Origin: Chromatiales bacterium
GTDB taxonomy: Bacteria > Pseudomonadota > Gammaproteobacteria > Chromatiales > Chromatiaceae
Assembly: GCA_022360905.1 (NCBI GenBank)
Contig: JAKSBX010000194.1
Location: forward strand, 1 to 46,694
Direction: 5' to 3'
Length of the DNA: 46,694 bases
The notes beneath the pieces are model-generated. The model saw nothing but the letters and a program-made list of their open reading frames with translations, made no database searches and had not been told where the DNA came from. Shown here piece by piece: positions 1-46,694 of this stretch (its first letter is position 1; each line of letters begins with the position of its first letter). The position numbers and the translations under genes were made by a program.

Positions 1-119
1 AATAAATACATTTCATCTAGTTGAAAGCTATGCAGCACTTGATTTTGAAGAGTATAAGCCATGGCAGTGACTCACAATCAAAGACCCTTAATCTGTACAA
101 GGCAATATTAAACAGACCT

Positions 120-219
120 GAATGGTGCTTACTCAAACCCTATTTGGTGGGGCATGGCCCCACCCTACACCCTAAAATCATTGGTAGGGTGGGGCCATGC
201 CCCACCAAATACGCTTTGA
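120..219. repeat. Dispersed 100-bp palindromic repeat, copy 1
   Basis: The core is a pair of perfect 27-bp inverted arms, 142-168 and 184-210, each reading TGGTGGGGCATGGCCCCACC or its complement with a GTAGGG extension. The same 100-bp unit occurs at 38533-38632 and aligns without gaps with about 15 mismatches by hand count; the stem is nearly invariant and the spacer varies. Both copies start GAATGGTGCT and end CTTTGA. It would fold into a very stable hairpin in DNA or RNA. This is a REP-like or MITE-like intergenic element with no coding capacity. Confidence 0.85.
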
Positions 220-400
220 TTAAACACAATGAAGCCCTGAACACGACATACTTAGTCGCCGGGTTAATAGTAATAAGGTAAAACATCGCCATGATTATGA
301 AAAAAACACAGACGCACTGATTTTTTCCGGACAGCGGTGGGCATTCACCAGGATGCCCATAATGTTTTTTTCAGCCCAGACTTGCCAGCCCGATACACCA

Positions 401-427
401 TTTGCGTTAATTCGTGTTCATTGGCGG
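401..427. repeat. TTTGCGTTAATTCGTGTTC short repeat
   Basis: A short sequence resembling the TTTGCGG/GTGTTAA arms of the elements at 17690-17775 and 32330-32429. It lies just beyond the stop of the ankyrin gene and probably is a fragment of the same family. Confidence 0.4.
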
Positions 428-445
428 ACTGATTTTCCTTATCCA

Positions 446-1222
446 TTAGCGGCTAATCACACACTTCAACAGAACCGACATTTCTCGATTCTCCAGTTTG
501 CTGGCAAAATCGCAGGCATCCACCAACTGCTTATCCATTTTAAGATAGTCCGGTGCGACCATCGTCTGTTTCACATCAGCCCCATATTCGAGTAACTGCC
601 CAACCAAATCTTTGTTACCGGTATTGATGGCGTACATGAGCGGTGTCAGATCCTCATCACTGACCCGGTAGTTAACGTCCACACCATTCTCAAGCAACAG
701 CTTGACTGCCTCACGCTTCTCCTCACTGACCGCCTCTTGCAGAAGCGTCCTGCTGAACATGGTTGTCACATTCAGATCCAATCCTTGTTGAATCGCCTTT
801 TTCAGTTGTGCATCCCGATCCACAACGCCGGGTTCATACAGCACCAGCTGAAGTAGCTCTCCCTTCTCAACAGCACCTTTGTAAGCCTCACATCCGGACT
901 CGGAACCATAGTCACAGGCAAGCTTGGTATATTTGTAGGCTTCAACGATATCTTTTGTTTCTATGCCGAACTTGATCTCACCTTCAAAATAGGCAGAAGC
1001 CAGAACAAGGCAAAGCTCACCACTTTTCTCATCCACACAGTAGCTTTTCAGCTTCTCCCCGGCCTCTTTGTACTGTAGCTGCGAAACAAGTGCAGTAACC
1101 TCTCTCTGCCAACCGAAAGGCGTCCCTTCCGCCATCGCCAGGACAGGCAGAACAAACAACCCCATGAGTGGGAGAATCACTTGTTTGATGGTTTTTCTAT
1201 TCAAGCTGTAACCCTGTTGCAT
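446..1222 (-). CDS. Exported ankyrin-repeat protein
   Basis: A 258-residue protein with an N-terminal hydrophobic segment (about residues 15-30, ending in AMA) that looks like a Sec signal peptide. Residues about 45-120 form a helical, cysteine-containing stretch similar to Sel1/TPR repeats. Residues about 140-225 carry ankyrin repeats, with recognisable T-LLQEAV, AVKLLLENGVDVN and TPLMYAINTG-LV-LLEYGADV motifs. Ankyrin repeats bind proteins, so a periplasmic scaffold or anti-inhibitor role is plausible; no enzyme motif is visible. It is the last gene of the minus-strand set starting with the TorC-like cytochrome, 32 bp after the rhodanese-like gene, with an AGGTAA ribosome binding site 6 nt before ATG. 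Family assignment is solid, function unknown. Confidence 0.85.
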   Translation of the reverse strand: MQQGYSLNRKTIKQVILPLMGLFVLPVLAMAEGTPFGWQREVTALVSQLQYKEAGEKLKSYCVDEKSGELCLVLASAYFEGEIKFGIETKDIVEAYKYTKLACDYGSESGCEAYKGAVEKGELLQLVLYEPGVVDRDAQLKKAIQQGLDLNVTTMFSRTLLQEAVSEEKREAVKLLLENGVDVNYRVSDEDLTPLMYAINTGNKDLVGQLLEYGADVKQTMVAPDYLKMDKQLVDACDFASKLENREMSVLLKCVISR

Positions 1223-1254
1223 TTTGATTACCTATACATCTGAACTTAAAAAAC

Positions 1255-2163
1255 TTAACCGATCGGACCACCCATATCGTCGGTACTGTCATGCATCTCA
1301 CCACCCCAGTCTATCCACTCAACCAGGGAACCGTCATAGAGCCGGGCGTTCGGGTTTTGCAGAATCTGGTGTAGCACAAACCAACCCAATGCCGCCCAGA
1401 CACCGGTATCGCTGAATGCGGCAAGCGTACCGGTGGTCTGTATGTCATAGAGCTGAAACGCCTGCTGGAGTCTCTCCACAGGCAGAAACCGCCCGGTACT
1501 GTTATCCAGCAGACGCTCAGGCGGTATCCCTACACCATCGTAAATCGTGCCCCCTTCAACTACCTGTGGATCACGCTTATAGCCATCAAAATAGAGGCTG
1601 GGGCGGAAATCGATCACCGGTCTGTTGTTGTCCAGCAGATCCTCCACCCGATTGCTGTCGGCCAACAGACCGGGCTGCCAATTGATGGTGCACCGCTTCG
1701 GCTCAACGGATGAGATACCCTTTTGCAGATCATCAGTGGAGAGAGACTCGATACCCCCATCCAAAAGAGCCACCTGCTGAAAACCAGCCATCATCAGACT
1801 CCAGACAACACGCGATGCCTCTGCGATCCGTCTGGGTTCTCTGGCGGAACCGATGACAATCACAGACTCCTGACCCGCCAAGCCGAGACCGCCGAGCAGC
1901 GCTGCCAGTTTGCTCTCACCTGGCAGGTATCCGGGCAGGCCGTAACGTTCAACCTGCCAATCGAGTTCATTGAAGCCGGCCCATCGGGATTGCGGCCAAT
2001 GACCCGCCATGAATTCGGCACGGGATCTGACATCAAGCACAACAACTTCATCTCGGTTGTCGGAGAGCCAGGCTCCATTCACCAGAACCGGAAAAGAGGC
2101 CGACAAAAGATTCAATGGCCAGAGACATCCCAGCAGTGCCAGGATGCGTAACAGGGAATCCAT
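1255..2163 (-). CDS. Exported tandem rhodanese-like protein lacking the catalytic cysteine
   Basis: A 302-residue protein with a signal peptide (about residues 1-22) and two rhodanese folds. The first has VVLDVRSRAEF-GH at about 41-55 and ALLDGGIE at 132-139. The second has PVIDFRPSLYFDG at 182-194 and LYDGSLVEW at 275-283. Active thiosulfate or mercaptopyruvate sulfurtransferases carry a CxxGxxA loop in the second domain. Here the loop reads SDTGVWA, so Ser251 sits where the persulfide-forming Cys is expected. The first domain also has no cysteine in its loop (GSAREPRR). It is therefore probably not a sulfurtransferase but a binding or scaffold protein. Its ATG shares a base with the TGA of the ZnuA-like gene upstream (TGATG), which implies translational coupling. 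Confidence 0.85.
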   Translation of the reverse strand: MDSLLRILALLGCLWPLNLLSASFPVLVNGAWLSDNRDEVVVLDVRSRAEFMAGHWPQSRWAGFNELDWQVERYGLPGYLPGESKLAALLGGLGLAGQESVIVIGSAREPRRIAEASRVVWSLMMAGFQQVALLDGGIESLSTDDLQKGISSVEPKRCTINWQPGLLADSNRVEDLLDNNRPVIDFRPSLYFDGYKRDPQVVEGGTIYDGVGIPPERLLDNSTGRFLPVERLQQAFQLYDIQTTGTLAAFSDTGVWAALGWFVLHQILQNPNARLYDGSLVEWIDWGGEMHDSTDDMGGPIG

Positions 2164-3092
2164 CAGGAGCGAATCACACAGTCATTCAGTTTGGATGTCA
2201 GATTACCGAACCACTGAAAATAGCCCCCTGTGGTTTTCGGCATCTGACGACCGGCGGGATCCAGCACAACCCGGTTCAGACCGGCTTGATCCAGTACCAA
2301 CATGAGATGCTGATCGAATGGCTCTGTCGCCACCACACACTTTGCTCCTCTAGCCCGGGCTTTATCAACGATATCCTGCGCACTTCCACCGGCTGGAACC
2401 GTGTGCAGCTTATAGCGTTGCTCGAGGTACTGAAACTCATCCTGCAAAACCACAAACGGCTGACTGCTGGCTTCATGCAGAAGTTTGTTAACCCGGATAT
2501 CCAACTCCCATAGGGCCTGGATAATCTGATCTGAGTTACCCTGATAAGCCCAGTGGTTACGCTGGTCCAATCCCTGATAAACCATAGTGATCGCTTCCAG
2601 CGCGGCCATCGCGTTCAATGGGTCGAGCCAGTACATGGTATCGATCGAGCCTTCAGGCCGAATCGTCTGCACCATGCCATAGCCCTTGCCCAGCGACTCC
2701 ATGTGCGGATCTTCATCTTCATTCGGCCCCTTCCAGTCTGCCGGTGTCCGCTTGGCCAGCTGATGCACACCAGCTGCATCGATCAGTGAAACAGCGGCCT
2801 GATCGGATGCTTCTAGCTGCTTGGCAAGCATAGGCTCCAGTGTTGCACCACTCCAGAAGAGTACAGTAAGACCGGTGGGGATATTCCAATCCCCACTCTG
2901 GTCCCGCTCTGCCAACACAACCTCCACCGGACTGCCCCAGGCCAGGGCAGATGCCAGCGTGAACATGGGCGGTTGGGTAACCCCCACGCGAAAACTCTTT
3001 TGCGATGTCTGTTCGCCGTCGACTTCAGCGGCAACCAGTGGCGTCATTACGCCCAGGCAGAGTGCAATGACTGTTACGATGAATTTAGCCAT
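2163..3092 (-). CDS. ZnuA/TroA-like periplasmic binding protein without metal ligands
   Basis: A 309-residue secreted protein with the layout of cluster A-I (ZnuA/TroA) metal-binding proteins: signal peptide to about residue 22, FRVGVTQPP strand, the LTVLFWSGATLEPML segment, a YWLDPLNAMAALEAI helix (about 154-168) and VVLQDEFQYLEQRY (about 214-227). In zinc or manganese binders the last two segments carry histidine ligands (HxWLSP and HDAYGY). Here the positions are Tyr/Met and Gln217, and the usual first-domain His is also missing. No ABC permease or ATPase gene is near. I infer a repurposed binding fold that works with the adjacent cytochromes, not a metal importer. The start at 3092 is chosen for the AGGAGG site 5 nt upstream; an upstream in-frame ATG has none. 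The gene lies 23 bp after the IalB-like gene. Confidence 0.7.
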   Translation of the reverse strand: MAKFIVTVIALCLGVMTPLVAAEVDGEQTSQKSFRVGVTQPPMFTLASALAWGSPVEVVLAERDQSGDWNIPTGLTVLFWSGATLEPMLAKQLEASDQAAVSLIDAAGVHQLAKRTPADWKGPNEDEDPHMESLGKGYGMVQTIRPEGSIDTMYWLDPLNAMAALEAITMVYQGLDQRNHWAYQGNSDQIIQALWELDIRVNKLLHEASSQPFVVLQDEFQYLEQRYKLHTVPAGGSAQDIVDKARARGAKCVVATEPFDQHLMLVLDQAGLNRVVLDPAGRQMPKTTGGYFQWFGNLTSKLNDCVIRS

Positions 3093-3115
3093 AACGCCTC
3101 CTATCCCATGCATGC

Positions 3116-3691
3116 CTATTCAGCACTCGTAGACTGACTGTTTTTAGCCAATTGACCTTTCACCTTGCTCAGCAGCGCTTGATAGGGTCCCAACTCAGCC
3201 AAGGTGAGATGGCGCACCCCACTGTGAGAATTGAAGGTCACGACGATCTTATGGCCCTGCTCCATCTCCTCAAGGATTTTCGCAGCGATATCGGGAGAGA
3301 TCATCAGATTGTTGCCTTTCGGTGCCGTGATCTTATGGCGACTCTGTTTATCGATACCGATAGTAACCGTTGTCCCGGCTTTGAAACCCTGATAGGTAGC
3401 AACCACAAAACCGACCGAATCGGGTGTCCATGCAGGCCCCACCTGGATAAAATTCTTGGCTTGCCACTCACCGAACTGTTCGATATGAAACATACGGCAG
3501 TAGACCTTGCTCTGCTCCATCTCATCACAGGTCGCCTTCCAGGTTCCCGCCCGCTCTTCGAACAGGTGATCCCGTTTCATCGGCATCGGTTGCTCCTGCA
3601 TGCCGTTTTCATCGGCCGCTTTGGCCAACGCAGGCCCGACACCGAATCCAATCATCGAGAGTAACAGAGCCGTTACAACAGGCTTATTCAT
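3116..3691 (-). CDS. IalB-like exported protein
   Basis: A 191-residue protein with a signal peptide (hydrophobic residues about 5-22, ending ALAKAA). The middle part, with GTWKATCDEMEQSKVYCRMFH, two cysteines about 11 residues apart and a later VGFVVATYQGF-AGTTVTIGID strand pattern, resembles the invasion-associated locus B (IalB) family of small periplasmic proteins. Family function is poorly defined. The ATG overlaps the TGA of the TorC-like gene by one base, and GGAGG lies 7 nt upstream, so it is translationally coupled to the cytochrome. It may help maturation or docking of the cytochrome complex; this is inference from context only. Confidence 0.6.
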   Translation of the reverse strand: MNKPVVTALLLSMIGFGVGPALAKAADENGMQEQPMPMKRDHLFEERAGTWKATCDEMEQSKVYCRMFHIEQFGEWQAKNFIQVGPAWTPDSVGFVVATYQGFKAGTTVTIGIDKQSRHKITAPKGNNLMISPDIAAKILEEMEQGHKIVVTFNSHSGVRHLTLAELGPYQALLSKVKGQLAKNSQSTSAE

Positions 3692-4809
3692 CAATCCGCC
3701 TCCGAATCGTTACGTGCACCACGCAGCACCCAGTTACTGACCAATTGTAACTGCTCCTGACTCAACTTGGTGTAACGGCGCATCTCCTTCAGGTTATTAC
3801 TCCAATCAAACATAATCCACTTATCACGCGGATAGGTTTTATGACACAAGTTACAGTCGAGTTCATAGAGAGCAGTCACATACTCCCAGTAGCGCTCCTC
3901 ACTGGGTCCAACTGCGGTACGAGGAACCCAGCCGGTGAGTTTGATCCGATTCCAGGTCAACTCATACTCAGGCTCTAGCTTGCTTTCGATCTTCTCTACC
4001 TTATCCATGCCGTCAAAACTCATCTTCGCCAGTGCGACAGCCCGATTGAAGTCAATGAAGATCTGACTACCCTCTTCCCTGTCCCAGCCTTCGCTTGAGA
4101 CCTGAACCCACTCTCCCTCTTGTTTAACAACCGTCAATGGCGTACCACCATACAGCGTTGCCAGAGGATCATCGCCACCCGGAGTTGCAGTCAATGCCAC
4201 CTCATGGGGTAGCACCACCGCTTGATCCGAGAGTTGAGCACTCAGTGCTTCGGCCAGATATTCACTCTCCATCTCACCATAGAGTTTCTCCATGTTCGGC
4301 AACTTATGGGCAATGCCTTTATGGCAGTTGATGCAGGTCTGCTCACCACTCAACAGCTTTTTGTGCATCTTTTGCGCCAATGAAGTCTGCTTTTCAGTCA
4401 GCATGGTTTCATTGGTATGGCAGTTGCGGCACTCACGGGAGTCACTCTGCTGCATGGTCGTCCAGACATTTTGCGCCAGCTGCAAACGGTGCGCTTCAAA
4501 CTTCTCCGCTGTATCGATGGTACCCAGCGCCCAATGGTAGAGCTCTTTCGTCGCCTGGATTTTACGCACCAGTTTTGCACCCCAGGATTTCGGCACATGG
4601 CAGTCTGAACAGATCGCCGGAACCCCCGAGGGATTATGCGCATGAGCCGACTGCTCATACTCTCCCTGCACAACATTCATCTCGTGGCAGGAAATACAGA
4701 ATTCGTAACTGTTTGTATATTCCATGAAGGTGTTGAATCCACCCCAAAGAATAATGCCGGCAAAGATACCAACACCCAGCGTCAACCAACTGAAAGCACT
4801 CTTATTCAT
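3691..4809 (-). CDS. TorC-type pentaheme membrane-anchored cytochrome c (quinol dehydrogenase)
   Basis: A 372-residue protein with one N-terminal membrane anchor (about residues 8-28) and five CxxCH heme sites. Four form a NapC/NirT-type domain (near residues 38, 67, 127 and 159) and the fifth, CNLCH, is near residue 319. The tetraheme NapC domain plus C-terminal monoheme domain is the TorC/TorY/DorC architecture, which takes electrons from menaquinol or ubiquinol and passes them to a periplasmic terminal reductase. Between the domains lies an SH3-like stretch (LYGGTPLTVVKQEGEWVQV), also seen in TorC proteins. No TorA-type molybdoenzyme is nearby; the natural partner is the dodecaheme cytochrome just upstream. 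A GTG three bases before the chosen ATG is an alternative start. First gene of a five-gene coupled set. Confidence 0.9.
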   Translation of the reverse strand: MNKSAFSWLTLGVGIFAGIILWGGFNTFMEYTNSYEFCISCHEMNVVQGEYEQSAHAHNPSGVPAICSDCHVPKSWGAKLVRKIQATKELYHWALGTIDTAEKFEAHRLQLAQNVWTTMQQSDSRECRNCHTNETMLTEKQTSLAQKMHKKLLSGEQTCINCHKGIAHKLPNMEKLYGEMESEYLAEALSAQLSDQAVVLPHEVALTATPGGDDPLATLYGGTPLTVVKQEGEWVQVSSEGWDREEGSQIFIDFNRAVALAKMSFDGMDKVEKIESKLEPEYELTWNRIKLTGWVPRTAVGPSEERYWEYVTALYELDCNLCHKTYPRDKWIMFDWSNNLKEMRRYTKLSQEQLQLVSNWVLRGARNDSEAD

Positions 4810-4950
4810 CACATTTCTACCAATTAGTTCCGCCTATCAACCTATATTCAAGACCTGTTTCTGAGCACACCCAAAGAGCTGAAAAGCGTGCAGCTTCACT
4901 AACCAGCACCAGCATCGATGATGATCATAATGCTCAAAACAAGGGGGGAG

Positions 4951-4983
4951 GAAAAAGTGGAGCCAGCCCAGAGGACTGGCTCC
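4951..4983 (-). terminator. Rho-independent terminator of the dodecaheme cytochrome gene
   Basis: On the minus strand an 8-bp stem (GGAGCCAG paired with CTGGCTCC, 4959-4983) is followed by ACTTTTTC. It lies 38 bp after the stop of the dodecaheme gene, so that gene can be expressed at a different level from the TorC-like operon downstream. Confidence 0.8.
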
Positions 4984-5021
4984 ATCCAGTCAGGTGGTAA
5001 TCACCTGTCTACTACGCGCCC

Positions 5022-7373
5022 TTATTTCTTCTGGGCAGCAATCGCTTTCAGCGCTTTCTTCATGAACTGCTGGTGCTCGAAGCTATCCATAACGCCAGGT
5101 TCGGATACCTTCTGCCAGAAGTCAGGATTGAAACGCTCTTCGTGACAACCGAGGCAGACACCGGTCTTCTCGATGGCGTCACGCTTCTCGTCTGGCAACG
5201 GACCAGTCAGCGGCCAGTGAGAACCTACGGAGCTCAGTTGCTCGCCATCCTCAGTAACAATCGCAGACCAGTCGTAGGTCAGGCCGGGGATACCGGGGAT
5301 CTGAACCTGGGTCTTCTGAGGAATGATCTTACCGGTAGCGGAGTCCTTCAGATCCAGCACGAAGTCCTTGTCGGCACCCAACAGGAAGCGACCGCCTTCA
5401 ACACCGTAACCCAATGCCTTTGGATTGTCGTGACAGGACTCACAGCTACGGGCACTACGGCCAGCGGTGTGGGGCTGTACGGCAGCGGTATCGATACCGG
5501 GACCTTCAGGAGTTTCCCAGATCTTGTTGTTGACCAGAGTCTTGCCGTCTTTGTCGATAACCGTGGTGGTTACCTGACAACCGGGCATCATCGGGCTGAC
5601 ACGACCTTCGCCGTTGATACCGAGCACCGGAGTCTCCCAACGCAGATAGGAGCGGGTCTCCATGACTTTACCCGGGCTCTTCATGCCGTTGGTGCCGGGA
5701 GGTGCATCAGGGGTCAGGCCGGTCTTGGGATCACGATTACTGGCGTTAACCAGCCAGTCGGTACCCTCATTGCCTTTCGAGTAGTCAACTGTGACGTGAC
5801 AACCGTAGCACTGCGGAACCCAGTCGGCATGACAAGCGTAGCACTCCATGTTGTTCTGATGCTGCGGGATCAGGAACATGGATACTTTCGCCAGAGTCGA
5901 CTTGAAGGTGCCTTCGTCGCCGATCTGTTTCAACAGAGGTACTCTGAAGTCCAGACCGTTGGCGGAGTGAACGATAACTTCCTTACCCTTCTTCACCACA
6001 TTACCCAATGGGTTGCCGCGAGCTGTCAGCAGGTAACCATCTTCAGGTTCGTACTGTGTCGCATCTTTCATGTACTCGGGCCACTTCTTACCGAGACCAC
6101 GAGGCTTGGTGTAGGCGGTCGGCAGACCGTCTTTCATCTCACCAAACTCTTCGCCGCGACCCAGCGGCAGATCCCAAGGTAGTTTGTTGAAGGTGCCGTG
6201 GCAGTCTTCACACTCGACCTCGACCTGAGCCAGGGTGGTACCCGGGATATTGCCATCACCATGCAGATCGATGGTGGTATGACAGTCCTGACAGAGCATG
6301 CCGCCCTGCGGATTACCGGCAATCGAGTTCATCTCATGATGCAGGTCTTCCTTGATGAACAGGTAACGCTTGGTGTGCATCTTAGGCTGCTTCTTACCCT
6401 TTTCATTAAAGGGGGAACCGTAAGGTGCTTCCATGATGCCCTGATAGCTCACGCCGACACGCTTACCGCGGTTGTGACAGGAGACACAGGTTTCAACAGG
6501 AATACCGGAGAACTCAACTTCACCGACCTTAACCTTGGTCTTACGGGTGCCCTGCATACGGTGAGTCAGGATGTGGCCCGCTTCGTCCTTCTTGATGGTT
6601 GGATCACCACCTTCGTAGTAACCATCATTGGAGTAAGGCACGTGACAGGCGGAACAGCCGGAACCGCGGTAGTCACCACGCTTATCGCGACCGGTTACAC
6701 CAACATGACAACGCTGACAGTCGTGACGGGAGTAGGTCAAACCCGCATGGTTGGGATTGTCGGTCAGCTTCTCCAGATCAACCTGTGGCAGCTGCTTCAA
6801 ACGCTTCGGCATCTGATCCGGATGCTTCTTGACGAAGTCCTTCATGTACTTCTTGTAGGCCTTGGTACCAACCAGAGGCACGGGACCGTCGTCGTCCATC
6901 ACATCATAGTTGCCCCAGACAACTTTCATGTCTTTCTGGTAACCCCATGACCACATGTTACCCTGCAGTTTACCTGCCTCAGTATTCATCAGGGATTTAT
7001 TCAGGCGGTCATAGTATCCAGAGTGGCACTGGCCACAGGCTTGGTCGTTAACTGGCATGGCGCCAGGATCGGGTAGGAAGTTTTTAGGTCCACCCTTTTT
7101 CGCTAGTCCGGCGGGGGAGCCCATGTGGGCTTTCATTTTATCTTTTTCTTCTTTCGGGTTACCGCCATGACAGACCACACAGCCGGCCGGGTCACCCAAT
7201 TCCGCACCCATCTTTTCAATGTCTTCCTGCATGACACCATCACTAAACCGTTCTATACCGTCGTGACAGGCCAAACAGGCTTTGCCTTGGGCTTCAGCTA
7301 CAGGGAGCAGCGTATTGCCTCCGCTACCCCAAGCAACCAACGCCACCACTGCAAGTAGTGCTAGGCGTTTCAT
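5022..7373 (-). CDS. Periplasmic dodecaheme cytochrome c of unknown substrate
   Basis: A 783-residue protein with a Sec signal peptide (cleavage likely near VAEA-QG, residue 28) and twelve CxxCH motifs at about residues 33, 65, 113, 219, 240, 296, 361, 388, 511, 522, 644 and 740. No variant heme motif such as CxxCK was seen. One additional cysteine, Cys599 in MMPGCQV, is not in a heme motif. Two long heme-free stretches (about 393-510 and 527-643) could hold a substrate pocket or a beta domain. I do not recognise it as octaheme tetrathionate reductase, hydroxylamine oxidoreductase, NrfA or MccA by motif. The GGGAGT site 7 nt before ATG supports the start. Transcribed before, and separated by a terminator from, a TorC-type quinol dehydrogenase operon. 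A periplasmic reductase or electron-storage role is inference. Confidence 0.9.
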   Translation of the reverse strand: MKRLALLAVVALVAWGSGGNTLLPVAEAQGKACLACHDGIERFSDGVMQEDIEKMGAELGDPAGCVVCHGGNPKEEKDKMKAHMGSPAGLAKKGGPKNFLPDPGAMPVNDQACGQCHSGYYDRLNKSLMNTEAGKLQGNMWSWGYQKDMKVVWGNYDVMDDDGPVPLVGTKAYKKYMKDFVKKHPDQMPKRLKQLPQVDLEKLTDNPNHAGLTYSRHDCQRCHVGVTGRDKRGDYRGSGCSACHVPYSNDGYYEGGDPTIKKDEAGHILTHRMQGTRKTKVKVGEVEFSGIPVETCVSCHNRGKRVGVSYQGIMEAPYGSPFNEKGKKQPKMHTKRYLFIKEDLHHEMNSIAGNPQGGMLCQDCHTTIDLHGDGNIPGTTLAQVEVECEDCHGTFNKLPWDLPLGRGEEFGEMKDGLPTAYTKPRGLGKKWPEYMKDATQYEPEDGYLLTARGNPLGNVVKKGKEVIVHSANGLDFRVPLLKQIGDEGTFKSTLAKVSMFLIPQHQNNMECYACHADWVPQCYGCHVTVDYSKGNEGTDWLVNASNRDPKTGLTPDAPPGTNGMKSPGKVMETRSYLRWETPVLGINGEGRVSPMMPGCQVTTTVIDKDGKTLVNNKIWETPEGPGIDTAAVQPHTAGRSARSCESCHDNPKALGYGVEGGRFLLGADKDFVLDLKDSATGKIIPQKTQVQIPGIPGLTYDWSAIVTEDGEQLSSVGSHWPLTGPLPDEKRDAIEKTGVCLGCHEERFNPDFWQKVSEPGVMDSFEHQQFMKKALKAIAAQKK

Positions 7374-7978
7374 TATCAGACTCCCATAGTTTGGTTAAAA
7401 AACGCATCCGACCAGTGGAAGCGACGGACACGGGCATCTACTCCATCAATTTTTGTTACTGGGCATCGCCCTCCCCTGCAATGCACATGCGCTTGGCGCA
7501 CACATCAGAATCGCAAGATCTATACCAAAGCCCGTAGCTGAGATTCGGGGTGAAACAAATGCCGCTTCAGGTAACGGTTGAGCTTGCAGGAAAAGGTAGA
7601 TAAACCGGGACTTTCAGAGGGTTATATGGAAATACCCAATTGTAATTAGATTGAGTTACTCACAAAGGGAAGGACAAGAGATGGGCAAGCCGGGATTCCA
7701 ACCTATTGAACGAATCGTTCAATCAACTTCCTGCCAGGTGAATAAACCGTTCCACCCCGATAAATACCAAGAAAAACGGTAAGTTATAAAACACCACATT
7801 TTTTACCTTGAAATAGCTTTAGCAGCCGATCCCGATATACGGGCCACCACTCTATTTCACACGATGGAGCGCTAATACCCGCCACTTTGACAGGGCAACT
7901 TCAACAACGCCTGCCCAGAGTTGTCTTGATCCCCCTAGTGGCCAACGAGTGCCATTGGACTCAATGTGACCCGATGCT
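7374..7978. other. Intergenic control region between dodecaheme cytochrome and lon
   Basis: The divergent spacer of over 800 bp between the two genes holds no credible gene. An open frame at 7887-8213 overlaps the lon promoter and start and looks like a shadow. No clear FNR box was seen in front of the cytochrome gene. The only striking element is the palindrome at 7705-7723. Confidence 0.6.
7705..7723. promoter_or_regulatory. Perfect 19-bp palindrome, candidate operator
   Basis: ATTGAACGA and TCGTTCAAT are perfect inverted 9-bp arms around a single A. The shape resembles operators of TetR-family repressors. It lies about 330 bp upstream of the dodecaheme cytochrome start and about 490 bp before lon, so the target gene is not obvious. 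Confidence 0.4.
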
Positions 7979-8006
7979 CTTGCAACTGATCGAAGCGCCC
8001 CCATAT
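7979..8006 (+). promoter_or_regulatory. Sigma-32 type heat-shock promoter of lon
   Basis: CTTGCAA, a 13-nt spacer, and CCCCATAT match the RpoH consensus (CTTGAAA, 13-15 nt, CCCCATNT) with a single mismatch in the upstream box. It faces lon, with an untranslated leader of about 200 nt. lon is a classical RpoH target in gammaproteobacteria. Confidence 0.75.
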
Positions 8007-8209
8007 CTCACTGATAAACAAACGACCCCAAACCGGATTCCAGCTGATACATACAGCAGATTGAGACTTTGTCCGATTGTTTATGCAAAATGGGGCCAAG
8101 CGATCCGCATGAAACAGGCAAAATCGACTGCTCAGAGTCGACTCGAAAGACTCTGTTTGGAATTGTTCCTGTCAGATCAAACAGAGAGTAAGCAGAAACG
8201 GAAGGTAGC

Positions 8210-10594
8210 ATGATGTCAGAAGAAGAATACAACCAAGAAGAGACTGTCGAAGTCATCAGCGGCAATACCTTAGCCCGCCCCAGTGAGGTGTTACCAGGCC
8301 TGATCCACCTCCTGCCGGTCTCCGCACGCCCCTTCTTTCCTGGTCAGGCGGTACCGCTGCTAATGGAGCAGGAGCATTGGGATTCCACCATGGAGGAGGT
8401 AGCCAACTCATCGCATATGCTACTCGGTGTCGTACTCTCTTCGGCGGAGAGTGCCGAGTCTGCCACCCCGCAGAGTTTCAAACAGATCGGAACCGTCTGT
8501 CGGGTTCACCGGATTCAGCGATCAGAAGGCAGACTGCAGGTCCTGGTGGAGTGCCTGCAACGGTTTCGTATCGAAAAGGTGGTGCATGGGGATGTGCCAT
8601 TCACCGCCAGCGTAGAGTATCTCCCGGAACCCTCCAGTGACAGCAAAGAGATCAAACCCTATGCGGTGGCGATCATCAATACCATCAAAGAACTGCTGCC
8701 GCTCAATCCGCTTTATGCCGAGGAGCTTCGCATGTTCCTCGACCGGTTTGGTCCGGACGATCCCTCACATCTGACCGATTTCGCCGCCAGCCTGACCACT
8801 TCAGATAAATTTCAACTGCAGGCGGTACTGGAAACCGTCGAGCTACTGCCGCGTATGGAGAAAGTCCTTGAGTTGCTGCATCGCGAACTCGAGGTGGTCA
8901 AGGCTCAGGCCTCAATCCGCAAAACCGTGGAAGAGCGGATGGAGAAACAGCAGCGTGATTTCCTGTTGAGGGAGCAGCTGAAGGCGATACAACAGGAACT
9001 GGGCATTGAAAAGGACGACCGTACCGCGGAGCTGGATAAGTTCAAGGAGCGCCTGGAGAAACTGACACTCTCCGAGCAGGCCCAGGCAAGAGTCGATGAG
9101 GAGATGGGTAAACTGTCGGTGCTCGAACCGGGCTCGCCGGAATACTCGGTCACCAGAAACTATCTGGACTGGATCACCCTGCTCCCCTGGGGTATCGATT
9201 CGGAAGACAAGCTCGATCTGCAATTTGCCCGTAAAACGCTGGATAAGGACCATTATGGGTTGGAGGATGTCAAAGAGCGTATTCTGGAATTTCTGGCGCT
9301 TGGCATCATGAAAGGCCAGATTGCCGGATCGATCATCCTGCTGGTAGGTCCTCCCGGAGTAGGTAAGACCTCAATCGGCCACTCCATCGCGGAAGCCCTG
9401 GGCCGAAAATTCTACCGCTTCTCTGTTGGTGGTATTCGAGATGAGGCCGAAATCAAGGGCCATCGGCGTACCTACATCGGCGCGATGCCGGGGAAATTCA
9501 TCCAGGCAATGAAAGATGCCGGCACTGAAAACCCGGTGATCATGCTTGATGAGATCGATAAGATCGGCGCATCCTACCATGGCGATCCCGCCTCAGCCCT
9601 GCTCGAGGTACTCGACCCGGAGCAGAACAGCGACTTTCTCGATCACTATCTTGATCTGCGCTTCGATCTGTCGAAAGTTCTGTTCATCTGTACGGCCAAT
9701 CAACTCGACACCATTCCACGCCCGCTGCTCGACCGCATGGAGACCATCTCCCTGTCGGGCTATATCGCCAGTGAGAAGTTACAGATTGCGCGTAAATACC
9801 TGGTGCCGCGTCAACTCGACAGGGCCGGCCTGAAACGTCGAGATATAAAACTCAACAGTCCGGTACTGCGAGCCATCATCGAAGGTTATGCCCGGGATGC
9901 GGGGGTTCGCAGACTGGAGAAACAGATCGGCAAGATTGTACGCAAGGCGGTAGTAAAAATTCTCGAGGGGGTAAAAAAGCCCATCGACATCACCCTCGAC
10001 AATCTCCAGGACTATCTGGGCGGCCCACTGTTCAAAGATGAAAGAAACCTGAGCGGTGCCGGTGTTGTGACCGGGCTTGCCTGGACCGCCATGGGCGGTG
10101 CGACGCTGAACATCGAGGCGGTCGCCACACATGAATTCAACCGGGGATTCAAACTCACCGGACAGCTGGGCGACGTGATGCGCGAATCGGCTGAAATCGC
10201 CTATAGCTACATCGTCAGCCACGCAGAAGCATTCGAGGTGGATCAAAGCTTCTTTCAAAAAGCCTTTATCCATCTTCATGTACCAGCGGGCGCCACACCA
10301 AAGGATGGCCCCTCTGCGGGCATCACGATGGCTTCAGCACTGCTTTCACTGGCGAAAAACAGACCGGTGCGTAACATTGCCATGACCGGTGAACTCACCC
10401 TGACCGGACAGGTTTTCCCGGTCGGCGGTATCCGTGAAAAGGTGATTGCCGCAAGACGTGCCGGAATCAGAGAACTGATCCTGCCGGAGGACAATCGCAG
10501 CGACTATGAAGAGGTGCCGGATCATATCCGGAAAGGACTCAAGGTCCACTTCGCTTCAGTTTATGAAGACGTGGTCCCACTGCTCTTCCGCTGA
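8210..10594 (+). CDS. lon: ATP-dependent Lon protease
   Basis: A 794-residue cytosolic AAA+ serine protease that unfolds and degrades damaged and regulatory proteins. The N-terminal LON substrate-binding domain spans about residues 28-215, followed by a coiled-coil linker (about 215-300). The AAA+ module carries Walker A GPPGVGKT (about 379-386) and Walker B VIMLDEIDKIG. The C-terminal protease domain has the Ser-Lys dyad in DGPSAGITMA and GGIREKVIAARR. Length is typical of LonA. The two adjacent ATG codons at 8210 and 8213 are both usable after GGAAGG. A strong RpoH-like promoter lies upstream. Flanked by the dodecaheme cytochrome on one side and a small membrane protein on the other. Confidence 0.97.
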   Translation: MMSEEEYNQEETVEVISGNTLARPSEVLPGLIHLLPVSARPFFPGQAVPLLMEQEHWDSTMEEVANSSHMLLGVVLSSAESAESATPQSFKQIGTVCRVHRIQRSEGRLQVLVECLQRFRIEKVVHGDVPFTASVEYLPEPSSDSKEIKPYAVAIINTIKELLPLNPLYAEELRMFLDRFGPDDPSHLTDFAASLTTSDKFQLQAVLETVELLPRMEKVLELLHRELEVVKAQASIRKTVEERMEKQQRDFLLREQLKAIQQELGIEKDDRTAELDKFKERLEKLTLSEQAQARVDEEMGKLSVLEPGSPEYSVTRNYLDWITLLPWGIDSEDKLDLQFARKTLDKDHYGLEDVKERILEFLALGIMKGQIAGSIILLVGPPGVGKTSIGHSIAEALGRKFYRFSVGGIRDEAEIKGHRRTYIGAMPGKFIQAMKDAGTENPVIMLDEIDKIGASYHGDPASALLEVLDPEQNSDFLDHYLDLRFDLSKVLFICTANQLDTIPRPLLDRMETISLSGYIASEKLQIARKYLVPRQLDRAGLKRRDIKLNSPVLRAIIEGYARDAGVRRLEKQIGKIVRKAVVKILEGVKKPIDITLDNLQDYLGGPLFKDERNLSGAGVVTGLAWTAMGGATLNIEAVATHEFNRGFKLTGQLGDVMRESAEIAYSYIVSHAEAFEVDQSFFQKAFIHLHVPAGATPKDGPSAGITMASALLSLAKNRPVRNIAMTGELTLTGQVFPVGGIREKVIAARRAGIRELILPEDNRSDYEEVPDHIRKGLKVHFASVYEDVVPLLFR

Positions 10595-10638
10595 AGCCAA
10601 AACCGGCATGATGAATCCGCTGACCGAACAGTCCGAAC

Positions 10639-10893
10639 TCAAGGCAGCAAGCTGCGGCAATCCGCTTCACTGCAATACGAATCGAAGCGAGGTATTTTGA
10701 CCCAGCTCTTTAAACGGCAGGCGATGCAGTGTCCCAGCTCATTGATCAGGCTGATCATTATCCCGGTTAAAATCAGAGACCAGAATACGGTATCGATCCA
10801 GGCATAGTGAATCAGACCTTCGAGGCCATAGACCATAAAAGAGAACAGGCCGAATAACATGGCCATAATCAATCCAACGAATATCGGTAACAT
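10639..10893 (-). CDS. Small two-helix membrane protein
   Basis: An 84-residue hydrophobic protein with two likely membrane helices (about residues 3-25 and 36-58) and a short polar, cysteine-containing tail. The start at 10893 is chosen because AAGGAG lies 6 nt upstream of ATG; an in-frame GTG six codons earlier would overlap that site. No family was recognised. It is convergent with lon, whose stop is 44 bp away. It ends in a Cys-containing tail (HCIACRL, DSYCSEADC) that could bind metal or form disulfides. Confidence 0.6.
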   Translation of the reverse strand: MLPIFVGLIMAMLFGLFSFMVYGLEGLIHYAWIDTVFWSLILTGIMISLINELGHCIACRLKSWVKIPRFDSYCSEADCRSLLP

Positions 10894-11116
10894 GACTGAC
10901 TCCTTAACCACTTAATATAAGTATATAAGCGATTTCTAATTATTCCATATTTTTTGATCTGTTGATTACAAACAAGTTCACAGAAATCGATAATTTCGCT
11001 GAAATTCAAACATTTTCATACTCTCATCTGTGTGGCCACAAGCGTATCCGATTAGCAAACTGCTCATTTATTCCACAAATAGGAATTTGACTCAGTAATC
11101 TGACAAACGATCTGGA

Positions 11117-11281
11117 TCAGCTTCTACAGACCCGAGGGCTCTGCTGTGGGGGAAATTCGGTAACGCTCAGCCCATTAGCTAGCGGTAGGTTCATCAACCA
11201 TTGCCTGGCATCATCGGAGTCTGCAAAGCGTTCGATATCAACTTTCGTGATCCGGCCCTGAATCGTCAGGAATAAGGCCAT
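11117..11281 (-). CDS. Hypothetical 54-residue protein divergent from nnrS
   Basis: A short frame, MALFLTIQGRITKVDIERFA onwards, ends SPRVCRS and is preceded by a good ribosome binding site (AGAGGGGG about 4-5 nt before ATG). Amino acid composition and codon use look like real coding sequence: balanced, amphipathic, with a DSDDARQWLMNLP helix. It has no signal peptide. The start lies only 24 bp from the centre of the FNR/DNR-type palindrome, so it could be controlled from the same region, though that position would overlap its leader. Too short for family recognition. Confidence 0.5.
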   Translation of the reverse strand: MALFLTIQGRITKVDIERFADSDDARQWLMNLPLANGLSVTEFPPQQSPRVCRS

Positions 11282-11295
11282 ACACCCCCTCTCCA

Positions 11296-11315
11296 GCCTT
11301 GATGTACATCAAGGC
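11296..11315 (+). promoter_or_regulatory. FNR/DNR-type box upstream of nnrS
   Basis: GCCTTGATGTACATCAAGGC is a perfect 20-bp palindrome containing TTGAT-N4-ATCAA, the consensus of the CRP/FNR superfamily regulators FNR, ANR, DNR and NNR. A TAGGGT -10 candidate at 11335-11340 puts the transcription start near 11347, about 41.5 bp from the centre of the box, which is the class II activation position. This fits oxygen- or NO-controlled expression of nnrS. Confidence 0.85.
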
Positions 11316-11335
11316 CTGCCGGTAACAGCAGCTCT

Positions 11336-11355
11336 AGGGTAATCCTCTTTACCCT
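11336..11355. promoter_or_regulatory. Inverted repeat in the nnrS leader
   Basis: AGGGTAA and TTACCCT form perfect 7-bp arms around TCCTCT, immediately downstream of the FNR/DNR box and ending 6 bp before the nnrS GTG. It overlaps the predicted -10 and transcript start, so it may be a repressor site or a leader hairpin that affects translation start. Confidence 0.4.
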
Positions 11356-11361
11356 ATCCAG

Positions 11362-12567
11362 GTGACGACCTTGAGCATCATTCCATTGGGTGACCCTAGC
11401 ACCCCTGACTCCCCACCCAAGGGTTATGCCCTTTTTGCTCTTGGTTTTCGACCGTTCTTCCTGCTCGCAGCATTCTCCGGGCTGACATTGATGCTGCTCT
11501 GGCTCTGGTTTTGGCTGAGCCCGACACAGTTTAGCCACTACTCGCTGATCGGCTGGCACAGCCATGAGATGCTGTTTGGATTCAGCCTGGCGATTGTTGC
11601 CGGGTTTCTGCTCACCGCCGTACGAAACTGGACCGGTATCGATACCCCGACCGGCATGCCGTTGGCCCTGTTGGCCGGACTCTGGTTTGCCGGCCGGTTA
11701 TTGCCACTCATGCCAAGCAGCCTGATCGGCTTGTTTGTGCTGATCGATCTGCTTTTCCTGCCCGCACTGATTGCAGCCCTGAGCCCTCCACTGGTGAAAG
11801 CGGAGAATCGAGTCAACCGACTCTTTATTCCCCTGCTGGCGGCGATGGCTATCGCCAATCTTCTCTACCACCTTGAAGCCATGGGCCTTCTGGCGACAAG
11901 CCGAAGCGGTATCTCACTGATGACCAACTCGATCCTGCTGCTGTTGATATTCGTCGGCGGCCGGGTGCTCCCCTTTTTCACCGACAAAGCGGTTGCAGAC
12001 TCCGCTCCCCGTTTCAGCAAGCAGCGGGAGCAGGCCGTTTACGCCCTGTTTCTTCTCTGGGCGCTAAGCGATCTGCTGCTGCCGAACAGCTGGCCAGGTG
12101 CGCTGTTTGCGCTCGGGGTCGCCATTACTCAGGCCTGGCGTCTCTACGACTGGCACCACCCCCAGATATGGAACAAACCGATATTGTGGGTGCTCTTCGC
12201 TGGCTTGACCTGGATGGTGATCGGTTTTCTGCTGAAAGCCATGGCCCAGATCGATCTCTTTGCGGACAACCTGGCCACCCACGCACTCACCGCCGGTGCC
12301 ATCGGTGTTACCACCCTGGGCATGATGGCCAGGGTGGCTCTGGGTCATACCGGCCGGGAGATTGGCGCCAACAGATATATGGTCCTGGCATTCATACTGA
12401 TCAACATCGCCGTAGTGATCCGAGTGTTCGTACCGGTCACCGGACTACTCAGCTACCAGACCTGTATAACACTCTCAGCAGTGGCCTGGTCCATCTGCTA
12501 TCTGCTGTTCTCAATGATCTACCTACCGATACTGATCCGCCCCCGTATTGACGGCCGACCAGGATAG
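11362..12567 (+). CDS. nnrS: NnrS family heme-copper membrane protein
   Basis: A 401-residue protein with about 12 membrane helices filling nearly its whole length. Family hallmarks are visible: GYALFALGFRPFFLLAA near residue 21, GWHSHEMLFGF near 64, GGRVLPFFT near 199 and THALTAGAIGVTTLGMMARVALGHTGR near 304. NnrS proteins bind heme and copper, are induced by NO and protect cells during nitrosative stress or denitrification, lowering iron-NO damage. The start is a GTG without a strong ribosome binding site; a TTG three codons later is an alternative. The FNR/DNR palindrome upstream agrees with NO or anaerobic induction. No nitrite or nitric oxide reductase genes are in the window. Confidence 0.93.
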   Translation: MTTLSIIPLGDPSTPDSPPKGYALFALGFRPFFLLAAFSGLTLMLLWLWFWLSPTQFSHYSLIGWHSHEMLFGFSLAIVAGFLLTAVRNWTGIDTPTGMPLALLAGLWFAGRLLPLMPSSLIGLFVLIDLLFLPALIAALSPPLVKAENRVNRLFIPLLAAMAIANLLYHLEAMGLLATSRSGISLMTNSILLLLIFVGGRVLPFFTDKAVADSAPRFSKQREQAVYALFLLWALSDLLLPNSWPGALFALGVAITQAWRLYDWHHPQIWNKPILWVLFAGLTWMVIGFLLKAMAQIDLFADNLATHALTAGAIGVTTLGMMARVALGHTGREIGANRYMVLAFILINIAVVIRVFVPVTGLLSYQTCITLSAVAWSICYLLFSMIYLPILIRPRIDGRPG

Positions 12568-12634
12568 AGTTAGCCGCCCATAGAGCTTGGCTATAGAAAT
12601 TAAACGCCCGATAGATAAATAGTCGTTGATTATT

Positions 12635-12648
12635 TTAGTAAATACTAA
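12635..12648. promoter_or_regulatory. TTAGTA-AA-TACTAA palindrome before the sulfur globule gene
   Basis: A 14-bp inverted repeat in an AT-rich promoter region 75 bp before the start codon of the sulfur globule protein gene. It could be an operator or part of the core promoter; there is no consensus I can name. Confidence 0.35.
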
Positions 12649-12722
12649 TATTCTTTCGCTCCATGAGTAACGCAGTACTTACTTGTACATTTTCTAACAC
12701 TTAAAAATTTGAGGAATATCTC

Positions 12723-13067
12723 ATGTCCAAAATCGTTAAAATCGCAGCCGCTGCTGCTCTGATCGCCGCTTCTGCTTCCGCTTCTGCATGGTGGGGCAAC
12801 CCTTGGAACAACGGCTGGGGCAACGGCAATGACTTCATGGGCGACGGCTTCGGCGACGGTGACTTCTCTTTCAACATGAGCGGTAGCGCTCGTGGCGCCG
12901 GCAACGGTTATGGTCGTGGTTACAACAACTACTACAACCGTCCTTACTACGGTTACGCTCCTTACGGCGCTCCTTACGGCGCTCCTTATGGTGCTCCTTA
13001 CGGCGCTCCTGTAGCTCCTTACGGCGCTCCTGCTGCTCCTCAGGCTCAGGCTCCTGCTGCCAAGTAA
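12723..13067 (+). CDS. Sulfur globule protein family structural protein
   Basis: A 114-residue secreted protein. Residues 1-22 form a signal peptide rich in alanine and ending ASASA. The mature part is glycine-, asparagine-, tyrosine- and tryptophan-rich ([14 protein letters not shown]), followed by a tyrosine-rich segment and a run of YGAP repeats (about residues 79-104), then an AP-rich tail. This composition matches the SgpA/SgpB/SgpC envelope proteins that coat periplasmic sulfur globules in Allochromatium vinosum and relatives. Low-complexity sequence prevents subfamily assignment. It has a GAGGAA ribosome binding site and a strong terminator, so it is monocistronic, as expected for an abundant structural protein. 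It is good evidence that the host stores elemental sulfur. Confidence 0.8.
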
Positions 13068-13086
13068 TCATCTTTGATGACACTTG

Positions 13087-13108
13087 GAAACTTGCCCAGG
13101 CAAGTTTC
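13087..13108 (+). other. Perfect 10-bp hairpin after the sulfur globule gene
   Basis: GAAACTTGCC and GGCAAGTTTC pair perfectly around CA, between the stop codon and the terminator. It may stabilise the 3' end of the abundant mRNA or be part of a 3'-derived small RNA. Confidence 0.5.
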
Positions 13109-13114
13109 AGCCTA

Positions 13115-13145
13115 AAAAAGGCGGGCCTTGAGCCCGCCTTTTTTT
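13115..13145. terminator. Bidirectional rho-independent terminator
   Basis: GGCGGGC (13120-13126) and GCCCGCC (13132-13138) enclose CTTGA; the stem is preceded by AAAAAA and followed by TTTTTTT. It can end transcription of the sulfur globule gene and of the convergent TSUP permease gene. Confidence 0.92.
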
Positions 13146-13159
13146 ATCCTTCATACGGA

Positions 13160-13906
13160 TCAGAAGAACAGCAGCTTGATGATAAAAGCTGACAAGGCCA
13201 AGTAGAGCACCCGGCGAATCAGCGCCTCCCCATGAGTGATAGTGGTGTGAGCGCCCAACCAACCACCGATTGAATTGCCGATTGCCAGACCGATTCCAAC
13301 CCACCACATCAGCTCCAGATTGGAAGCGAAGATCCCCAGGGCGACAATGGTATAGACCAACACGATCAGTACCTTGTGCATATTCACCCGAACCAGATCG
13401 AGCCCCAGCACCTTGTGCAGTATCGGCATCAGGATAAAACCGACACCGATCTGGATAAATCCTCCCCAGAATCCGGCAGCGACCATCAGCAGATGGCCGG
13501 CAAATAGATTTTTAGCCTTGCCATCACCGCCTGTCGGCTTGATTTTATCGTGGCCGGTTGCCATCAGTATCATCACGCCGACCATCACCAGTGCCAGGAT
13601 TCGATCAAACCAGACCCCTTCGAGCTTCACCCCAAGCGATGCACCACCAATTGCCCCCACAGAGGCGGCAGCGGCAAGACTCAGCCCCAATTTGAAATCG
13701 GAATAGCCACGACGCCTGAAGGCGGTCACTGCGGTGATATTCTGCGCCAGTATCGCGATTCGGTTGGTGCCGTTTGCCACCGGTCCCGGTATCCCCATAA
13801 ACAGCATCACCGGTACAGTCAGTAGCGAACCACCTCCAGCCATCACATTCAGCCAGCCGGCCGCAACACCGACCAAGGCAAGCAGCAGAATCTGCCAGAT
13901 CTCCAC
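13160..13906 (-). CDS. TSUP (TauE/SafE) family permease
   Basis: A 248-residue inner membrane protein with about eight hydrophobic helices in two homologous halves. Family signatures are WLNVMAGGGSLLTVPVML near residue 18 and GFWGGFIQIGVGFILMPIL near residue 145. TSUP members export sulfite, sulfoacetate or related sulfur anions and organosulfonates. In a sulfur oxidiser a sulfite or thiosulfate exchange role is likely, but substrate cannot be read from sequence. The start codon is GTG at 13906 with GGGGGG 5 nt upstream. It sits next to the sulfur globule gene in convergent orientation and behind an FNR-like half-matched box. Confidence 0.88.
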   Translation of the reverse strand: MEIWQILLLALVGVAAGWLNVMAGGGSLLTVPVMLFMGIPGPVANGTNRIAILAQNITAVTAFRRRGYSDFKLGLSLAAAASVGAIGGASLGVKLEGVWFDRILALVMVGVMILMATGHDKIKPTGGDGKAKNLFAGHLLMVAAGFWGGFIQIGVGFILMPILHKVLGLDLVRVNMHKVLIVLVYTIVALGIFASNLELMWWVGIGLAIGNSIGGWLGAHTTITHGEALIRRVLYLALSAFIIKLLFF

Positions 13907-13954
13907 AACACCCCCCTTTGTATCTTTTCCGATCTGGCTATCAGACTAACAGAG

Positions 13955-13968
13955 TTGATCCTGATCAG
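13955..13968 (-). promoter_or_regulatory. FNR-like box upstream of the TSUP permease
   Basis: TTGATCCTGATCAG matches TTGAT-N4-ATCAA at nine of ten fixed positions. Its centre is 55 bp before the GTG of the permease and 154 bp before the divergent sensor gene. The distance to a possible GATACA -10 (13919-13924) does not give an exact class II spacing, so this is a candidate only. Confidence 0.45.
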
Positions 13969-14073
13969 TGTATAGGCTGTTAAAAAAGGTTCTTTTCTGC
14001 CGACATAGTGTTAAATAGCTGGCATTATCGGCTTTGATCTCCCCCCATTCAGTAGTTGTAGGTATCCAGGCAC

Positions 14074-14087
14074 TAGGGCCTGTTAAC
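14074..14087. repeat. GGGCCTGTTAAC short dispersed motif
   Basis: TAGGGCCTGTTAAC, followed by CCGAATCCA. The same extended sequence, with small changes, is at 38403-38420. Other copies of the core are listed separately. Confidence 0.5.
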
Positions 14088-14115
14088 CCGAATCCATCTG
14101 CAACCGAAGGGACTA

Positions 14116-17100
14116 ATGAACAACAAAGGCAATCCCCTTATTACTGTTTTTTTTGTTCTTGCACTGTCCATTTCTTTGGGCCGAAGTGGGTGGTATGTCC
14201 TGGCCGAAAGCCAGCTTCAAGCACAACAGTCGTCCCATCTGATTGCCGCCGTCCCCCGCTCCTTTCCTCCCCAATACGCTGTTGACAAGCAAGGCAGACC
14301 CTATGGATTTGCCATTGATGTGATGAATGCCGTCGTCGAGCAGGCCGGAATGACCGTGGAGTACCAGATCCATGAGACCTGGCAGGGTGCTCATCAGGCG
14401 ATCAAAGCGGGCCAGGCCGTGCTGATACCCAATATGGGCATAACGCCCGATCGGCAGACATACGCTGACTTTTCCGCACCGATCGAGACCTTCTCCGTAT
14501 CACTCTTCGTGCGGGCTGAAACTGAGACTATTCGCTCAATGCAGGATTTGGCCAATCATCAGGTCGGGGTGATAAATGGTAACGTCGCGATCAAGCTGCT
14601 TGCTGACAAGCAGCTGAAACTGAAGTATTTCGACCAGTTATCCGAGGCCCTGATCGAACTGCTGAGCGGTCAGATCGACGCCCTCGCCTACCCCGACCCG
14701 GTTGTTTGGCGATATACCCAACAGCTCGGTTTGGACGACCACATCCGTAAGCTCCAGCCGTCACTGACAGAGATCAAACGCGCCATTGCGGTACGCAAAG
14801 GCGAAACTGCACTCTTGAGACGTTTGAATCAAGCGCTCGGTACGCTCATCCAAACCGACCGATTCAAAGACATCTATTCCCGCTGGTATGCCAAGCCTGC
14901 CCCTTACTGGAACACCCAAAGAACACTGCTCGCAATGTCCCTCCTGCTGATGCTGGTTGCGATTGGCATGCTGGTCTGGCGTTTTCGCAGTCTGCAACGA
15001 CTCAACCGTCGCCTGACCGCCGAGACGGAGATGCGTCGTGATGCCGAGACTCAACTGCAGCAGCTCAACGCCGACCTCGAAGAGACTGTGCGCCACCAGA
15101 CAGAGGGGTTGGCCGAGGCACAACGCATGGGAAAGATGGGCAGCTGGGTGTTGAACTTACAACAGGACTCTCTGGAGTGGTCGGATGAGACTTTCCGCAT
15201 CTTTGAAGTTGACCCGGAACGCTTTGCCGCAACCTATGAACGATTTCTCGAAACCGTTCACCCTGACGACCGGGAAAAAGTGAACAATGCCTATCTAAGC
15301 TCATTGGAAGATCAGCACGGGTATGAGATCGAACATCGCCTGCTGTTTGGCGACGGCAGAATCAAATGGGTAAAAGAGCAGTGTGAAACCCAATTCGACA
15401 GTCATGGGCTGCCGATCATCTCCCGCGGAACGGTTCAGGATATCACCGAGCACAAAGCTGCCGAACGCCAACTGGCCCTGACCCAGCATGCTTTGGACCA
15501 CATTTCAGAAGCTGCTTATCTGATCATGCCCGATGGTCACTTCAAATACGTCAATCCTTCAGCCTGTGAAACCTTGGGTTATTCAAAAGAAGAGCTGATG
15601 ACAAAATCGATCATGGATATCGATCCGTCTTATTCAACCGATGATTTTTTTAAGATAAACAGGAAACTCATAGAAGCCGGATCGCTGCGTTTCGAAACCA
15701 CCCACCAGCATCGTGACGGCCACACGATTCCGGTGGAGATTGTAGCCACCCACATACGGTTCGAAGATGAAGAACTCTCCTTCGCCATAGTCCGGGACAT
15801 CAGTGAGATAAAATCGGCCCAACAGGAGATCCAGCGCCAACACGCCCTGCTTCAACAAGTCATAGACGGGGTCAGCGATCCTATCCTGATGATCAATTCT
15901 GACTATACGGTTCAACTGATGAACCATGCCGCAAGAGCAGCCGCCCCGGCCAAGGCATTGGCGTCGGCACAACCGAAATGTTACGCCATTTCACATCACA
16001 TTGACCAACCCTGCCAGGGTGAAGATCATCCATGCCCTTTAAATCAGGTCATAAGGAGTAAAAAAACCGCTAAAGTGGTTCACAGTCATCCAGGGCAGGA
16101 TGGCACGACCCGCACCTTTGAGCTGCTGGCCAATCCCCTGTTTGACAAACAGGGCAATATTTCCGGCATCATCGAATCGGGTCGAGATATTACCGACTAC
16201 CTGAGTGTCGTCGATCAACTCAAAAAAAATCAGCTTCGACTCGACCATATCGCCCATCATGATCCACTGACCGGCATGCCCAATCGGCTGCTGTTTGTGG
16301 ATCGCCTGCAACAAGCCATCTTTAAAGCCAAACGCAACAATAAGATGGTCGCGCTGCTGTTCATCGATCTGGATCGCTTCAAACAGATCAATGACAGCTT
16401 CGGCCACCCCACCGGCGATCTGATCTTGAAAGAGGCGGCAATCCGTCTCAAAACGATGATTCGGGAAGTCGACACCATCGCCCGAATCGGCGGCGATGAG
16501 TTCACCGTCATCCTCGATCAGATCAATCAGACGCAGGACATCGTAAAGATTGTGGAGAAGCTGCTGGGCGCCTTCAGCCAGGGTTTCAAGATCCTGGATA
16601 AGGAGTTGTTCCTCTCTAGCAGTATCGGCATCAGTATCTATCCGCAGGACAGTGACGACCCGAACACCTTGATACGCAATGCGGATTCCGCCATGTACAA
16701 GGCCAAGGAGCTGGGTAGAAACGCCTACAGTTTCTATACCGCGGAAATGACCTCATTAGCCTTTGAAAGACTGATGATGGAGAACAGTCTGCGCAAAGCG
16801 CTGAGCATGCAAGAGCTGGTGCTGCACTACCAGCCACAGATCGACATCCGCAGCGGTCGAGTCATCGGTGTGGAAGCACTGGTCCGCTGGCAACACCCGG
16901 AGCTGGGTCTGTTGCCACCCGCCAGGTTCATCCCGCTGGCCGAAGAGTCAGGCTTGATCCGACCCATTGGCGAATGGATTCTTCGCCAGGCCTGCCTGCA
17001 GGCAGGCAAGTGGCGTGCCCAAGGATTCAGCCCGGAGCGGATCTCCGTCAACTGCAACCTTTCAGCGGGTCAACTGAACAGCGAACACTTTATTCAGGCT

Positions 17101-17550
17101 ATTCTAAACATTCTTGAAGAGGCCGAGATCGACGCTGACCTGCTGGAACTCGAGATTACGGAAACCACCATCATGAACGATCCCGAGCATATGTCGGAGA
17201 TACTCAATCGCCTACGGGATATCGGCATCAAACTGGCTATAGATGACTTCGGCACGGGCTACTCATCCCTCTCCTACCTGAAAGCCCTGCCGATCTCCAA
17301 ACTGAAAATCGATCAATCCTTTGTGCGGGACATCCCCTCCGACCCGGATGACATAGCAATCACCCGCGCCATCATCGCCCTGGGTGAGAGTCTGCAGATG
17401 CAGGTGATTGCCGAAGGGGTGGAGACCGAGGCTCAAGCCGACTTCCTGAAAACTGAAGGCTGCTATCTGGCGCAAGGGTTTCTCTATGCGAAACCGATGA
17501 AATCCGAGGATCTGGACCACTACATATCATCGCTCCAGAGTGAATCCTGA
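14116..17550 (+). CDS. Membrane sensor: substrate-binding domain, PAS x3, GGDEF, EAL
   Basis: A 1144-residue protein. Order: N-terminal signal/anchor (about 8-30), periplasmic SBP_bac_3 amino-acid-type binding domain (about 42-258), one transmembrane helix (about 275-292), coiled coil (about 295-335), a PAS_3 domain (about 340-450), a second PAS (about 456-575), a third PAS (about 577-700), GGDEF (about 710-875) and EAL (about 885-1135). The GGDEF loop is intact (IGGDEF), and EAL has GVEALVRW, ETT, DDFGTGYSSL and IAEGVETEAQ, so both diguanylate cyclase and c-di-GMP phosphodiesterase chemistry may be possible. The third PAS carries an unusual CY-x3-HH-x3-PC-x2-EDHPCPL cluster. Start chosen for AAGGGA before ATG. 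Monocistronic with a terminator. Confidence 0.92.
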   Translation: MNNKGNPLITVFFVLALSISLGRSGWYVLAESQLQAQQSSHLIAAVPRSFPPQYAVDKQGRPYGFAIDVMNAVVEQAGMTVEYQIHETWQGAHQAIKAGQAVLIPNMGITPDRQTYADFSAPIETFSVSLFVRAETETIRSMQDLANHQVGVINGNVAIKLLADKQLKLKYFDQLSEALIELLSGQIDALAYPDPVVWRYTQQLGLDDHIRKLQPSLTEIKRAIAVRKGETALLRRLNQALGTLIQTDRFKDIYSRWYAKPAPYWNTQRTLLAMSLLLMLVAIGMLVWRFRSLQRLNRRLTAETEMRRDAETQLQQLNADLEETVRHQTEGLAEAQRMGKMGSWVLNLQQDSLEWSDETFRIFEVDPERFAATYERFLETVHPDDREKVNNAYLSSLEDQHGYEIEHRLLFGDGRIKWVKEQCETQFDSHGLPIISRGTVQDITEHKAAERQLALTQHALDHISEAAYLIMPDGHFKYVNPSACETLGYSKEELMTKSIMDIDPSYSTDDFFKINRKLIEAGSLRFETTHQHRDGHTIPVEIVATHIRFEDEELSFAIVRDISEIKSAQQEIQRQHALLQQVIDGVSDPILMINSDYTVQLMNHAARAAAPAKALASAQPKCYAISHHIDQPCQGEDHPCPLNQVIRSKKTAKVVHSHPGQDGTTRTFELLANPLFDKQGNISGIIESGRDITDYLSVVDQLKKNQLRLDHIAHHDPLTGMPNRLLFVDRLQQAIFKAKRNNKMVALLFIDLDRFKQINDSFGHPTGDLILKEAAIRLKTMIREVDTIARIGGDEFTVILDQINQTQDIVKIVEKLLGAFSQGFKILDKELFLSSSIGISIYPQDSDDPNTLIRNADSAMYKAKELGRNAYSFYTAEMTSLAFERLMMENSLRKALSMQELVLHYQPQIDIRSGRVIGVEALVRWQHPELGLLPPARFIPLAEESGLIRPIGEWILRQACLQAGKWRAQGFSPERISVNCNLSAGQLNSEHFIQAILNILEEAEIDADLLELEITETTIMNDPEHMSEILNRLRDIGIKLAIDDFGTGYSSLSYLKALPISKLKIDQSFVRDIPSDPDDIAITRAIIALGESLQMQVIAEGVETEAQADFLKTEGCYLAQGFLYAKPMKSEDLDHYISSLQSES

Positions 17551-17569
17551 ACAGTTACCCAAAACTGAG

Positions 17570-17592
17570 AAAGCCCCAGTCGATGGGGCTTT
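17570..17592 (+). terminator. Terminator of the GGDEF/EAL sensor gene
   Basis: AAAGCCCCA and TGGGGCTTT form a 9-bp stem around GTCGA, 20 bp after the stop. The U-tract is only TTT, so its efficiency may be moderate. Confidence 0.65.
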
Positions 17593-17689
17593 CGGGATGA
17601 CACTTCAATAAAAACGCTTATACGAATGGCACTTACTTAAGGTATTTACGCCCCAGTTTTACTGCAGAAGTCGGGCCAGCCAAAAAGAT

Positions 17690-17775
17690 TAACCGCAAAC
17701 CTACGCAATAGAGGCTGCAATGTGAAAGTTATTCGCGGCTTTTTGCGGTGATTGGCGTTCATTTGCGGTTTATTC
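17690..17775. repeat. TTTGCGG-type intergenic repeat, copy A
   Basis: Contains AACCGCAAACCTACGC, a central GCAATGTGAAA, then TTGCGGTGATTGGCGTTC and ATTTGCGGTTTATTC. It matches 32352-32435 along its length with scattered substitutions. It lies between the convergent sensor and ssb genes. Confidence 0.75.
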
Positions 17776-17811
17776 TTTTAAGTTAAGTACCATTCACGCT
17801 TATGCCGGTCT

Positions 17812-18267
17812 TCAGAACGGAATATCGTCGTCAAAATCGTTGTCAGGCATGGAACTGGGGGCTGATGCCGGTGCCGATTGAGGTCTGGACATCCCCTGGG
17901 ACTGGGGTGCGTCAAAGGAGGCACTGCCGCCCCGACTGTCGAGCATCTGCATCTCACTGGCGACGATCTCTGTGGTGTAGCGGTCCTGGCCATCCTGACC
18001 CTGCCACTTGCGGGTACGCAGACTCCCCTCCACATAGACCTTGGAACCCTTTTTCAGATACTCACCGGCAATCTCACCCAGACGATTGAAAAACACCACC
18101 CGGTGCCATTCGGTCCGCTCCTGCTGCTCGCCGGTGTTCTTGTCCTTCCAGCTCTCGGAGGTAGCCAGGGTGACATTGGTGACCGCACCGCCGCTCGGCA
18201 TGTAGCGGGTCTCCGGGTCCTTACCCAGGTTACCGATGAGTATTACTTTGTTGATTCCTCGTGCCAT
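17812..18267 (-). CDS. ssb: Single-stranded DNA-binding protein
   Basis: A 151-residue protein that binds single-stranded DNA as a tetramer in replication, recombination and repair. The OB fold starts [22 protein letters not shown] and ends near residue 110. The linker is Gln/Ser/Pro/Ala-rich, and the acidic tip DFDDDIPF recruits partner proteins such as RecO, PriA and exonuclease I. The start at 18267 follows the family and a GGAG 8 nt upstream; a longer in-frame extension has no support. It lies 61 bp downstream of the MFS gene and is divergently linked to uvrA through it, an order common in gammaproteobacteria. Confidence 0.97.
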
Positions 18268-18328
18268 CTCATTATCTCCACAGCAGGTTAAAGCTCCTTC
18301 CGCTGGAGCCAAATTCGGCTAGTGTACC

Positions 18329-19711
18329 TCACCCTTGCACGGCATATCCATCCAGAACCTGCTGATCGACCACCTGCAGATCGACTTTGAGATAGGCGAC
18401 ACCATCCTCGGCGATGATCACCGCATCATCGACCCCTTCGATGGCCATCAGTTTGGCCGACAGGCTTGAAACCTCCGACTCATCCAGCTTGCCTACCGGT
18501 AACAGGTAGTTGCTCAGATAGCTCGGATCGGGCATGCCACGGGCGACCAGCAACCAGACCAGCGCCATCACACCACACAGCAGAAATACCCCCTCGTTAC
18601 CATAGTGGGTATGTATCCAGCCCCCCAGGGCGCCCCCAAGAAAGGCACCGATGAACTGGGAACTCGAGTAGACCCCCATGGCGGTCCCTTTGCGCTCGCC
18701 AGGTGCTGCTTTGGCAATCAACGAGGGCAGGGTCGCTTCAAGTAGATTGAAGGCGGTGAAAAAGATGAACAGACCGACAACCAGCACCAGCAACTGCTGA
18801 CTGAAACCGTAGAGTAACCCCGAGGCCAGGGCCAGGGCGGCGATACCACCGAGAAACACCGGGCGCATACGCCGGCGGCTTTCGGCAATGATCACGAAGG
18901 GCACCATCATCACCATCGACAGCAGCATCACCGGCAGATAGATCTGCCAATGGGATTCACTGGCCATCCCCAGATCCCGCAACGACAGCGGGTAGGCGAG
19001 AAACATGGCGGTGAGGGTCATATGCAGGGTCAAGATACCCAGGTCGAGGCGCAGCAGTTCCGGGTCGGCCAGCACCTTGCCAAATTGGCCCGGCACCGCT
19101 TCCGCATCCCGATGGAAATGACTCTCGCTTGGTGTCGGCACCACGAACAGTACAATGGCGATGCCGCCCAATGCTAGAACTGCTGTCAGCCAGAAGATAC
19201 CGGGCACGCCGATCCAGCTGTTGAGGATAGGCCCAAGAATCAGCGCGACCGCGAATGCAAAACCGATACTGATGCCGATAATCGCCATCATGCGCAAGCG
19301 TCGCTGCTCGCGACTGAGATCCGCCGCCAACGCCATGATCACGGCGGCGATCGCACCGCTACCCTGCAGCGCTCGTCCCAGAATGATGCCGTAGATGGTT
19401 TCCGAGCTCGCGGCAACCACACTGCCCAGAGCAAACACCAGTAGACCACCGATCAGAACCGGTTTACGACCGATCCGATCGGACAGCATACCGAAGGGGA
19501 TCTGCAACAGCGCCTGGGTGAGACCGTAGATGCCGATGGCGATGCCGACCAGCAGAGGCGTCACATCCGGCAGCCCCTCCGCATACAGGGCGAAGACCGG
19601 CAAGATGAGAAACAACCCCAGCATTCGCAGGGAAAAGAGACCGGAGAGGGAGTAGGCGGCTCGTCGTTCAGTTGCATTCAGGCCTGAGCCATTCCCCCGC
19701 TTGTTACTCAT
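18329..19711 (-). CDS. YajR-like major facilitator transporter with C-terminal soluble domain
   Basis: A 460-residue inner membrane protein with 12 predicted helices to about residue 390. MFS motif A appears as GMLSDRIGRKPVLI near residue 74. Residues about 405-460 form a small alpha-beta domain (LDESEVSSLSAKLMAIEGVDDAVIIAEDGVAYLKVDL) like the ferredoxin-fold YAM domain of Escherichia coli YajR. Substrate is unknown; drug or metabolite efflux by proton antiport is the usual guess. The uvrA-MFS-ssb cluster is conserved in Pseudomonas and relatives, so the transporter may be a stable housekeeping neighbour and not a DNA repair gene. Confidence 0.88.
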   Translation of the reverse strand: MSNKRGNGSGLNATERRAAYSLSGLFSLRMLGLFLILPVFALYAEGLPDVTPLLVGIAIGIYGLTQALLQIPFGMLSDRIGRKPVLIGGLLVFALGSVVAASSETIYGIILGRALQGSGAIAAVIMALAADLSREQRRLRMMAIIGISIGFAFAVALILGPILNSWIGVPGIFWLTAVLALGGIAIVLFVVPTPSESHFHRDAEAVPGQFGKVLADPELLRLDLGILTLHMTLTAMFLAYPLSLRDLGMASESHWQIYLPVMLLSMVMMVPFVIIAESRRRMRPVFLGGIAALALASGLLYGFSQQLLVLVVGLFIFFTAFNLLEATLPSLIAKAAPGERKGTAMGVYSSSQFIGAFLGGALGGWIHTHYGNEGVFLLCGVMALVWLLVARGMPDPSYLSNYLLPVGKLDESEVSSLSAKLMAIEGVDDAVIIAEDGVAYLKVDLQVVDQQVLDGYAVQG

Positions 19712-19764
19712 TGCTAAGTCACTTTGCCAGTCGATAAAAAGAGGGCGTATAGTATCAGGTTCGC

Positions 19765-19788
19765 TTAGGGACTGTTAACAGGCCCTGA
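19765..19788. repeat. Symmetric copy of the GTTAAC motif before uvrA
   Basis: TTAGGGACTGTTAACAG runs into GCCCTGA, making a near-perfect palindrome centred on GTTAAC, as if two inverted ends of the element were joined. It lies in the uvrA/MFS divergent promoter region. It does not fit LexA spacing. Confidence 0.5.
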
Positions 19789-19816
19789 TTCACTGCAGTA
19801 TTACCACGACGATATT

Positions 19817-22639
19817 ATGGACACCATCAGTATTCGCGGCGCCCGCACCCACAACCTGCAAAACATCGACCTGGATCTGCCACGAGACAAATTGATCGTG
19901 TTCACCGGACTCTCCGGTTCCGGTAAATCCTCGTTGGCCTTCGATACCATCTACGCCGAGGGCCAGCGTCGTTATGTGGAATCCCTCTCCGCCTACGCCA
20001 GACAGTTTCTCTCATTGATGGAGAAACCGGATGTAGACCATATCGAGGGACTCTCCCCGGCCATCTCCATCGAGCAGAAGACCACCTCACACAACCCCCG
20101 CTCCACAGTGGGTACGATCACCGAGATCTACGACTATCTGCGGCTGCTGTTCGCCCGTGTCGGCACACCCAGATGTCCTGAGCACGACACCACCCTGGAA
20201 GCCCAGAGCATCAGCCAGATGGTCGATCAGGTGGTGGCCTTGCCCGAGGGGGAGCGGTTGATGATGCTGGCGCCGGTGATCCAGGAACGCAAGGGTGAGC
20301 ACCACAAACTGCTGCAGGAGCTGCATGCCCAGGGATTCATCCGCGCACGCATCGACGGCGAAGTGTTCGAACTCGACGATACCCCCACCCTGGAGCTGCA
20401 TAAAAAACACACCATCGAGGTGGTGGTGGACCGTTTCAAGGTACGGCCGGATCTGAAAACCCGCCTGGCCGAGTCCTTTGAAACCGCACTCAATCTGGCG
20501 GACGGCCTGGTACGGGTCGCCTGGATGAACGGCAGCGAGCAGGAGTTGGTATTCTCCTCGCGGTTCGCCTGCCCCCACTGCGGCTACAGCCTGACCGAAC
20601 TGGAACCCAGGCTGTTCTCGTTCAACAATCCGGTTGGCGCCTGTCCAACCTGCGACGGTCTGGGCATCGAACAGTTCTTCGACCCGGAAAAGGTGGTTGC
20701 TCATCCGGAACTCTCCCTGGCGGGTGGTGCGGTACGCAGCTGGGACAGACGCAACGCCTACTACTTCCAGATGATCTCCTCGCTGGGCCGGCATCTGAAG
20801 TTCGATCCGGAAACCCCCTGGAAAAAGCTGCCCAAGAAGATTCAGAAAATCATCCTCCACGGCAGTGGCAGTGAAGCGATCGAGTTCAGCTATCACAACG
20901 AGCGGGGGCGTTCGGTCAAGAAACGTCACCCCTTCGAGGGCATCATACCCAACATGCAGCGCCGCTACCGGGAGACCGAATCGAATGCGGTGCGCGAGGA
21001 GCTGACCCGCTATATCTCAAGCCAGCCCTGCCCCGATTGCGAAGGCACCCGACTCAATCAGGCGGCACGGCATGTGTTCATCAAAGAGCATACCCTGCCC
21101 GAGCTCACCCGGATGCCGATCGGCCAGGTGAAAAAGAGCTTCGGCGCCCTCAAGCTACCGGGCAAACGGGGCAAGATCGCCGCCAAGATCCTCAAGGAGA
21201 TCGACCAGCGCCTCCACTTCCTGGTCAATGTGGGACTGGACTATCTGACCCTCGACCGCAGCGCCGAAACCCTCTCCGGGGGCGAGGCCCAGCGGATCCG
21301 TCTGGCCAGCCAGATCGGCGCTGGCCTGGTCGGTGTCATGTATGTGCTGGACGAGCCCTCGATCGGCCTGCATCAGCGAGACAACCAACGCCTGCTCGAC
21401 ACCCTGACCTATCTCAGGGATCTGGGTAACACGGTGATCGTGGTGGAGCATGACGAGGAGGCGATCCGCAGTGCGGATCATGTGGTGGATATCGGCCCCG
21501 GCGCCGGGGTTCATGGCGGCAAGATCATCGCCCAGGGCAACGCCGGTCAGATCTCAAAAAGTAAGGGTTCACTGACCGGCGAATACCTGAGTGGCAAACG
21601 TTGCATCGAGATTCCCGAACGTACGACCGAGATCGACGAGCTGCGCAAACTGGAACTTCTGGGCGCCACCGGCAACAACCTCAAAGAGGTGGATCTGGTG
21701 ATTCCGGTGGGCAGTTTCTGCTGCATCACCGGGGTATCCGGTTCCGGCAAATCGACCCTGATCAACGACACCCTCTACCCGATCTGCGCGGCCGCCCTGA
21801 ATAAAGCCAATACCAGCCCCTCCCCCTACAAAACCATCAACGGTTTGGAACACTACGACAAGGTGGTGGACATCGACCAGAGCCCGATCGGCCGCACACC
21901 CAGATCCAATCCGGCCACCTACACCGGACTCTTCACACCGATCCGAGAGCTGTTTGCCGGCACCCCGGAAGCCCGCTCCCGGGGCTATACCCCGGGGCGA
22001 TTCAGTTTCAACGTGAAGGGGGGTCGCTGCGAGGCCTGTAGCGGCGATGGAGTGATCAAGGTGGAGATGCACTTTCTCCCAGACATCTATGTGCAGTGCG
22101 ATGTCTGTAAAGGCAAGCGCTACAACCGGGAGACCCTGGAGATCCACTACAAGGGCAAGACCATCGACGAAGTGCTGAACATGACCGTGGAAGAAGCGTT
22201 GGACTTTTTCGATGCGGTACCGGTGATCAAGCGCAAACTGCAGACCCTGATGGATGTGGGACTCTCCTACATCTCCCTGGGACAGAATGCCACCACCCTC
22301 TCCGGCGGTGAGGCCCAGCGGGTGAAACTCTCCCGAGAGCTATCCAAGCGGGATACCGGCAACACCCTCTATATCCTCGACGAACCGACCACCGGCCTCC
22401 ACTTCCACGACGTCAACCACCTGCTTGAGGTACTGCACCGTCTGCGCAACCATGGCAATACGGTGGTGGTGATCGAGCACAACCTGGATGTCATCAAGAC
22501 GGCGGACTGGATCATCGACCTGGGGCCTGAGGGGGGTGACAAAGGAGGCGAGATCATTGCCCAGGGCACACCTCAACGGCTAACCAAGACCCGGGGTTCC
22601 CACACAGGGAAGTTTCTCAAAAAGCTGCTGGCCAAGTAG
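19817..22639 (+). CDS. uvrA: Excinuclease ABC subunit A
   Basis: A 940-residue DNA damage recognition ATPase of nucleotide excision repair, which loads UvrB on lesions. Two ABC ATPase modules are visible: Walker [15 protein letters not shown] near residue 31 and [14 protein letters not shown] near residue 640; signatures [17 protein letters not shown] and [16 protein letters not shown]; and zinc-binding CPHCGYS...CPTCDG (near 253) and CEACSGDG...CDVCKG (near 738). Length matches E. coli UvrA. The ATG has no strong ribosome binding site. No convincing LexA box (CTG-N10-CAG) was seen in the 105-bp divergent spacer, so SOS control is not supported here. Confidence 0.98.
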
Positions 22640-22644
22640 TCCGG

Positions 22645-24564
22645 TCAAGGCGTTTCATAGGCGCCGAGGTCAGGGGTCGCATCCCGCGGATTACCCAGAA
22701 TGTCCGTGGTGGAGGCCGAAAGGGTTGTCCCCCGGCTCCTTGCCACGGAGTCAACCGCGAGACGCAGATCATCGGGAGCATCGAGAAAGCGGGGGTCGGC
22801 GGCTGAGGCCATACCATCCAGACCGGTGGTTCCGCTGTCGAAGCTGGCACCGAAACAGAGATTGCTATTGACCAGCTGATAGGCATCGGCGCTCAGATCG
22901 AAATCGTAACAGCTATTACCTGACTGGGGATTGGCGAAGTAACCGATGTTGTTGGTCACCACATAATCTCCGCCCCGCTCACCGACATAGTAAGCCCGAC
23001 CACTCGCACTACCGCCGAAGTAGACACTGTTGTTTCGCACCACCGTACCACTGACATCCAGGTCAGGTGCAACGGTTGACCGATTGGGTGAGGCAATACC
23101 GGTCGCCCCACCGATCAGGGTCTGAACCACAATGTTGTTTTCGATGATACAGTCGACACAGCTGGCGACACCGATCGCAAGATTGCCCACATTACGCACC
23201 AGATTACCCCGTATGACTGCACTCTGATGGCTCTCTGTGGTCGATCCCGCCGCATCCACGGTCAGGCCCCAACAACCTGGTGAGGGATTACGCTCCTCGA
23301 TCAGATTGTTTTCAATCAACAGATTGACCGTGTTGTCATTGTGCGCCACCAGACTGGTGCCGACACACTGATCATTGGCATCCAAAGCGGAATCACTCAA
23401 CCAGTTACCCCGCACGATACCATCGCTTTTCATCTGGCTCAGATAGACGTTATGTTGTAGCGCACTGGCATTCAACCAGCCATTGTTGTGAAAACGGTTG
23501 CGCTCCAACCGGGTACGATGTGTGCCGCCCAACCAACCCATTACCCCATTGTCATGAATCTGCGAGTCACTGAGCGTGATATCGCCACTCTCCAGGTCGT
23601 TGCTGTTGAGATAGACCCCGATACCAAATCCGTCCACTTCCAGACACTGCATCACAACCTGGTTGATGTTACGAAACAGAAACAGCCCAAACCCCTCACC
23701 ATCCTGACTCTGTTTGGAGAGTTGAAGATTATGGATCTGGATACCTTGCCAACTCAGCTGATCATCGCTCGGATCGAAAACCAGGCCATTGACGCTCCCA
23801 TCCTGAGTGATCCTGATCGTCGGTCTCGCCTGAGCCGGATCGCCATAGTCCTGCAGCGTGCAAGGTGTATCACTGCGACATCCTGATGCATTCAACTGCA
23901 GAGCCGTGTCGCTATGCCAGACGCCACCACGACAGAAGGCCAGCTCACTCCCGGCATTGAAGGCGGCTATTGCTGCCGTAATAGAACGCTTGGGCGATAG
24001 GGCGCTCCCGACATTGGCATCGTCTCCTGGAGTGCAATCCGTATCGGCGCCACGCTGACAATCACAGAGATGAATCACCTTATCACCCCGATCACTGGCA
24101 GTAGCCGGACACAGGTCAAGATCCGGCCCAAAATCCGGAAGTGCTGCAAGCTGTTGAGGATTGACTGTGATGATCACACGATCACTTACCCTATCCCCCG
24201 CATCGTCGGTAATCGTTAAAGAGAACTCCAGATTTTCATAGCTGAAAACTGAAGGCGCTGTAAAGCTGGCCACCGCCTGATCAGCATTGGTCAGGTTTAT
24301 GGCTGACCCACTGAGTTGTGTCCATTGGTATTCAACCACCGAGCCATCACTATCGCTGCCGCTACCGGTGAGTGTGACACTTTGACCTGCAGTAACCGTC
24401 TGATCTGAACCCGCATCAACCTGTGGTGGTGTATTGATCACCGGCGTGGGCTGATCAGTTCCATCACCAGCATCTGTGTCACTGTCACTCTCTCCACCAC
24501 CACCGCCACAAGCTGACATCAATGAGAACAACAACAGCATGGTCATCCGCCTTGCCCGGCTCAT
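22645..24564 (-). CDS. Lipoprotein with PKD-like domain and right-handed beta-helix
   Basis: A 639-residue protein. The N-terminus is a lipoprotein signal with lipobox LMSAC (Cys19) and a glycine-rich linker. Residues about 48-135 form an Ig-like PKD/REJ domain (PPQVDAGSDQTVTAGQSVTLTGSGSDSDGSVVEYQW). Residues about 190-600 show repeating N-x-I/V and hydrophobic rungs typical of a right-handed parallel beta-helix (for example VVMQCLEVDGFGIGVYLNSN, IENNIVVQ, VVRNNSVYFG). The end, DILGNPRDATPDLGAYE, is the familiar tail of secreted beta-helix proteins. Polysaccharide binding or cleavage at the cell surface is likely; no catalytic residues can be assigned. Four bases separate its stop from that of uvrA. 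Confidence 0.85.
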   Translation of the reverse strand: MSRARRMTMLLLFSLMSACGGGGGESDSDTDAGDGTDQPTPVINTPPQVDAGSDQTVTAGQSVTLTGSGSDSDGSVVEYQWTQLSGSAINLTNADQAVASFTAPSVFSYENLEFSLTITDDAGDRVSDRVIITVNPQQLAALPDFGPDLDLCPATASDRGDKVIHLCDCQRGADTDCTPGDDANVGSALSPKRSITAAIAAFNAGSELAFCRGGVWHSDTALQLNASGCRSDTPCTLQDYGDPAQARPTIRITQDGSVNGLVFDPSDDQLSWQGIQIHNLQLSKQSQDGEGFGLFLFRNINQVVMQCLEVDGFGIGVYLNSNDLESGDITLSDSQIHDNGVMGWLGGTHRTRLERNRFHNNGWLNASALQHNVYLSQMKSDGIVRGNWLSDSALDANDQCVGTSLVAHNDNTVNLLIENNLIEERNPSPGCWGLTVDAAGSTTESHQSAVIRGNLVRNVGNLAIGVASCVDCIIENNIVVQTLIGGATGIASPNRSTVAPDLDVSGTVVRNNSVYFGGSASGRAYYVGERGGDYVVTNNIGYFANPQSGNSCYDFDLSADAYQLVNSNLCFGASFDSGTTGLDGMASAADPRFLDAPDDLRLAVDSVARSRGTTLSASTTDILGNPRDATPDLGAYETP

Positions 24565-24944
24565 TGAGTATCTCCTGATACGACCTCAGTCACCAACAGC
24601 TTCAACATCCTTAAACCCTTAAACAAATACTCCATCTCTTTATAGGTTAAGTGGCGAAACGCAAAATGACATCCCCAGGGCGAACCACTGATCAGTAAAT
24701 CGATACCGTCAAACTTAAAACCTGAAACCAGGAGATAAAATAGAATCCAGATTCCCAGGTAATAGGCAGAATCAACATTTCAACACAGATAAACAGCACG
24801 TTACGAACCCGCATCGGTAATGTTCACAATCGTTGTCAATGTAACGCTTTTTCCAAACGGACAAGCTTGTAAACTGCGACACAGGTCGGTCAGTGAACCA
24901 TTTCACGGCCTATTCAATCTCTGCAATCATGTAAGGAGACCATC
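24565..24944. other. Intergenic region before the GlsB-type gene
   Basis: No gene was found. A short inverted repeat GTGAA-CCAT-TTCAC (24893-24906) lies 39 bp before the start codon of the GlsB-like gene and could be an operator or part of the promoter. The ribosome binding site AAGGAG is clear. Otherwise nothing recognisable. Confidence 0.5.
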
Positions 24945-25193
24945 ATGGATTTGACCTCTCTTTTAGTTTTCCTGGCCATAGGCGCAGTCGCCGGCTGGCT
25001 GGCGGGCACTCTGATGAAAGGTGGCGGGTTTGGCCTGCTCGGTAATATTATTGTCGGTGTGATTGGTGCTTTTATCGGCGGTTTTGTTTTCAATCTTGTG
25101 GGAATCTCAGCAAGCGGCCTGCTCGGCTCACTGATCACAGCGGTTGCCGGTGCTGCTATTCTGTTGTTTGTGGTCAGTCTGATAAAAAAATAG
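24945..25193 (+). CDS. GlsB/YeaQ/YmgE family stress membrane protein
   Basis: An 82-residue protein with three membrane helices and glycine-rich packing motifs (AVAGWLAGTLMKGGGFGLLGNIIVGVIGAFIGGFVF). This is the transglycosylase-associated/GlsB family, small inner membrane proteins often induced in stationary phase or by envelope and acid stress. Biochemical function is not known. AAGGAG lies 7 nt upstream of ATG. Monocistronic; a weak AT-rich hairpin (25181-25203) overlaps the stop. Confidence 0.9.
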   Translation: MDLTSLLVFLAIGAVAGWLAGTLMKGGGFGLLGNIIVGVIGAFIGGFVFNLVGISASGLLGSLITAVAGAAILLFVVSLIKK

Positions 25194-25330
25194 ATCTTTT
25201 ATCTGCAACTGTTTTAGCGCAGATTCAATTTCGCTATAGACAACGGATATCCAGCCATCTTTTCAGGCTTGATATCCTTCAATCGATTTCACAGCTGTGC
25301 CGTTATCAAAATCAGCTAAGAAGATAGATA

Positions 25331-25509
25331 AAAGCCCCTCTCCCTTGATGGGAGAGGGGTTGGGGAGAGGGTGTACGCGAAGCGTTTCATCTGGCTAAAA
25401 GATAAAAAACTCACTGATCCTTCATTTTTTCGCGTTGATTTCTTATAAAGACTGAGGTGCCAATTCTCCCCCTCTCCCCCGGCCCCTCTCCCGCAAGGGG
25501 AGAGGGGAG
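25331..25509. repeat. C/T-rich dispersed repeat, copy 1 (about 180 bp)
   Basis: Starts AAAGCCCCTCTCCCTTGATG and ends with CCCCTCTCCCGCAAGGGGAG, so each end is itself a hairpin (CCCCTCTCCC with GGGAGAGGGG). Between them it is AT-rich. Almost the same sequence occurs at 30638-30842, where 20-odd extra bases are present. The region 25194-25594 holds no gene otherwise. Confidence 0.85.
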
Positions 25510-25594
25510 CTACTCTCTCCCTCTATGAGGCACACTGATGATTGGTGCTTTTTCCAACCTTCATCTTCTGCTTACCTCATCGCATCAGCTTACA

Positions 25595-26986
25595 CTAAGA
25601 AGCCAGTGTTATCGGATCATCCTCAATGGATTCAGCTTGAGGCATTTTCATCGTTACCAACTCCTCGGCACTGACTGGATGTATCGGTATGGTGTTATCC
25701 AGATCCGCCTTGGTCGCTCCCATCTTCACCGCCACCGCAAAACCCTGCATCATCTCATCCACATGATCACCGATCAGATGGATACCGACCACCCGCTCCT
25801 CATCACCACTACAGATCAACTTCATTGCCGTCGCCGTATCTCTCGATGAGAGGGCATGACGCATTGGTATGAACTCAGTCTGATAGACTTTGACCTTCTC
25901 ATGCCAGGCTCGCGCCTGAGTTTCAGTCAAACCGACCGTGGCAACCGGCGGATGTGAAAACACCACACTGGGTATGTTGTCGTAGTCGACCCGACTGTTC
26001 GGTTGATGATCGAACAGTCGATCCGCCAGACGACGACCGGCGGCAATGGCAACCGGAGTCAAGGGTGTCCGCCCGGTGATATCGCCAATGGCATAGATGC
26101 CGGGAATGTTGGTGTTCTGGTAATCGTCCGTCACCACAATACCGTTATCCAGCATCTCAACGCCAATATCAGCCAGATTCAGCTCTGCCGTGTTGGGTTT
26201 GCGTCCAACCGCCCAGATCACTTTGTCGAAGCCGCTCAACTGTTCACCCTGGCTTCCCTGAAGGGTAATGCCATTCGCATCTTGAACCAGACCGCTGACC
26301 TGAAAAGAGAGTTCTTGCTCCACGCCCTGCTTGGTCATTTCACTCATCAACACCTGGCTGAGCATGGGATCGAACATTTCAAGCAGACGTGACTCGAGGG
26401 CGACCAGAGTGACCTGGGACCCCAGCGCCGAGAGTACCCCGGCAAGTTCAACGCCGATATAACCACCACCGATAACCGCCACTTTTTCGGACTGCTCCTG
26501 CAGGGCAAAAAAACCATCGGAGGTGATCCCCAGCTCAGCGCCAGGTAGCGGTGGTACGATCGGTTGTCCACCGGTTGCAATCACAATATGATCAGCGGCA
26601 TAGATCTCGCCATTGACCTCGATCTCACCGGGTCCGACCAGACGGGCATAGCCCTTGAGGTGGGTCGCACCCAGCCGTTCAACATACTCATCCCAATAGC
26701 GATTGATACCGGCCACATAACTTTGCCGGCCCGCTACCAGTTTCGCCCAGTCGGTCCTGCCCCGTTGTGCGGTCACGCCATAGCCGCTCGCATCATCGAC
26801 CGCATGGGCCAACTCAGCTGCCGTCCACATTACCTTCTTAGGTACACAACCGTTATTCACGCAGGTACCGCCCAGCTTCCCCGGATCCACCACGGCGACC
26901 TTTCGGCCATGTTGCACCGCCCGTTCGGCCACGGCCAAGCCACCACTGCCACCACCGATGGCGATCAAATCAAAATGTCTGCTCAT
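25595..26986 (-). CDS. gor: Glutathione-disulfide reductase (first paralogue)
   Basis: A 463-residue FAD/NADPH flavoenzyme that reduces oxidised glutathione. FAD-binding [13 protein letters not shown] is near residue 11. The redox disulfide is in [16 protein letters not shown], the NADPH-binding motif is [11 protein letters not shown] near residue 170 and the second FAD motif is [21 protein letters not shown]. The C-terminal [11 protein letters not shown] carries the active-site His-Glu pair. The start at 26986 is chosen because GGTGAG lies 4 nt upstream; an earlier ATG has no site. It follows the peroxiredoxin-glutaredoxin gene by 66 bp, with a hairpin between, so it can regenerate glutathione for that enzyme. 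Residues after the [11 protein letters not shown] motif extend to a short extra tail. Confidence 0.93.
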
Positions 26987-27016
26987 ACTGCTCACCAATA
27001 TCCTGCTAAGAGGGTT

Positions 27017-27039
27017 CATCCAGCCAGGATGGCTGGATG
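27017..27039 (-). promoter_or_regulatory. Intercistronic hairpin between prx-grx and gor
   Basis: CATCCAGCCA and TGGCTGGATG pair perfectly around GGA. There is no U-tract, so it is more likely an mRNA processing or stabilising structure than a terminator. It sits just upstream of the chosen gor start. Confidence 0.55.
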
Positions 27040-27052
27040 TTGTGTCTAAGAC

Positions 27053-27802
27053 CTAGGCCACCGATCTCTGCTCGGTAGTCAGAAACTGCTCCAGATCGTC
27101 TGAGCCACCGATGCGTTCCCCATTGATGAATACCTGAGGCACCATCGAGACACCGGCCACGGCGCGCAGACTGCTTTCGCTGTAGTTCTTGTTCAGCACC
27201 AGTTCTTCAAACTCGATGCCGGCATCCCGCAACATACCCTTGGCCCGAACACAGAAAGGACAACCCTCGCGGGTGAACAGGGTGACATCCATTGGCTGCT
27301 GTTCATTGGGCGCAATGTAGGCCAGCATGTTATCCGCATCCGACACCTCGAAAGGATCGCCAGGCACATCAGGTTCGATGAACATCTTCTCGATGACGCC
27401 ATCTTTCACCAGCATCGAGTAACGCCAAGAGCGTTCGCCAAAGCCAAGGTCCTCTTTCGATACCAGCATACCCATGCCCCGGGTGAAGTCGCCGTTACCA
27501 TCGGGCAGAAAACGGATCCTGTCGGCCTGCTGCTCCAGTTGCCACTCATTCATCACAAACGCATCGTTGACCGAGACGCAGACCACTTCGTCAACACCGT
27601 GGCGCTTGAACAGTGGCGTCAGCTGGTTGTAACGGGGTACGTGGGTGGATGAGCAGGTGGGGGTGAATGCACCAGGCAGTGCAAATACCACCACGGTTCT
27701 ACCCTTGAAGATTTCATCACTGCCGACATCCACCCACTCATGCTCACGGCGGGTACGGAAAGTAACCTGGGGGACGGTCTGATTTTCACGATTCTCTAAC
27801 AT
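27053..27802 (-). CDS. Peroxiredoxin-glutaredoxin hybrid
   Basis: A 249-residue cytosolic fusion that reduces hydrogen peroxide and alkyl hydroperoxides with glutathione. The N-terminal Prx5 domain (about 1-165) has the peroxidatic site [16 protein letters not shown]. The C-terminal glutaredoxin domain (about 170-245) has the CPFC active site and the [15 protein letters not shown] motif. Such hybrids are known from Haemophilus, Neisseria and Chromatium. The start at 27802 has GGAG 6 nt upstream; a longer start is not needed. First gene of an operon with glutathione reductase and downstream of an OxyR-like palindrome. Confidence 0.95.
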
Positions 27803-27860
27803 CTTTTTCTCCAGAAGTGTGTGGTTCAAATAAGCTTGAAGCGCACTCTACGGAAAAATT

Positions 27861-27901
27861 GCATATTGATAAAATCGTATATAACAATCTTATCGATATG
27901 C
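27861..27901 (-). promoter_or_regulatory. OxyR-like 41-bp palindrome before prx-grx
   Basis: An imperfect palindrome beginning GCATATTGATAAAATCGT and ending CTTATCGATATGC, with 16 of 20 arm positions matching. It is AT-rich, extended over about four helical turns and lies 59 bp from the start codon. Both features fit a tetrameric LysR-type regulator such as OxyR, which is known to control Prx-Grx and gor genes. The GATAA/TTATC spacing resembles, but does not exactly equal, the OxyR ATAG-N7-CTAT pattern. Confidence 0.55.
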
Positions 27902-28138
27902 ATTTCCTATTAATTAATTATCCCCCGAACAACCCACCAATCTGACTGTATGCAGCACCCTCCCCAGTCGGGGAGCGGCAATGCTGTTTGAGTCAGAGCC
28001 ACCCCACGCAAGCAGACATTGAGAACCCGCTAAATTGTAACAATCCGGCACTTTGACCATTTAAATCTGTCCTATGGCCTGAGCAAGCGCTCTGTCATAG
28101 AGTGATTGAGAGAAATCACCCGTTACCAAGGTAGAAAA

Positions 28139-29491
28139 ATGACTAAAAAATATGACCTGATCGCCATCGGCGCCGGAAGCGGCGGTCTCTCAGTGGCGGA
28201 ACGCGCCGCTAAATATGGCGCCAAATGTGCTGTTATCGAAGCCAAGCGGATTGGTGGCACCTGTGTCAATCTGGGTTGTGTACCGAAAAAGGTCATGTGG
28301 TACGGGGCCGGCATCGCCCATACCCTGCACGATGCAACTGATTACGGCTTTGACATCGCCATCAACGGCTTCTCCTGGGAAACCTTAAAGCAACACCGGG
28401 ATGCGTATGTGGGCGGTATCAACAGTTGGTATCACACCTATCTGAAAGACTCGGATATCGATGAGATTACCGGATATGCCAGATTCGTCGATGCCCATAC
28501 TCTGGAGGTGAATGGCAAGCAGTTGCAGGCCGAACATATCGTCATCGCCCCCGGCGCCTATCCGGTTGTGCCATCCATACCAGGTGCGGAACACGGCATC
28601 ACTTCTGATGGCTTTTTTGAGCTGGAAACCCTTCCCCGGCAGGTCGCCGTGGTGGGCAGCGGCTATATTGCGGTTGAGATTGCCGGCCTGCTCAACGCCC
28701 TTGGCAGCGATGTCACCCTGCTGTTGAGAAGAGAGCATCTGCTCAGACCCTTCGACGCCATGTTACGGGAGTGTCTGATGGAGGAGATGATGGATGCGGG
28801 CGTCAATATCATCACCTCTTCGCGAATCGGTGAAGTGAAAAAACATGATGACGGGGAGCTGGAACTGATCTGTGCCGACACCGGACACCAGCTTGGCCGA
28901 TTTGATCAACTGCTCTGGGCCATCGGCCGAGCACCGGCTTCCAGCGGCATGAACCTGGAGAAGGCCGGTATTGTAACGAATGAGCAGGGCTACATCCCGA
29001 CCGATGAGTGGCAGAACACCAACCTGGACGGTGTTTATGCCATCGGCGACGTCACCGGCCGGGCTCAACTGACACCGGTAGCCATCGCAGCAGGACGACG
29101 ACTCGGCGACCGGCTGTTTGGCGGCATGTCTGAGCGGAAGCTCGACTATGATCTGATCCCGACGGTTGTCTTCAGCCACCCGCCAATCGCCACCGTCGGC
29201 CTGACCGAAAGTGAAGCCCGGGAGATTCATGGGGATGCCGTAAAAATCTACCAGTCCAGATTCACTCCGATGTATCACGCCTTCACCAGGCATCAGAGCA
29301 AGATGGCGATGAAACTGGTCACCGTCGGCGCCAGAGAGAAAGTGGTCGGCTGTCATGTCATCGGTATCGGTGCCGATGAGATGCTGCAGGGTTTCGCGGT
29401 GGCCATGCGCATGGGCGCGACGAAAAAGGATTTCGACGACACCATTGCCATTCACCCAAGCGCTGCTGAAGAGTTGGTAACCATGCGCTAG
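28139..29491 (+). CDS. gor: Glutathione-disulfide reductase (second paralogue)
   Basis: A 450-residue flavoenzyme similar in length and motifs to E. coli Gor: [29 protein letters not shown] with the redox cysteines, [32 protein letters not shown] and a terminal [12 protein letters not shown]. It diverges from the prx-grx/gor operon across about 340 bp, so the window encodes two glutathione reductases. It differs from the first copy in many positions and ends right after the catalytic motif. The start at 28139 follows AAGGTAG and the family; an upstream TTG start is unlikely. The shared region with the OxyR-like palindrome may control both sides. The 199-residue protein follows 38 bp downstream. 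Confidence 0.95.
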
Positions 29492-29529
29492 CACTCGACG
29501 ACAGCCAGCATCGACTCAAGGACGAATCC

Positions 29530-30129
29530 ATGAGCAGAACTCTCGCATCAGCACTCATCCTATCCGTTGCGATGCATTTTCTGCTGACCTGGTACCTGGG
29601 TGACAGATTGTGGCGTTACCTGACAGAGCCGCCCTCGCACGACCAACCATCCATGATTCGGATCACCATTGAGTCACCAATCAGGACCAGCACGCCTCAC
29701 GAAAACCACCAACGGGTCTCGATGCCGAAACAGCAGAGAACGCCAACTCAGACAGCGGAACCCAAGCGTAATGACGATACCCCATCACCAACCGATCAAC
29801 CTGGATTCAACGAACAACAGGACTCGATAACAGAATCCAAGGCAAATAAAATCACCTCTGCCAGGATTCTTTCATCATCCAAACAGATCAGCCGCAATCT
29901 GGCCATTGATGAGGAACAGGCGGAAACCACAGAGAATAAAAACTCAGTATCGGCAATCCTCGATCAGGCGTTAAATCCAAAAAGGGAAGCACCGAACATT
30001 TCGACACTGGCCGATGGCACAACCAGAGTTGTCACTGAGCAGGGTTATACCTACTGCATCAAACCTCTGGATGACTGGAGGATCATTGACCCGCAGGACG
30101 ACATGCGAGTATCGGCATTTTGCAAATAG
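29530..30129 (+). CDS. Membrane-anchored periplasmic protein, TonB-like N-terminus
   Basis: A 199-residue protein not assigned to a family. Residues about 5-25 form one membrane helix in the N-in orientation (LASALILSVAMHFLLTWYLG), reminiscent of TonB/TolA starts. Residues about 35-150 are polar, Gln-, Ser-, Thr- and Pro-rich and probably extended. The end (about 160-199) is a small folded patch, STLADGTTRVVTEQGYTYCIKPLDDWRIIDPQDDMRV, with a conserved-looking pair of cysteines (YCIK and FCK). The anchor-linker-domain layout resembles a periplasm-spanning protein. It follows gor by 38 bp and converges with the GFA gene. Confidence 0.75.
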   Translation: MSRTLASALILSVAMHFLLTWYLGDRLWRYLTEPPSHDQPSMIRITIESPIRTSTPHENHQRVSMPKQQRTPTQTAEPKRNDDTPSPTDQPGFNEQQDSITESKANKITSARILSSSKQISRNLAIDEEQAETTENKNSVSAILDQALNPKREAPNISTLADGTTRVVTEQGYTYCIKPLDDWRIIDPQDDMRVSAFCK

Positions 30130-30145
30130 TTCGCCGGCCCTTCTA

Positions 30146-30541
30146 TCAATCGGCAAGCTCATCGAACTGAAGCACATCACCCGGATTGGTCTCCCAAGGT
30201 GCTTTACTCCCCATGAACACGTGTTTCTCCACATTCACCCCAGGTTCCCCGTCGACAGATCCCAAGGCAACCCAGCCGATCACACCCTGATAAGTTCCAG
30301 CCAACGGGGAACCGCATCTGCTACAGAAAAAGTTCCCCATGGCTTCGGAAGATTGATAGTGCGTCAACAGCTCTTCACCGCTCAACCACGACAGCTTACC
30401 CGGTTCAATCAGCGCAAATGCGGAGGAGTGGGATCCGCTGGCTTTCCTGCACATGGAACAGTGACACGCAGCCGCATCATGCAACTCCCCATCAACCTCA
30501 TAGGTAACTTCACCACAGGCACATGAACCCGTAATTGCCAT
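30146..30541 (-). CDS. GFA family (Gfa-like) zinc protein
   Basis: A 131-residue cytosolic protein of the glutathione-dependent formaldehyde-activating enzyme fold (PF04828). Zinc-binding cysteines are visible in GSCACGEVTYEV (residues about 5-10), CHCSMCRKASGS (about 28-33) and FCSRCGSPL. Many family members act on S-hydroxymethylglutathione or related adducts, but most are uncharacterised. The start at 30541 is chosen for GGAG 6 nt upstream. Its position beside glutathione enzymes fits a thiol-linked role, which is inference. Confidence 0.85.
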   Translation of the reverse strand: MAITGSCACGEVTYEVDGELHDAAACHCSMCRKASGSHSSAFALIEPGKLSWLSGEELLTHYQSSEAMGNFFCSRCGSPLAGTYQGVIGWVALGSVDGEPGVNVEKHVFMGSKAPWETNPGDVLQFDELAD

Positions 30542-30596
30542 CTCTATCTCCTTTTTATCATCTGGCATGAACAGACTGTTCATGATGCTTTTTATG

Positions 30597-30857
30597 TTAG
30601 GGCCTGTTAACTTTCAATCTTCCCAGCAGCAAGACTGAAAGCCCCTCTCCCTTGATGGGAGAGGGGTTGGGGAGAGGGTGTACGCGAAGCGTTTCACCTG
30701 GCTAAAACCTGAATCCGTGGGTTCAGGAAAAAGATAAAAAACTCATTGATCCTTCATTTTTATCGCAGTGATTTCTTATTAAGACTAAGGTGCTTATTCT
30801 CCCCCCTCTCCCCCGGCCCCTCTCCCGCAAGGGGAGAGGGGAGTTAACAGACACTAA
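30597..30857. mobile_element. MITE-like element with GTTAAC terminal inverted repeats
   Basis: The left end reads TTAGGGCCTGTTAAC (30597-30611) and the right end reads GTTAACAGACACTAA (30843-30857); 13 of 15 bases pair as inverted ends. Inside is the second copy of the C/T-rich repeat. It has no coding sequence. The stretch 30584-30927 holds no gene besides it. A nonautonomous transposon is the simplest reading. Confidence 0.6.
30638..30842. repeat. C/T-rich dispersed repeat, copy 2 (about 205 bp)
   Basis: Nearly identical to 25331-25509 at both ends. It has an extra CCTGAATCCGTGGGTTCAGG, itself a small hairpin, next to CTGGCTAAAA. End hairpins are the same as in copy 1. Confidence 0.85.
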
Positions 30858-30927
30858 CACCATAATGTACGCAGTTTATGGGACAACAGTGATGTTAGCT
30901 ATATTATTCTTATTGACAGCCCCTGAC

Positions 30928-31614
30928 TCAGTAACAATCATCTTTGAAGGCCAGGAGACTGGGATAACAGGCTACCGCCCTGCTGTCATCAGCCCCACCC
31001 ACAAGCACGCAATCCACACCTGCCGCCCTGGCGCCTCCAAGATCCCGCCTGACCGAATCACCGACAACCAGGCAATCCTGTTCACGACAACCCAGCGCTT
31101 TCACAATGCGCTTGAAGGGCTTCGGCGAGGGTTTCACCATGCCATGATCCGATGAAAATGAGATGGCCTTGAACAGGCCGTCAATTCCCCTGTCGCTGAA
31201 GGTTCTTAGCCACCTCTCCTTTGGCGCCCAGATATCGATCACTGCAGCAAGCGTGAACTTGCCTGCAAGTGCCAGCAGGGTTTCAACATACTGATCCGGT
31301 ATATGACCATGCTCATGAAACGAAAATGTGCTGACGATTCTGTCTATCTCCGAACGGGACAGAGCTGAATCAGCCACTACGGAAATGGCCTCTTTTACGG
31401 TTGGAAAGTTATCCCTGTAGCGTTCATCAGGATAGCGCGCGTCCAAATAAGCATAGACCTTTGTAATCAGACGATTGATAGAACGCTTCTCCAGCTTGCC
31501 ACCAATTCCATGGTAGTACTCTGAATAGTCTTCGCCACTACCGAACCGATCTTCGCCAAACATGAAGGTACCGTTCATATCCAGCAGAATCACCTTTTTC
31601 GCTTCAAACACCAT
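30928..31614 (-). CDS. HAD-superfamily protein with atypical motif I
   Basis: A 228-residue cytosolic protein. HAD motif I reads LLDMNGT (Asp12), so the second aspartate that serves as acid/base in phosphatases is Asn14. Motif III is MVKPSPKPF (Lys162) and motif IV is VVGDSVRRDLGGARAAG (about residues 184-200). Motif II (usually Thr or Ser) is in VIDIWAP and unclear. An alpha-helical cap lies between motif I and II (about residues 30-115). Loss of the acid/base Asp suggests a slow phosphatase or a non-phosphatase reaction. The gene has no partner nearby. Confidence 0.8.
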   Translation of the reverse strand: MVFEAKKVILLDMNGTFMFGEDRFGSGEDYSEYYHGIGGKLEKRSINRLITKVYAYLDARYPDERYRDNFPTVKEAISVVADSALSRSEIDRIVSTFSFHEHGHIPDQYVETLLALAGKFTLAAVIDIWAPKERWLRTFSDRGIDGLFKAISFSSDHGMVKPSPKPFKRIVKALGCREQDCLVVGDSVRRDLGGARAAGVDCVLVGGADDSRAVACYPSLLAFKDDCY

Positions 31615-31697
31615 GTTCCCCCTTCTCCCTTGGGTGGGGCAGTCATAAATTTACCGCTGACTACTCCCGATGCTCAGACTAAAACTGTAATTACATA

Positions 31698-32306
31698 TCA
31701 CTGCTTATCGATAAGGGTAAGCTGAACATCATCCAGCCAGGCCATACCCGCATCATTCAATACCGCGGTAACCTGTAAATGAGCCGTCTTGGCCGGGACA
31801 ACTCCAGTGACTTCAATCCGCTGCCACTCATTGCTGCCTGTTACAATCTCCGACGAGATTTCGCCTATGAATTTCTTGTTGGCTTTGCGAAACACCAGGC
31901 TAAGGTCAAATCCTTTCGGGCCCAGTGCTTCGCTTTTGATCATGGCACTCAGCTTGACCGATTTTCCCACCGCATCATTTAGCGGCAACCATTGATTGAT
32001 CATTCCCCAAGCCTGAACCAGCTTGCGTTCGATACGGTAGCTGTTTTTACCATCGGTACTGTCGGTGGTATCGATGGATACCTCATATGAGGGCTCCCCT
32101 GCGTGCTGGGAGAATCCCCAGCCTTTCACGAATTGATCCGATTGTTCGAAACTCGGGTTTTTCAATGGTAACGAAATGGCTCGCACTGGTTGGCTTTTCT
32201 GTTGCTGCGGCGGGCTCTGTTCGGCCGGCTGATTCTCATCACCGCAGGCGCTAAGCATCAGCGATACAGTGACCATCAAAAAAAGGGAAAACATATTGTT
32301 CTTCAT
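31698..32306 (-). CDS. Lipoprotein with carbohydrate-binding-like beta-sandwich
   Basis: A 202-residue protein with a lipoprotein signal and lipobox MLSAC (Cys21), then a Gln/Pro-rich linker to about residue 45. The remainder (LKNPSFEQSDQFVKGWGFSQH... and EWQRIEVTGVVPAKTAHLQVTAVLNDAGMAWLDDVQL) resembles CBM4_9/CenC-type beta-sandwich modules, which bind polysaccharides or other ligands. Cell-envelope location. It has no enzyme domain. Neighbours are the HAD gene and a repeat element, so no operon partner. Confidence 0.75.
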   Translation of the reverse strand: MKNNMFSLFLMVTVSLMLSACGDENQPAEQSPPQQQKSQPVRAISLPLKNPSFEQSDQFVKGWGFSQHAGEPSYEVSIDTTDSTDGKNSYRIERKLVQAWGMINQWLPLNDAVGKSVKLSAMIKSEALGPKGFDLSLVFRKANKKFIGEISSEIVTGSNEWQRIEVTGVVPAKTAHLQVTAVLNDAGMAWLDDVQLTLIDKQ

Positions 32307-32329
32307 GAATATTTACCAAAAAAAGATCT

Positions 32330-32429
32330 ACCGCAAATGAACACCAATCACCGCGAATCTACGCAAATAGTGGCCGCAATGTGAAATCACTTCGCGGCAT
32401 TTTGCGGTGATTGGTGTTAATTTGCGGTT
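32330..32429. repeat. TTTGCGG-type intergenic repeat, copy B with long inverted arms
   Basis: ACCGCAAATGAACACCAATC (32330-32349) and the complement TTGCGGTGATTGGTGTTAAT (32402-32421) make imperfect arms of about 27 bp. The right half repeats the sequence at 17690-17775. It separates the lipoprotein gene from the NamZ-like gene. Confidence 0.8.
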
Positions 32430-32462
32430 AATTCTCTCAACTAATTGCCATTTCCACTTAAT

Positions 32463-33668
32463 TCAATAGAGCTTGAATCTCTCAGTTACCTGATACCAGG
32501 CTGCTTCATCTGCCGTTGCCAGAGCATCAAGGTCTTCAACCGATGCATCGGGATTATCAACCCATTCCCGTAACAGACCGGATCCATTGATCAGGTCGAT
32601 GGCAAGCCGCTCGAACTCATACTCATAGGGAAAATCGCGCCACAGGGGATAGTCGGGCTGCAACTGGCGCAACGCCTTGAAGGCTAGCGCCTGGAGACGC
32701 CAGGGTTTGAAGCCGGCATGCCGGTAGTACACCTCGCTATCCACATGGATCTGAATCCCCTGACAGAGCTGACCGGCATGTTTGTGAAAGGTTGGCTCGA
32801 ACCAGCAGGGACGTAACCGACACCCTTCAAGCCAACCGGAGTTCAACTCAACCATGGTTCTCATCAACGCTGAGGCATCGATATCCGGCGCACCAAACAG
32901 CTCCAAGGGTCTGGTGGTACCACGCCCTTCCGACAGGGTTGTGCCTTCCAGCATCACTGTCCCCGCATAACACCTGGCCATCGACAGATTGGGCGCATTC
33001 GGACTGGGGTTGATCCATGTCCGCTCAGCCAATGGCCAACCGTAACCCGGCGCCGATTCCGGTTGCCAGCCGCTCATACTAATCACTTCAAACTCAACAT
33101 CGATCTTGAAGTGACTGATGAACCAAAGGGCCATCTCAGCCAAAGTCAGTCCGTGCCGCATCGGCATTGGCCCGGCGCCGACAAAACTCTCCCAACCATC
33201 ACGCAGCATCAAACCTTCAACCGGTCTGCCAGCAGGATTAGGACGATCAAGCAACCAAACCGCTTTACCATGATCCGCTGCCGCTTCCAGCATATAGCGC
33301 AGGGTGGTGATGAAGGTATAGATGCGACAGCCGAGATCCTGCAGATCCACCAGCAGCAGATCGAAGCTGTCCATCATCTCTGCAGTAGGACGACGCACTT
33401 CCCCATACAGACTGAACACCGGAATACCGAGACGAGCGTCATACTCATCACCGCTCTCCACCATGTTGTCCTGCTTGTCGCCACGCAGGCCATGTTGAGG
33501 ACCGAATGCAGCCGTCAACTCGATATCCGGCAGCGCTGCCAGGGCATCCAGGCTATGGGTCAGATCGGCGATGGTTGAGGCTGGATGGGCGAGCAAAGCG
33601 ATACGCTTCCCGGCTAATGGACGTCGCAGTGCCTTTTCCTCGATCAGACGGTCAATTCCGAACTTCAT
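32463..33668 (-). CDS. NamZ/DUF1343-family exo-N-acetylmuramidase-like protein
   Basis: A 401-residue protein with the DUF1343 hallmarks: GKRIALLAHPAS near residue 20, GPQHGLRGDKQDNMVES, IPVFSLYGE, LVDLQDLGCRIYTF (about residues 110-123), WLLDRPNPAGR (about 142-152), GPMPMRHGLTLAEMALW and EGTTLSEGRGTTRPLELFGAP. The Bacillus subtilis NamZ removes terminal N-acetylmuramic acid from peptidoglycan fragments. No signal peptide is seen, so here it would act in the cytosol on recycled muropeptides. It ends the murJ-ribF-ileS-lspA direction, 63 bp after lspA with a GGGCCTGTTAAC motif between. Confidence 0.88.
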   Translation of the reverse strand: MKFGIDRLIEEKALRRPLAGKRIALLAHPASTIADLTHSLDALAALPDIELTAAFGPQHGLRGDKQDNMVESGDEYDARLGIPVFSLYGEVRRPTAEMMDSFDLLLVDLQDLGCRIYTFITTLRYMLEAAADHGKAVWLLDRPNPAGRPVEGLMLRDGWESFVGAGPMPMRHGLTLAEMALWFISHFKIDVEFEVISMSGWQPESAPGYGWPLAERTWINPSPNAPNLSMARCYAGTVMLEGTTLSEGRGTTRPLELFGAPDIDASALMRTMVELNSGWLEGCRLRPCWFEPTFHKHAGQLCQGIQIHVDSEVYYRHAGFKPWRLQALAFKALRQLQPDYPLWRDFPYEYEFERLAIDLINGSGLLREWVDNPDASVEDLDALATADEAAWYQVTERFKLY

Positions 33669-33703
33669 TCCGGGACGATCCTCACTCAGCGAAATAAGAG
33701 GCT

Positions 33704-33715
33704 GGGCCTGTTAAC
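33704..33715. repeat. GGGCCTGTTAAC motif between lspA and the NamZ-like gene
   Basis: Another intergenic copy of the short motif, in the 63-bp spacer. No partner end is seen nearby. Confidence 0.5.
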
Positions 33716-33731
33716 ACTACTCCAATCGAAT

Positions 33732-34199
33732 TCAGTCGCGCTTCTTCGCCAGCACCAGGGCATCGTACAGCATAATCCCCACACCGAGGGTAATGGCAGA
33801 ATCGGCGATATTGAATGCGGGCCAGTAGTGCTGTTGATAGTGAAAGTGCAGGAAGTCGATCACATGACCAAACAGGATGCGGTCGATCACATTGCCAATC
33901 GCACCACCGATGATCAGCGAGAGGGAGACGGCCACCCACTTCTCCTGTTGCTTCAAACGCCACAGCCAGATGGTCAGTACGGTGGTCACCACGATGGCGA
34001 GCACGGTAAAAAACCAGCGCTGCCACCCCCCCTGGTCACTGAGAAAGCTGAAGGCCGCACCCTTGTTATAGAGCAGGGTCAGATCGAATATCGGCAACAC
34101 ATAGACCGGCTCGTAGAGCGTCAGCATCCTGTCGGCCAGCTGCTTGGTCAACTGATCCAGCACGATCACAACAAAGGAGAGCCATAACCAATTGATCAT
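33732..34199 (-). CDS. lspA: Lipoprotein signal peptidase (signal peptidase II)
   Basis: A 155-residue inner membrane aspartyl protease that cleaves the signal peptide of lipid-modified prolipoproteins. Four helices are predicted. Catalytic aspartates are in IGNVIDRILFGHVIDF and FNIADSAITLGV; the DQLTK and YNKGAAFSFL motifs are also present. Length is as in E. coli. It follows ileS by 23 bp, the usual order. The two or more lipoproteins in this window are substrates. Confidence 0.97.
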   Translation of the reverse strand: MINWLWLSFVVIVLDQLTKQLADRMLTLYEPVYVLPIFDLTLLYNKGAAFSFLSDQGGWQRWFFTVLAIVVTTVLTIWLWRLKQQEKWVAVSLSLIIGGAIGNVIDRILFGHVIDFLHFHYQQHYWPAFNIADSAITLGVGIMLYDALVLAKKRD

Positions 34200-34222
34200 T
34201 TCGATATCCCTTTGAAAACGAC

Positions 34223-37045
34223 TCAGGCAAAGCGCCTCGGTTCACCAGCTCCGCTGACATTCTCCACACAACGGCCACAGAGTTCCGGATGCTCCGCATG
34301 ACTCCCCACATCTTCTCTGTGATGCCAGCAGCGGACACATTTGGCATGAGGCGAAGCGGTGACCTGAACGCCAACACCCAGGGTTTCATCCAGTTCGATC
34401 TGGTCCGGCTTCTGTGCCATCGGCAGCGCCTTGGCATCCGAGGTAATCAACACGAAACGCAGCTCATCCTCCAGCTGCGCCAGCGAGTCGATCATCTCAT
34501 CGTCAGCATAGATGGTGACATCCGCATCCAGAGAGGAGTTACCTTCTGCGCGAAACGACTCCATCGCCTTGCTGACCGCTTCCCGCAGGTTGATGATCTG
34601 CTGCCAGTAGCCGGCATTGAACCGGTCATCCTGATCCAGCGCATAGAGCCCCTCATACCAGGTCTCCAGGAACACACTCTCACTGCGGTCACCGGGAATC
34701 GACTGCCAAATCTCATCCGCGGTAAAGCTGAGGATCGGCGCCAGCCAACGCACCATCGCTTCGATGATGTGATACATCGCCGTCTGGCAGGAGCGTCTGG
34801 GCAGACTGTCTGCCTGCGTGGTGTATTGACGATCCTTGATGATATCCAGGTAGAAACCGCCCATCTCATTGACACAGAAGTTATGAATCTTCTGGTAGAT
34901 GACATGGAACTGATACTCCCCGTAGGCTTCGGCAATCTCCCGCTGCAGTTGCAGGGTGCGATCCACCGCCCAGCGATCCAGCTCGATCATTTGTGAAGGT
35001 TCAAGCAGATTCTGTTGCGGATCGAAGCCGTTCAGATTGGAGAGCAGAAAGCGGGCCGTGTTACGGATCCTGCGATAGGCATCCGCAGTACGCTTGAGAA
35101 TCTCATCGGAGACGGTCATCTCATTGCGATAGTCCGTGGCGGCAACCCACAGGCGGATGATATCCGCCCCCAGGGTCTTCAACACCTTCTGCGGCGCCAC
35201 CACGTTACCCAGGGACTTGGACATCTTGCGCCCTTGAGCATCCACGGTGAAACCATGGGTCAGTACCGCCTTGTAGGGGGCACAACCGTTCATCGCCACC
35301 GAGGTCATCAAAGAGGATTGAAACCAGCCGCGATGCTGGTCGGAACCTTCCAGATAGAGATCGGCGGGAAAGGCCAGGTTCTCTCTGGCATCCAGCACAC
35401 AGTGGTGGGAAACACCGGAATCGAACCAGACATCCAGGGTATCGGTCACCTGTTCATAGTCCGCCGCCGTATCACCGAGGAGCTGTTCCAGGTCCAGGTT
35501 GAACCAGGCTTCGAAACCCTGCGCTTCGACCAGCTGCGCGACCTTTTCAATCAATGCCGGCGTATCGGGATGCAGTTGCCCATTCTGTTTGTGGATGAAC
35601 AGGGTGATCGGTACCCCCCAGGTACGTTGACGGGAGATACACCAGTCGGGGCGATTCTCCACCATCCCCTGAATACGGGCCTTGCCCCAATCGGGCATCC
35701 AGCTGACCTTCTCGATCTCCTGCAGGGCCTTTTCCCGCAGCCCGCTCTGATCCATGCTGACAAACCACTGCGGTGTGGCGCGGAAGATAATCGGAGTTTT
35801 ATGACGCCAGCAGTGTGGGTAGCTGTGCCGCAGCCGCTCTTCGTGCATCAGTGCACCTCGCGACTGCAGTACCTCGATCACCTGTTCGTTGGCGGAGAGC
35901 ACATGCAATCCGGCAAACAGATCGGTACCCTCGACAAAGCAGCCATTACCGCCCACCGGGTTATCCACCGGCAGGTTGTAGCGCATACCCACAAAATAGT
36001 CGTCCAGACCGTGGCCTGGCGCCGTGTGCACAGCACCGGTACCCGCCTCCAGGGTGACATGCTCGCCCAGAATGACCGGTACCTGGCGATCGTAAAACGG
36101 ATGCTGCAGCATCAGGCCTTCAAAGGCCTCCCCTTTGGCATAGGCCACCACATGGTAGTGTTCGATACCGTAGCGATCCATCACATCCTTGAGCATGTCG
36201 TCGGCGATCACCAGACGCCGTTTGCCCTGCTCGCCCTCATACTCGACCATTGCATATTCGTAAGAGGGATTCAGTGCCACCGCCTGGTTGGCCGGCAGGG
36301 TCCAGGGGGTGGTCGTCCAGATGACAAACGAGATCGGTCCTTCGCCGCCCCCCTCAGGTACATGATGACAGCGCTCCAGCAGCGCAGACTCATCCACCAG
36401 GGAGAAAGCCACATCGATCGCGAAGGAGTCCTTATCCTGATACTCAACCTCGGCCTCGGCCAGGGCGGAGCCACAGTCGGTACACCAATGGACCGGTTTG
36501 TAGCCCTTCTGAATATGGTCATTGGCCACGATCTTACCCAGCGAGCGAATGATATCCGCCTCGAACTGGTGATCCATGGTGAGGTAGGGGTGACCCCAGT
36601 CACCCAGCACCCCGAGCCGGATGAAATCCTCCCGCTGGCCATTCACCTGCTTGGCGGCATACTCCCGGCACGCCTTGCGGAACTGAGCGGTGGTGGTTTT
36701 TTTGCCAGGCTTGCCGATCTTTTTCTCGACCTGTAGTTCGATCGGCAGACCATGACAGTCCCAACCCGGCACATAGGGCGCATCGAAACCATCCAGGGTA
36801 CGACTCTTTACAATGATATCCTTGAGAATCTTGTTAACCGCATGGCCAATATGAATATCGCCGTTGGCATAAGGGGGGCCATCATGCAGGTGAAAAGTCG
36901 GCCGGCCGGCAGAGGCCTCACGAATCTTTTGGTAGAGCTCGCGCTGTTGCCATTTTTTCAACATTTCAGGCTCGCGCTGAGCCAGATTCCCCCGCATTGG
37001 AAAATCGGTTTTCGGAAGATTAAGGGTCTGCTTGTAGTCGCTCAC
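34223..37045 (-). CDS. ileS: Isoleucyl-tRNA synthetase
   Basis: A 940-residue class I synthetase. The HIGH motif is in [18 protein letters not shown] (about residues 59-75), the editing domain spans roughly 200-400, KMSKS is in [10 protein letters not shown] (near 608), and the C-terminal zinc site is [14 protein letters not shown]...CGRCVENV. Length matches E. coli IleS (938). The ribF gene lies 201 bp upstream, a spacer containing a GAAACTT/AAGTTTC hairpin at 37084-37115. A long open frame on the opposite strand (35015-36736) is a shadow of this gene. Confidence 0.98.
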
Positions 37046-37083
37046 TAACTGCTACCTGTCAGGGGTGCAAAAAATAGGATATT

Positions 37084-37115
37084 GAAACTTAAAAACGCCT
37101 CTGGCGCAAAGTTTC
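37084..37115 (-). promoter_or_regulatory. Hairpin in the ribF-ileS spacer
   Basis: GAAACTT pairs with AAGTTTC, with an inner CGCC-TCT-GGCG stem. It lies 39 bp upstream of ileS and could be an mRNA leader structure; no T-box (a Gram-positive feature) or known riboswitch consensus is seen. Confidence 0.35.
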
Positions 37116-37246
37116 AGCGGATAAATGTTAAACATACGCGATCACAGCCTGGAAAGCCGCCGATCCACGGCCTTTTAAGCCATGAGAGCCCTATTGAACG
37201 ATTGACGGGAAGCAACCTGAAAGCGGATCGGCGATGAGGCGCTGGA

Positions 37247-38182
37247 TCAAGCCACGCCGGCCAGCACGGCCCTAGCCTGGTCCGCATCCAGCAGGATCTG
37301 TTCACGCAGTGCTTCAAATGACTCAAAGCTCTCCTGATCTCTGAGCTTTTCCACAAACTCCACTGAGACATGCTCACCATAGACCGAGCGATCAAAATCG
37401 AACAGAAAGACCTCAAGCAGGTAGCGGGTATCCCCGGCCACCATGGGGCGCACACCGATATTCGCCACACCGGGCAAAGCCTGCTCTTCAAGCCCGCCTA
37501 CCTTCACCGCGAATACCCCATCGAGTGGGCTGACCCGCCGGTGCAGATCGATATTCATGGTTGGGAAACCAATGGTTCTGCCCCGCTTGGCGCCATGCCC
37601 CACCCGGCCACAGATCCGGTAGGGTCTACCGAGACAGAGGGCCGCTCCCTGCAGATCCCCCTGAGTCAGCAGCTCGCGGATTCTGGTGCTGCTGACACGA
37701 TCCGCATCCAGGCGATAGGTATTCATGTTCTCGACTTCAAAACCATGTTGCCTGCCGGCTGTTTTGAGTAACTCGAAGTCCCCTTCCCGGCCATGACCAA
37801 AGCGGAAATCGTCACCCACCGAGAGAAAGCGTACCCCCAACCCCTCGACCAACAGCTCTTCAACAAACTCATCGGCCGACATGGAGGCCAGGCGTCGGTT
37901 GAACTCCAACACCACCACCCGATCGACCCCGGTCTCTTCGATCGCCTGTAACTTCTCCCGCAGGCGGGTCAACCGGGCCGGGGCGTTTTCCCCCTGAAAG
38001 AACTCACGGGGCTGAGGTTCAAAGGTCACCACAGTGGTCGGCAGGCCCAGCAACTCGCCCTTCTCCAGCAGATGACTGAAGACCGATTGATGCCCCAGAT
38101 GAACCCCGTCAAAATTGCCAATAGTGGCAACACAGCCGTGATGATCAGCTCTGAGATTGTGTAGACCGCGAACCAGTTGCAT
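37247..38182 (-). CDS. ribF: Bifunctional riboflavin kinase/FAD synthetase
   Basis: A 311-residue cytosolic enzyme making FMN and FAD. The N-terminal nucleotidyltransferase domain (about 1-185) has ATIGNFDGVHLGHQSVF and the GDDFRFGHGREGDFELL motif. The C-terminal kinase domain (about 190-305) has GRVGHGAKRGRTIGFPTMNI and LLEVFLFDFDRSVYGEHVSVEFVEKLRDQESF. The start MQLVRGLHNL at 38182 follows the family; the upstream ATG at 38239 would add 19 residues with no support. Between murJ and this gene lies 523 bp with a palindromic repeat. Confidence 0.97.
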   Translation of the reverse strand: MQLVRGLHNLRADHHGCVATIGNFDGVHLGHQSVFSHLLEKGELLGLPTTVVTFEPQPREFFQGENAPARLTRLREKLQAIEETGVDRVVVLEFNRRLASMSADEFVEELLVEGLGVRFLSVGDDFRFGHGREGDFELLKTAGRQHGFEVENMNTYRLDADRVSSTRIRELLTQGDLQGAALCLGRPYRICGRVGHGAKRGRTIGFPTMNIDLHRRVSPLDGVFAVKVGGLEEQALPGVANIGVRPMVAGDTRYLLEVFLFDFDRSVYGEHVSVEFVEKLRDQESFESFEALREQILLDADQARAVLAGVA

Positions 38183-38532
38183 AAGGAAACCACTCTGAAC
38201 GAAGCGGTCAATTATAGGCCCTGCGGCACGATTGAGCATCCCTATCTATAAAGATTGCGGGGTTTAACCAGGATCCAGAGGGAAAAAAGTCTGCCCTGGA
38301 CAGCAAAAATACACCTATCCAGGCAGACAACACGCAGCTATTCCAAAATCACTGTCGCTATAGAGAATACGCCTGGTCAGCCGTAATGGATTCAGTTTTC
38401 CAAGGCCGGTTAACACGAATCCACCATGCCCTGCTGGCACTGTCTCGTATCTAGAAAGGCGGAATTTGCTTGGTGTAGCCCGGCTGCAAGGGTGAATGAT
38501 AACGCCGTTGGGCACATAACGGCCCCAACCAC
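38183..38532. other. murJ-ribF spacer outside the repeat
   Basis: No gene. It contains a diverged copy of the GTTAAC motif (AGGCCGGTTAACACGAATCC at 38403-38422) and, starting at 38533, the palindromic repeat. In many relatives murJ and ribF are adjacent, so this spacer seems enlarged by repeat insertion. Confidence 0.5.
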
Positions 38533-38632
38533 GAATGGTGCTGACTTAACCGTTATCTGGTGGGGCATGGCCCCACCCTACACGCTGAATTCAACTGTAG
38601 GGTGGGGCCATGCCCCACCGAAAACCCTTTGA
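38533..38632. repeat. Dispersed 100-bp palindromic repeat, copy 2
   Basis: Second copy of the unit at 120-219, with arms GGTGGGGCATGGCCCCACCC (38559-38578) and the complement at 38599-38618. It lies in the murJ-ribF spacer, where transcripts from murJ would form a strong hairpin. Confidence 0.85.
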
Positions 38633-38705
38633 CACACTCGATGTGATGTATGTCTTGGTGCTTTCTCAGGTACGACAGGGCATATCGGATCAGTCTTAAA
38701 AAACC

Positions 38706-40238
38706 CTAAGAGCGAAAGTGGCTCAACCGGCCACCAAGCAGAAAAAAGCTTGCAAAATAGAGCAGCATGGCGACCAGGATCAACCCGGTCAGACGCCAGA
38801 CCCGATCCCAACTGCCCGCTTCCAACCAGCCATCGACCACCCCCGCGCCCCACCAAAGCATCAACCCCATGGCCAGGGCGGAGAGGGTGATGCGTAAAAG
38901 CAGCTTCGGCCAGCCGGATTCAGGTCGATAGATCCCCTGTTTGATCAGCGCACGGTAGAGAAGATAGGCATTCAGCCAGGAAGAGAGGGTTGTGGCCAAT
39001 GCCAACCCGGCATGGGCCAGAGGAAACACCAACATCAGGTTGAGCACCATGTTGGTGACCATCGCAATGATACCGATTCTGACCGGGGTCTTGGTGTCCT
39101 GGCGGGCATAAAAACCCGGTGCCAGTATCTTGATCAACATAATCGCCATCAGGCCGGGTGTATAGGCCATCAGGCTCAGGGTCGCCATATCCACATCATG
39201 GCGGTTGAAGGCGTCGGAAAAAAACAGGGTTGCCAGCATCGGACCGGCCAACAGAAACAGACCAACTGCAGCCGGCACCCCCAGAATCAAATTGAGACGT
39301 AGCGCCCAATCGAGGGTACGGGAAAATTCCGTGGCGGACGCCTCGGCGTGTTTACGGGAGAGGTTGGGCAGAATCACCGTACCCAGCGCCACCCCAAGCA
39401 CCCCGACGGGAAACTCCATCAAGCGATCGGAGTAGTAGAGCCAGGAGATACTGCCACTGACCAGAAACGAGGCTATCAGGGTATCGAGCAGCAGATTGAG
39501 CTGACTGACGGAGACCCCAAACAGCGCCGGGATCATCAGCCGCATCACCCGCTTCACACCCGGATCCTTGAACGCCACCCTGGGCCTCGGCAACAGGCGT
39601 ATCCGCCCAAGAAAGGGCAACTGAAAGAGGAACTGGACAATCCCCGCAATCAACACCCCCCAGGCCAGCCCTTTGACCGGCTCTTCCAGCATCGGCGAGA
39701 GCCATACGGCACAACCGATCAGCGAGAGATTGAGCAGCACCGGGGTGAATGCCGGTACGGAAAAACGGTTGTGGGCATTCAGAATGCTTCCGGCAAATGC
39801 GGTCAGGGTAATGAAGAACAGATAAGGGAAAGTGAGATAGAGCATCTCTACCGTCAGCTCATATTTGCCCTCGCTCTCATTCCAGAAGCCCGGCGCAAAG
39901 ATCATCACCAGAATCGGCGCGGCCACCACACCAATCAGGGAGACCAGCAGCACGATCAGCCCCAGGGTACCCGCCATATTGTCGACAAACCCGCGCAGCT
40001 CACCCTCAGAGCGCTGCGTACGGTATTCACTGAGTACCGGCACAAAGGCTACGGAGAAGGCCCCCTCAGCAAACAAACGGCGCAGAAAGTTGGGGATTTT
40101 AAAGGCGACAAAGAAGGCATCGGTGGCCGCATTCGCACCGAACATCCGAGCAAGCACCAGATCCCGCACAAACCCCAGGATGCGTGAGAGCATGGTATAG
40201 CTGCCGACAGCAGCGAATGAGCGAAAAAAAGAGGCCAG
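38706..40238 (-). CDS. murJ: Lipid II flippase MurJ, probable CTG start
   Basis: A membrane protein of about 510 residues with 14 helices that flips lipid II across the inner membrane. Family signatures start MLSRILGFVRDLVLARMFG, followed by DAFFVAFKIPNFLRRLFAEGAF, and DRLMEFPVGVLGVALGTVILP near residue 265. An ATG at 40193 begins at MLSRI, but the reading frame continues upstream as ASFFRSFAAVGSYT, which matches the usual MurJ N-terminus (L-x-SLAxVSxxTMLSRVLG). No ATG, GTG or TTG precedes it; a CTG at 40238 has AAGGAA with 6-nt spacing. I extend the gene to that codon. Transcribed divergently from rpsT. Confidence 0.9.
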   Translation of the reverse strand: MASFFRSFAAVGSYTMLSRILGFVRDLVLARMFGANAATDAFFVAFKIPNFLRRLFAEGAFSVAFVPVLSEYRTQRSEGELRGFVDNMAGTLGLIVLLVSLIGVVAAPILVMIFAPGFWNESEGKYELTVEMLYLTFPYLFFITLTAFAGSILNAHNRFSVPAFTPVLLNLSLIGCAVWLSPMLEEPVKGLAWGVLIAGIVQFLFQLPFLGRIRLLPRPRVAFKDPGVKRVMRLMIPALFGVSVSQLNLLLDTLIASFLVSGSISWLYYSDRLMEFPVGVLGVALGTVILPNLSRKHAEASATEFSRTLDWALRLNLILGVPAAVGLFLLAGPMLATLFFSDAFNRHDVDMATLSLMAYTPGLMAIMLIKILAPGFYARQDTKTPVRIGIIAMVTNMVLNLMLVFPLAHAGLALATTLSSWLNAYLLYRALIKQGIYRPESGWPKLLLRITLSALAMGLMLWWGAGVVDGWLEAGSWDRVWRLTGLILVAMLLYFASFFLLGGRLSHFRS

Positions 40239-40326
40239 GATCTGTTCCTTACATCAATCTGGTTGAAAATCGCCGGTTCGAGTGACCCGGCGACAATACC
40301 AGTAGAACCCCCATAGATCAAAGATG

Positions 40327-40355
40327 TTGACAGGGAGGCCTTTTTTGGAGAGAAT
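40327..40355 (+). promoter_or_regulatory. Sigma-70 promoter of rpsT
   Basis: TTGACA (40327-40332), a 17-nt spacer and GAGAAT (40350-40355) match the sigma-70 consensus at six and four of six positions. The expected start near 40362 leaves a leader of about 34 nt before the TTG codon. Confidence 0.65.
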
Positions 40356-40395
40356 GCGCCCCCTTTGAAAAGCTAGTATCGTCCAGGAGAGAACC

Positions 40396-40656
40396 TTGGC
40401 CAATTCAGCCCAAGCTCGCAAACGCGCGCGCCAAGCCAACAAGCGCCACAGCCGTAATCAGGCCCAGCGTAGTGAAATGCGTACCCATATCAAAAAGGTC
40501 GCCAAAGCCATCGCGGCCGGATCTAAGGAAGCCGCCACGGAAGCCTACAAGCTGGCCGTTCCGGTGATCGACAGCTCAGTCAGCAAAGGTCTGATTCACA
40601 AGAATAAGGCAGCTCGTCATAAGAGCCGTCTGAATGTGCAGATCAAAGCGCTGTAA
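40396..40656 (+). CDS. rpsT: 30S ribosomal protein S20
   Basis: An 86-residue basic protein of the small subunit that binds 16S rRNA (MANSAQARKRARQANKRHSRNQAQR). Length is as in E. coli. The start codon is TTG, as in E. coli rpsT where the weak UUG start takes part in autoregulation. The ribosome binding site AGGAGA lies 6-7 nt upstream. Monocistronic with a strong terminator. Divergence from murJ is a typical gammaproteobacterial order. Confidence 0.98.
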   Translation: MANSAQARKRARQANKRHSRNQAQRSEMRTHIKKVAKAIAAGSKEAATEAYKLAVPVIDSSVSKGLIHKNKAARHKSRLNVQIKAL

Positions 40657-40676
40657 CAGGCTCTAGAGAATCTGAT

Positions 40677-40704
40677 AAAAAACCGGCCCTTGGCCGGTTT
40701 TTTT
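40677..40704 (+). terminator. Terminator of rpsT
   Basis: AAAACCGGCC (ending 40688) and GGCCGGTTTT (from 40692) pair around CTT, with A-run before and TTTTTTT after. It can also work for transcripts from the convergent CAP-domain gene. Confidence 0.92.
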
Positions 40705-40805
40705 CTGCCTCATGGCTGCAAGCAGCCCTGTTTCACAGGGTTTCCGGTGCGATCACCACACCGAAAACCATCGTTCAATAGGCGAACCTATCCGATCACG
40801 ACTGC

Positions 40806-41654
40806 TCAGGCAGACTCCTCTCGCCTACGCCCGACCCAGACCATGCCAAGCAGACCAGATCCCAACAGCCAGAAAGCCGCAGGCAGTGGTACAGGGGCTG
40901 GCTCCTCAACAGAATCGCCATAGGCAAAGTGTTGGGTCCAATAGGTGTAGAGGGGAAATTCGAAGGTGCGATCATCCAGCTGAATAGGTGGGACATCATC
41001 CCCATCCCAGACATAACCCACCCCCAGATCATCAAATAGGCCATTCAGAATGGTGTTTCGATGGCCAGCACTCCCCATCCAGCCTCCGGATCCTCCCGTC
41101 TCTCTATACCAGGCGTCCCAATGGCTGCCATCCAGGCGCTCTCCAAGGCTATCCCAGCTCGATGCGCTGATATCGAATTGTGAAGTAAAGAAATCATTGA
41201 TCTCATTGAAATCCTCTGTGCCGTACATCACATCGTGAGCCGCATCGATGGCCGGCGAAGGGGTGTTATAGCTCGGCGCAGCCCGCCCCTGCCCGGCAGC
41301 AATGTTTTCGCCCCAACCGGTGTAGTCATATCCCCCGTCACTGATGCGATCAGCTGGGGTTGAGCCGCTGTTGGGACCGGCCAAAGTCGTATGACTGAAA
41401 AAATTGTAGTCCGCCATCGATTGGGAGTATTCCAGTGCGGAGTCGTGCAGACGATCATCCCTTTGCAGCGGATCGAGATTATGAAAACCCCGCTGCAGAT
41501 TGACCAGATCCACAACCGCCAGCTCTTCAGGTAACCAGACGGCGGCCTGCAGACCTATTGGGACCATTAGTGTGGTGCTCAGCAACACCCCCAGGCTCAA
41601 CTGCGGTAGGTATGAGAAATGTTTTCTCTGTTTATTTTTGTCATGACTAACCAT
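40806..41654 (-). CDS. CAP-domain protein with VPLPA-CTERM sorting signal
   Basis: A 282-residue exported protein. A hydrophobic N-terminal signal (about residues 16-38) precedes a CAP/SCP/PR1 domain (about 40-235) with the typical DLVNLQRGFHNL-x-L-DDRLHDSALEYSQSMADYNFFSH start and the GSAGHRNTILN motif. The end carries PVPLPAAFWLLGSG, a short hydrophobic helix and a basic GRRREES tail. This is the VPLPA variant of the PEP-CTERM signal, recognised by exosortases in the inner membrane; cleavage exports the mature protein to the cell surface or matrix. No exosortase lies in this window. Fairly typical length for such proteins. Confidence 0.88.
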   Translation of the reverse strand: MVSHDKNKQRKHFSYLPQLSLGVLLSTTLMVPIGLQAAVWLPEELAVVDLVNLQRGFHNLDPLQRDDRLHDSALEYSQSMADYNFFSHTTLAGPNSGSTPADRISDGGYDYTGWGENIAAGQGRAAPSYNTPSPAIDAAHDVMYGTEDFNEINDFFTSQFDISASSWDSLGERLDGSHWDAWYRETGGSGGWMGSAGHRNTILNGLFDDLGVGYVWDGDDVPPIQLDDRTFEFPLYTYWTQHFAYGDSVEEPAPVPLPAAFWLLGSGLLGMVWVGRRREESA

Positions 41655-41698
41655 GATCCGCTTGCTCCTTGCATTGATGCAATTCCAGAATTTTTATT

Positions 41699-41713
41699 GT
41701 TAACAGACCCTAG
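41699..41713. repeat. GTTAACAGACCCTA copy of the short motif
   Basis: Opposite-orientation copy of GGGTCTGTTAAC in the promoter region of the CAP-domain gene. Confidence 0.5.
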
Positions 41714-41876
41714 GCTTTTAGGCCGTGGCTATAGAGTCTGGCATGCCGACTAACAGGAAATAAAGACCTATCGGCACATATTACGTGACCACGCACGCAA
41801 TTCACGGTTTATACGTTCGCGCCGTTTAATTAAGTCATTCAACCAACAAAAACTATTAATAATCTAAAGATACCGG

Positions 41877-43208
41877 TCATGCTATGAGTAACCTGATCAG
41901 CTGGGCAAGATGCAGAGCGGGTCTGCCTGTATGCACTCTGATCTGATGACGACAGGAGAAGCCGTTCGCCACGATCAGCGCCTCCGGTCGGGCAGCCAAT
42001 GCAGGCAGCAACGCCTGTTCCGCCATAGCCTTCGCCGTTTCGTAGTGCTCTGCCTCCAGCCCAAAACTACCGGCCATGCCACAACATGAAGCATCAATCA
42101 TCTCGAAACTGACCCCGGGAATCTGTTTAAGCACTTTGCGCATCGACTTCATCGCCCCAACCGCCTTTTGATGGCAATGGCCATGCACCAGAACCGGTTG
42201 CTGTGTCGCAATGGCATGCTCAGACCATGAAAGATCGAGTTTACCCCCCTTGATCCCCTTGGCCAGAAACTCTTCAAACAACACTGCCTTGCCAGCCACA
42301 AGATCAGCCATCTCTCCCAGCCCCAAAGCCCGGTATTCATCTCTCAGGGTGAGCAGGCATGAAGGCTCGAGCCCAATCAACGGCACCCCCTTTTGAGCAT
42401 AAGGTGCAAGCTTCTGTAGAAGTTCTCCAGCCTGTTGTCTCGCCGCTTCAATACGTCCTTGAGACAGATAGGTACGACCACAACAGTAGCGCGCCTCCTC
42501 ATCCACTGCGCCAATCAAACTGACCTGACAGCTCGCAGCCTGCAGTACCTCGACAGCCGCAACCAGGATGTCAGGGGAGTAGTGCTTGCAAAAAGTATCG
42601 GCAAAAAGCACCACTGGCTGACCACCCTCCATCTCACTCAGGGTATATTGTTGCGTTGAATCAGCCGGTTCAGGCAGAAGTGATTTTCTGCTGATACCGA
42701 GCAGACGCTCAGCCAAATTGGCGATCCAGGGGTAGCGATTCCTGACGGCGGACAGCTTGATCAGCCAGTGTCGTTTCGCCAGCAGTTCCGGCAGCTCTGA
42801 AAACAGCCTGGATCTGAGGGACAAACCCTTGCTAGCGTTAAGTTGGGCCAGATACTCGATCTTGATGCGTGACATATCCACATTGTTTTCGCACTCTCGC
42901 TGACAACCTTTGCAACTGACACAGAGATCCATGGCTTCAACCAGCTCGGGGGTAAACAACCCTCCGTTCCCCAGTTCACCATTGAGAGCCGCCTTCAGCA
43001 AGCGAACACGGGCTCCGGTCGACAGGTTGGGATTTTCATCCAATCTGAAACTGGGACACATCACCCCTTTTGCAAGGGTTTCACACTGACGGCTGTTGAT
43101 ACAGACCGCAACAGCCTTGGCAAAATCGCCGCCCTGTTTGGGTATATCCGCGTAGGCATCTCCCATGCCGGCATCCGTATATTCCGACCAATCCAGATAA
43201 CGCTTCAT
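41877..43208 (-). CDS. Fe-S/CCG-domain oxidoreductase subunit (C-terminal half of a Dld/YdiJ-type enzyme)
   Basis: A 443-residue protein resembling the C-terminal half of FAD- and Fe-S-containing D-lactate or 2-hydroxyacid dehydrogenases (YdiJ, Dld-II). Two ferredoxin-like cysteine clusters are seen: CINSRQCETLAKGVMCPSF (about 36-54) and CVSCKGCQRECENNVDM (about 95-112). Two CCG motifs follow: CCGRTYLSQGR (near 240) and CCGMAGSFGLEAEHYE (near 370), with GHCHQKAVGAM between. The FAD-binding N-terminal half is absent, and no gene for it lies within this window. The start MKRYLDWSEY has GAGTGG 6 nt upstream and looks complete, so this is probably an independent electron-transfer subunit and not a broken gene. 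Confidence 0.82.
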   Translation of the reverse strand: MKRYLDWSEYTDAGMGDAYADIPKQGGDFAKAVAVCINSRQCETLAKGVMCPSFRLDENPNLSTGARVRLLKAALNGELGNGGLFTPELVEAMDLCVSCKGCQRECENNVDMSRIKIEYLAQLNASKGLSLRSRLFSELPELLAKRHWLIKLSAVRNRYPWIANLAERLLGISRKSLLPEPADSTQQYTLSEMEGGQPVVLFADTFCKHYSPDILVAAVEVLQAASCQVSLIGAVDEEARYCCGRTYLSQGRIEAARQQAGELLQKLAPYAQKGVPLIGLEPSCLLTLRDEYRALGLGEMADLVAGKAVLFEEFLAKGIKGGKLDLSWSEHAIATQQPVLVHGHCHQKAVGAMKSMRKVLKQIPGVSFEMIDASCCGMAGSFGLEAEHYETAKAMAEQALLPALAARPEALIVANGFSCRHQIRVHTGRPALHLAQLIRLLIA

Positions 43209-43510
43209 AATCAACCACTCAATAAATTAACTGGAGATATGAAGATGCAAAAGCGATACCACGGCCTGCAGAAACAGCAGCGCTATACCGCCTGACACGG
43301 CTTTTTTAATGATTGCTGATTGACACAACCAATTGAGAAGGGGTACTGAATACAACACCCTGGAGTGATGAATCAAGTGCACCCTTAATCATACCTGTTC
43401 GATATCCGCACACACTCCACCCTCACGATTGTAGGGTTCACGACAATATCGAGCATGGTGTTCGACAATCTCCCTACCAACCGTCTGTTATCCAACAACG
43501 CCTTACAAAA
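43209..43510. other. Intergenic region upstream of the Fe-S/CCG gene
   Basis: Separates the CCG gene from the PhoX-like gene; nothing recognisable besides the terminator at its right end. Confidence 0.5.
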
Positions 43511-43535
43511 CAAAGGGGCCACTTAAAGTGGCCCC
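43507..43535 (-). terminator. Terminator of the PhoX-like gene
   Basis: On the minus strand GGGGCCACTT and its complement form a 10-bp stem (43515-43535) followed by TTTGTTTTG. It lies 47 bp after the PhoX-like stop. Confidence 0.8.
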
Positions 43536-43581
43536 AATCGTATCGATGGCTATCCAAAACAACTGTTACCAGTCACCCGGA

Positions 43582-45096
43582 TCAGTCATCCTTTTTTTGC
43601 TTCACTTTGAAGCCGGTGATCAGCACGATGTCATCTGTTGCATAGTCATCATAGTCTGACATCATCTCATCATTCGAGTGCTGAATGGCTACGACCGCCA
43701 TCTTGCCATTAGCAAAAAACTCGAATCCGGTAGGTTCGGCCGATTGATCTTTGACAGACAATACACGCACACAGCCATCAGTTTTGATATCCCGATCAGC
43801 GCCGTCCGGCAGACAGGCAAATACATCGCCATTCGAGTGATCCTCGATGACATAAAGATTACCGGTATGTGGTTGAAACGCCAGGTTGTCTACTGAATTG
43901 AACTCGACATCACCTTCAACGAAACGATTCACAACAACAGACGCAATGGTCTCATCGGCAAGCATTGGATCAGAGTCGATCCCACAGATAACTTCGCCAT
44001 AGTTTTGCGCCGCTTCGCGACCGGTATTAGCCCAACAGAAACGAACACCGGGACCCGTATATGTCGGATCTTTGTGCAGATCTTCCGGGCGATAGTATCC
44101 GGTTGCACCATGGTTGTTGGCGTCGCGACGTGCATCGGCTGCACTGACGCTGATCCAGGAGCCATTGCCGATTTCACAACCCTGGCCATAGTTCACCGTA
44201 AAGCTGCTGGAGGTACCTTCTCTGCAGGAGGCACGAAAAGCATAGACCGAACCGGAAACGAGTGGAGACTCTTCAAGTTTATCGATCAGTCCCCCAATAT
44301 GGGCGACATCTGGAACAAACTTGAATATGGCTCCCCCATCCACATCGGGGTCGTCACCACCATCGCCGGCCAGATCCCAATCACCCGGACGCAATTCGTC
44401 ACCACCGATAACCACGCCGTTATCCAGTACAGTCAGACCTTCCCAGGCCATGGTAGGCAGTGCATCGCGCTTAACCACATTCATCGAGCCTTCATTGTCT
44501 GCAGTGACAATAGTACCCGTGGCACGATCGGTTACTGTGTGATTCAGCGTATCCAGAGGGTTGATGATCTCATAGGCCTGACCGGAACCGGTCTCTTCTG
44601 TTGCCAGCACCGTACCCCATGCCGTGGTACGAATACCGTCGCAACGATTCATACCACGCAGGATTGTCGTCACACTGCCGTCTTCAAGATTGATCGACTG
44701 CACGGATGGATTCATCTTATCCAGACCACTGTCGAGCGTACCAATCACCTCGTCACCACCCTCAATACAGAAGATCAAGTGACTCGGTTCGTTCTCATTC
44801 GGCCAGAAACTGAACATATCGGCTTTATTACCCGCATCACGAGTAAGAATCTTGGCCTTTAGTCCTTTGGCCAAATCGATCAGATCATAGGCATTTTGTC
44901 CGGGCATGCGTGCAACACTGCCCTCTGCTGAAGCCATCAGTGGCTTTTTAATTCCGAATAGTTTTTTTGACTTGTCGTGCATTTTTTTCTGCACATACAG
45001 GCCAAAATCCATCTCATCATCATCGGCCTGCACAGCGGCAGGTACCAGCAAACTAGCTGCCACCAATACTGCGCAACTCTTGAGTTGAAAGTTCAT
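43582..45096 (-). CDS. PhoX-like (DUF839) exported protein
   Basis: A 504-residue secreted protein. A signal peptide (about residues 1-25, ending VQA) precedes a beta-propeller-like region with repeating blade motifs. DUF839/PhoX-type stretches include CEGGDEV-like IEGGDEVIGTLDSGLD, GTVLATEETGSGQAYEI, YVIEDHSNGDVF and VSVKDQSAEPTGFEFFANGK. PhoX proteins are Fe/Ca-dependent alkaline phosphatases, though many relatives are uncharacterised and the metal ligands cannot be assigned here with certainty. The start at 45096 is supported by AGAGGAG 6 nt upstream. Monocistronic. Confidence 0.75.
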   Translation of the reverse strand: MNFQLKSCAVLVAASLLVPAAVQADDDEMDFGLYVQKKMHDKSKKLFGIKKPLMASAEGSVARMPGQNAYDLIDLAKGLKAKILTRDAGNKADMFSFWPNENEPSHLIFCIEGGDEVIGTLDSGLDKMNPSVQSINLEDGSVTTILRGMNRCDGIRTTAWGTVLATEETGSGQAYEIINPLDTLNHTVTDRATGTIVTADNEGSMNVVKRDALPTMAWEGLTVLDNGVVIGGDELRPGDWDLAGDGGDDPDVDGGAIFKFVPDVAHIGGLIDKLEESPLVSGSVYAFRASCREGTSSSFTVNYGQGCEIGNGSWISVSAADARRDANNHGATGYYRPEDLHKDPTYTGPGVRFCWANTGREAAQNYGEVICGIDSDPMLADETIASVVVNRFVEGDVEFNSVDNLAFQPHTGNLYVIEDHSNGDVFACLPDGADRDIKTDGCVRVLSVKDQSAEPTGFEFFANGKMAVVAIQHSNDEMMSDYDDYATDDIVLITGFKVKQKKDD

Positions 45097-45175
45097 AAAT
45101 CGCTCCTCTAAGGCCAAGCCTTCTATTTGGTATTTAATAGAGTGCGTGAGTGTGGTCGAGAAAACTTAAGCCTGT

Positions 45176-45193
45176 TTAACAAGAACTTGACAA
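45176..45193 (-). promoter_or_regulatory. Weak Pho-box-like direct repeat
   Basis: On the minus strand TTGTCAA-GTTC-TTGTTAA (45193 to 45176) has the 7-4-7 layout of a PhoB box, but several bases differ from CTGTCAT. It lies 80 bp upstream of the PhoX-like start. Weak candidate. Confidence 0.25.
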
Positions 45194-45297
45194 ATCGATG
45201 ATGGTATTTGAGATGAAAGAGGCGATACTCACTCTAAGTATCTAAAGTACCTACAAGTTAACAAAACCGTAAGCCATCGAAAAAGTTGCTCCCGTTA

Positions 45298-45314
45298 ACA
45301 CCACTCAGTGGTGT
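45298..45314. other. Short perfect hairpin downstream of the YdjM-like gene
   Basis: ACACCACT and AGTGGTGT form 8-bp arms around one base. On the minus strand it is 41 bp after the YdjM-like stop and is followed by AACGGG, without a U-tract. Confidence 0.35.
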
Positions 45315-45354
45315 CTATTAACCCGGAGACGGATTGACAAAACCCGATTACCAC

Positions 45355-45855
45355 TCATCGAACGACTCTCGATCTGTATAGAGAGTGACAGAACAACAGT
45401 AAAATCAATAACTCCACCAAGAAACTCCAGTGCAGAAGAAAGTTGAGTACCCAGGGAGCATAAACCGATTTTAACGCTATCAGTGAATAGCCATTGCTAT
45501 CGAAAGGCACAAGCCATCTGATCTCTCCTGCCATACTATCCAGTACAAGATGGAAAAAACCATTGAGTGAGAACGCAAAAAAACCATAAGTCAGATATCC
45601 TTTATCGAAAACTCTAAACAGCCCTAGTGACATGAATAGCAGTAAGAGCCAAACAATAGGGTAGTGACTCCAGTAGCTATGATGGTGATCTCGAAAATTA
45701 TCGATGAAGTATAAATAGAGCAGATCTAAATCCGGAGCTATAGCACCCAGAAGCCCACTCGTCATGACCTTTTGTTTGACTTCTTCGGTTAAGCATAAGT
45801 GGCGGCAGACAAACTTTGTTATCAGATAGCCTGCAGGTAGATGGGCTATGAACAT
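45355..45855 (-). CDS. YdjM-like membrane-bound metal-dependent hydrolase family
   Basis: A 166-residue membrane protein of the DUF457/YdjM family. Motifs MFIAHLPAGYLI, GLLGAIAPDLDLLYLYF (metal-type Asp pair), HHHSYWSHYPIVW (histidine cluster) and FHLVLDSMAGEIRWLVPF are visible, with about four membrane helices. Family members are predicted zinc-dependent hydrolases of the inner membrane; E. coli YdjM is LexA-regulated. The start at 45855 is chosen for CAGGAT 6 nt upstream and family fit; an in-frame upstream start adds 43 residues lacking resemblance. It lies 64 bp after the creD stop. Confidence 0.82.
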   Translation of the reverse strand: MFIAHLPAGYLITKFVCRHLCLTEEVKQKVMTSGLLGAIAPDLDLLYLYFIDNFRDHHHSYWSHYPIVWLLLLFMSLGLFRVFDKGYLTYGFFAFSLNGFFHLVLDSMAGEIRWLVPFDSNGYSLIALKSVYAPWVLNFLLHWSFLVELLILLLFCHSLYRSRVVR

Positions 45856-45919
45856 GATCGATCCTGATACAGCTATTAAGATACGGGCAGCGTATCCGCC
45901 GCCCGGTGTCGATATCGAA

Positions 45920-46694
45920 TCAAATAGTCTGCTCGGATTCAGATCGTTTAGCGATCTGCATGGACAGTCCGTCAGTAAGGGCATACCAATCGACCCGGCG
46001 GGTCACCACCATTACCAGACTCAGGACCGAAAATATCAGTAACGAACCCATCAACAATGAGTTGTCTTCAGAACTTAAAATTGCGTATAACATACCATAC
46101 AGCAGTAGCAACGCTGTTGTAATCAACACCCCGTGTTTTCGCGAAGCCAAAACACTTCCGATATAAAAACCGATCAGTGAGGCAGACGCCATGGTTGCCA
46201 TAATATAAGCATAGTGGAACGCCATATGCTCAGATAGGGAGATCAACAACAAGTAAAACACACTTAAACTGAGCCCGACCAAGAGATAGTGCATCGGATG
46301 CAGCCGCAATCCCTTCATCACCTCATATAAAAAGAAACTGGCGAAGGTCAGGCCGATAAACAGGACTGCATATTTCACGGATCGCTCACTCTGTTGATAG
46401 ATATCAACAGAGTTAAATAGTTTTACGCCGAAGCCATCCTGCATCAGTTGAGAGCAATTCCCCGATTCACAGGCATTGATATGTTGGGCCGTATTGCTGG
46501 AAAATGAAGAGACATTCCAGTTCGCCTTAAACCCGCTACCGTCTATTACCCGGCTTGAAGGCAGGTAACGACCGAAAAAACTCGGATCCGGCCAATCCGC
46601 CTGGATATCAACACGTGTATTCTTACCAACGGGTGCGAATTGTAGCGACTCCATTCCGTTCATATTCAGCTCAAAGCTGAAATCGACCAGATCG
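45920..46694 (-). CDS. creD: CreD family inner membrane protein, 5' end cut by the window
   Basis: The reading frame is open through the right edge of the window (upstream in-frame codons DLVDFSFELN before MNGMES), so at least 258 residues of the C-terminal part are seen. CreD signatures: LRLHPMHYLLVGLSLSVFYLLLISLSEHMAFHYAYIMATMA, LLYGMLYAILSSEDNSLLMGSLLIFSVLSLVMVVTRRVDWYAL. Four or five membrane helices plus a periplasmic part. In E. coli, creD is controlled by the CreBC two-component system and affects envelope properties and colicin tolerance. Confidence 0.93.
   Translation of the reverse strand, partial: DLVDFSFELNMNGMESLQFAPVGKNTRVDIQADWPDPSFFGRYLPSSRVIDGSGFKANWNVSSFSSNTAQHINACESGNCSQLMQDGFGVKLFNSVDIYQQSERSVKYAVLFIGLTFASFFLYEVMKGLRLHPMHYLLVGLSLSVFYLLLISLSEHMAFHYAYIMATMASASLIGFYIGSVLASRKHGVLITTALLLLYGMLYAILSSEDNSLLMGSLLIFSVLSLVMVVTRRVDWYALTDGLSMQIAKRSESEQTI

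Follow-up and report, generated by a model that had tools for sequence, protein, structure and literature searches.

Two described systems offer the nearest comparisons for the locus considered here. ExtM (NF040943, GSU2935) is a 12-heme cytochrome encoded in the Geobacter selenite/tellurite cluster extHIJKLMNOPQS (PMC5877670). The authors of that report favour a selenite-selective channel role for ExtI, and mention preliminary data in which selenite reduction is impaired when cytochrome genes of the cluster, lying downstream of extI and left unnamed there, are disrupted (PMC5877670). The second is TorC of TMAO respiration, whose partner is the molybdoenzyme TorA; in the present locus, by contrast, the neighbour of a TorC-like protein is a dodecaheme cytochrome.

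The locus comes from a clam-symbiont bacterium. ORF analysis of the window, by which is meant the whole stretch of 46,694 nucleotides that was analysed, places six genes for exported proteins at 446-7373 on the minus strand, arranged as one unit. This is the set that an earlier note on this DNA had read there: dodecaheme and TorC-type cytochromes with IalB-, ZnuA- and rhodanese-like and ankyrin-repeat partners. In order of transcription, the features are:

5022..7373, minus strand: MHC, exported dodecaheme c-type cytochrome, ExtM-related; 783 aa, 12 CXXCH, invariant lone Cys599
4958..4984, minus strand: terminator-like hairpin then T run, between MHC and TorC; 12 pairs, loop of 3
3691..4812, minus strand: TorC-like pentaheme quinol dehydrogenase; 373 aa, 5 CXXCH, NapC/NirT domain plus C-terminal fifth heme
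3116..3694, minus strand: exported protein resembling IalB; conserved Cys pair, likely start at the ATG at 3691, in TGATG with the TorC stop
2163..3113, minus strand: exported protein resembling ZnuA; two aligned metal-binding His missing
1255..2163, minus strand: tandem rhodanese (MST-like) exported protein; FSDTG, without catalytic Cys
446..1222, minus strand: exported ankyrin-repeat protein; weak Sel1 match, six Cys kept in 10 of 10 homologue rows

Pfam and NCBIfam models support the NapC/NirT (4e-68), ZnuA (1e-22), rhodanese (8e-10) and ankyrin (6e-13) assignments. The TorC-like protein scores 286.4 bits with TIGR02162, under the cut-off of 478.2, while covering profile positions 21-379 of 387; its homologue in L042, a Magnetovibrio MAG, reaches 381 bits. 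The IalB-like protein falls under the gathering cut-off of PF06776 (E 0.07, 13.7 bits against 22.1), which the L042 homologue just passes (22.6). Two junctions are TGATG overlaps, those of TorC/IalB at about 3691 and of ZnuA/rhodanese at 2163, and IalB and ZnuA lie 2 nt apart, which corrects the earlier account of three genes joined by such overlaps. The identical six-gene order is found in all seven complete loci of the same genus, counting the window (L020-L025), and is therefore not due to chance. An eighth same-genus locus, spread over two contigs (G009), is consistent with this order, and a ninth (G021) shows MHC and TorC and then reaches its contig end.

MHC is no orphan; the large family to which it belongs has a remote relationship to ExtM. 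It scores 225.8 bits with NF040943 against a cut-off of 800, and has 783 residues where the model has 599 positions. The best match exceeds 450 bits in 20 of 369 genomes sampled from the class of the window and in 6 of 398 sampled from its phylum, the window genome being included in both counts and some matches being cut by contig ends. Membership of the OTR, NrfA-type or MtrC/OmcA families was rejected, as scores lie far under the cut-offs. Neither PHROGs nor plasmid searches returned a match, no convincing relative was found in the PDB by sequence or profile (best E 0.04 and 0.57), Pfam recognises no substrate domain in the protein, and a search of the literature found no tested function for the 12-heme family and no expression or biochemical work on the MHC-TorC pair. 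AlphaFold gave weak models of the whole protein (mean pLDDT 63.9) and of residues 436-660 (mean pLDDT 55.9); the former had no match with Foldseek and VIA, and neither supports an open heme.

The dodecaheme protein is under strong constraint within the genus. Its dN/dS of 0.011-0.040 is the lowest of the six genes in each of six within-genus pairs, the partner genes having values of 0.040-0.155, and is below that of Lon in all three pairs with Lon (0.011-0.018 against 0.027-0.031). Between the window and L040, TorC is lower than MHC (0.036 against 0.051) at a dS saturated at 4.2; dN/dS from saturated pairs, and from L042, was left unused. Across 47 MHC sequences, 214 of the 783 columns are invariant, most densely in the heme-free segment 571-600 (22 of 30 columns), which closes at the invariant Cys599. 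There are ten invariant His outside CXXCH motifs for the 12 hemes.

On genomic evidence, a pairing of MHC with TorC is well supported. In raw counts that ignore kinship among 22 Ca. Thiodiazotropha genomes, full-length TorC is present in all nine genomes with MHC and none of the 13 without. A DMSO-reductase-like protein occurs in 21 of the 22 and full-length TorC in exactly the nine MHC genomes; hence TorC tracks MHC, and the idea that TorC mainly serves to supply the DMSO-reductase-like protein with electrons was rejected. No second full-length TorC was found in the draft genome. A single branch of the 48-row MHC tree sets the seven TorC-linked MHCs, which span more than one class, apart from the rest, and the linkage needs a single label change (SH-aLRT 82, moderate support; none of 500 shuffles as low). 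These results support the earlier proposal of a quinol-to-periplasm cytochrome pair. MHC-TorC-IalB is repeated in a genome of another class (L202), L042 carries MHC-TorC with IalB and a rhodanese, and IalB recurs in four lineages.

Outside the window's cluster type, however, adjacency is rare. Six-frame HMM searches found TorC next to MHC at 5 of 76 loci (L040-L115), or 9 of 80 once L036-L039, of the same genus and all with TorC, are added, and in one of 21 later neighbourhoods. As most relatives lack an adjacent TorC, it is not essential to the MHC family. Unlinking in most relatives had been named beforehand as evidence against the reading, and this is half of what is seen: TorC is a neighbour at only the five of 76 loci, yet there is one subclade in which each of the seven rows has it. 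At 70 of these 76 loci, MHC has a TPR or Rap1a-like protein no more than 6 kb away.

The hairpin with its T run is present at all nine loci having TorC downstream of MHC and at two of nine hand-selected control loci; neither count includes L062, which has the hairpin but with TorC upstream, or L094, which has no hairpin and a divergent TorC. From its sequence, it is possibly a partial terminator or a 3' processing point.

The accessory proteins do retain folds whose active residues have been lost, as had been suggested. In the rhodanese-like protein, Ser aligns with the Cys of the second domain that we take to be catalytic, and the motif FSDTG is common to the window protein and 10 of 10 homologue rows from six genomes. 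In the ZnuA-like protein, two aligned His, presumably metal ligands, are replaced by Met and Gln; the comparison covers these two, the first His region lying outside the alignment. Homologues have Met or Leu at the first aligned His in nine of nine rows and the Gln motif in seven, the other two rows, from one genome, being unmatched by the search pattern.

The TorC-like cytochrome probably draws its electrons from the respiratory chain and has as its partner a 12-heme protein under very strict conservation, and the pair therefore looks like a respiratory branch. We give about an even chance to a route from quinol through TorC to the dodecaheme protein as terminal reductase, acting on a small oxyanion and assisted by non-catalytic accessory proteins. 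The locus would then be a self-contained periplasmic branch: from its anchor in the inner membrane, TorC would oxidise quinol by its four NapC-type hemes and, through the fifth heme at its C-terminus, hand the electrons on to the soluble MHC, which would replace TorA and itself reduce a selenite/tellurite-type, sulfur or nitrogen oxyanion. The hairpin may allow the cell to produce more MHC than TorC and accessory proteins, and the IalB-, rhodanese-, ZnuA-like and ankyrin proteins could act as chaperones, docking proteins or handlers of substrate or product. The sequences show which genes are present, their linkage and co-occurrence, the constraint, the lost residues and the hairpin; within this scheme we infer the direction of electron flow, the physical contact, the excess of MHC, catalysis and the substrate. 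A bolder version is possible but doubtful: MHC would be a new class of TorC-fed multiheme terminal reductase, with its substrate site around the near-invariant 571-600 and Cys599; one or more of its hemes would have His/Met ligation and one or more would lack a conserved distal ligand, and the TorC-MHC-IalB unit, spread through marine Proteobacteria, would be an equivalent of TorCA respiration that needs no molybdenum.

Other terminal enzymes could nevertheless take the place of MHC. The earlier statement that no known terminal reductase gene is present is true of the locus but not of the genome, where two OTR-family octahemes over cut-off lie on other contigs and NapA, NarG and a DmsA-like protein, its gene flanked by that of a 5-heme cytochrome, are also encoded; neither TorA nor an NrfA-type protein (TIGR03152) was found over cut-off in this draft, which is 93% complete. 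It is tentatively conceivable, though we rather doubt it, that TorC loads electrons onto MHC and that MHC, as a hub or capacitor, supplies such periplasmic reductases (OTR-family, NapA or DmsA-like). The presence of candidates on other contigs, a hairpin that could signify a carrier made in excess and the lack of a Pfam substrate domain would all suit this, but none of the reductases is linked to MHC, and 12 of the 13 MHC-free genomes of the genus carry the DmsA-like gene. Furthermore, what is reported of multiheme cytochromes in Geobacter and Shewanella describes them as fast-evolving (PMC12977616), whereas MHC is below Lon in dN/dS in all three pairs compared.

Electrons might also run the other way, from a reduced compound, of sulfur or otherwise, that MHC oxidises to the quinone pool by way of TorC, which seems unlikely. 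The host genus is described as sulfur-oxidising (PMC6872982), and in L036-L037 the surroundings of the cluster include c-type cytochromes as well as TlpA-like and DUF302 proteins. NapC/NirT proteins are also reported from lithotrophs, one being ImoA in an oxidiser of Fe(II) (PMC9600427), a weak point because the activity reported for ImoA is quinol oxidation. Against this direction, accounts of TorC-type proteins have them oxidising quinol to feed reductases (PMC11727998), and a Crp/Fnr-type gene lies near MHC at 33 of the 76 loci, the one tested (L060) being nearest to FixK/FnrL models, under their cut-offs, which fits low-oxygen respiration. Least probable, and very unlikely in our view, is that MHC bridges the periplasm to a porin of the outer membrane, as part of a conduit for extracellular electron transfer. 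A Porin_5-type protein is indeed near MHC at four of the 76 loci (L066, L096-L098) and in five of the 21 later neighbourhoods, among them L164, which repeats the contig of L097, with Pfam run on L097 only; the Geobacter cluster likewise includes the porin ExtI. However, no porin match was found at the TorC-linked loci, and the channel preferred for ExtI by its authors is a selenite-selective one.

The 12-heme family is widespread and strictly conserved, with no solved relative found. Its TorC-linked subclade supplies a concrete candidate electron donor, thus making the substrate question testable, and suggests that TorC may be used without a molybdoenzyme.

In the TorC-like protein, the NapC/NirT tetraheme domain and C-terminal fifth heme of TorC are matched over nearly the whole length, and the rhodanese-like partner shares by sequence the tandem rhodanese fold of 3-mercaptopyruvate sulfurtransferase and ExtH, differing in its Ser. 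OTR (TIGR04315) and MHC are both multiheme c-type proteins, but MHC scores 14.7 bits against a cut-off of 375. ExtM, as described for Geobacter (PMC5877670), has the same number of hemes as MHC. All 12 CXXCH motifs are in register between MHC and L148 and L149, two proteins of ExtM type with lengths near 615 aa, themselves under the ExtM cut-off (315 and 294 bits against 800) and standing in this comparison for Geobacter ExtM; the PGCQ motif of Cys599 is common to all three, while L148 and L149 have His where MHC has Met129. The quinol side is TorC in the six-gene unit, as against cytochrome b/Rieske genes in the ext cluster. None of extI/K/L/N (or extN-Q) is among the six genes; each cluster includes a rhodanese-like protein, and this is the only correspondence, a weak one (ExtH, 29.8 bits against a cut-off of 200; the L042 copy matches at 4e-13, also under cut-off).

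The six open reading frames described in the earlier note are found on the minus strand at 446-7373, including an exported 783-residue dodecaheme cytochrome (MHC) and a TorC-like, NapC/NirT-type predicted quinol dehydrogenase:

5022-7373, minus strand: MHC, 12 CXXCH motifs
4984-4958: hairpin of 12 pairs with a T run, 3' of MHC
3691-4812, minus strand: TorC-like protein, 5 CXXCH motifs

Downstream of the TorC-like gene follow, on the same strand and in this order, genes for IalB-like, ZnuA-like, rhodanese-like and ankyrin proteins. By eye, the hydrophobic N-termini of all six proteins look like signal peptides or anchors. The claimed joining by TGATG codons holds at two junctions, TorC/IalB and ZnuA/rhodanese, but IalB and ZnuA are separated by 2 nt; given these junctions and the 2-nt gap, the last part of the cluster is, as judged from its layout, operon-like. 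No sigma-70-like promoter was found in positions 1-8300 of the window, against 6.4 in shuffles. The window begins at base 1 of contig C131, hence the DNA beyond the ankyrin gene lies outside the contig. Upstream of the cluster are an NnrS-family gene (11362-12567, plus strand) and a TauE/SafE-family gene (13160-13906, minus strand); in the Photobacterium locus L094, too, a TauE gene is found some 5 kb from MHC. Two palindromes, at 113-239 and 38559-38619, carry on both arms the repeat core GTAGGGTGGGGCCATGCCCCACC, which has four matches in the window versus none in shuffles.

Within Ca. Thiodiazotropha, whose members are sulfur-oxidising symbionts of lucinids and to which the window is taken to belong, MHC is present in nine of 22 genomes (the window's included); across the whole relatives sample, matches at E<=0.001 occur in 14 of 56 genomes, some weak or partial. 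The search for the gene order in other genomes found the full MHC-TorC-IalB-ZnuA-rhodanese-ankyrin arrangement in all seven whole loci of the genus, window counted, while the divided cluster of G009, on two contigs, is consistent with the same order and MHC-TorC lies at a contig end in G021. As MHC adjoins lon in five genomes (the window, L020-L022 and L026) and lon is absent from stretches L023-L025, the unit is, on this positional evidence, in at least two genomic places. Full-length TorC (a match reaching residue 364 or beyond) occurs in 9/9 genomes of the genus with MHC and 0/13 without, in raw counts ignoring kinship; the latter have matches to its N-terminal NapC-like part alone. In the same-genus locus L036, 17104-21539, on the opposite strand after the ankyrin gene, encodes a cytochrome c', a TlpA-like protein, DUF302, a cytochrome c and a b561 protein that has three CXXCH motifs, while one small uncharacterised gene runs on the other strand; in L040 most of this set, though not DUF302, recurs near MHC in a different order.

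A GTDB contig scan confirmed 286 MHC relatives, and neighbours within 6 kb, single members being identified by Pfam, were counted in 76 of the best 80 (L040-L115), excluding the same-genus L036-L039, which all have TorC. Among these 76 loci from the best 80 of 286, TorC is near MHC in five, IalB in two, and rhodanese and ankyrin in one each; a Rap1a-like small protein (43) and a TPR protein (27) never occur together, and Crp/Fnr-type (33), ccmI (30), ccmF (28) and Porin_5-type (4) genes are also found. Evenly drawn class and phylum samples gave MHC matches at E<=0.001 in 38/369 and 16/398 genomes, 20 and six of them exceeding 450 bits. TorC is found in one of 21 neighbourhoods from these samples, some on contigs shared with the GTDB scan: L202, from another class, where MHC, TorC and IalB are collinear. 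IalB is linked to MHC in the Thiodiazotropha loci, L040, L042 (a Magnetovibrio MAG) and L202; for rhodanese, linkage is seen in the Thiodiazotropha loci and L042. MHC has a cytochrome c' gene no more than 10 kb away in L036, L037, L040 and L042, but not in L038 or L039. Proteins of ~1250-1500 residues with many hemes (G039, G043, G146, G200, G596 and others) resemble MHC weakly near profile positions 340-390.

In a tree of 47 MHCs, selected by length and spread from 86 MHC-like sequences in 85 loci, the TorC-linked members except L094 group into a single, moderately supported clade (91/85). Once L202 is included, the seven TorC-linked rows all fall on the same side of one branch (SH-aLRT 82), and the TorC label requires one change, a value reached in 0/500 shuffles. 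We are unsure of the position of L094, which has a long branch and a four-heme NapC-type protein whose gene diverges from MHC.

MHC has the lowest dN/dS of the six genes in 6/6 within-genus pairs (NG86; window against L036, L037, L021, L038, L039 and L025), at 0.011-0.040, with TorC at 0.069-0.084, IalB at 0.040-0.090, ZnuA-like at 0.070-0.088, ankyrin at 0.077-0.104 and rhodanese at 0.121-0.155; in the three pairs having them, Lon gives 0.027-0.031 and NnrS 0.130-0.184. Against L040, where dS is saturated at 4.2, MHC gives 0.051 and TorC 0.036; against L042, MHC gives 0.110. Raised evolutionary rates are reported for Geobacter and Shewanella multiheme cytochromes (PMC12977616). A hairpin equivalent to that between MHC and TorC is present in 9/9 tested loci with TorC after MHC and in 2/9 hand-picked controls, one pair varying (T-G in the window, T-A in L036, C-G in L037); it may raise MHC abundance.

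The suggestion that the partners have lost active residues is upheld for two of them. The rhodanese-like protein has Ser aligned with the Cys of MST/rhodanese chains, FSDTG occupying the catalytic position in the window and 10/10 homologue rows from six genomes, and the ZnuA-like protein has Met and Gln aligned with two His of 2o1e; these substitutions support non-catalytic roles. The single Cys of the L042 rhodanese-like copy, at position 23, is probably within the signal peptide.

Electrons would pass from quinol through TorC to MHC, a path proposed because the two genes are linked and co-occur and because of what TorC is known to do (PMC11727998). In the window's draft genome, neither TorA nor TIGR03152 has a match over cut-off, but two OTR-family proteins, NapA, NarG and a DmsA-like protein are encoded (8/11 PF00384 matches typed). 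High expression of a DMSO-reductase-like gene is reported in Ca. T. endoloripes (PMC6872982); the occurrence of the DmsA-like protein does not track TorC. Elsewhere in this genome, NapC/NirT modules lie beside an exported ankyrin protein (L159), beside a protein with eight heme motifs (L160) and within a 934-residue open frame with further heme motifs (L158). L161 and L162 hold a DmsA-like operon with a five-heme cytochrome, no DmsC-like gene being recognised in the stretch, and a PhsA-like gene set with a 551-residue protein of 12 heme-like motifs. No mention of the TorC-dodecaheme pair was found in open-access titles and abstract starts among the matches listed, which does not prove absence, nor in the accessible part of PMC6461927.

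All 12 CXXCH motifs are invariant across the 47 MHC sequences, as are 214/783 alignment columns, 178 besides heme-motif Cys/His; the most invariant 30-residue block, 571-600, with 22 such columns, is free of heme motifs and contains an invariant lone Cys599. Since only ten non-motif His are invariant (83, 271, 333, 345, 346, 371, 505, 635, 719 and 767; His469 is in 46/47 sequences and His184 in 43/47), at most ten hemes could have a universally conserved distal His. AlphaFold models were too weak to judge ligation. The closest named relative is ExtM, the 12-heme cytochrome of the Geobacter ext cluster. Relative to MHC, two ExtM-type proteins have all hemes in register and retain Cys599, but have His for Met129, Tyr for His346 and Ala for His469, and a His one column away from His719. 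MHC may have one His/Met heme, perhaps one His/Cys heme and perhaps one open heme. According to PMC5877670, ExtI loss impairs selenite reduction, as does, in preliminary work, loss of unnamed cytochrome genes of the cluster; ExtM homologues are reported in cable bacteria (PMC11976967). As its nearest named relative belongs to a selenite-reduction cluster, the comparison favours a putative role for MHC as reductase of some oxyanion.
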